A stretch of 40,084 nucleotides of DNA from contig CANRKI010000009.1 in NCBI GenBank assembly GCA_947631175.1, positions 1 through 40,084 of the forward strand, read 5' to 3'. Shown here piece after piece: positions 1-40,084 of this stretch (its first letter is position 1; the number at the start of each line of letters is the position of its first letter). The notes under the pieces are model-generated. The model did no database searches, was not told the DNA's origin, and saw only the letters and a list, made by a program, of their open reading frames with translations. Made by a program: the position numbers and the translations under genes. This DNA is from an uncultured Flavobacterium sp. (GTDB lineage Bacteria; Bacteroidota; Bacteroidia; Flavobacteriales; Flavobacteriaceae).

Positions 1-31
1 CTACATCATATTTTACTTTTCTTGCCATAAA

Positions 32-66
32 AAATGCCCCCAAAAGTGTCTAACTTTTTGGGGGCA
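32..66. terminator. Hairpin terminator near AsmA-like gene end
   Basis: tgcccccaaaaagt-like inverted repeat TGCCCCCAAAAAGT/ACTTTTTGGGGGCA region downstream of minus-strand ORF. Confidence 0.6.
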
Positions 67-107
67 GTGTAAACCAAGCGCTTATTTTGTGTACTAAGTT
101 TATGCTT

Positions 108-3100
108 CTAACTTTTTTGAATACTATCTAAAATTTTATTGTTATTTGTTATGTTATTGATGGAATCCAAACGGCGTTGTTCGCGACGAGTGATTGGTGC
201 TTTGATATTTTTTAGTTCACTTTCTTCGGCAAAAGTTGTGTCTTCTTTGTACTTTCCGGTCGAAACTTCAAAATTATCAGCTGTACCTGTAATTTTCATT
301 GGTACGTTAATTAATCCCATTGGAGGCAAACCAAGTCTAAAACCAATGTTTATTTTTCCGTCCATAGATACTTGCCCTTCTAATTTACCTCTAAATCCGG
401 CCATTTTCATGGTTACTGGCGTAATGGTCATTACGTTGTTTTTAATGGTCGTGTGAATGGCAATTTGATTAAAATTGGCTTTATCTAGGTCTTGAGCGTC
501 TGCTTTTTTGGCTACGTGTTCTAAAATTTTAAAATTTTTGAATTGAATATCCTCCAATGTTAAAGTTCCTTCGCCCTCAATGGCTTTAAAATCGATGTCC
601 ATGTTTTGATCGATTGCACCTGCAAGGGTGTAATCTAACGAGGCGATTCCGTAGGCATCTTTTGCCATGGAAACCATTTGATTGAAAATTGGAATCTCGG
701 CATAGGCACGTTGAATGTCAAAATTTTGAGCTTTAAAATTTGCTTTATAGTTTGCTAACAAGCGGTGTTTGGGCTCGTAAATACCGGTCATAGCAATGCT
801 GGTTCCGGCCATTTGGAAAGATGCGTTAGAGATGGAAATGTTTCGATCTTTTACCAATAATTCTCCTGTAAATGTTTGCATTTTGTATTCTTCGAACTCA
901 ATCTCTTTCACGTTTGCAGTGATTTTCAAATTCGCTGTTCTAGAAATACGAAATACACTTGGTCCGCGATTTGGCACTGCTTGGGGTGCCTTTTGTGTTG
1001 TATCTACTTTTACTGTTGCTTTTTTATCTTCAGAAGCGGCAGAGTACGTAGTTAGCATTGTCATAAACTCATCGGCATCAATGTGATTACTTTTCAGATC
1101 GATTTCGGCATTAAGTTTTTCTTTTTTGTCACGTAAATACTTACGATTAAACATGTATCGTAAAAAGTTATGGATGTATCCGTTTAGGTTTAAATCGGAC
1201 TTTCCGTATGTGGCGTAAAACTCTTCAAAGCGCATTTTATCTTTAAAAAATTTAAAAGTTCCGCTTGATACTTTAAATGCTTCAGGAAAAAGTTTACTGC
1301 TAACAACAATATTTTGTGCTACTAATTTTCCGCCGTTTTTAATGTTTGTGTAATCTTTAGCATCTAAATCTTTTTTAGAACCTTTAGCGATTAAATTGGT
1401 TTGGATTAAACCTGAAATTTCCATGTCTTTCACTGGGAAAATTTTGGTTAATTGACCAATATCTAAAGTTCCTTGTGTTTTAATATCATACACAATGTCG
1501 CGAAGATTTTTAACTTCACCTTCAATTTTAAAAGGCGATCCCGCAAGTTCTAATTGTACAGGATTTAGTTTTAAAATTAAATCTTCGGCCGTGCCTTTAG
1601 CACTGATTATTTGTGTAGAAAGGTTAATATTCTCGATTGGAATATTTGGATATTTTAATGATTTAAGGTAACCGTTAGTAATTTTAACAAAGGTATTTGA
1701 TGCTGGATATTTTTTAGTTTTACTATTTAAAACACCGTGTGCACTTACTTTTAAATTTAAGTCCCCTTTTACCTCCATGCTATCTAACGGATATAGCTTA
1801 TGGATCTCGGACAAATTAAAACGAGATTCTAATTCGGTATCAATATTAAAAGGATATAGAGAATGTAATTCGAAATCACCGCGAATGTAATTTTCGAGTG
1901 CTTCTACATTAATATTGGTTATTTTACCTTTAAGGTTACGTAAAATACTATCTTTTGCTACTAAATTTAAATCAAGATTTACGTTTTTAATAGCTTCTTT
2001 TTTCTTGATATTTTTAAGATATCCATTTTTTAAACTAGCCGCTAAGGTAAATTTAGGAATACTTTTAATAATGGTATCTTGTTTGTTTTTATAGGCATTA
2101 AAACCTAAACCACGTTCAAAATATCCATCAGCTTTTAAGTCTAAATTAATTTTACCACGTAAATCGTGCTGATTTAAATTTAAGGCGTCTTTAAACTTCG
2201 CTAAATCAATGTTTGATAAAATTTCACTTTTAAGCTTTAGCTTGGTAAAACCTTCGGAATGAAAGTTAATTTTGGTAGCATCACCATCCAAATCAAACGA
2301 AAGATTTTGTAAGTCAAATTTAAGTTTATTGATATCTAAATCTTTAACTAATGCTTTTGCATCAATATTAATATTTTGTACGGGTTGTTTAATTTTTTTA
2401 TACGCTAAGGATCCCGAGTTGATTTTTAAGTCGGCTAAAACAATAGGTTTTTCGCTTTGATCTTGTAAGTATTTACCGCGAGCTAATATTTTGAAGTCGA
2501 TATTTCCGGTAATATTCATTGCTTCACGCCACTCGTCGTATGCAGGAGGAACTAAAGAAAGCATCTCCTCTAGAGTTGAGTTTTTAGATTGCATGCGTAA
2601 ATCAAAATCATATCCACCTTTTATGAAGGCGAAATGCCCGTTAAAAGAGAATGGAAAGTTTTTGATACGAATGTTGTTGCGCTCAAATCTAAATTTAAGT
2701 TCTTTAGCATCAATGTTGGTAACAATTTCTGCATTGATTGGTTTGTTTCGAACATAGTCTACATGATCTGCGCTAAAATCAAACGATTTCATTTTAATCT
2801 TAGAGTTCAGGTCAAATAAATCGGCACTTAAATCTCCAAAACCTTGATAGTCTAATTCGGAGATTTTGAAATTTAAAGGCGTGCTTTTATCGTTATAGGA
2901 AATATTGGTTTTATTAACTATAATTTTTTTGATTTTAAACTCGGTTGCAGTCGTATCTGAAGAGGTTTCGGAAGGTTTAACGATATTGAAATTAGAAACG
3001 CCAAGTGAATCGATTTCTAAATTTAAATTTCCTTTATCTAAATAAATTGCATCTAAAACTATTTTGCCTTGTAAAAGTCCAAAAAAGTTTACACCAACGG

Positions 3101-3380
3101 CTGCGGTACTAGCTGTTACTACATTTTGTGCTTGTGGAAAGTTGGTGTTTTTAATATCTACATCTTTAGCGTAAACAATTAAAGCAGGAAAAAATTTAAA
3201 AACAGACACACCTAATTCACTAAATTCGACTTTAGCGTTTAAATTTTCGTTGGCAAGTTTTTCGACAGATTCAGTAATTTGATCTTTAAAAAAATATGGG
3301 ACTGCAGTCACTAACAAAAGTAGCAATGCTACAAGCGTAAGTATAGAAATACCTAATATTTTTAAAATTTTTTTTATCAT
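108..3380 (-). CDS. AsmA-like large inner/outer membrane protein (AsmA/TamB-type repeat protein)
   Basis: ORF 108..3407; N-terminal TM then long beta-rich repeats typical of AsmA family; start moved to internal Met (MIKKILKILGIS) because a TATCTTTG box lies at 3405-3412. Confidence 0.8.
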   Translation of the reverse strand: MIKKILKILGISILTLVALLLLLVTAVPYFFKDQITESVEKLANENLNAKVEFSELGVSVFKFFPALIVYAKDVDIKNTNFPQAQNVVTASTAAVGVNFFGLLQGKIVLDAIYLDKGNLNLEIDSLGVSNFNIVKPSETSSDTTATEFKIKKIIVNKTNISYNDKSTPLNFKISELDYQGFGDLSADLFDLNSKIKMKSFDFSADHVDYVRNKPINAEIVTNIDAKELKFRFERNNIRIKNFPFSFNGHFAFIKGGYDFDLRMQSKNSTLEEMLSLVPPAYDEWREAMNITGNIDFKILARGKYLQDQSEKPIVLADLKINSGSLAYKKIKQPVQNINIDAKALVKDLDINKLKFDLQNLSFDLDGDATKINFHSEGFTKLKLKSEILSNIDLAKFKDALNLNQHDLRGKINLDLKADGYFERGLGFNAYKNKQDTIIKSIPKFTLAASLKNGYLKNIKKKEAIKNVNLDLNLVAKDSILRNLKGKITNINVEALENYIRGDFELHSLYPFNIDTELESRFNLSEIHKLYPLDSMEVKGDLNLKVSAHGVLNSKTKKYPASNTFVKITNGYLKSLKYPNIPIENINLSTQIISAKGTAEDLILKLNPVQLELAGSPFKIEGEVKNLRDIVYDIKTQGTLDIGQLTKIFPVKDMEISGLIQTNLIAKGSKKDLDAKDYTNIKNGGKLVAQNIVVSSKLFPEAFKVSSGTFKFFKDKMRFEEFYATYGKSDLNLNGYIHNFLRYMFNRKYLRDKKEKLNAEIDLKSNHIDADEFMTMLTTYSAASEDKKATVKVDTTQKAPQAVPNRGPSVFRISRTANLKITANVKEIEFEEYKMQTFTGELLVKDRNISISNASFQMAGTSIAMTGIYEPKHRLLANYKANFKAQNFDIQRAYAEIPIFNQMVSMAKDAYGIASLDYTLAGAIDQNMDIDFKAIEGEGTLTLEDIQFKNFKILEHVAKKADAQDLDKANFNQIAIHTTIKNNVMTITPVTMKMAGFRGKLEGQVSMDGKINIGFRLGLPPMGLINVPMKITGTADNFEVSTGKYKEDTTFAEESELKNIKAPITRREQRRLDSINNITNNNKILDSIQKS

Positions 3381-3404
3381 TTTTTGCGGACAATTTATTG
3401 GTAT

Positions 3405-3412
3405 CAAAGATA
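3405..3412 (-). promoter_or_regulatory. Candidate Bacteroidota -7 box TATCTTTG
   Basis: plus strand CAAAGATA = TATCTTTG on minus, matches TANNTTTG. Confidence 0.55.
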
Positions 3413-3461
3413 AAGTTTAATGAATAGTTTTTACATTAATTTTACATGATTTCTTGATAAA

Positions 3462-3500
3462 AAAAAGTCCAATTCAGAATATGAATTGGACTTTTTTAAT
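3462..3500. terminator. Bidirectional hairpin terminator
   Basis: AAAAAAGTCCAATTC...GAATTGGACTTTTTT. Confidence 0.8.
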
Positions 3501-3514
3501 ATATGTTACATTAC

Positions 3515-4780
3515 TTATTGTTTCTCCATGTCTACAGTAGTTTCTGCAGCAATTTTTTTGTATGTACCATCTGCTAATTTTCCGCGAATAGCTTCAAAAG
3601 CAGCTAAAGTTTGGTCAATATCTTCAAAAGTATGAGAAGCTGTTGGAATCACACGTAATAAGATAATACCTTTAGGAATTACAGGATATACAACAATTGA
3701 TAAGAAAATTCCGTATTGTTCGCGTAAATCGTTAACCATTACCATTGCTTCTGGGATAGATCCTTCTAAATAAACTGGTGTTACACAAGTATTTGTATCT
3801 CCAATATTAAATCCGCGATCTTTTAAACCACCTTGTAAACGGTTTACGTTTTCCCATAATTTATCTTTTAATTCTGGGTTGTTACGTAATAACTCTAAAC
3901 GTTTTAAAGCTCCTTTCACTAAAATCATTGGTAATGATTTAGCAAACATTTGCGAACGTAAGTTATATTTTAAGTAATCAATAATATCTTGATCAGCAGC
4001 AATAAAAGCACCGATAGAAGCCATTGATTTAGCGAAAGTAGAGAAGTAAACATCGATACCGTCTTGGCAACCTTGCTCTTCACCTGCTCCTGCTCCTTTT
4101 TTACCTAAAGTACCAAAACCGTGAGCATCATCAACTAATAAACGGAAGTTGTATTTTTCTTTTAAAGCAACAATTTCTTTTAATTTACCTTGTTGACCAC
4201 GCATACCAAAAACACCTTCAGTAATAACTAAAATACCACCATTTTGTTCATCGGCCATTTTAGTAGCACGTTCTAAATTTTTCTCTAAAGACTCAACATC
4301 ATTATGTTTGTATGTAAAACGTTTCCCCATGTGTAAACGTACACCATCAATAATACAAGCGTGAGAATCCACATCGTAAACAATTACGTCGTTTTTAGTT
4401 ACTAAAGCATCAATAGTAGATACCATACCTTGGTAACCAAAGTTTAATAAATAAGCCGCTGGTTTATCAACAAATTCAGCTAATTCATTTTGTAATTTCT
4501 CGTGCCAATCTGTGTGTCCAGACATCATACGAGCTCCCATTGGGTAAGCCGCTCCAAACTCTGCTGCTGCATCAGCGTCAGCTTTTAATACCTCTGGATG
4601 TGTTGCTAAGCCTAAGTAATCATTAATAGACCAGTTTAAAACTTCTTTGCCCTGAAAAGACATTCTAGGACCTAATTTTCCTTCTAATTTAGGAAACACA
4701 TAGTATCCTTCAGCTTGAGAAGCCCATTTACCTAATGGACCTTTATTATCGTGGATTCTTTCAAATAAATCTTTTACCAT
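3515..4780 (-). CDS. PLP-dependent alpha-oxoamine synthase family (serine palmitoyltransferase / cysteate acyltransferase-like)
   Basis: Motifs NYLGLATHPEV, DSHACIIDG, VDDAHGFGTLG, STFAKSMAS; start moved to MVKDLFERIHDNKGPLG. Confidence 0.85.
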   Translation of the reverse strand: MVKDLFERIHDNKGPLGKWASQAEGYYVFPKLEGKLGPRMSFQGKEVLNWSINDYLGLATHPEVLKADADAAAEFGAAYPMGARMMSGHTDWHEKLQNELAEFVDKPAAYLLNFGYQGMVSTIDALVTKNDVIVYDVDSHACIIDGVRLHMGKRFTYKHNDVESLEKNLERATKMADEQNGGILVITEGVFGMRGQQGKLKEIVALKEKYNFRLLVDDAHGFGTLGKKGAGAGEEQGCQDGIDVYFSTFAKSMASIGAFIAADQDIIDYLKYNLRSQMFAKSLPMILVKGALKRLELLRNNPELKDKLWENVNRLQGGLKDRGFNIGDTNTCVTPVYLEGSIPEAMVMVNDLREQYGIFLSIVVYPVIPKGIILLRVIPTASHTFEDIDQTLAAFEAIRGKLADGTYKKIAAETTVDMEKQ

Positions 4781-4818
4781 AACAATTTGTAAAAATTTTA
4801 GTGTCTTAAAAAACAGGT

Positions 4819-4826
4819 CAAATGTA
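4819..4826 (-). promoter_or_regulatory. Candidate -7 box TACATTTG
   Basis: plus CAAATGTA = TACATTTG on minus, matches TANNTTTG. Confidence 0.5.
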
Positions 4827-4931
4827 GACATTTTAACTCTGTTATCATAATTAAATAACCTAAAATATTATTGATAAAAATGTATTACCTTTAAGATTGT
4901 TACGTTTATTTTTATTGAAAATATATACAAA

Positions 4932-6425
4932 ATGTTTATGACTTTAGAGCTATGGTTTCAAATTAAGGCCTTTATTGCGCAATGGTATTGGCTTCCTATA
5001 TCGTTAGGTTATGTTTTTGTATTATCTACTATATTAATTGAAAACAGAAACCCAACCAAAACAGTCGCTTGGTTACTTGTGATTGTTTTTTTACCCGTTA
5101 TTGGTATTCTTATCTACTTCTTTTTTGGACAAAAATTTAATAAGATTAAAAAGTTTAATAGAAACGAAAAAATTGAACGTCATATTTTAACCAAATATTG
5201 GAACAAAAACAACGATTTAATTCAACAGCGAATCAATACGGTTAAACAAGATATTGGCCCTATTGCCGATGTGTTTCAGTTTTTAAATAACCAGCATATT
5301 AGTCCTGTTACTTCTAATAACAAAGTACAGTTGTTAACAAACGGAGAAGAAAAATTTAAACATCTTTTTAATGATTTAAAACATGCAAAACACCACATTC
5401 ATGTAGAATATTATATTTTTAAAGATGATTCTATTGGAAATCAATTTATTGATATTTTAATTGAACAACGTAAAAAAGGAGTTCAAATTCGAGTTATTTT
5501 AGATGATTTTGGTTCATCAACAAAAAAAATTAAAAAACGTTTGTTAGAAAATGATATAGAATTTCACCTTTTTTTACCCGTTACATTTAACTCTCTTGCC
5601 AATAGCAACTACCGAGACCATCGTAAAATTGTGATTATTGATGGAGAAATTGGCTATGTTGGTGGTATAAATGTTGCCGATAAATACATTAACACCGCTA
5701 ACAGCGACCTATATTGGCGTGACACTGCTCTAAAAATTAATGGTAATGCAACAAGTATTTTACAATTGTATTTTTGGAATAATTGGAATTTAGACGATTC
5801 GAAAACAAATTATTTAAATGAAGCTTATTTTCCAATGGGCGATTTATTTACGATAGAAAATGATGATGAAAAACAATTAACCGACATTTCGTTTACCTTT
5901 AGTAATCCTGGATACGATTCGCCTTACGCCATGGACAGCATTATTCTGGCCATTTATAAAGCAACAAAAAGTATTAAAATTTGCACACCATATTTTATTC
6001 CGTCCGAGCAATTAAATACAGCGCTCGAAACAGCCGCTATGCGAGGCGTTTCAGTCGAAATCATTCTTCCTAAAAATAGTGATAGTAAAATTGTTCAGCT
6101 TGCATCCATCTCATTTACAAAACCGTTGCTAAAAAAAGGAGTTCAGATTTATTTATACAACAAAGGTTTTTTACATGCTAAAACCATTTTAATAGATGAT
6201 GTTATGAGTTTTATTGGAACCATAAATTTAGATACACGTAGTTTTTACTTAAATTTTGAAATTGCTGCCATAGTAGCAGATCGTGAATTAGGCAAACAAA
6301 TGGCTAAACAATTTGAGCTCGATAAAAAAAACTCGGATTTACTAACTTTACATAAGTATTTAAAGAAAGGAAAATTATACCGAAGTGCCGCATCAATATG
6401 CAGACTTTTGTCTCCTGTTTTGTGA
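4932..6425 (+). CDS. cls: Cardiolipin synthase (phospholipase D family)
   Basis: Two N-terminal TM segments, two HxK(x)4D PLD motifs (DHRKIVIIDGEIGYVGG; LHAKTILIDDVMSFIGT). Confidence 0.9.
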   Translation: MFMTLELWFQIKAFIAQWYWLPISLGYVFVLSTILIENRNPTKTVAWLLVIVFLPVIGILIYFFFGQKFNKIKKFNRNEKIERHILTKYWNKNNDLIQQRINTVKQDIGPIADVFQFLNNQHISPVTSNNKVQLLTNGEEKFKHLFNDLKHAKHHIHVEYYIFKDDSIGNQFIDILIEQRKKGVQIRVILDDFGSSTKKIKKRLLENDIEFHLFLPVTFNSLANSNYRDHRKIVIIDGEIGYVGGINVADKYINTANSDLYWRDTALKINGNATSILQLYFWNNWNLDDSKTNYLNEAYFPMGDLFTIENDDEKQLTDISFTFSNPGYDSPYAMDSIILAIYKATKSIKICTPYFIPSEQLNTALETAAMRGVSVEIILPKNSDSKIVQLASISFTKPLLKKGVQIYLYNKGFLHAKTILIDDVMSFIGTINLDTRSFYLNFEIAAIVADRELGKQMAKQFELDKKNSDLLTLHKYLKKGKLYRSAASICRLLSPVL

Positions 6426-6465
6426 TTTCTTAATTTAGAACAAGTTTTTTTTTTATCATTTATAA

Positions 6466-6473
6466 TATCTTTG
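6466..6473 (+). promoter_or_regulatory. -7 box TATCTTTG for FMN reductase gene
   Basis: TANNTTTG match 20 nt upstream of ATG. Confidence 0.55.
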
Positions 6474-6493
6474 TAGATATAAAATATAAAAAA

Positions 6494-7033
6494 ATGAATA
6501 TACTTGCAATAGGCGCTAGCGCTAGTAAAAACTCAATCAACAAGCAATTAGCTACATACGTAGCAAACTCAATAGAAAATACAACTGTTACGGTTTTAGA
6601 CCTTAATGATTTTGAAATGCCTTTATACACAATCGATCGTCAAGAAAACGGTTTCCCTAAAGAAGCAGAAGCATTTTTAGCAGAAATTAAAAAAGCAGAC
6701 GGAATTGTAATTTCATTAGCAGAGCATAACTTAAACTTTTCGACTGCTTTTAAAAACATTTTAGATTGGGTTTCTCGTATCGAAATGACATTTTTAGAAG
6801 GTAAAAAATTATTCGTACTTTCAACTTCACCAGGAGGTTATGGCGGTGCTAATGTTATGGAAATTGGTTTAAAATACTTTGGTTTTGCTAAAGGTGAAGT
6901 TGTTACTTCATACTCGTTACCAAGCTTTCAAGATAATTTTGCTGATAACAAAATTACAAATCCAGAAATTAAAGCAATTGTTGACCAAAAAGTAAACGAA
7001 TTTAATACTGCTTTACAAACTGTATTAGCATAA
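6494..7033 (+). CDS. NADPH-dependent FMN reductase family protein
   Basis: Flavodoxin-like fold, GASASKNSINKQLA and STSPGGYGGANVMEI motifs. Confidence 0.8.
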   Translation: MNILAIGASASKNSINKQLATYVANSIENTTVTVLDLNDFEMPLYTIDRQENGFPKEAEAFLAEIKKADGIVISLAEHNLNFSTAFKNILDWVSRIEMTFLEGKKLFVLSTSPGGYGGANVMEIGLKYFGFAKGEVVTSYSLPSFQDNFADNKITNPEIKAIVDQKVNEFNTALQTVLA

Positions 7034-7048
7034 AACATATAACTTTAA

Positions 7049-7082
7049 AAAAGCTCAGTTTTAAAAACTGGGCTTTTTTTAT
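7049..7082 (+). terminator. Rho-independent terminator
   Basis: AAAGCTCAGTTTTAAAAACTGGGCTTTTTTT. Confidence 0.8.
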
Positions 7083-7230
7083 TCTTAGTTCAATCGTTCT
7101 ATCAAAATCTACTAAAATAATAAGATAGCACTTAGTACATTTTAGAACTCTTCACAGAATAAAAAATTCATATTTACACTTTTTTAAGATATAAAATTCT
7201 TATTTTTAAACTGAACAAATTCACGCAAAT

Positions 7231-8415
7231 ATGAATAATATAAACTACGATATAATTCCATCAATACTAGATAACGACTTTTATAAATTTACCATGCAAC
7301 ACGCTGTTATTAAGCTTTTTCCTTATGCAAAAGCTAAATATCAGTTTATAAATCGTGGAAAACACCAATTTCCCGAAGGGTTTGCAACGCATCTCCGTAA
7401 AGCAATTGATGCCATGGCTAAACTTAAACTTACCCATTCAGAAAAAGAATTTTTACGCACTAATTGCCCTTACTTAGATCCTACATATTTAGATTTTTTA
7501 CAAGGATATCGCTACGATCCTTCTGAAATTGTTATCGAACAAAATGGATCAGAATTAACTGTAAAAATCGAAGGATTTTGGTACCGAACTATTTTATGGG
7601 AAGTTACCGTAATGGCATTGATTTGCGAATTATACTACATTACCACAGGACAAAAACGCCAAGCAAACGAACTTGTAGAACAAACAACAAAAGAAAAAAT
7701 AGAAAAATATAACGAACTCGGAATTACCATTGCCGAATTCGGAACGCGTCGTCGTCACTCAATCGACGTTCACGATGTAGTTGTAAAAACCTTAAAACAA
7801 TACGGATCTAAAAGTTTTATTGGTACAAGCAACGTTTATTTGGCCATGAAACACAACACCAAACCAATTGGCACACATGCGCACGAATGGTTTATGTTTC
7901 ATGCCGCAAAATACGGCTACAAAATGGCAAACCACATGGGACTCGAAAACTGGACCGAAGTTTACCGTGGCGATTTAGGCATTGCCTTAACAGACACCTA
8001 TACAACCGAGGTTTTCTTTCAACAATTTGACAAAAAATTCGCGAAACTTTTTGATGGCGTTCGTCACGATAGCGGCGACACTTTGGAGTTTGCAGACAAA
8101 ACCATTGCCCATTACAAAAAACTTGGCATCAACCCAATGTCAAAAACCATCATTTTTTCGGACGGATTAGACAACGAAAAAGTAGAACGAATTGTAAACC
8201 ATTGTCGTGGTAAAATTGGAATGAGCTTTGGCATTGGAACCGATTTTACAAACGACGTAGGTTTAGAACGTATGAATATTGTACTTAAAATGACCGAGGC
8301 TTTACCCGAAAATGGCTATTGGACCGGAGTTGTTAAACTATCCGACGAACCTAAAAAACATACCGGAACACCAAACGATATCGATTTAGCGATAAAACTT
8401 TTACACATCAATTAA
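7231..8415 (+). CDS. pncB: Nicotinate phosphoribosyltransferase
   Basis: DNDFYKFTMQHAV, EFGTRRRHS, GTSNVYLAMK, HDSGD motifs. Confidence 0.93.
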   Translation: MNNINYDIIPSILDNDFYKFTMQHAVIKLFPYAKAKYQFINRGKHQFPEGFATHLRKAIDAMAKLKLTHSEKEFLRTNCPYLDPTYLDFLQGYRYDPSEIVIEQNGSELTVKIEGFWYRTILWEVTVMALICELYYITTGQKRQANELVEQTTKEKIEKYNELGITIAEFGTRRRHSIDVHDVVVKTLKQYGSKSFIGTSNVYLAMKHNTKPIGTHAHEWFMFHAAKYGYKMANHMGLENWTEVYRGDLGIALTDTYTTEVFFQQFDKKFAKLFDGVRHDSGDTLEFADKTIAHYKKLGINPMSKTIIFSDGLDNEKVERIVNHCRGKIGMSFGIGTDFTNDVGLERMNIVLKMTEALPENGYWTGVVKLSDEPKKHTGTPNDIDLAIKLLHIN

Positions 8416-8447
8416 AAATTAAATAAAAGTTACCAAAACCAAAAATC

Positions 8448-9140
8448 ATGAACCCTATCGAACTTCATTTAAACGACGAAACTATTATCTGGAAATATCT
8501 AGACTTGTCTAAATTTTTAGATTTAATTATTTCTAGAAAAATGTTCCTTTCGCGTTCCGATAAGTTCGAAGATCAATACGAAGGCACTTTTAGCGAACCC
8601 ACTTTCGAGGAAATAAAACTGCTTTTAAACGATAATCCAAAATACTTGGATCATTACAAAGCCCGCCGAAAAGACATTATAATTAGCAGTTGGCACACCA
8701 ATCCGTACGAAAGTTTTGCTATGTGGCAAATTTTTACAAAAAATAACGAAGGTTTGGCCATACAATCCACCATAGGTCGGTTAAAAAAAAGCATTTTAAA
8801 TCAGGAACGTGACATCAATTTGCACATTGGCGAGGTACAATATATTGATTATAAAAAAGATTACATTCCGTTAAAAGACAACTATTTTCCATTTTTATAC
8901 AAACGAAAAAGTTTTCAATACGAAAACGAAATTCGGTTAATTGGTGATGGTGCCAACTTAGATAAACCCATAAACGACGGACTAAAAATTGACATTGATG
9001 TGGATTTGTTGATTCAAAATCTATACATTCATCCCAGATCCGAAAAATGGTATAAAAATTTAATTGAAACCATTATTACCCGACTAAACTTATCCATCGA
9101 AATTGCAAAATCCGATTTAGAGAGTGATATTTATATTTAA
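8448..9140 (+). CDS. DUF2971-type hypothetical protein
   Basis: WKYLDLSKFLDLIISRKMFLSRSDKFEDQYEGTF and 'SSWHTNPYESFAMW' motifs. Confidence 0.65.
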   Translation: MNPIELHLNDETIIWKYLDLSKFLDLIISRKMFLSRSDKFEDQYEGTFSEPTFEEIKLLLNDNPKYLDHYKARRKDIIISSWHTNPYESFAMWQIFTKNNEGLAIQSTIGRLKKSILNQERDINLHIGEVQYIDYKKDYIPLKDNYFPFLYKRKSFQYENEIRLIGDGANLDKPINDGLKIDIDVDLLIQNLYIHPRSEKWYKNLIETIITRLNLSIEIAKSDLESDIYI

Positions 9141-9166
9141 AAGCGAATCTATAGGCTAAAAATAAA

Positions 9167-9243
9167 CCCTGTTCCTGCTTTTCGCTATATCTTATTTTTT
9201 TGCCAAGTAAAGGCAAAAAATAAGGATACCGCTGCAATCAGGG
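9167..9243 (-). repeat. Structured intergenic repeat, copy A
   Basis: Minus strand CCCTGATTGCAGCGGTATCCTTATTTTTTGCC-tttactt-GGCAAAAAAATAAGATATAGCG...CAGGG. Confidence 0.7.
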
Positions 9244-9278
9244 CTAAAAAGCAAACGATAGTACACCAAATTAACACC

Positions 9279-9420
9279 GCGTTAGGGACAGTAGCGGCAT
9301 CCTTTTATAAGGAGGCGAAGGTTCCCGAAGCCTATTATAAAAGATACAGCGAATGGCCCGACCCGAGCCATTCGCTATTTTTTTTACTTGCTTATAAAAT
9401 TATTGGCGAGGGAAACGCCC
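9279..9420 (+). repeat. Structured intergenic repeat, copy B
   Basis: GCGTTAGGGACAGTAGCGGCATCCTTTTAT...ATAAAAGATACAGCGAATGGC-CCGACCCGA-GCCATTCGCT-T8...GCGAGGGAAACGCCC; closely matches copy C on opposite strand. Confidence 0.85.
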
Positions 9421-9425
9421 AAAAT

Positions 9426-10328
9426 TTATTTATTTCGAGGATGAAAATCTGTTAAAATTTTAGATAAATGTTTACGATCTAAATGCATGTAAACCTCGGT
9501 TGTGGTTATCGATTCGTGACCTAACATAATTTGAATGGAGCGCAAATCGGCACCATTTTGTAGTAAATGTGTGGCAAAAGAATGACGAAATGTGTGTGGC
9601 GAAATGCTTTTTTTGAGGGCAATTTTTGTAGCCAAATCTTTAATAATTGTAAAAACCATCGCACGTGTTAATTTTTTCCCTCGACGGTTTAAAAACAAGG
9701 TATCCTCGAACCCTTTTTGTATGGGCAAATGCGTACGTACGGTGTTTTTGTATAACAAAATATATTTTTGGGTGTGCTTGCTAATGGGCACAAAACGTTG
9801 CTTGTTGCCTTTACCAGAAACTTTTATAAATCCTTCGTCGAAAAAGAGATCTGAAATTTTTAAATCTGTTAACTCGCTCACGCGTAATCCGCAGCTGTAC
9901 AGGGTTTCGAGTATACATCGGTTGCGTTCGCCTTCGGGTTTAGATAGGTCAATGGCGGCAATGAGCAAATCAATTTCTTCACTCGATAAAGTGTCTGGAA
10001 GTTTGCGTCCAATCTTAGGTATTTCGATTAATTCTAAGGGATAATCTTCGCGTAAGCCTTCAAAATTTAAGTATTTAAAAAAGCTTTTTAATCCAGAAAT
10101 AATTCGCGATTGGGAACGTGTATTTACTTGATCTGAAATGTGATAAATGAATTGCGAAATTTGGGAATCTGAAATTGATATTGGACTTACTTTTATATCC
10201 TGTTCTTTCAAATAATTAATCAATTTAGAAATATCTAATTCGTAATTTAATATTGTGTTCGTCGATAATCCTCGTTCAATTCTTAAAAAATTTTTATAAT
10301 CATTAAGAAGTTTCCCCCAGTCTTTCAT
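9426..10328 (-). CDS. xerD: Site-specific tyrosine recombinase XerD-like
   Basis: N-terminal SAM-like domain; catalytic ...LYSCGLRVSEL..., HTFRHSFATHLLQNGADLRSIQIMLGHESITTTEVYMH. Confidence 0.9.
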   Translation of the reverse strand: MKDWGKLLNDYKNFLRIERGLSTNTILNYELDISKLINYLKEQDIKVSPISISDSQISQFIYHISDQVNTRSQSRIISGLKSFFKYLNFEGLREDYPLELIEIPKIGRKLPDTLSSEEIDLLIAAIDLSKPEGERNRCILETLYSCGLRVSELTDLKISDLFFDEGFIKVSGKGNKQRFVPISKHTQKYILLYKNTVRTHLPIQKGFEDTLFLNRRGKKLTRAMVFTIIKDLATKIALKKSISPHTFRHSFATHLLQNGADLRSIQIMLGHESITTTEVYMHLDRKHLSKILTDFHPRNK

Positions 10329-10415
10329 TTGTTAAAAAATTAATAATTAATACCATTTGGTATAATAAAGTATAATAATAAGAGTTTATGAAGTAAAAGT
10401 AAAAAAAGTATACAA

Positions 10416-11060
10416 ATGAAACTATTAAATTTTATTACAACAGGAACAATAGCATTGCTATTAACTTCTGGCACTTTAACAGCACAAACTAACAACGAAA
10501 GAATTTCTAGATTTGGAGTAAAAGCGGGATATAGCCATTCTTCACTTACAACTTCAAGTAAAAAAAATGTATGGAATAATGATCATGATGCCAGATCAGG
10601 ATTTTATGGTGGTTTATTTGGTGAGTTTTCTTTAACTCCAGAAAAAGGATTTTCATTGCAAGTTGAAGCTTTGTATTCTCAACAAGGTGATTCTTACAAA
10701 TATGATCTTAATCCAACAAATACAATTACAACAGAAGCAAAATTAGACTATATTAACGTTCCTGTTTTAGCAAAAATATACGTTACTAATTGGTTAGCAT
10801 TTTATGGTGGGCCAACAGTTGGATTTAAAATCAAAGAAGAGTATGACGTAAAATCATCTGATTCTAATTATACAATATCTACTGAAGATGACCAAGTACA
10901 AACTGTTGATGTTGCATTAACTGGTGGAGTTACTATTGATGTTGGTAATAGATTTTTTATTGAAGGACGTTATAACCACGGTATAAAACCAGTTGTTAGA
11001 GGCATGGGGAATAACAACAATAACTCAACTATTCAAGCGGGAATTGGTTTTAAATTTTAA
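10416..11060 (+). CDS. Outer membrane beta-barrel (PorT/OMP_b-brl family-like) protein
   Basis: Signal peptide, beta-strand periodicity, C-terminal aromatic 'GIGFKF'. Confidence 0.7.
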   Translation: MKLLNFITTGTIALLLTSGTLTAQTNNERISRFGVKAGYSHSSLTTSSKKNVWNNDHDARSGFYGGLFGEFSLTPEKGFSLQVEALYSQQGDSYKYDLNPTNTITTEAKLDYINVPVLAKIYVTNWLAFYGGPTVGFKIKEEYDVKSSDSNYTISTEDDQVQTVDVALTGGVTIDVGNRFFIEGRYNHGIKPVVRGMGNNNNNSTIQAGIGFKF

Positions 11061-11085
11061 AAATTTTTACTATTTATATTTTAAA

Positions 11086-11118
11086 CAAGGTCAAAGTATT
11101 TTTCTTTGACCTTGTTTG
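11086..11118. terminator. Hairpin terminator
   Basis: CAAGGTCAAAGtatttttCTTTGACCTTG. Confidence 0.65.
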
Positions 11119-11217
11119 TTTATTTAGGTATGTATACTCTTAGCAATTGATAGATTACATAATTTTAAAAAACTTTAAGTACATTTATAATCTAAAATTA
11201 TTATTACTTATTTTATA

Positions 11218-11634
11218 ATGAAAAAAATATTGATATTAAATGGACCTAACTTAAATTTATTAGGCAAACGCGAACCTGAGATTTATGGTTCAACTACTTT
11301 TGAATCCTATTTCACGTCCTTACAAAATAAGTTTACTAGTACGGATTTACATTATTACCAAAGTAATATTGAGGGTGAAATTATAAACAAAATTCACGAG
11401 GTGGGTTTCATTTTTGATGCCATAATTTTAAATGCTGGTGCTTACACGCACACCTCGATTGCTATTGCTGATGCGATAAAAGGTGTTACTTGCCCAGTGA
11501 TTGAAGTACACATTTCAAACACTTTTGCTCGTGAAAGTTTTAGACATCATTCGTATATCTCGCCAGTTTGTAAAGGTGTAATTGTTGGTTTTGGGCTTAA
11601 ATCGTACGAACTTGCTATTGAATCTACATTCTAA
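11218..11634 (+). CDS. aroQ: Type II 3-dehydroquinate dehydratase
   Basis: ILNGPNLNLLGKREPEIYG, NAGAYTHTSIAIADA, EVHISN. Confidence 0.95.
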   Translation: MKKILILNGPNLNLLGKREPEIYGSTTFESYFTSLQNKFTSTDLHYYQSNIEGEIINKIHEVGFIFDAIILNAGAYTHTSIAIADAIKGVTCPVIEVHISNTFARESFRHHSYISPVCKGVIVGFGLKSYELAIESTF

Positions 11635-11636
11635 AT

Positions 11637-14096
11637 ATGCTAAAAAAATTACTTGTTGCCTTAGTCCTACTCACTTATTTTTGCACATTTTCTCAAGTAA
11701 AAGGTAAAGTTACAGATACCAATAATTTGGTAATTCCGTACGCATCAATCGTTATCCAAAACTCTTATACAGGAACCGGAGCTAACGAAAAAGGAATTTA
11801 TGAACTTGGCATTAACACACCAGGTAATTATGTATTTATTTTTAAAAGTATAGGTTACAAAACCTTAACAAAAAATGTGTCTATTACAAAATTTCCGTTT
11901 GTATTGGATGTGGTTTTGGAAGAAGAAGCTAACACCTTAAACGAAATGGTAATTGTTGCCAAAAAAGAAGATCCAGCGTATGAGATTATTCGTAACACGA
12001 TTGCAGCAAAAAAATCCATTCAAGAAAAAATTAAAGGTTTTGAAGTTGATTTTTATTCAAAAGGTTCGTTTATAATTGATTCGTTCCCTGAAAAAATTTT
12101 ATTTTTTGATTTGAAAGAAGAAAAAAAAGAATTTGACTCAACGCAAACAAAACACATTTACTTATCGGAAACATTCTCCAAATTAAAATTTCAAAAGCCA
12201 AATAAATACAACGAAGTTGTCACTGCATCTAAAGTAAGTGGCAACGATAATGGCTTTAGTTTTAATACCGCATTGCAGTCTAACGTTGATTTTTTTAACA
12301 ACACCATCAAACAAATTGATTATGCAGTATCGCCCTTATCAAATCAAGCGTTTGGTTACTACAAATTTAAACTTCTTCATACTTTTTTAGACGAGAATAA
12401 TCAACTGATTAATAAAATACTAGTTACTCCCATAAACAAAACAGAACCAACATTTAGTGGCGAAATCTATATTGTTGAGAGTACATGGAATATTTATGCT
12501 ATTGACTTAAAAACAACTGGAAAACGCCTGAAGAAGCCGATGATGGATACATTTAACATTCAGCAACAGTTTCAATACAATGCAGAAAATAAACTTTGGA
12601 CCAAGCAATCGCAAGCTATACAAATTAAAGCGGGTGTTTTTGGAATAAATTTTACCGGAAATTTCATTCATATTTTTAATAATTACAACATAAATCCGGA
12701 ATTTACTTCTGACGATTTTGGTAAAACGATTGTAACATTTACCGAAAAATCCAATCAAAGAGATTCGTTATTTTGGGAACAAAATCGTCCAATTCCGTTA
12801 ACACAAAACGAAAGCTTTGATTATAAATACAAAGATAGCGTGGCGGTTGTAAAAAAATTTAAAGCCGATAGTTTACGAATAAAATCGAATGTTTTTAAAT
12901 TCAAAAACATTTTAAATGGCTATAGCTATAAATCTAAAAACAATGTACACAGCTTTAATTTTTCTGACTTAATTCAGATTCCAGGTTACAATTCCGTACA
13001 AGGTATTAACTTAAAAAATAGCCTAAACTATAAATACAACGATACTATTAATAAAAATAATTTTAGTGCGGGTGTTGATTTTAATTATGGTTTCTCTGAA
13101 CAAAAACTTAGAACTACAGGATTTGTACATAAAACCATAAATTACGACAAAAGACAAAGTATTTATGTTTTGGGAGGTTCTAAACTTACGCAATACAATC
13201 AAAACGATCCGATAACAGATGTTGTAAACGCTGTATCGAGTTTAGTTTTTAGAAAAAACTTTGCCAAATACTATCATAAAAATTTTATAAGTGCCAAATT
13301 TAACTCAAAAATCACCGATTTTATGTCGGGATCGATAACATTAAGTCACGAGCAACGTAAGGCGTTACAAAATCATAGTAATGCAAATCCGTTCGATATT
13401 GACCGAGAATATTGGTCGAATAATCCATTAAATAGAACAAACGATGCTTGGGCTTTTGAAACCAATTCGATATATAAAATGAGGTTGAATGCTTTTTTTG
13501 AATTTGGAAATCAATACATAAAACGTGGACGAAGTATCTCTAAAATTAGTAATACAAAATATCCAACGGTACATGTAACTTACACTAATGCTTTGGGAAC
13601 GAATGATACAGATTATCACTTTGAAACCATTGAGGCACAAATAAAATACAGCAAAAAATTAGCACAATACGGAAATATTCAATTGCAAACTACTTTAACT
13701 GGTTTTATAAACAAAAGTGCGGACTTGTTATTTATTGATTATACGCATTTTAACGGAAATAGAACCTTTGTTTACAACAAGAACTTAAACAATAATCATT
13801 TTTATTTGATGCCTTATTATAAATATTCGACTCAAGAGAATAGTATAACAGCGCATTTGGCGTATAATGATAAGGGAATTATTATCAATAAAATTCCGTT
13901 ACTAAAACAATTACAATGTAATTTAATTGGAAATGTGAATTTTTTATCGACTACAAATAACTCTCCTTACATTGAGTATGCTTTTGGTTTAGATAATTTA
14001 GGATTTGGCAAATACCGATTACTGAAATTACAGTACACTATTAGCAATCAAAATACAAAAGGGATTCAGGTTGGAATGAATTTGAATTTATTTTAA
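11637..14096 (+). CDS. DUF5686-type/carboxypeptidase-like regulatory domain outer-membrane protein
   Basis: Signal peptide, N-terminal CarbopepD_reg-2-like domain (GKVTDTNNLVIPYASIVIQNS), C-terminal barrel. Confidence 0.75.
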   Translation: MLKKLLVALVLLTYFCTFSQVKGKVTDTNNLVIPYASIVIQNSYTGTGANEKGIYELGINTPGNYVFIFKSIGYKTLTKNVSITKFPFVLDVVLEEEANTLNEMVIVAKKEDPAYEIIRNTIAAKKSIQEKIKGFEVDFYSKGSFIIDSFPEKILFFDLKEEKKEFDSTQTKHIYLSETFSKLKFQKPNKYNEVVTASKVSGNDNGFSFNTALQSNVDFFNNTIKQIDYAVSPLSNQAFGYYKFKLLHTFLDENNQLINKILVTPINKTEPTFSGEIYIVESTWNIYAIDLKTTGKRLKKPMMDTFNIQQQFQYNAENKLWTKQSQAIQIKAGVFGINFTGNFIHIFNNYNINPEFTSDDFGKTIVTFTEKSNQRDSLFWEQNRPIPLTQNESFDYKYKDSVAVVKKFKADSLRIKSNVFKFKNILNGYSYKSKNNVHSFNFSDLIQIPGYNSVQGINLKNSLNYKYNDTINKNNFSAGVDFNYGFSEQKLRTTGFVHKTINYDKRQSIYVLGGSKLTQYNQNDPITDVVNAVSSLVFRKNFAKYYHKNFISAKFNSKITDFMSGSITLSHEQRKALQNHSNANPFDIDREYWSNNPLNRTNDAWAFETNSIYKMRLNAFFEFGNQYIKRGRSISKISNTKYPTVHVTYTNALGTNDTDYHFETIEAQIKYSKKLAQYGNIQLQTTLTGFINKSADLLFIDYTHFNGNRTFVYNKNLNNNHFYLMPYYKYSTQENSITAHLAYNDKGIIINKIPLLKQLQCNLIGNVNFLSTTNNSPYIEYAFGLDNLGFGKYRLLKLQYTISNQNTKGIQVGMNLNLF

Positions 14097-14110
14097 GACG
14101 AAGTATTTTT

Positions 14111-14277
14111 GCGTGAGGGATTGGAGCTTTGTTTGAGCACATTTTGGAACGCAGTGTAAAAATTGCGAGTGCGCAAAGCCCGACGGCGCGATTTGTATGG
14201 TGTTTTTTAGATGTTTTGTCAATTTTAGTAATTGGTGCAATGTTTTATTACTTGAATTAATAAGCGGCGGCACGCCC
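14111..14277 (+). repeat. Structured intergenic repeat, divergent copy D
   Basis: GCGTGAGGGATTGGAGC...CAAAGCCCGACGGCGCG...GGCACGCCC; shared ends and GCCCGAC core with copies B/C. Confidence 0.5.
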
Positions 14278-14283
14278 AAATAA

Positions 14284-14320
14284 AAAAAGTCAGACTTTAC
14301 AGCCTGACTTTTGTTTTTTA
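14284..14320. terminator. Hairpin terminator
   Basis: AAAAAAGTCAGActttacagccTGACTTTTGTTTTT. Confidence 0.7.
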
Positions 14321-16468
14321 TTTTACGATATCCATCTCGTCGATTAAGTGTTTTGCACCCGCGTAAGTATCGATCACCCAAAGTACAAAACGAATGTCTA
14401 CGTTGATTGTACGTTGTAATTTAGGATCGAAGATTACGTCTCCGGCCATTGCCTCGATGTTACCGTCGAAGGCTAAACCAATAAGTTCACCTTTACCGTT
14501 AAGAACTGGAGAACCTGAGTTTCCGCCAGTGATATCGTGGTCTGTTAACATGTTCACGTGTAAAGAACCGTCTTTATCTGCATAAGTTCCGTATTCTTTT
14601 TTCGCTGCCATGTCTAAAAGACGTTGTGGTAAATCGAACTCTAAATCTCCTTTTTTGTATTTTTTAACCATACCATCTAAAGTTGTATAGTTGTTTGTTT
14701 TAGCGTCGTTACGTTTGTCTTTTGGTAAAGCACGAACAGTACCGTATGTTAAACGTAATGTAGAGTTAGCGTCTGGATATTTAATTTCAGAAATTCCAGA
14801 TTCGCGTAATCCAGCAACTAATTTACGGAAAGCAGCTTGGTAGTCGTTTTCGGCTTTAGCAACTTCGTCAGATTTAGCGTTGTAGTGTGTTAGTAAATTG
14901 TTTGATAATTTTACTAAAGGATCGTTAGTGATTTGATTTGCATCTGGCTCTACTAAAAATGCTTTTACAGCTTCTGGCGAACGGAAAATTGATAATTCGA
15001 AAATTGCGTTAACGTAAGCTTTGAAATCTCCGTTGTTGTTTTTAGCTAATTGATCGATTTGTGGTGCTAAACCATAAGTTTTCCCTTTTTGAGCGTATAA
15101 AGCTAATTGTGCAGCAAGTACATCTTTTTCTGCAGGGATGTATAATTCGTTGTAGAATTCGTTAATCATTTGCTCTAAAGCAGGTTTAACTTCTGCTTGT
15201 TTTTGAGCTGGTGCTTTAGCATACATTTCTAACTGACGACCGATGCTACGAGATACAGTACCAAATGCAGATGAACGTAACATTGTCATTAAATAGTTAT
15301 CGTGTGCTGCTTTGTTGTTTGTTAAAGCGTAGTATTTGTTGATTGTTTCAACAACGTTACCGTATTTTGCTTTGTTAGCAGGTTTGTTTGCCCATTTGTT
15401 AAATTTAGCTTCTTGCGCTGCTTTAGATTTAGCGGTTTTAAACTGAGTTAACGCATCAATCATTCCTTGACGGTTTTTCCAGTAGTTTGCTAAAGAAGCA
15501 TATTTAGAAGCGTATTTTAAGTTAACAGCTTCGTCTGCCACCATATGCTTTTTAAGGTTGTCCATACCTGTTTTCGAACCTTCAACCCAAGCTGGGTAAG
15601 CATATTTTACGTTTTGTTCGATTCCGCCAGCTGGCATCCAACGGTTTGTACGCCCTGGATATCCTAAAATCATAGTGAAATCGCCTTCTTTAATTCCGCC
15701 AACATTAACTGGTAAGTGGTGTTTAGGTTTTAAAGGAACGTTTGTAGTAGCGTATTGTGCTGGTTGGTTTTTATCATCAGCATACACACGGAATAAAGAG
15801 AAATCTCCTGTGTGACGAGGCCATTCCCAGTTGTCTGTATCACCACCAAATTTCCCGATAGATTCTTCTGGTGTTCCAACTAAACGAACGTCAGTATAAT
15901 CCTGGTACACAAAGTAGTAGTATTCGTTTCCTTGAAAGAATGGGCGAACAGCAACAGTGTATTTTCCGTTTTCAGAATTTTCTTCTTGAATTTTAGCAAT
16001 TTCAGCATTGATCGCTTTTTCGCGTTCAGCTTCTGTCATTGTATCGTTTACTTTCCCTAAAATACGTTTAGAAACATCGTCCATACGAACAAAGAAACGA
16101 ACGTATAAATTTTTAGGTTTTAATTCTTCCGCATGATTTTTAGCCCAAAAACCATTTTTTAAATAGTTGTGTTCTGGAGAAGAAAGTTCAGCAATTACAT
16201 TGTAACCACAGTGGTGATTAGTTAATACTAAACCGTCTTTTGAGATCATTTCGGCAGTACATCCTCCGTTAAATTGTACAATAGCATCTTTTAAAGAGTT
16301 GTTATTGATGCTGTAAATTTCGTCTGCAGTAAGTTGCAGTCCCATTTTTTGCATATCGCGGTGGTTTAAACGTTCGATGAACATTAAAAACCACATACCT
16401 TCGTTCGCTTTAACAGAAAAAGGTAGTAACGTGAATATTGCGATAAATGAAAGAAGTAGTTTTTTCAT
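14318..16468 (-). CDS. S46 family dipeptidyl peptidase (DPP7/DPP11 type)
   Basis: NHHCGYNVI, DNWEWPRHTGDFSLFRVYADD, GGNSGSPVLNGKGELIGLAFDGN. Confidence 0.93.
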   Translation of the reverse strand: MKKLLLSFIAIFTLLPFSVKANEGMWFLMFIERLNHRDMQKMGLQLTADEIYSINNNSLKDAIVQFNGGCTAEMISKDGLVLTNHHCGYNVIAELSSPEHNYLKNGFWAKNHAEELKPKNLYVRFFVRMDDVSKRILGKVNDTMTEAEREKAINAEIAKIQEENSENGKYTVAVRPFFQGNEYYYFVYQDYTDVRLVGTPEESIGKFGGDTDNWEWPRHTGDFSLFRVYADDKNQPAQYATTNVPLKPKHHLPVNVGGIKEGDFTMILGYPGRTNRWMPAGGIEQNVKYAYPAWVEGSKTGMDNLKKHMVADEAVNLKYASKYASLANYWKNRQGMIDALTQFKTAKSKAAQEAKFNKWANKPANKAKYGNVVETINKYYALTNNKAAHDNYLMTMLRSSAFGTVSRSIGRQLEMYAKAPAQKQAEVKPALEQMINEFYNELYIPAEKDVLAAQLALYAQKGKTYGLAPQIDQLAKNNNGDFKAYVNAIFELSIFRSPEAVKAFLVEPDANQITNDPLVKLSNNLLTHYNAKSDEVAKAENDYQAAFRKLVAGLRESGISEIKYPDANSTLRLTYGTVRALPKDKRNDAKTNNYTTLDGMVKKYKKGDLEFDLPQRLLDMAAKKEYGTYADKDGSLHVNMLTDHDITGGNSGSPVLNGKGELIGLAFDGNIEAMAGDVIFDPKLQRTINVDIRFVLWVIDTYAGAKHLIDEMDIVK

Positions 16469-16632
16469 AATCTTTATTGTATATTTATAAGTAAGTGCGA
16501 ATATATAGCAAATAGCTCATTTATTAAAATGTATTTTTTTTATAATTTGCTCCTTAAAATACTTTTTTTGTTGTAAAAGCGTTATATAAGGGCAATAACC
16601 TAAAAAATATTAATCAAATTAAACAGTTTATT

Positions 16633-17094
16633 ATGGGATTATTTTCATTTGTTAAGAATGCTGGTGCAAAAGTATTTGGTAAAAAAGAAGAAGAAACAGC
16701 TGCACCTGAAGAGAAAAAACAAATAAGAGCTCAGGCCTTATTAGATCATGTTAAAAGTTTAGGATTGACGTACAACACATTAAAAATTAGCGTATCTGAC
16801 GATGATGTGAAAGTTGAAGGTGATGTGTCAGACCAATCTGATGCTGAGAAAATTATTTTAGCTATTGGTAATGTTGATGGTGTTGATCAGGTTGATAATT
16901 TAATGTCTGTAACTACACCTGCACCCGAAGCGAAATACCATACGGTAGTTAGCGGAGATAGCTTATCTAAGATTGCAAAAACATATTATGGTGATATGAT
17001 GAAATATCCAACTATTTTTGAAGCGAACCAACCTATGTTAGAGCATCCAGATAAAATATACCATGGACAGGTTTTAAGAATTCCTAATTTATAA
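16633..17094 (+). CDS. BON + LysM domain protein (LysM/YgaU-like)
   Basis: BON domain-like central part and C-terminal YHTVVSGDSLSKIAKTYYGD... Confidence 0.88.
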   Translation: MGLFSFVKNAGAKVFGKKEEETAAPEEKKQIRAQALLDHVKSLGLTYNTLKISVSDDDVKVEGDVSDQSDAEKIILAIGNVDGVDQVDNLMSVTTPAPEAKYHTVVSGDSLSKIAKTYYGDMMKYPTIFEANQPMLEHPDKIYHGQVLRIPNL

Positions 17095-17095
17095 A

Positions 17096-17134
17096 AAAAT
17101 GCCCCTTATAAAAAAATAAGGGGCATTTTTTATA
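17096..17134. terminator. Bidirectional hairpin terminator
   Basis: AAAAATGCCCCTTATaaaaaaATAAGGGGCATTTTTT. Confidence 0.85.
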
Positions 17135-17750
17135 GATTATAGTCTTTAGCAGCAGCAATTAACTCGATAATATTTTTCACTTGCAATTTTTGCATAAAAT
17201 TTTTTCGGTGTGTATCGACTGTTAAGGAGCTTAAAAAAAGTTCATCGGCAATTTGCGCACTTGTTTTTCCTTCTAAAACTTTTTGTAAAACTTGTATTTC
17301 TCTTTTGGTTAAAGCAGGAAGTTTTTGGGCTTGGGATTCTGCTTTAGTTATAATATTTTCAACTTCGGTACTTACAATTAATTTATTTTGTTGATTTAAA
17401 ATCGCATTTCTTAATTCGGTAGGAGTTGCGTTTTTTAATAGATATCCGTTAGCACCATTTTGTATGGCTTTAAATATAATACTAGCCTCGTTATGATTGC
17501 TAATAATTATTATTTTTATAGATGAATTTATACTTCTAATTTCTTTACAAATCTGCATCCCATCGGCATCTGGCAAAGAGATATCCAATAAAACAATATC
17601 AATATTGGTTTGGTTTTGAATAATAAATTGTTGCGCCTCTTTACCACTATAAAAGCAACCAACAATATGTACTTCATTTGTTGTAGTAATTAATTGTTTT
17701 AAACCTTCTAGTACAATGGGATGATCTTCAACGATAACTATTTTCTTCAT
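17130..17750 (-). CDS. LuxR/NarL-family response regulator
   Basis: Receiver domain (EDHPIVLEGL, LLDISLPDADG) and C-terminal HTH LTKREIQVLQKVLEGKTSAQIADELFLSSLTVDTHRKNFMQKL. Confidence 0.92.
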   Translation of the reverse strand: MKKIVIVEDHPIVLEGLKQLITTTNEVHIVGCFYSGKEAQQFIIQNQTNIDIVLLDISLPDADGMQICKEIRSINSSIKIIIISNHNEASIIFKAIQNGANGYLLKNATPTELRNAILNQQNKLIVSTEVENIITKAESQAQKLPALTKREIQVLQKVLEGKTSAQIADELFLSSLTVDTHRKNFMQKLQVKNIIELIAAAKDYNL

Positions 17751-19780
17751 GAAATTATATTTTTATGAATAGAAACTTGGATATTAATACTAGTACCTTG
17801 GTTGGGCACCGAATCAATTTCAAGGTTTCCGTTTAAATATGCGACTCTATTTTTAATATTAGTTAAACCTAGTCCAAAGTGTTGTTTTTCAATTTCAAAA
17901 CCAATTCCGTTATCCTCTACAGTTATATATATAATATCTTCGTTTTGAGAAACTTGAACAATTACCTCCTTTGCTTTGGCGTATTTTGTAGCGTTAGAGA
18001 GTAGTTCTTGTATGATTCTGTAAATATTTAATTTTATAGAATTTTCGATATCTTCATTTACATCTAGCACTTGTAAAAACACATTTTGGTTTTCATGTAC
18101 ATACATGTTACACAAGTCTTTTAATGATGTTTTTAAAGAGGTTTTTAGTAAGGATTCGGGCATTAAATTTCGGGAGATTTGGCGCAACTCGTTTAATGTT
18201 TTATCTAATTCTGTTTTTAGCTCAAAATTATTTTCTGTTGAAGATACTTTGTAACTAATCGCAGCTATACGACCGCCAATTCCGTCATGTAATTCTTTCG
18301 CAACTCTTCGTCTTTCATTTTCTTGTCCCTCAATAACGGCATTAGCCACAGACAGGTTTTGTTCGATTTTGACTTTCTTAATTTCAGAAAGGTGCGTTTT
18401 TTCTCTTTCAAAAATTAACTTTTTATTACTTCTGTAGTAAAAATAAAGGATTCCACTAATGAATAAAAAAGTTAAAAGTCCAATTACAGCTATAAAGGTA
18501 ATTTTTTTTATAGAGTTTAGTTCTAAATCTTGAGTTTGTTGTTTATTTTTTAACGTTAATATTTCGTTTTGTTTGGCCTCATCGTTATACAGAGCTTCAA
18601 GTTGGTTAATTTTAAATTTAGTATTTTGCTCATTAATTTTGTGACTAAGTTGGTTATATTTTTCAAGATATTCTAATGATAAGGAAAAGTCGCCTAAGTG
18701 TTTATAAATCTCGGTATAAAATTTATAAACACTAAGTTTATTAGCATCTGTAGACATTAAATCTAAATCATAATAAATAGAATCAACTTCATTTAACGCT
18801 TTTTCAAATTCTTTTAAATTTATTAATGTTTTTATTCTATAATTTTGAATTTCGAATATAAAGAACTTTTTATTTGCTCCTTTAGATAATTCAATCCCTT
18901 TATCAAAACTAAAAAGTGCTTCTTTAAATTGATGTGTTTTGTAATAAAAAAAACCTTCACTAAAAAAATAGGTTGCTTGTTGCTCTGCCGAAGGGTGTTG
19001 ATTTAATAATTGTCTGGATTTTTCAAGATACTTTTCTGCGTAATATGATTTTCCAAGTATTAAATAATTTTCGACCATTTTATTATATAAAGCTGCCAAA
19101 CGATGTGCTGAATTATCAGCCATAGAAATTAACTTTTCAGCTTCAATAAAATAATTTGCAGCTTTATCATTTTGATTCAAGTTCATAAAACCAACACCTA
19201 AACTCATATTTAATGATCCCAAACGACCATTATCTTTCGCCTTTTTTGCAAGCGGAATAGCGTTATTTAAAATAAGCTCTGTGTATTTTTCATCATCATT
19301 TCTAATCTGTTCTATAACGGCTAAATTACTCCAAATATCAGATAATATTTTATACGTTGCTATATTTTTATTTGTTTCTAGATACGAAATAGCACGCTTG
19401 TAGTATACTTTACTTTTAGCATATTCGCCTTTATGGTGATATAAATATCCCACTCGAGTATAATAAGAACCTAACAAAAAGTTATTATTACGACTTAAAG
19501 TAAAACCTTGTTTTAAATATTTTTGAGTTAAGGCGGTATCTTTAGCAATATATAACCTGGCCAAATCAAAATTAGCAAGAGCCTTAATACTATCTGATTT
19601 ATTACTTTTAAGAATCGAATTTAAATTATCGAGTGATTTTTCATTTAAAAAAGGAGACTGAGCATAACTATTACCCAAGAAATAAAATAGCAATATTAAA
19701 GCGAAAAAAGAATTATTAACTAATTTTTTAAGAAAAAAATCAGAAATATACCTAATAATAGGGATTTTTTTAATTTTCAT
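17747..19780 (-). CDS. TPR-containing sensor histidine kinase (HisKA_3/NarX-like)
   Basis: TPR repeats, TM, ENERRRVAKELHDGIGGRIAAISY, HATPase NIKNRVAYLNG; ATGA overlap with response regulator. Confidence 0.92.
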   Translation of the reverse strand: MKIKKIPIIRYISDFFLKKLVNNSFFALILLFYFLGNSYAQSPFLNEKSLDNLNSILKSNKSDSIKALANFDLARLYIAKDTALTQKYLKQGFTLSRNNNFLLGSYYTRVGYLYHHKGEYAKSKVYYKRAISYLETNKNIATYKILSDIWSNLAVIEQIRNDDEKYTELILNNAIPLAKKAKDNGRLGSLNMSLGVGFMNLNQNDKAANYFIEAEKLISMADNSAHRLAALYNKMVENYLILGKSYYAEKYLEKSRQLLNQHPSAEQQATYFFSEGFFYYKTHQFKEALFSFDKGIELSKGANKKFFIFEIQNYRIKTLINLKEFEKALNEVDSIYYDLDLMSTDANKLSVYKFYTEIYKHLGDFSLSLEYLEKYNQLSHKINEQNTKFKINQLEALYNDEAKQNEILTLKNKQQTQDLELNSIKKITFIAVIGLLTFLFISGILYFYYRSNKKLIFEREKTHLSEIKKVKIEQNLSVANAVIEGQENERRRVAKELHDGIGGRIAAISYKVSSTENNFELKTELDKTLNELRQISRNLMPESLLKTSLKTSLKDLCNMYVHENQNVFLQVLDVNEDIENSIKLNIYRIIQELLSNATKYAKAKEVIVQVSQNEDIIYITVEDNGIGFEIEKQHFGLGLTNIKNRVAYLNGNLEIDSVPNQGTSINIQVSIHKNIIS

Positions 19781-19818
19781 TTAATCGATTTTTGTATAGA
19801 ACATCAAATATATAAAAT

Positions 19819-20289
19819 ATGAAGAAGAAACTTTTTATTTATCCTATTTTCTGTTTATTGTCTTTAGGATTACTTACTACATCCTGTTCTAGTGATGACG
19901 ATAGTCAGTCAATCGTTGAGGGAAACAAAAAAATAAAAATAACACTAACTGTTAATAATGTTGCCGAAAACGATTATGTTAATTTAACCATTGGAGGTAC
20001 AAAAGTAAACCAAACAACAGTGTTAAAATTAAATGGAGTTCCACAAAACAATGTTTCGGTTATAAGTTTCAGTAATGATGATTTTATGAACGGAACTGTA
20101 ACTTACGTGATCGAAGATATTGATGGTTTGTATGTAGCCAACACATCGGGGATTATTAATGATTTAACACCAGACAACGCTCAAATGACCTACAGTTATG
20201 TAGCAGAAGTTAATGATAATGTGGTGCAAAATGTAAACAACGCGCCTGTACAAGGTACAAACGGAATAACTTTAAATTTCAACTATTAA
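19819..20289 (+). CDS. Small lipoprotein, unknown function
   Basis: Signal peptide with lipobox LLTTSC followed by SSDDD. Confidence 0.65.
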   Translation: MKKKLFIYPIFCLLSLGLLTTSCSSDDDSQSIVEGNKKIKITLTVNNVAENDYVNLTIGGTKVNQTTVLKLNGVPQNNVSVISFSNDDFMNGTVTYVIEDIDGLYVANTSGIINDLTPDNAQMTYSYVAEVNDNVVQNVNNAPVQGTNGITLNFNY

Positions 20290-20308
20290 TTTGTATATAT
20301 TTAAAACA

Positions 20309-20345
20309 AAAAACTCGAAACTTTAATTGGTTTCGAGTTTTTTTA
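20309..20345. terminator. Hairpin terminator
   Basis: AAAAACTCGAAACtttaattgGTTTCGAGTTTTTTT. Confidence 0.8.
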
Positions 20346-20349
20346 TTAT

Positions 20350-21351
20350 TTAATTATTAAGCATAATCCAAAGTTTATCTTTTAACTCTGTCAATCCTTG
20401 TTGAGCAACAGAGGAGATAAACATATAATCCACACCGTTAAGATTACTATCTAATTCTTGTTTCATTTCAGATTTTAGTTCATCATCTAACATATCTGAT
20501 TTAGAAATTACCACTAAGCGATCCTTATCTAACATTTCAGGATTGTAACGTCGTAATTCATCTAACAAAATTTCGTATTCTTTTACTATGTCATTAGCAT
20601 CTGCTGGCACTAAAAACAATAGAGTCGAATTTCTCTCGATATGGCGTAAAAAGTAATGTCCAAGACCTTTACCCTCAGCAGCACCTTCAATAATTCCTGG
20701 AATATCAGCCATTACAAACGATTGGAAATCGCGGTAAGCTACAATTCCTAAATTTGGTTTTAAGGTTGTAAAAGGATAATCTGCAATTTTAGGTTTTGCC
20801 GATGTTAAAACAGATAATAATGTTGATTTACCAGCATTAGGAAAACCTACAAGTCCAACATCTGCTAAAACCTTAAGTTCTAAGGTAATATCAAGTTCTT
20901 CACCATACAAACCAGGTTGTGCATAACGAGGTGTTTGGTTGGTTGCTGATCTAAAGTGCCAGTTTCCTAAACCTCCTTTACCACCTTTTGCTAAAATTCT
21001 TTCTTCTCCGTCTTCAGTAATTTCAAAATAAACCTCATCAGTTTCTTTATCTTTAACAACGGTTCCTAAAGGCACATCAAGGTATTTATCCTCTCCATCT
21101 GCTCCTGTAGATCGTGCTGATCCACCATCACCACCATGCCCAGCTTTTACGTGTTTTGTAAATTTTAAATGAAAAAGAGTCCAAAGGTTTTTGTTTCCAC
21201 GAATAATAACATGTCCTCCACGGCCACCATCACCACCATCTGGTCCTCCTTTTTCGATAAACTTTTCGCGGTGTAAGTGAGATGATCCTTTACCACCTTT
21301 ACCTGAAGAAACGTATATTTTTACGTAGTCTACAAAATTTCCTTCTGTCAT
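20350..21351 (-). CDS. obgE: GTPase Obg
   Basis: [26 protein letters not shown] glycine-rich domain, [28 protein letters not shown]. Confidence 0.96.
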
Positions 21352-21415
21352 AATTTTATTTTTAATTTACCCGCTTCCTATTCACGGGCAGTGCACATTA
21401 ATTATTTTAGCGTGC

Positions 21416-21423
21416 AAAGTTAC
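21416..21423 (-). promoter_or_regulatory. Candidate -7 box TAACTTTG for obg
   Basis: plus CAAAGTTA. Confidence 0.5.
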
Positions 21424-21464
21424 AATAAAAATGTGTATGGTTTTATTTTTTTACCATTTCTGCA

Positions 21465-21497
21465 TAAAAAAAGAGACGTTTTATCCGTCTCTTTTAA
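21465..21497. terminator. Hairpin terminator
   Basis: AAAAAGAGACGttttatcCGTCTCTTTT. Confidence 0.75.
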
Positions 21498-21499
21498 AT

Positions 21500-22768
21500 T
21501 TATATTTTTTTTACGCTAATTTTTTTAATGATCAACCCGGTTGCTTCTATAACTTCGAACTCTAATTTATTCCAAATCAATTTTTCACCAAGTCTAGGAA
21601 TGTTGGATAACTCTTCCATCATTAGGCCACTCACTGTGGTTACTTCGTAATCTTTGGCATGCTCCTCTAATTCAAAATTATATAAAAAATCATGTAAATT
21701 ATAATAGCCATCAACTAACCAAGTTCCATCGGGTTGTTGCTCTAGTTTAAATTCTTCACCCACAAATTCATCGGCATCACCTACTAAAGCTTCTAAAATA
21801 TCGTTCATGGTAATCATCCCCTGAAAAACACCATATTCATCAACAATGAAAGCGGTGTATTTTTTTGATACTTTAAAAGTTTCGAGCGCTTTATACGCTG
21901 TGGTATGTTCAATAAAATATTTAGGTTCTTTTATAATTGACTGAATGGAAAAGTCCGCTTTATCAATCGTTTCGAAGATTTTTTTTAATGAAACAACTCC
22001 AACAATTTCATCCAGATTATTTTTTACTACAGGATAACTAGAGTGTAAGGTTCGTTTTACTTTATCTCTAATCTCATCAGCGGTATCGGTTAACTTTATA
22101 TAAGTAATTGTTTTGCGATGGGTCATTAACGAATTAACCTTTCGATCGCCTACGTGAAATACACGCTCTACAATATCTTGCTCAATGTCTTGTAAGGCGC
22201 CACCTTCTGCTCCTTCTTTAATAATTGCTCTAATCTCTTCTTCGGTTACTTTTCCATCTGCCGTAGGTCTAATATTTAATATTTTCAGAGCCAATTCGGT
22301 CGAATGGGTTAGCAACCAAATAAAAGGTGTACATATTTTTGAGATTACTAACATTGGTCCGGCTACATTTTTCGCGATTTTTTCGGGAGTATTTAATCCT
22401 AATCGTTTCGGGATTAATTCGCCTAAAACTAGGGAGAAAAAAGTTAGTAAAACTACTACTAATCCAGTACCTAAAGGTTGTGAATAAGGTTTTAAAAAGC
22501 TAATTGATGCAATTGCATTTTGAACGTCTGTGGTTATTTTATCTCCAGAAAAGATACCTGTCAAAATACCAATTAAGGTGATTCCTATTTGTACTGTTGA
22601 TAAAAACTCGTTGGGTTCGTTTGCTAAACTAAGTGCTTTTTGAGCTTGTTTGTCACCTTTTTCTGCTTGAGATGCCAAACGGGATTTTCTCGCTGAAATC
22701 AGAGCGATTTCAGACATCGAAAAAATCCCGTTTAGAATAATCAAAAAAAGTATTAAAAATACTTCCAT
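21500..22768 (-). CDS. Hemolysin-family CNNM/CBS/CorC-HlyC transporter-associated protein
   Basis: CNNM TM domain, two CBS domains, CorC_HlyC C-terminus (DGYYNLHDFLYNF). Confidence 0.9.
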   Translation of the reverse strand: MEVFLILFLIILNGIFSMSEIALISARKSRLASQAEKGDKQAQKALSLANEPNEFLSTVQIGITLIGILTGIFSGDKITTDVQNAIASISFLKPYSQPLGTGLVVVLLTFFSLVLGELIPKRLGLNTPEKIAKNVAGPMLVISKICTPFIWLLTHSTELALKILNIRPTADGKVTEEEIRAIIKEGAEGGALQDIEQDIVERVFHVGDRKVNSLMTHRKTITYIKLTDTADEIRDKVKRTLHSSYPVVKNNLDEIVGVVSLKKIFETIDKADFSIQSIIKEPKYFIEHTTAYKALETFKVSKKYTAFIVDEYGVFQGMITMNDILEALVGDADEFVGEEFKLEQQPDGTWLVDGYYNLHDFLYNFELEEHAKDYEVTTVSGLMMEELSNIPRLGEKLIWNKLEFEVIEATGLIIKKISVKKI

Positions 22769-22786
22769 GTATAGGTTTAAAGTTTA

Positions 22787-23359
22787 TTAAAGATTTTCAA
22801 TAACAGTACTTAAACGTTGTGTAACTTCGGCAATTTCACCAATACCGTCAACTGCGTAAAACTTGTCTTGTTTTTTATAAAAATCGATTAATGGAGCTGT
22901 TTTTTCATTGTACTCTGCATATCGATTTCTAATTTTAGATTCATCTTGATCATCAGCTCTACCAGATGTTTTTCCACGTTCTAAAATACGTTGTACCAAC
23001 ACATCGTCGTTTGCTTCTAAAGCTACAGTAGCTGTAACTTCCCATCCTTTAGATACTAAAAATTGATCCAAAGCAATTGCTTGGGCCTCAGTTCTAGGAA
23101 AACCGTCAAATAAAAATCCTTTTGCATCAAGGTTTTTATCAACTTCGCTTTCTAGCATTTTAATTGTTAAACTATCTGGAACTAATTCACCTTGGTTCAT
23201 ATAAACCTGTGCTTGTTTCCCTAGCTCAGTTTCATTTTTAATGTTATAACGAAAAATATCGCCAGTTGATATGTGTACTAAGTTATATTTATCTCTTAAA
23301 AACTCAGCTTGAGTACCTTTACCAGCACCTGGTTTTCCAAATAATACAATATTAATCAT
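22787..23359 (-). CDS. adk: Adenylate kinase
   Basis: IVLFGKPGAGKGTQAEFL, HISTGDIFR, FLFDGFPRT. Confidence 0.96.
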   Translation of the reverse strand: MINIVLFGKPGAGKGTQAEFLRDKYNLVHISTGDIFRYNIKNETELGKQAQVYMNQGELVPDSLTIKMLESEVDKNLDAKGFLFDGFPRTEAQAIALDQFLVSKGWEVTATVALEANDDVLVQRILERGKTSGRADDQDESKIRNRYAEYNEKTAPLIDFYKKQDKFYAVDGIGEIAEVTQRLSTVIENL

Positions 23360-23391
23360 TCGTTGTTTTGTTTATTTTTTAAGTATAAAAG

Positions 23392-23922
23392 TTATTTTAG
23401 TTGATATACATCGGGAAGGTTCCTACCTAACTCGTCATAATCCAAACCATATCCAACTATAAATTTATTTTCTATTTCAATACCTACATAATCAATTTCA
23501 ATTTCACCTCTATAAGCTTCGGGTTTAAAAAATAATGTAGCGTATTTTACAGATTTTGGTTGATATGTTTTTAATAATTTATCGATGTCTAACACAGTAT
23601 GTCCTGTATCAATAATGTCTTCAATAATTATTATATCTCGATTATAGACTTCGGTCTGAATTCCTATAATTTTTTTTACAGATTCTGTTGATTGGGTACC
23701 TTGGTACGATGATAGTTTCATAAACGTTACCTCACAATTTCCTTGATATTTTTTTAAAATATCAGATACAACCATTACAGAACCGTTTAAAACACCAATA
23801 AATAAAGGCGTAATTCCCATATAATCATGCTGAATATCGGCTACCATTCTTGTAATAGCTTCGTCCAACTGATATCTATCTATAAAAGGCACAAAACTTT
23901 TGTCGTGCAGTGTTATTTCCAT
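23392..23922 (-). CDS. hpt: Hypoxanthine phosphoribosyltransferase
   Basis: PRPP motif DIIIIEDIIDTGHTVLDI, VGYGLDYDELGRNLPDVY. Confidence 0.94.
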   Translation of the reverse strand: MEITLHDKSFVPFIDRYQLDEAITRMVADIQHDYMGITPLFIGVLNGSVMVVSDILKKYQGNCEVTFMKLSSYQGTQSTESVKKIIGIQTEVYNRDIIIIEDIIDTGHTVLDIDKLLKTYQPKSVKYATLFFKPEAYRGEIEIDYVGIEIENKFIVGYGLDYDELGRNLPDVYQLK

Positions 23923-23945
23923 TTGCCAATATATTGATTAAAATG

Positions 23946-23953
23946 CAAAGATA
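23946..23953 (-). promoter_or_regulatory. Candidate -7 box TATCTTTG for hpt-adk
   Basis: plus CAAAGATA. Confidence 0.55.
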
Positions 23954-24205
23954 ACAATTGATATTGACCTAAAGTTGAATTGTAAAAAAGAATTACGTAT
24001 TTTTAAATTTATTAGTGCTATTATTTTTATTAATTAAAAAATACGATTACTTTTTTTTTATAAACACATTTTTAATAATAAATATCGTCTTCAAAATTAT
24101 GCTAATTTAAGTTGTTATCCTATTATTAACCATATAATAACTCTATTCTAGCAATAACTTTACTCCTTTTTCTTATTAAAAAGCTTTTTTAAATTCAATC
24201 TCTGT

Positions 24206-24751
24206 ATGAATACTATTACATATTTCAATACAAAAAAACATAATTTAAGTATAAAAAGTCGAAAGTCTGCTTTACACTTTTTAATAAAAAATAAGATTAC
24301 TGCTTCCCAATTTATTTCTATCCTTTATCAAGTTGATGCAAAACAAAAAATTGTTTTGTTTCATGTATTAGATATGATGGTTGAACAAAACCCGAAGTAC
24401 CTCTATACTTCTTTAGATTTATTCTTACAAAAATCTTTGAACGAAACACACGAATCCATAAAAAGATGTGTCTCACGAACCATTTATCATTTATTAAAAA
24501 ACGATAAAAACTGTTTCAATAAAATCCAAAAACAACAAATTATTGATGTCATGTTTAATTGGATTCTTCTTCCTTCATTAGTTGCAACACGAGTAAACGC
24601 AATTCATGTTTTATTTTTTTTAATTGATGAAGAAGACTGGATAGAGGCTGAACTCATTGATTTGATTCATAAAAATATGCGATTAAACGAAGCTTCATTT
24701 TTGAGCAGAGGAAAGAAAATTATTAAATTGATACAAAAACAAAAATCCTAG
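24206..24751 (+). CDS. Hypothetical helical (HEAT-like) protein
   Basis: All-helical ORF, plausible coding; no motif recognised with certainty. Confidence 0.6.
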   Translation: MNTITYFNTKKHNLSIKSRKSALHFLIKNKITASQFISILYQVDAKQKIVLFHVLDMMVEQNPKYLYTSLDLFLQKSLNETHESIKRCVSRTIYHLLKNDKNCFNKIQKQQIIDVMFNWILLPSLVATRVNAIHVLFFLIDEEDWIEAELIDLIHKNMRLNEASFLSRGKKIIKLIQKQKS

Positions 24752-24783
24752 CCTTAGTTTTTTATAAAACTAACCTAAAATAG

Positions 24784-24791
24784 TATCTTTG
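24784..24791 (+). promoter_or_regulatory. -7 box TATCTTTG for purK
   Basis: TANNTTTG match, overlaps the GTG start of the provided ORF. Confidence 0.6.
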
Positions 24792-24814
24792 TGCTAAACA
24801 ACACAACAACAACA

Positions 24815-25969
24815 ATGAGCTATTTTTCTTCTGATTTTAAATTAGGAATTCTAGGTGGCGGTCAATTAGGTAAAATGATGTTGACTGAAACTCGAAAATT
24901 CGATATTCAAACATACGTTGTAGATCCAAGTGCCGAGGCGCCAAGTCAATTTGGAGCAACTAAATTCTTTCAAGGATCTTTAAACGATTACCAAACCGTT
25001 ATCGATTTAGGAAACCAAGTGGACGTTTTAACTATCGAGATTGAAAACGTAAACTTAGAAGCTTTAGAAACCTTAGAAGCACAAGGTAAAAAAGTATATC
25101 CTTCGCCAAAAACCCTTCGTTTAATTTCGAACAAAGGCAACCAAAAAGATTTTTACACAAAAAATAATATCCCAACGGCTCCTTACCATCGTTTTGCAAC
25201 TTTGGAAGCTTTAAAAGCCGAAGTAACTAACGGAACTATTGAAATTCCATTTGTATGGAAAGCTACCGAAGGTGGTTACGACGGAAATGGTGTAAAAGTA
25301 GTTCGTAAAATAGAAGACTTAAACACACTTCCAGAAACAGAATGTATCGCAGAAACGATGATTCCTTTTAAAAATGAATTAGCGGTTATTGTAGCTCGTT
25401 CGGCATCAGGAGAAATTAAAACGTACCCGGTTGTAGAAATGGAATTCCATCCAGAAGCCAATCAGGTAGAATACGTTATTTGTCCTGCTCGAATCGAAGA
25501 TTCTGTTGCCAAAAATGCACGCGAAATTGCTTTAAAAGTTTCGGAAGCATATAACCACGTAGGCTTATTGGCTGTAGAAATGTTTCAAACGCAAAACGAT
25601 CAAATCTTAGTAAATGAGGTTGCTCCTCGCCCACACAATTCGGGTCATTATTCTATCGAGGCAAGTTACACTTCGCAGTTTGAACAACACATTCGTGCCA
25701 TTTTAGATTTACCTTTAGGAAATACGGATAGTAAAGTTGCCGGAATTATGGTAAATTTAGTAGGTGAAGAAGGTTATTCTGGACAAGTGGTTTACGAAAA
25801 CATCGAGAAAATCATGGCGATTGATGGTGTAACTCCACATATTTACGGAAAGCGCGAAACACGTCCGTTCCGTAAAATGGGACACGTTACCATTGTAAAC
25901 GAAAACATGGCCGAAGCACGTAAAGTAGCGCAACAAGTGAAAGAAACCATTCGAGTGATTTCGAAATAG
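24815..25969 (+). CDS. purK: 5-(carboxyamino)imidazole ribonucleotide synthase
   Basis: LGILGGGQLGKMM, KATEGGYDGNGVKVV, NEVAPRPHNSGHYS; start at ATG 24815. Confidence 0.95.
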   Translation: MSYFSSDFKLGILGGGQLGKMMLTETRKFDIQTYVVDPSAEAPSQFGATKFFQGSLNDYQTVIDLGNQVDVLTIEIENVNLEALETLEAQGKKVYPSPKTLRLISNKGNQKDFYTKNNIPTAPYHRFATLEALKAEVTNGTIEIPFVWKATEGGYDGNGVKVVRKIEDLNTLPETECIAETMIPFKNELAVIVARSASGEIKTYPVVEMEFHPEANQVEYVICPARIEDSVAKNAREIALKVSEAYNHVGLLAVEMFQTQNDQILVNEVAPRPHNSGHYSIEASYTSQFEQHIRAILDLPLGNTDSKVAGIMVNLVGEEGYSGQVVYENIEKIMAIDGVTPHIYGKRETRPFRKMGHVTIVNENMAEARKVAQQVKETIRVISK

Positions 25970-26025
25970 AATTTAGATTTTAGTATTGAGAAATTAGAAA
26001 AAGTAACTGATTTATATCTAGTTTT

Positions 26026-26439
26026 ATGATGAAAAAAGATATTTTTAAAATTATAGTTTTTGTTACATGTAATTTCTTATTTATATGTTGTAAAACCAAT
26101 CCTGAAAAGGAATTTGAGAAAGAATCAGATAAACTTAGAAAAGAATCTAATAAAATTTTACAAAAATATTTAAACGAGAATTATGATAAATTTTCTGATA
26201 AAGATTTACATAATAGAATGGACAGTATTACTAAAATTTATGTTTTAGATAAAAATAAAGAATTAGCTATTAAATTTATAGAAACCCGTAAAGGTATTGA
26301 ACGTATTAATTACTTAAAAGCATACATATCAAAGGAAGAGTTAAAGTTGATATTAGAAAAAATACCCAATAAATTTGCTAATGACACCAATTATATTTCA
26401 ATTAAACAACTAGTAGACAAACAACACAACAATAAATGA
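26026..26439 (+). CDS. Putative small lipoprotein inserted between purK and purE
   Basis: Signal peptide with FICC lipobox; ATGA overlap with purE. Confidence 0.6.
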   Translation: MMKKDIFKIIVFVTCNFLFICCKTNPEKEFEKESDKLRKESNKILQKYLNENYDKFSDKDLHNRMDSITKIYVLDKNKELAIKFIETRKGIERINYLKAYISKEELKLILEKIPNKFANDTNYISIKQLVDKQHNNK

Positions 26440-26918
26440 AAGTAGCAGTAGTAATGGGAAGTATTTCGGATATGCCGGTAATGCAACAAGCCATTGATGT
26501 TTTAAAAGAATTTGGTGTGGAAACTATGGTTGATATTGTATCGGCACACAGAACACCAGAAAAATTAGTCGATTTTTCGAACAATGCACACAAAAACGGT
26601 ATCAACGTAATTATTGCTGGCGCTGGTGGAGCCGCACATTTACCAGGAATGGTGGCAAGTATGAGTCCGCTTCCGGTAATTGGTGTTCCTGTAAAGTCAT
26701 CAAACTCTATCGATGGTTGGGATTCGGTTTTATCGATCCTACAAATGCCAGGCGGAGTTCCGGTTGCAACCGTAGCATTAAACGGAGCTAAAAATGCAGG
26801 TTTATTAGCTGTGCAAATTTTAGCAAGTCAAAACTCAGATTTGTTACAGAAAATGATCGACTACAAACTAGGTTTAAAAGAAGCGGTTTTAAAAGCTGCC
26901 GAAGGTTTAAATAAATAA
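26436..26918 (+). CDS. purE: N5-carboxyaminoimidazole ribonucleotide mutase
   Basis: VVMGSISDMPVM, SAHRTPEKL, AGAGGAAHLPGMVAS. Confidence 0.96.
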   Translation: MKVAVVMGSISDMPVMQQAIDVLKEFGVETMVDIVSAHRTPEKLVDFSNNAHKNGINVIIAGAGGAAHLPGMVASMSPLPVIGVPVKSSNSIDGWDSVLSILQMPGGVPVATVALNGAKNAGLLAVQILASQNSDLLQKMIDYKLGLKEAVLKAAEGLNK

Positions 26919-26928
26919 TCTACAATAT

Positions 26929-26967
26929 ATAAAGTCTCAAGAGCAATAACTTTTGAGACTTTTTTTT
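26929..26967. terminator. Hairpin terminator
   Basis: AAAGTCTCAAgagcaataacTTTTGAGACTTTTTTT. Confidence 0.8.
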
Positions 26968-29272
26968 AAAATGGATATCCAATAGCAATATTCAATATCA
27001 AATTATCTTTTCGCCATTGCGAATCACCAAATTCAACTTTGTCGTATGTCCACCTTTGCGCTTTAGGATAATAAGGAACACGAATAGGAAAAGCTAAATC
27101 TAATCTTAAAATTAAGATACTAACATCGGCGCGCAATCCAAAACCAGCACCTACGGCAATTTCAGATAAAAAATCTTTAGAAAATTCGCCACCAGGTCGC
27201 GCTTCATTTTTATTAATTAGCCACACATTTCCAGCATCAAAAAAAACAGCTCCTTCTAAAATACTAAACAATTTGGCTCTGTATTCTAAATTGGCTTCCA
27301 ATCTAATATCACCTGCTTGATCTAATAAGAAAGATGTATTTGAGGTTCTAGGATCAAAACTTCCAGGACCAACAGTGCGAGCTCTAAAAGCGCGAACAGA
27401 ATTGGTTCCGCCAACAAAAAATTGTTTTACAAAAGGAATCTCGTTAGAATTACCGTACGGATACGCCAAACCAGCCATAAATCGAGAGGCAATAGAGGTT
27501 TTAGAAGTTAACTTATGATAAAATCGAACATCAGTATCAATTTTATAATATTGACTAAACGGAACGCCTAAAATTTCTTTTTGATTGTCTTTATCAACAT
27601 TCGCTCCCCAAATTAAACCCGTTAAATTAGCTGATAAATCCAAAGATCCTTTAAAATACCAAGTACTTCGTTTGTTTGGTAACATGGTATTCGTAAAAAT
27701 ATAATTGTAAGTTGGACCAAAGGTAAGTTGTTTACTTAAAATTCGAGCATCATAAGGATTAGTTGCCGCTTGTTGTTCAAAAAGTTCTGTAACTGTACTT
27801 GGTGCAATATAATTTACCTCAATAATATCTAAATTGTGCTCACGCAACACATTTTCTTTCCAACCATATCCAAAAGTTGCGGTAAACGAATTTAGAGCGT
27901 ATAATTTCATACGTTTTTGGAATTCATAACTTAAAGAAAGTTTTGTTTTGGGTACAAAGTTAGAAGAAGTATGAAAAGTAAATGGAGCTATAATTCGAGG
28001 CCAGACCAAACTTGATTCGGCTCCGAATCTATAAATATCATATCCTTGATTATCACCACCTAACTGAAAATCCATACCTCCAAATATCGAAATATTAAAC
28101 TGCTCGGCTGCTCTAAAAAAGTTTTTATGTTTCCAATTCAAAGCAACTTCAAAACCGGTGTAACTGGCAGAGTTTGTTTTTGCGGTAGTTTCTAAACGAA
28201 TTGATTTCATGTTAGCGGGTGTTAACATATATACCACATCCAACTCGTGTTTGGTAGAATCCGAAATATAAAATTGATTTTTAACGAATTTAAATGTTCC
28301 TAAATTCACCAATCGATTTAATGAGAGGTTATGATCCTTACGATTGTATTTATCGCCTTTATCAAAATACAAAGTACGATCGTAAATTTTGTTTCTGAAA
28401 AGTAAATCGCTATCATTTATAATAAAGTTTTTATAGTTAGGAACCGTATCTATAATTTGACGGAATCGACGACTCGAATTTACATCGTAGCCCGAAAAAA
28501 CAAAAATTCGATTAATAGAATACGGATCGCGAGCGATTTGTGGTGTGCTTGGTTTTACTTTTAATTTTAAATCGACTTGATTTTTTCCCACGGTACTATC
28601 GGCCTGAATTAATAAATAATCAGGATTAAAATAATAATAACCGTTGTTTTTTAAATACTCATCAATCCTAACTCTTTCGTTTTTAATTGTTTCTAAATGA
28701 TAAGGCGAATTGGATTTTAATAGAGTTAATGGCTTGGTTTCTAAAATATCTTTCCAAAGTTGCGATGAATCAGCCTCAAAAATAACATCTCGAATTAAAA
28801 AGCGCTTTTTCAATTCCACCGCATAATTTATTTTTGCTGTTTTATTATTTCGAGTGGTATCCGAATTTACAATAACTCTAAAAAAACCATTATTCTCTAA
28901 TCTATTAATAAGCAACTTTTCATTATACACACGATCGACCTCGGATATTAGCACCGGTTTCTCGCCTAATTTATTTCTAATCCAAGCACCAATTCCTTTT
29001 TCTTTTTCAGGATTTCCTCCCAAATTATAAAAAAATAATTTAGGACGCATCCCTAAAAACTTTTTATTGGGTTTAGGAACAACCAAATTTTCCATGGCGG
29101 TTGCAAAGTTACCTTGTTGCTTTTTGGTGTATAACGAATCGGGAGTTAATTTAAAAGTAGATCCCGTGTACAGCCAATCGCCTTTAGGAACAGATTTTAG
29201 TCCGCTACACGCAGACATAGCAATACCTAAGGTAACGATTAAAAAGATACTATGTAATTGATTCCATTTCAT
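26966..29272 (-). CDS. BamA/TamA-family outer membrane protein (TamL-like lipoprotein)
   Basis: Lipobox MSACSG, POTRA-like region, C-terminal Omp85 barrel with FVGGTNSVRAFRARTVGPGSF. Confidence 0.88.
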   Translation of the reverse strand: MKWNQLHSIFLIVTLGIAMSACSGLKSVPKGDWLYTGSTFKLTPDSLYTKKQQGNFATAMENLVVPKPNKKFLGMRPKLFFYNLGGNPEKEKGIGAWIRNKLGEKPVLISEVDRVYNEKLLINRLENNGFFRVIVNSDTTRNNKTAKINYAVELKKRFLIRDVIFEADSSQLWKDILETKPLTLLKSNSPYHLETIKNERVRIDEYLKNNGYYYFNPDYLLIQADSTVGKNQVDLKLKVKPSTPQIARDPYSINRIFVFSGYDVNSSRRFRQIIDTVPNYKNFIINDSDLLFRNKIYDRTLYFDKGDKYNRKDHNLSLNRLVNLGTFKFVKNQFYISDSTKHELDVVYMLTPANMKSIRLETTAKTNSASYTGFEVALNWKHKNFFRAAEQFNISIFGGMDFQLGGDNQGYDIYRFGAESSLVWPRIIAPFTFHTSSNFVPKTKLSLSYEFQKRMKLYALNSFTATFGYGWKENVLREHNLDIIEVNYIAPSTVTELFEQQAATNPYDARILSKQLTFGPTYNYIFTNTMLPNKRSTWYFKGSLDLSANLTGLIWGANVDKDNQKEILGVPFSQYYKIDTDVRFYHKLTSKTSIASRFMAGLAYPYGNSNEIPFVKQFFVGGTNSVRAFRARTVGPGSFDPRTSNTSFLLDQAGDIRLEANLEYRAKLFSILEGAVFFDAGNVWLINKNEARPGGEFSKDFLSEIAVGAGFGLRADVSILILRLDLAFPIRVPYYPKAQRWTYDKVEFGDSQWRKDNLILNIAIGYPF

Positions 29273-32200
29273 TTATATATAATCTTCAGGTTTTAAAATA
29301 TCATAAAAAAATGATACTTTGAAAGGTTTTGATTTTTTTAAAGGAAAAGCTTCGCCTAAAAAATTATTATCACGAAGCTGTAAACTTTGCTTTAATGTAT
29401 CTATTTGCTGATTGGGAATAGTGTCCGATTTACTAGGTGTGTTTTTTCTATTTTGTTGATTACGTTGTCGTCTAAACTCTCGGTTTTCTTTTCGTTTCTG
29501 AAATATTTCTTTAAACTTATCGTAGCTCATCGTGATGATAAAACCAACGCCAGTCTCAATAACTTGTCCCTGAAAAGCGACTTGGTATCTGTTTTTTCTG
29601 TAAGCACGAACCAAATACCTTCCGTCCTCTGTGATAGAATATTCTGCAGATATATCTCCGGCAATATTCGTCATTTGCTCATTTGCACGCTCCTCTCCTT
29701 CTAATCCAAAATTACTTCCAATAGTGATTTTAAGTCGATCATCAAACAAACGTTTTGATAATTCTACATTTAAATCGGTACGAGTTTGTGCTTCTCCGGT
29801 AGAAAAATCATCAGCCGACTCTAAATCAAAATTCAGCTCAAAACCATTCACAATTTCAGAGGCTAAGTTGTTAAGTTGCTGAGAAATTATCTTACTAACA
29901 CTTTGCCTAGCCATTCCGCTTACAGAAGTTCCTGCACTGGATGCAAAAGGATTTTCGCCAATAAAACGATTTAAAACCAATAAAGCGATTACTTGCTTGT
30001 TCATCTCGGCCTGATCGTTTCGAATTTGTCTGAGCTTTTCCTCAATAGCACTTTCAATATCGGATGAAATGTTATAATTCTCCTCTGGAATTTGAATATC
30101 AAAAGAAATTTCTGGTTTCAGTAACTCGCCATTCATCATCAAATGGGTTTCAAAAGGCACGCGTTGTTTGTATTTATTGCGTTCCGAAGTCGACATACCT
30201 TGCAATTGCGAATCCAACAAATCAATTGGCGAAGTGTTTGTTTTGTATATGGCTGTAATATTTGCATTGGCAGATGTTGGTTCGCCTGTCCAAACCAAGG
30301 TCGATCCTTTTTCGATTTCGAATTTTCGTTTAATAAAATTAAAAGACATTTGATACGAACCTTTATCTATTTCGTAAGTTCCGGTTAAAGATGTTTTTCC
30401 CGAAGGATCAATCCCTCCGGTAAGTTCAGCTTCTCCAAAAACAGTTAATTTGTCACCATTTTGCTTATCAATTATAATATTAAGAGTAGCTTGTTTGTTA
30501 ATCGAAATCGAAGCATTTACGTTTAGTCCTTTTATTTTGGATTGATTTAGCTCCTCCTTCATCTCTAAAGTTTGTTGCAACACCAGATTATCTTCGTCAA
30601 TAAATTCTACAATTCCTTCTCTATCTGCGATTGAAGGATCGGTGCTTGGTAAAACAAATGTAAAATCCGTATTTTCATTCACTTTTATTGATCCATCTAC
30701 AACAGGTAAATTCATATCACCAGAAATTTTTAGATTCGTATCAATGTATAACTTACCATAAAACAAGTCGTTATCTTTAGCAGTAGAGTTCATTAATTTA
30801 AAATCATTTGCTCGCAATCTTAGATTAAATTTAAAATCGGAATAACTACTCGTTAAAATTCGGCCATTTAAACTAAGCTTGTTATTTTCTGAATCGGCAA
30901 TTTGAAATTGATTAAAACGAATGCCCTCATCAGTAAATAAAATGGGTTGATTGATGTTTTTAAACGTTGCGTTTAAAGCATTTACCGTTAGACCAACTTC
31001 GTTAAATTTAACTTCTCCGTTAATTTTTGGTGCAGCTAAACCTCCAGAAATTTTTAAATCACCAGATAAATACCCCGAAGGATTAGAAATCGTTTGATTT
31101 GCAAAACCTTGCAAAGTAAGTAACTGTAAGGACTTAATATTGGCTTGTAATCGCAAAGCATCTATTTTAGGATTATATCCTCCAAAAACACGAACATCGT
31201 TTCCGTTTTCTGTCAAAATTATCAGTGCGTTGTAGGTATCTTCTCGACGGGTGTTGGTTACTTTCACATCTAAATTTCCAACTTTAGAATTCATTACTTC
31301 TAAATCAGAAATTAAAAGATCTCCTACAAATTTTAAATCTGTAGTTATATCGCGTAGCTGCGCTTTTCCGTTAATTTTACCACGTGCTAATAGTGAATCC
31401 TTCTTAATGATATGGGTTAGGGATTCGATTTCGAAATTTTTAAACGCTACATCAATTGGTGCATTTGCTGCCTCATTTATTGAATTTATAGCAAGTTGAC
31501 TTCCGTTGTTTTCAAGAATAAAATTTTTAGCTTTTATTCCTTGACTTTGCGTCAAAATATCAATACTATTATCAGCTGTAACTGTCCATGTATCGTAATT
31601 AAGCATAAGTCCATTTGGATCTAGGCTAATTCTAGTTCCGGTTTCAAGAGCAGCCAATTCACCAGAAATTTGATATTGTTGCTTTTTATCAGAATCAAGA
31701 ATTTGAAATAGATACTGAATCTTATCATCAATCACATCGCCTGATAAATTAATTTGATTGATTTGGTATTTATCACTTTGTAATTTTTCAATTCCTAAAT
31801 TATAGACTAATTTATTGCGATCCGTATCGGCTTGCAAACTCACATTTTTAATGGTATTTGCTCCATAAATTAAGTTGGGAAAAGTTGCCTGAAGATTTAA
31901 ATAATCGGTTTCTGATTTATAATTTGCCTTAATGCTTGCGGTCTCAAAATTTTTTAAATCAGGTAAAAAAAGATATAATATTCTATCATTTTTAATACGA
32001 GCGTCTAAATCAAAATAGGTTTCGTTAGGTGATGCATTGTCTTGGTTAGGAACAATTTCATAATATTTTGAAATTGATTGCATCAAAAGTTCTGGCAATT
32101 GTGTTAAGGTATATTTCCCTTCTATTTTTGCATCTAAAATTTGAGATTGCACATACAATTTATTGATATTTGAGGTTGAAATAGCGTCAATCTTTAAAGA

Positions 32201-34459
32201 ATCGAACGGAATAACTTGCTTTCCATCTGCGTAAGCAAAGTTGTATAATCTAAGTTTTCCGTTTAGATGATCGGGATGTAAATCAGAAAAATCAGCAGAA
32301 ATTGTTCCTTTAAGTGCACTTGGGTTTGCAGTCAATTTCATTTTATATAAATCTAATTTTTCAATCGTTCCGTCTAATTCTAAAGTCGGATGTTCGTTTA
32401 AAAAATTCCCCGAAGCTTCAAACAGCAAGTCTGCATTGGCATCTTTAAATTTTACATCTGCCACATAATTTCCTTGATTTACGTTGGCTTGTAAATTTAA
32501 GTTTTCGTATAAATATCCATTAAATTTTGCCGTAGCAATATTCCCCGAAATTGTGGTGCTCATTACCTTTGGGTCAAAGCTATTTCCTGCAACAGCAACT
32601 GTTGCTGTAACCTGAGATAAGGAATCGTTTTGAATTAATTTACCAATATTAAAATCTTGTAAATTAGCTTGTAGGTCATAAATTTCTGCATTTTTTTTAC
32701 GCTGGTCTAGCTTTCCTAAAAAGGTTGCGTTTCCAAAACTCGATGCCAATTTTAAATCTGCATTTGCTTGTTTTATGCCGCCTTTAAATTTGCCTTGTAA
32801 TAAAAAATGATCGGGCAAGGTAATGTTTTGAGGTAAATTTCCTCGAGGTAAAATGGAAAGTATATCCGTTTGTGTTGATTTTAGCTTGCTAACATCTAAA
32901 TCAACATATAATTGGTTAGGTTGTAGTGCGTTTTTAATTTTTCCGGAAAGTTCAATATCCGAACCACGTAAACCAGATAAGCGAAAATTAGCAAGGGATA
33001 AATCATTTATTTTTCCGCTTATTCGTGTGTCAATATTTAAAATTCCATTGGGATTATTTTTAAAAACATCTTGTTTGGTTAAATCCGGAACCAATAAAAT
33101 TAAATCCTTAAATCCAATTTTTGATTTTTTTAAACTAGCAGTAACAGCAACATTTCCTAAGTTATTTGATAAATCACTAATATTAGCATAGGAAATTAAA
33201 ACTTCATCCTTTAAAAGAGTTTGAGGCGTTTTTAAATACAAATTAGAAACTTGAATTTTTTTAGGACCATAATAAAAATCGGTTTCAAAATCATCAATCG
33301 ACAATCCTGATTTCTCCTCAATAGTTGTGGCATTTACAACACCCGAAATTTGATTTGAAGTGTACATCAAATCCGAAGCGTCAAAATCTATTTTATTAAA
33401 ATCTAAGTAATTAAAATCCAAACCACGAACTTGCTTTTTATGGTTTAAATTATAAAAACTGACTTTTAAATTGTTAAGATTTACTTTGTTTAATGCAAAT
33501 TTTGGAGCAACTTGCTTTATTGCATCTGCTTTAATATCGATCGGAGTATTTTTTTTAACTACCGGATTCTCTAAAAGTTTTACCGCAATTTGGGCTTGAT
33601 TAAACGTTAAACTATTTACTTTAAAATCCAAATTTGGCAAATCAATATGCTCAATTTGCGTTTTTAATTTATCAAATACAATTTTAGCATCTACTTTGGT
33701 ATTGTCATCCCAATAAGTAACATCAAAATCAGATAAATCTATCTTTTTTAGTTGAATTTGAAGTGGTTTTTCATCGGCAACTTCATCAACTTTCGCAACG
33801 GTTTCTTCTATTATTTCTTTTAATAGATCACGTTTAACAGCCACCTTTAAACCTTGTGCACGAATGGTTGGAACCGAAAAAAGTAAATTTTTTAAATCAA
33901 ATTTATCAACTTGAGTTTCAAAATCAAGAAGTTTAAGTTTAACGTCATTTCCGCCAAATTTATCCTCAAAATTAAAGGCTATTTTTTTTAGTTTAATCTG
34001 GTCCAAATCAATTTCGAAATTCGATTTCACTGCTGTTGTATCAACTGTTTTACTTGCAAAAGCATCTACAATGTAATCAAAATTAAAACGACCGTCGTTG
34101 TCACGTTTTACATTTCCAACCAAACCTAAAACCTCAATATTTGTAATATTTGCCTTGTTTTTTAATAAATCAAATAAATTAACTGAAACACGTAGCTGTT
34201 CACTAAAAATTAAAGTATCTTTAGCTTGATCTTGTAAATACAAACCGTCTAGTTCAATCTCATTCGGAAAATTTACATAAAATCGATTTAAAGCCACTTT
34301 AGTTTGTATCTTTTCTTCCAAAAAATTAATAGCTACATCTTTAAGTTTGTTTTGTACAAAGGGAATTTGAATTGATACTGTTAGCAACAATACCAATACA
34401 ACTAGCGAAACACTAGTCCAAAATATCCACTTAAAAACTTTATTTACTCTATTTTTCAA
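29273..34459 (-). CDS. tamB: Translocation/assembly module TamB
   Basis: 1728 aa, N-terminal TM, AsmA-like repeats, C-terminal DUF490 domain; adjacent to TamL-like gene. Confidence 0.9.
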   Translation of the reverse strand: MKNRVNKVFKWIFWTSVSLVVLVLLLTVSIQIPFVQNKLKDVAINFLEEKIQTKVALNRFYVNFPNEIELDGLYLQDQAKDTLIFSEQLRVSVNLFDLLKNKANITNIEVLGLVGNVKRDNDGRFNFDYIVDAFASKTVDTTAVKSNFEIDLDQIKLKKIAFNFEDKFGGNDVKLKLLDFETQVDKFDLKNLLFSVPTIRAQGLKVAVKRDLLKEIIEETVAKVDEVADEKPLQIQLKKIDLSDFDVTYWDDNTKVDAKIVFDKLKTQIEHIDLPNLDFKVNSLTFNQAQIAVKLLENPVVKKNTPIDIKADAIKQVAPKFALNKVNLNNLKVSFYNLNHKKQVRGLDFNYLDFNKIDFDASDLMYTSNQISGVVNATTIEEKSGLSIDDFETDFYYGPKKIQVSNLYLKTPQTLLKDEVLISYANISDLSNNLGNVAVTASLKKSKIGFKDLILLVPDLTKQDVFKNNPNGILNIDTRISGKINDLSLANFRLSGLRGSDIELSGKIKNALQPNQLYVDLDVSKLKSTQTDILSILPRGNLPQNITLPDHFLLQGKFKGGIKQANADLKLASSFGNATFLGKLDQRKKNAEIYDLQANLQDFNIGKLIQNDSLSQVTATVAVAGNSFDPKVMSTTISGNIATAKFNGYLYENLNLQANVNQGNYVADVKFKDANADLLFEASGNFLNEHPTLELDGTIEKLDLYKMKLTANPSALKGTISADFSDLHPDHLNGKLRLYNFAYADGKQVIPFDSLKIDAISTSNINKLYVQSQILDAKIEGKYTLTQLPELLMQSISKYYEIVPNQDNASPNETYFDLDARIKNDRILYLFLPDLKNFETASIKANYKSETDYLNLQATFPNLIYGANTIKNVSLQADTDRNKLVYNLGIEKLQSDKYQINQINLSGDVIDDKIQYLFQILDSDKKQQYQISGELAALETGTRISLDPNGLMLNYDTWTVTADNSIDILTQSQGIKAKNFILENNGSQLAINSINEAANAPIDVAFKNFEIESLTHIIKKDSLLARGKINGKAQLRDITTDLKFVGDLLISDLEVMNSKVGNLDVKVTNTRREDTYNALIILTENGNDVRVFGGYNPKIDALRLQANIKSLQLLTLQGFANQTISNPSGYLSGDLKISGGLAAPKINGEVKFNEVGLTVNALNATFKNINQPILFTDEGIRFNQFQIADSENNKLSLNGRILTSSYSDFKFNLRLRANDFKLMNSTAKDNDLFYGKLYIDTNLKISGDMNLPVVDGSIKVNENTDFTFVLPSTDPSIADREGIVEFIDEDNLVLQQTLEMKEELNQSKIKGLNVNASISINKQATLNIIIDKQNGDKLTVFGEAELTGGIDPSGKTSLTGTYEIDKGSYQMSFNFIKRKFEIEKGSTLVWTGEPTSANANITAIYKTNTSPIDLLDSQLQGMSTSERNKYKQRVPFETHLMMNGELLKPEISFDIQIPEENYNISSDIESAIEEKLRQIRNDQAEMNKQVIALLVLNRFIGENPFASSAGTSVSGMARQSVSKIISQQLNNLASEIVNGFELNFDLESADDFSTGEAQTRTDLNVELSKRLFDDRLKITIGSNFGLEGEERANEQMTNIAGDISAEYSITEDGRYLVRAYRKNRYQVAFQGQVIETGVGFIITMSYDKFKEIFQKRKENREFRRQRNQQNRKNTPSKSDTIPNQQIDTLKQSLQLRDNNFLGEAFPLKKSKPFKVSFFYDILKPEDYI

Positions 34460-34736
34460 AACTATAATTTCTAATTATTACATAACTATTTATAACACAA
34501 AATATTGTAAATAAAATAATACAAATATTAGTTCTCACTACTAATTAAATTTAACAAAAAAGCCCTCGTAATTACATAATTATCGATTAAATACAACTAT
34601 AAAGCTCGTTTAAATAAAAAATTGACAATAAATTTAAAAAAAAGATTCAAAAACAACCTTTCAAAAAAAAAAGAACGAGAAAATAAGTATTTAACTCTTT
34701 ATTCGTAAAAAAAAACGAATTAACAATAAAAAAAAC

Positions 34737-34764
34737 AAAAATATTATGCATGCATAATATTTTT
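34737..34764. repeat. 28-bp perfect palindrome
   Basis: AAAAATATTATGCA|TGCATAATATTTTT in divergent tamB/KAS III intergenic region. Confidence 0.9.
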
Positions 34765-34842
34765 AAATAAATTTACCCTAAATTAATTTATAATAAACAA
34801 AGAGTAAAATCCTTGTAAAAACTCATTAAAAAAACAAGTAAA

Positions 34843-35904
34843 ATGGCAATAAATATTATAGGAACCGGATCATACATTCCAAGCGTAGTCGTTACCAACG
34901 AGGAATTTGCAGAACATGTATTTTTAAAGGAAAACGGCGATAATATTCCTATGAATAACAAAATTATTGCTGAAAAATTTAAAGCAATTACAGGAATCAA
35001 AGAAAGACGTTACGTTGAAAACGACCAAAAAACATCCGACATTGCTTACATCGCTGCTCAAAAAGCAATACAAAACGCAGCCATTGATCCCGAATCTCTA
35101 GACTATATCATAGTAGCACATAACTTTGGTGACGTAAATCACAACACCATTCAATCCGATGCCGTACCAAGCATTGCATCACGTGTAAAACACAACCTTA
35201 AAATTCAAAATCCAAAATGTATCGCTTACGACTTACTTTTTGGTTGTCCAGGTTGGGTCGAAGGGGTTATACAAGCCAACGCATTCATCAAAGCCGGCAT
35301 CGCAAAACGTTGCCTTATTATTGGTGCCGAGACTCTATCTAGAGTTGTCGATATGCACGACCGTGACAGCATGATTTACTCGGACGGAGCCGGTGCTGTA
35401 ATCATCGAAAAAAATGAAAACAAAACCGGAGGCATCATCAACCACAACTCCGCATCATTTACACTAAACGAAAACAATTTTATCCATTTCGGTAAATCCT
35501 ATAACAACGAATTACACGAAAGCGAACGCTACATTAAAATGTTTGGCCGCAAAATTTACGAATTTGCACTAACAAACGTACCGCTTGCCATGAAAGAATG
35601 TTTAGACAATAGCGGTTTCAAAATTCAAGACCTAAAAAAAATAATCATTCACCAAGCCAACGAAAAAATGGACGAAGCCATTGTCGAGCGTTTCTATAAA
35701 TTATACGACCTCCAAATGCCACCAATGATCATGCCTATGGTTATTCAACATTTAGGCAACAGTTCAGTAGCCACCATTCCAACGCTATACGACATGATTC
35801 TAAAAAATCAAATAAAAAACCACGAACTAAACCCAGGCGATGTAATTATGTTCGCCAGCGTAGGTGCCGGAATGAATATAAACGCCATAACCTATCAATT
35901 ATAA
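34843..35904 (+). CDS. 3-oxoacyl-ACP synthase III (KAS III/FabH family)
   Basis: Cys in LLFGCPGW, IIHQAN, HLGNSSVAT, SVGAGMNINAI. Confidence 0.92.
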   Translation: MAINIIGTGSYIPSVVVTNEEFAEHVFLKENGDNIPMNNKIIAEKFKAITGIKERRYVENDQKTSDIAYIAAQKAIQNAAIDPESLDYIIVAHNFGDVNHNTIQSDAVPSIASRVKHNLKIQNPKCIAYDLLFGCPGWVEGVIQANAFIKAGIAKRCLIIGAETLSRVVDMHDRDSMIYSDGAGAVIIEKNENKTGGIINHNSASFTLNENNFIHFGKSYNNELHESERYIKMFGRKIYEFALTNVPLAMKECLDNSGFKIQDLKKIIIHQANEKMDEAIVERFYKLYDLQMPPMIMPMVIQHLGNSSVATIPTLYDMILKNQIKNHELNPGDVIMFASVGAGMNINAITYQL

Positions 35905-36041
35905 GGGCGTTACCCTCGCATAAAAAAACAACAAAACATAAAAAGCGGATAGCTCGGGTCGGGCTATCCGCTTTATCTTTTATACTAGGCTTCGTAACCT
36001 CAGCCTACGTAATAAAAGGATACCGCTCCTATCCCTAACGC
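35905..36041 (-). repeat. Structured intergenic repeat, copy C
   Basis: Minus strand GCGTTAGGGATAGGAGCGGTATCCTTTTAT...AAAAGATAAAGCGGATAGC-CCGACCCGA-GCTATCCGCT-TTTT...GCGAGGGTAACGCCC. Confidence 0.85.
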
Positions 36042-36162
36042 AAACGTGACAACTGACAATACCAAAAATTAAAGCCATGACAAACCGACATTAAAAAACA
36101 ATTATTTTATTTACGGAACGATTATTGCCAATTACTAACCATTTTTTCACAAAACGAAAAAG

Positions 36163-36170
36163 TAAATTTG
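36163..36170 (+). promoter_or_regulatory. -7 box TAAATTTG for slyD
   Basis: TANNTTTG match 34 nt upstream of ATG. Confidence 0.5.
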
Positions 36171-36204
36171 TAATACGGATTAACATCCACTAACAAACAA
36201 CAAA

Positions 36205-36711
36205 ATGACAATAGAAAACAATCACGTAGTAACTTTAAACTACACATTACATACCATTGAAGAAAATGGTGAAAAAGTATTTGTTGAACAATCAAATGCA
36301 GAACAACCATTAACTTTTCTTTACGGAGTTGGAATGATGATTCCTAAATTTGAAGCAGAAATCGCTGGATTAACTACTGGTGATAAAAAATCTTTCGAAA
36401 TCGCTCCAGAAGAAGCCTACGGACAAAAAGATCCTAACGCTATCGCTCAATTACCAGTTGATATGTTTAAAGATCATCCACAAGGTTTACCTCCAGTTGG
36501 TGCAATGTTACCACTTTCTGACAACCAAGGAAATAACTTTACAGCTATCGTAATCGAAGTAACTGACGAAAATATCGTAGCAGACTTAAACCACCCAATG
36601 GCTGGTAAAACATTAAACTTTGATGTTGAAGTAGTAGCAACTCGTCCTGCAACCGAAGAAGAATTATCTCACGGTCACGCACACGGAGTTGACGGTACAG
36701 AAACACATTAA
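36205..36711 (+). CDS. slyD: FKBP-type peptidyl-prolyl cis-trans isomerase, SlyD-like
   Basis: VTLNYTLHTIEENGEKVF, FLYGVGMMIPKFEAEIAGLTTGDKKSF, AHPMAGKTLNFDVEV-like motif, His-rich tail. Confidence 0.92.
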   Translation: MTIENNHVVTLNYTLHTIEENGEKVFVEQSNAEQPLTFLYGVGMMIPKFEAEIAGLTTGDKKSFEIAPEEAYGQKDPNAIAQLPVDMFKDHPQGLPPVGAMLPLSDNQGNNFTAIVIEVTDENIVADLNHPMAGKTLNFDVEVVATRPATEEELSHGHAHGVDGTETH

Positions 36712-36716
36712 TATAT

Positions 36717-36750
36717 AAAAAGTCCAAACTGCTTAGTTTGGACTTTTTTT
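36717..36750. terminator. Bidirectional hairpin terminator
   Basis: AAAAAGTCCAAACtgcttaGTTTGGACTTTTTTT. Confidence 0.85.
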
Positions 36751-37759
36751 AACCTAAATTTTTTAAGCTTTTTGTAATTCGTCTTTCTATTACATTTTTA
36801 AGCAATTTTGGACCTAAAACTTCCACATTCTCTCCAAAACCTAAAATTTCTCGTTCTAATTCAAAATTTGGAATTACATCAATACGTATAATTAGTTCCG
36901 TTTCATTATGCAAAACAATTTGTTGGCTGTGGTGCAACGGCTTGGTTAATACATAAGGTGCATTTTTAGAATTGAATTTTAAAATCACTTTTTGCGGTCT
37001 ATCTTTTTCACTACGTGTAACTCCAATACATTCACTATAATAGGTTTCAAAATCAACTCCTTGATACGGTTTGTATAACTTTGCATCTAATTCATAAAAA
37101 GCTTCCATTCGATCTAAAGCCAAAGTAACTAAATGTTCTTGCTCGGCATTACAACAAATTAAAAACCATCGGTTACGATATTCTTTTAATAAATACGGAT
37201 GGTAAATTTCTTTCTTACTTTCGTTTGCTCTAAACGATTTATAAGCTATTAACAAAGGCTTTTGATGAAGAATCGCTTGGTACAATCCATTCAAATACTC
37301 AATTCCCTTTAACTGTTTATTATCTTCGAACTGAATATAATTTGGCGTTTTTCTTGCCGATTTATATATGTTGTTTTCAAGCTTAGCAATCAACTCGGTC
37401 ATTTCATCAAAAAACTGAAAGCCATTAAACTGTTTTAAAAGCGAAACAATTTCTTTCATTTTTTCCACGTCTTCTTCTTTAATAGGCGATTGAGTTATCG
37501 AGTAATTCGCATCCGCATAGGTGTAATATTTACGTTCCTCCACAACAATTGGCGCATTGTAACCCAATTTATCACTTCGCATAAATTGCAAATCAGCCTG
37601 AATGGTACGTTTACTCACACCGGTAGTAATACCTTCAAACTCATATAACGCATCCGAAACCTTTTTTATTAAATCTTCAAGTGTCCATTTTCGGTACGTA
37701 TTTTTTAAACATTGATCAATGGTTTTGTAACGAATTAATGCCGATTTGTTTGTTGCCAT
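36749..37759 (-). CDS. WYL-domain transcriptional regulator
   Basis: N-terminal HTH (KWTLEDLIKKVSDALYEF...VSKRTIQADLQFMR), WYL domain (HPYLLKEYRNRWFLICCNAEQEHLVTLALDRM). Confidence 0.9.
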   Translation of the reverse strand: MATNKSALIRYKTIDQCLKNTYRKWTLEDLIKKVSDALYEFEGITTGVSKRTIQADLQFMRSDKLGYNAPIVVEERKYYTYADANYSITQSPIKEEDVEKMKEIVSLLKQFNGFQFFDEMTELIAKLENNIYKSARKTPNYIQFEDNKQLKGIEYLNGLYQAILHQKPLLIAYKSFRANESKKEIYHPYLLKEYRNRWFLICCNAEQEHLVTLALDRMEAFYELDAKLYKPYQGVDFETYYSECIGVTRSEKDRPQKVILKFNSKNAPYVLTKPLHHSQQIVLHNETELIIRIDVIPNFELEREILGFGENVEVLGPKLLKNVIERRITKSLKNLG

Positions 37760-37905
37760 CTTTTTTAAGAATTAAAATCAATTAAAAATACAATTAACTA
37801 CGCAATATAAATACGTATTAAATTCAAAAAATAAAATTAATTATTTAAAAAAACAAAATAACAACTGATTATCAATAAAATAAAAATAAATTAAAAATAT
37901 TTCAA

Positions 37906-37928
37906 ACTACGCATTTGTACCGCGCAGT
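37906..37928. promoter_or_regulatory. Candidate WYL operator, imperfect inverted repeat
   Basis: ACTACGCA-TTTGTAC-CGCGCAGT; the spacer contains TTTG. Confidence 0.45.
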
Positions 37929-37944
37929 ATAGGCTGCATATTTG
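37914..37944 (+). promoter_or_regulatory. Candidate promoter TTTG-N19-CATATTTG
   Basis: Matches Bacteroidota TTTG/TANNTTTG architecture with one mismatch in -7 box. Confidence 0.5.
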
Positions 37945-37946
37945 CC

Positions 37947-38208
37947 ATGTTCAAAACAATAATGCTTTCTATTCTAATGTTTCAAAAGGCATTGTAGTGC
38001 AGTAGTCTGTATACTGAATCCATTTTATTTTGAACATTTACCTAGTTGTGGGTTCGAGTCCCACTTTTCAGTTATGAAAAAAGTTCAATTGGTAGAACAA
38101 GGATTTTTTTGAGGTTTTCCTCACTTGATTTTCATTCAAGCAAATGTAAAAAGTTGATCACTTATAAAACAGATCTCTAAATAGTTCTTATTAAAAGTTT
38201 CTGTTTTT
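37947..38208 (+). ncRNA. Candidate Y-RNA-like/tRNA-mimic non-coding RNA upstream of slipin-rtcB
   Basis: Long imperfect hairpin, then T-arm (38048-38064), acceptor-like stem-loop (38065-38080), D-arm (38083-38098), two hairpins and terminator-like stem; boundaries inferred. Confidence 0.65.
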
Positions 38209-38235
38209 GGTATTAAATCGAAAGAATAATAATTA

Positions 38236-38287
38236 AAAACACTTGGTCTAAGGCCTGAAATTTTTTAAAGTAATTAACCAAGTTTTT
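38236..38287 (+). terminator. Terminator-like hairpin in slipin leader
   Basis: AAAAcACTTGGTcTAA...TTAACCAAGTTTTT. Confidence 0.5.
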
Positions 38288-38420
38288 CTAAACTATAAAA
38301 TGGAAGATGTAGATTTTATATAACGAAAGTGCAGTTTTTTAATAAAAAATATTTCCGCTGGAGAACAAGGAAACTTTTATAAGACTTTACAAAAACACAA
38401 AAAACTAAATATATACAATT

Positions 38421-39506
38421 ATGAAAAATTACAACATCGCAGAAAACGAAATAGGAATTGTTTATAAAAAAAATGATATTGTTAAAATTATTACTCCAGG
38501 AAATTATTGGTTCTTTTGGGGTGAAAAAATAGAAATCCATTCAACCTTAGAAGCTTTCCCTGAAGTTAAACCTGGTATTTATAACAATTCATTACTAAAA
38601 AATTTTATAGAAATAATTGAAGTTGCCGACGATGAACTTCTTTTACTTTCCAAAAATAAAAATTTTAAAACAGTATTAACTTCTGGAACTTACGCTTTTT
38701 GGAAAAACAAACACGCATTTTCATTTCAAAAAGTTACAATTAAAGATTATAAAATAACAGATGTTAGCCAAAGTATTTTAGCTAAACCAGAAATAAATTT
38801 TTACGTTCGTAATTATAAAATCGAATCTTTTGAAAAGGGTTTACTTTTTGTAGATGGAGAATTTATACAAATTTTAGAACCTGGAAATTATTATTGGTGG
38901 AAAAATGCACAAAATATTATTGTGATAAAAGGAGATATTCGTGTACAAACCTTAGAGATTTTAGGACAAGAAATTTTGACTAAAGATAAAGTACAATTGC
39001 GATTAAACTTTGCCATTCAGTACAAAATAAATGATTTCATTAAAGCCTATGTAGACACAAAAGAAACCGACAAACAATTGTATGTATTACTACAAATGGC
39101 GCTGCGCACTTTAGTTGGTGGTTTAACATTTGATGACTTAATGGATCAAAAATCAAAGATTGCCGAAATAGTGATGACGGAAATTCTTGAAAAATCGGCT
39201 CGTTTGGGTATACAAATTATTGATGCTGGTTTAAAAGATATTATTTTACCTGGTGAAATTAGAGAAATTATGAATCAGGTTTTAATTGCCGAAAAAACTG
39301 CGCAAGCTAACAGCATTATGAGGCGAGAAGAAACAGCTTCAACCAGAAGTTTGCTAAATACCGCCAAATTAATGGAAGAAAATCAAATGTTATACAAATT
39401 GAAAGAAATGGAATACATTGAAAAAATTGCAGAAAAAATCAACTCCATTTCGGTTTCTGGTAGCAATAACGTGGTTACCGAATTGAAACAAATATTCACT
39501 AAGTAA
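38421..39506 (+). CDS. SPFH/band-7 (slipin-like) protein with N-terminal repeats
   Basis: GDIRVQTLEILGQEILTKDKVQLRLNFAIQYKI...LLQMALRTLVGGLTFDDLM...LGIQIIDAGLKDIILPGEIREIMNQVLIAEKTAQANSIMRREE. Confidence 0.88.
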   Translation: MKNYNIAENEIGIVYKKNDIVKIITPGNYWFFWGEKIEIHSTLEAFPEVKPGIYNNSLLKNFIEIIEVADDELLLLSKNKNFKTVLTSGTYAFWKNKHAFSFQKVTIKDYKITDVSQSILAKPEINFYVRNYKIESFEKGLLFVDGEFIQILEPGNYYWWKNAQNIIVIKGDIRVQTLEILGQEILTKDKVQLRLNFAIQYKINDFIKAYVDTKETDKQLYVLLQMALRTLVGGLTFDDLMDQKSKIAEIVMTEILEKSARLGIQIIDAGLKDIILPGEIREIMNQVLIAEKTAQANSIMRREETASTRSLLNTAKLMEENQMLYKLKEMEYIEKIAEKINSISVSGSNNVVTELKQIFTK

Positions 39507-39559
39507 ACCCAACAAACCACATTTTTTATTTGAATTGCTGTGGTTTAAAAAAACGAAAC

Positions 39560-40084
39560 ATGAAAAAAATTACCGGAAAAAACTTATTAGAAATAGGCTT
39601 TGATCAAAATAAAATAATTGGAGACGTTTTACAATTTTGCACAAATTATAAAGGAAAATTAAATAGATCGGATATTTTAATTCAACTAAAAAAGGTGCTC
39701 GAATCGCCAGAAATAATCTCTGAAAATTCTGAGTTTTACACCTTAAGTCAAAAAATAATCGATTTAAAAAAATCATTAGAAACAGATGTTATTGCTTTAA
39801 AAGAAACTCCAAAGCCATTTGCTATTTACGGTGAAAACAACATCGAACAAGGTGCAAAACAACAAATGACAACAGCCATGCGATTGCCTATTACAGTTGC
39901 TGGAGCCTTAATGCCCGATGCGCATCAAGGATACGGGTTGCCAATTGGCGGAGTTTTGGCTACTACAAATGCTATTATTCCCTACGGAGTTGGGGTGGAT
40001 ATTGGTTGTAGAATGGCACTTTCTGTTTACAATATTGACGAATTATTTTTTGAAGAAAACAAACATAAATTTAAACGTGAACTT
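39560..40084 (+). CDS. rtcB: RtcB-family RNA ligase (3' truncated by window end)
   Basis: Manual translation from ATG 39560: MKKITGKNLLEIGFDQNK...YGENNIEQGAKQQMTTAMRLPITVAGALMPDAHQGYGLPIGGVLATTNAIIPYGVGVDIGCRMALS; open to window edge, missed by ORF track. Confidence 0.93.
   Translation, partial: MKKITGKNLLEIGFDQNKIIGDVLQFCTNYKGKLNRSDILIQLKKVLESPEIISENSEFYTLSQKIIDLKKSLETDVIALKETPKPFAIYGENNIEQGAKQQMTTAMRLPITVAGALMPDAHQGYGLPIGGVLATTNAIIPYGVGVDIGCRMALSVYNIDELFFEENKHKFKREL

Follow-up and report, generated by a model that had tools for sequence, protein, structure and literature searches.

A Y-RNA-like tRNA mimic upstream of slipin and RtcB genes in Bacteroidota and its possible role as a bait or sensor for anticodon nucleases

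The window, i.e., the whole stretch of DNA that was analyzed, comprises 40,084 nucleotides of an uncultured Flavobacterium sp. (contig CANRKI010000009.1). The RNA described here lies between a divergently transcribed gene for a WYL-WCX regulator and a slipin gene, which is followed by the gene of the RNA ligase RtcB. From this position we assume that it is transcribed as a leader rather than as a separate RNA. The genes and presumptive control elements of the locus are:

36749-37759, minus strand: WYL-WCX transcriptional regulator gene, divergent (Pfam PF13280, 8e-12; PF25583, 5e-9)
37798-37818, no strand: palindrome of the CTACGCA-N7-TGCGTAG type in the promoter region of the regulator, 2 mismatches
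37907-37927, no strand: second palindrome, 5′ of the leader RNA, 2 mismatches
37937-37944, plus strand: CATATTTG, possible Bacteroidota -7 box, read by eye
38421-39506, plus strand: slipin/Band_7 (SPFH) protein gene, 3′ of the RNA (PF01145, 4e-24)
39560-40084, plus strand: gene of the RNA ligase RtcB, truncated at the contig end (PF01139, 8e-16)

The preliminary description of this DNA had placed the RNA upstream of slipin and RtcB, and the PF01145 and PF01139 genes do lie downstream of it. The contig ends at position 40084 within RtcB, and the operon can be read only up to there. As to RNA repair, the window holds RtcB, and relatives have in addition PrfH and, rarely, Rsr. The assignment of CATATTTG is based on TAnnTTTG, which we take to be the Bacteroidota -7 box consensus. 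At least one copy of the palindrome (up to 3 mismatches) is present in about 47 of 63 homologous loci, and the second, regulator-side copy also occurs in L031, L032, L034, L038, L040, L041, L107, L118, L122 and L128. In shuffles the mean number of palindromes was 0.41, and the two copies found here, one on the WYL side and one before the leader, were reached in 6 of 100 shuffles. The palindromes may be the operator bound by the WYL protein. With PADLOC this protein matched two WYL models and one Cas3c model, and neither the slipin nor the RtcB of the window gave a match. A search for a viral relative of slipin did not yield a confirmed case.

The leader RNA itself is composed of the following elements, all on the plus strand:

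37947-37956: closing stem, 5′ strand ATGTTCAAAA, partner 38028-38037 (consensus fold, four close relatives)
38028-38037: closing stem, 3′ strand TTTTGAACAT, same consensus fold
38041-38043: base stem, 5′ strand CCT, at the position of a tRNA anticodon stem (direct reading)
38044-38047: AGTT, variable region of 4 nt (direct reading)
38048-38064: T-arm GTGGG-TTCGAGT-CCCAC, 5 bp, loop TTCGAGT (reading, Rfam, covariation)
38065-38080: acceptor-like hairpin TTTTCA-GTTA-TGAAAA, 6 bp, loop GTTA (reading, conservation, covariation)
38081-38082: AA linker (direct reading)
38083-38098: D-arm GTTC-AATTGGTA-GAAC, 4 bp, loop AATTGGTA (reading, Rfam, covariation)
38099: A, single nucleotide after the D-arm (direct reading)
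38100-38102: base stem, 3′ strand AGG (reading, covariation)
38110-38123: hairpin TGAGG-TTTT-CCTCA (alignment of four close relatives; a full second T-arm stands here in L031, L032 and L107)
38124-38140: anticodon-arm-like hairpin CTTGA-TTTTCAT-TCAAG, 7-nt loop (hairpin search)
38156-38175: 3′ hairpin GATC-ACTTATAAAACA-GATC (fold of four close relatives)

Direct reading placed every element that had been described between 38041 and 38102 at the proposed bases. The pairing of the closing stem is kept by compensatory changes in L032 (GTTAAAAA/TTTTTAAC) and L107 (GTTGAAAG/CTTTCAAC). The base stem is extended to TCCT/AGGA in L031 and L032; this helix covaries in 30 sequences, with all 5 of its 5 pairs changed on both sides. 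In the window it has 3 bp and a variable region of 4 nt, compared with 4-5 bp and 5 nt in most relatives. Judged from the alignment, the hairpin at 38110-38123 appears to be a degenerate second T-arm that has been reduced to a tetraloop hairpin. Relatives, too, have an element like the 3′ hairpin after their modules, with a CTTnTAAAA loop; in the window about 245 nt separate this hairpin from the slipin start codon. When folded as a single sequence, the region is only modestly better than its shuffles (z -1.81). It is well supported that the window copy is reduced, consisting of one intact module and a Glu-type anticodon-like hairpin.

An Rfam cmscan of positions 37000-39500 placed the YrlA family (RF02553) at 38043-38099 with 35 bits (E 2.6e-5 for this 2.5-kb search). 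The match to the YrlA covariance model that had been suggested as a check was thus obtained, but below the gathering score of the family (69 bits), which was likewise missed by the best match of the family search (49.1 bits) and by the best Rsr-linked YrlA copy seen (62.8 bits). No other credible Rfam family, be it a T-box or a leader, was found in the window region or in the relatives scanned. ARAGORN reported no tRNA anywhere in the window, and in place of an open-ended cloverleaf the acceptor stem is closed by GTTA; a functional tRNA was rejected on these grounds. We built a covariance model on 30 modules; it hit a single place in the window with 61.4 bits (E 1.2e-17), a score that is partly circular because the window sequence is among the 30. 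In its own genome the window scores highest with the module 1 model, closely followed by tandem tRNA pairs, and the other high scorers that were checked overlap ordinary tandem tRNA genes. The same holds on a larger scale: sub-threshold YrlA matches occurred in 207 of 301 family genomes and many of them are tandem tRNA pairs. Since they are swamped by such pairs, neither these matches nor those of the module model in 299 phylum genomes can be used as counts, and users of the Rfam YrlA model should be warned that below its gathering score it also picks up pairs of tandem tRNAs. The model searches led to 38 loci; in L130 and L138-L142 of these, convincing modules clear of any ARAGORN tRNA adjoin slipin. 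In L156 the module lies near the edge of the locus, and no slipin is present in the DNA examined there. A few matches in L142, L152 and L153, which have poor arms and TTCAA-type T-loops, appear to be due to chance.

We gathered slipin homologues from a named genome collection, 301 family genomes and 101 genus genomes, and oriented each locus. Modules consisting of a T-arm, a hairpin, a short linker and a D-arm are present in 60 of 63 leaders, and the T- and D-arms predicted for orthologous leaders were therefore found. According to the module lists the three leaders without a module belong to two spirochaetes and Sphingobacterium (L042, L043, L033). One module was found in 18 of the 60 leaders, two in 39 and three in 3. 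The modules lie about 300-800 nt 5′ of the slipin start and are co-directional with slipin in 60 of 63 loci. Relatives usually have two tandem modules, the second often with a full anticodon arm 1 nt past the D-arm. L037 and L039 contain a second module unit with its own 3′ hairpin at about -930 from slipin, compared with about -390 for the other one.

The conservation of these modules is structural. In a looser scan in which the hairpin was not required, 85 modules were recovered in 57 loci with 57 distinct hairpin 5′ strands, and all five of five positions pair in 86% of the modules compared with 3.5% for strands combined from different loci. For 30 first modules 97.7% of the cells are paired, and 16 of 19 pairs have changed on both sides; the covariation score is 0.701, compared with 0.208 for shuffles and at most 0.19 when the partners are slid, and none of 500 shuffles reached it. 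For the module together with the anticodon arm (27 sequences) the score is 0.800 compared with 0.211, with 17 of 19 pairs changed on both sides and again none of 500 shuffles. These scores are somewhat overstated because the sequences were chosen partly for pairing; the looser scan agrees with them, and its offset tests are independent of this selection as regards base stem and arm. With a variable region of 5 nt, all base-stem pairs form (5/5) in 27 of 55 modules, and with other lengths in 0-5; an anticodon arm of 5 bp and 7 nt stands exactly 1 nt past the D-arm in 30 modules, compared with 0-5 at other offsets. Between modules the segment from the T-arm to the D-arm varies from 9 to 31 nt, and the acceptor loops are as short as 3 nt. 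Since the acceptor is capped and this segment is variable in length, the RNA is not an aminoacylatable tRNA, as had been proposed. The order of T-arm, capped hairpin and D-arm and its covariation confirm the circularly permuted tRNA mimic, and given the 60 of 63 leaders and the strong covariation in homologous loci the module is not a product of chance.

Outside the modules the picture is less sharp. Conserved elements are found both upstream and downstream of the modules; in a whole-leader alignment of 42 sequences (MAFFT and RNAalifold) little beyond the T-arms, the first hairpin and the D-arm gave a confident fold, and no reliable alignment was obtained for the upstream domain of the window's group. 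By eye, leaders such as L117 show a conserved TTTCTGTATAG block upstream of the first T-arm and what may be an H-type pseudoknot (TTTGG/CCAAA with GATGGTTTT/AAAACTATC).

We find 66 anticodon-like hairpins (5 bp, 7-nt loop, U33, purine 37) in 48 of the 60 loci, compared with a mean of 5.7 and a maximum of 11 in 100 shuffles. The loops are of Lys, Asn, Leu, Gln, Phe, Tyr, His, Asp, Met or Ile and other types, and by eye Leu-like D-arms occur together with Leu-type anticodons. The hairpin at 38124-38140 is the only one in the window, and its loop TTTTCAT equals the anticodon loop of the tRNA-Glu(UUC) of the same genome; taken alone it is weak, as 132 of 2000 shuffles (6.6%) give some anticodon-like hairpin. 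L031 has CTTGA-TTTAGGC-TCAAG at the same place, with a loop of the Leu-UAG type. A fixed-spacing tRNA-Glu pattern found nothing in 9 genomes, and neither did a search for CAGGTTTTCATCCTG in the window's own genome, whose tRNA-Glu was recovered with a looser pattern.

The preliminary description had drawn a parallel to YrlA. As regards structure it stands: the RNA is kin to YrlA and shares its permuted tRNA-like module of T-arm, capped acceptor and D-arm. The identity with the Ro60/Rsr-bound YrlA of rsr-rtcBA operons does not. A TROVE/Rsr gene was not found in the window's own genome, and among 35 other slipin genomes Rsr was found in 2 and not in 33. Across the phylum 23 of 299 genomes have Rsr. 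The loci around these genes carry the same T-hairpin-D module (YrlA up to 62.8 bits), and no slipin was found in the DNA examined there. An arm at the anticodon offset is present in 1 of 24 Rsr-linked modules, and two flanking motifs, which were derived from the Rsr-linked set itself, occur together in 15 of these 24 and in none of 105 slipin-linked modules. Taibaiella (L034) has both RNAs: downstream of rsr lies a module with the motifs, before slipin one without them. We therefore rejected this identity on the basis of the mostly absent Rsr, the missing flanking motifs and the two classes in Taibaiella. To sum up, the window RNA almost certainly represents, in reduced form, a structured RNA that is conserved at slipin-RtcB loci of Bacteroidota. 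This RNA is built from circularly permuted tRNA modules, followed by a stem at the anticodon position or a true anticodon arm, and is a sister of YrlA found mostly without Rsr. The literature that we searched, in part as excerpts, contained no description of the slipin-leader RNA; earlier reports may exist, and among the bacterial Y-RNA-like tRNA mimics it appears to be an undescribed variant. The lone module described at the outset was correct for the one intact module of the window; it had missed that relatives have tandem modules and anticodon arms, and also the Glu loop of the window, the palindromes and the tRNA arrays.

Such arrays were seen in the wider loci, 14 of 41 of which have at least three ARAGORN tRNAs, mostly upstream of slipin. 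Array and housekeeping loops could be cleanly compared in one genome (G103); outside it the housekeeping set is probably mixed with array members. In this genome array and housekeeping tRNAs differ at position 37 for Asp, Glu, Phe, His, Gln and Pro and are the same for Lys, Tyr, Trp and Leu-UAA, and its housekeeping tRNAs agree with the leader loops. For the anticodons UAG, UUG, UGG and GUG, G37 is found in 15 of 15 leader loops compared with 3 of 37 array tRNAs, and this contrast of A versus G is not biased by the leader filter. For Asp, A37 is found in 3 of 3 leader loops and in 0 of 15 array tRNAs, a contrast that is biased because at this position the filter lets through A and G alone.

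Some further observations were made at these loci. Array loci such as L077 (G103) have a pyrimidine 37 in tRNA-Asp (CTGTCTA/CTGTCTC) and tRNA-Glu (CTTTCTA), from which the housekeeping copies (one genome) differ. A family of proteins of about 230 amino acids is encoded in L076, L077, L081, L082, L087, L090 and L099, near RtcB in several of them; the L076 copy is the peptide release factor PrfH (TIGR03072). In 23 loci between L074 and L099 a conserved protein of some 180 amino acids is encoded upstream of slipin and any tRNA arrays; it looks TPR-like by eye with a lysine-rich tail, and one copy had no match in NCBIfam. Flavo-1 RNA (RF01705) matches at 1331-1404 of L066 (32 bits, near slipin) and at 698-779 of L176 (62 bits, near Rsr).

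What could be the function of this RNA? Ordinary tandem tRNA pairs, too, are matched by the models of YrlA and of the module, which might suggest a chance resemblance or decayed tandem tRNA genes. The hairpin, the base stem and the anticodon arms, however, covary over dozens of loci, by which this reading is refuted, and ARAGORN sees no tRNA in the window; its probability is practically negligible. It is very improbable, too, that the modules are circularly permuted tRNA genes which are processed into working tRNAs with RtcB as the ligase. Permuted tRNA genes of algae and archaea show the same T-acceptor-D-anticodon order, RtcB is adjacent, and the pairing of Leu-like D-arms with Leu-type anticodons (by eye) would fit; yet the acceptor hairpin is capped with loops down to 3 nt, leaving no space for a CCA end, the T-to-D segment varies, and many copies of module 1 have no anticodon arm. 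A constant acceptor of 7 bp is not seen either, the window having 6 bp and a 4-nt loop, and this candidate was rejected. An attenuator or autoregulatory site that competes with whole or cut tRNA for RtcB, slipin or some other factor, and sets the expression of slipin-rtcB, would account for the co-directional position upstream of slipin and for the conserved elements on both sides of the modules. We regard such a cis-regulatory leader as unlikely, considering that no Rfam leader family matches, that about 245 nt lie between the 3′ hairpin and the start codon in the window and that the unit some 930 nt upstream in L037 and L039 would be odd for a purely cis-acting element. A Y-RNA-like scaffold would use its tRNA elbow to bring in an effector, as YrlA brings in PNPase, with slipin, RtcB or another protein perhaps replacing Rsr; such a role is conceivable if doubtful. 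The module is the same as in YrlA next to Rsr in this phylum, Rsr is kept in the neighbourhood in two genomes, and the tethering of Rsr to PNPase by YrlA is described in a review (PMC8394870); the flanking motifs of the Rsr-linked modules, however, are absent, and tethering needs no anticodon arms.

We prefer over the scaffold and the cis-regulatory leader, albeit tentatively and as something short of probable, that the RNA is a bait (decoy) or sensor for anticodon nucleases. The WYL-regulated transcript would fold into tRNA elbows and present anticodon loops of the housekeeping type. With these elbows and loops on display, we propose that enzymes which cut tRNA anticodons would bind or cut the leader RNA, which would then act as a decoy or, if cutting alters the downstream expression of slipin and RtcB, as a sensor. 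Resealing of the cut RNAs might fall to RtcB, and damaged tRNAs might be replaced, in relatives, by array tRNAs whose loops are changed. The leader RNA may have a role in RNA repair. In its favour are the covariation, the linkage to slipin, the anticodon arms, the G37 and A37 loop types, the identity of the window loop with that of its own tRNA-Glu and the context of RtcB, PrfH, arrays and palindromes; against it are the lack of a full second module in the window, the 3-bp base, the z of -1.81 and the varied anticodons. Because the leader anticodons differ between species, no single nuclease is implied. In Salmonella, tRNA fragments or damaged tRNAs induce the repair operon and YrlA has been proposed as a competitive inhibitor of an anticodon nuclease, but the Salmonella nuclease did not cut YrlA, which counts against a bait (PMC7790460). 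In Anabaena a single repressor, TrcR, acts on a 26-tRNA array, on rtcB and on a slipin operon (PMC10272220). Extending the bait to a system of bait and spares, in which one or two permuted tRNAs show housekeeping loops and, beside RtcB, reserve tRNAs changed at position 37 escape the nuclease of the bait, gives a picture that is doubtful as a whole. What Y RNAs do in RtcB operons is left open in PMC7790460. A sister RNA which mostly goes without Rsr, has kept the elbow and has added anticodon arms splits this question and points to the anticodon as the displayed part; combined with the altered reserve tRNAs of these loci, it offers a testable case in which bait, repair and replacement are kept together.

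Compared with known systems, the slipin-leader RNA has the T-arm, the capped acceptor-like hairpin, the two nucleotides and the D-arm of YrlA (RF02553; Salmonella rsr-yrlBA-rtcBA) in the same permuted order with RtcB nearby; it differs in mostly lacking Rsr, in lacking the Rsr-side motifs and in its tandem modules, its anticodon arms and its context of slipin, WYL and tRNA arrays. The Deinococcus Y RNA (RF01053) is likewise a Y RNA and goes with a stress-linked Ro protein, but it had no match in the window or in the slipin leaders scanned and a single weak one, which lies beside an Rsr gene. The RNA resembles the tRNA-like domain of tmRNA (RF00023) in the T-arm, and short sub-threshold matches occur in relatives; unlike tmRNA it has no acceptor end, no tag frame was seen, and the layout is different. 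In the permuted tRNA genes of algae and archaea the 3′ half precedes the 5′ half as in the slipin-leader module, in which, by contrast, the acceptor is capped, the length is variable and no working tRNA results. RtcB occurs with PrfH in several slipin loci as in the RtcB-PrfH pairs of RNA and ribosome repair, and we know of no tRNA mimic in those systems. The trn array and TrcR regulon of Anabaena differs by its RHH repressor in place of a WYL protein and by the separation of the array from the genes, but there, too, a reserve tRNA array, rtcB and slipin are under one control, which is induced by translation stress (PMC10272220).
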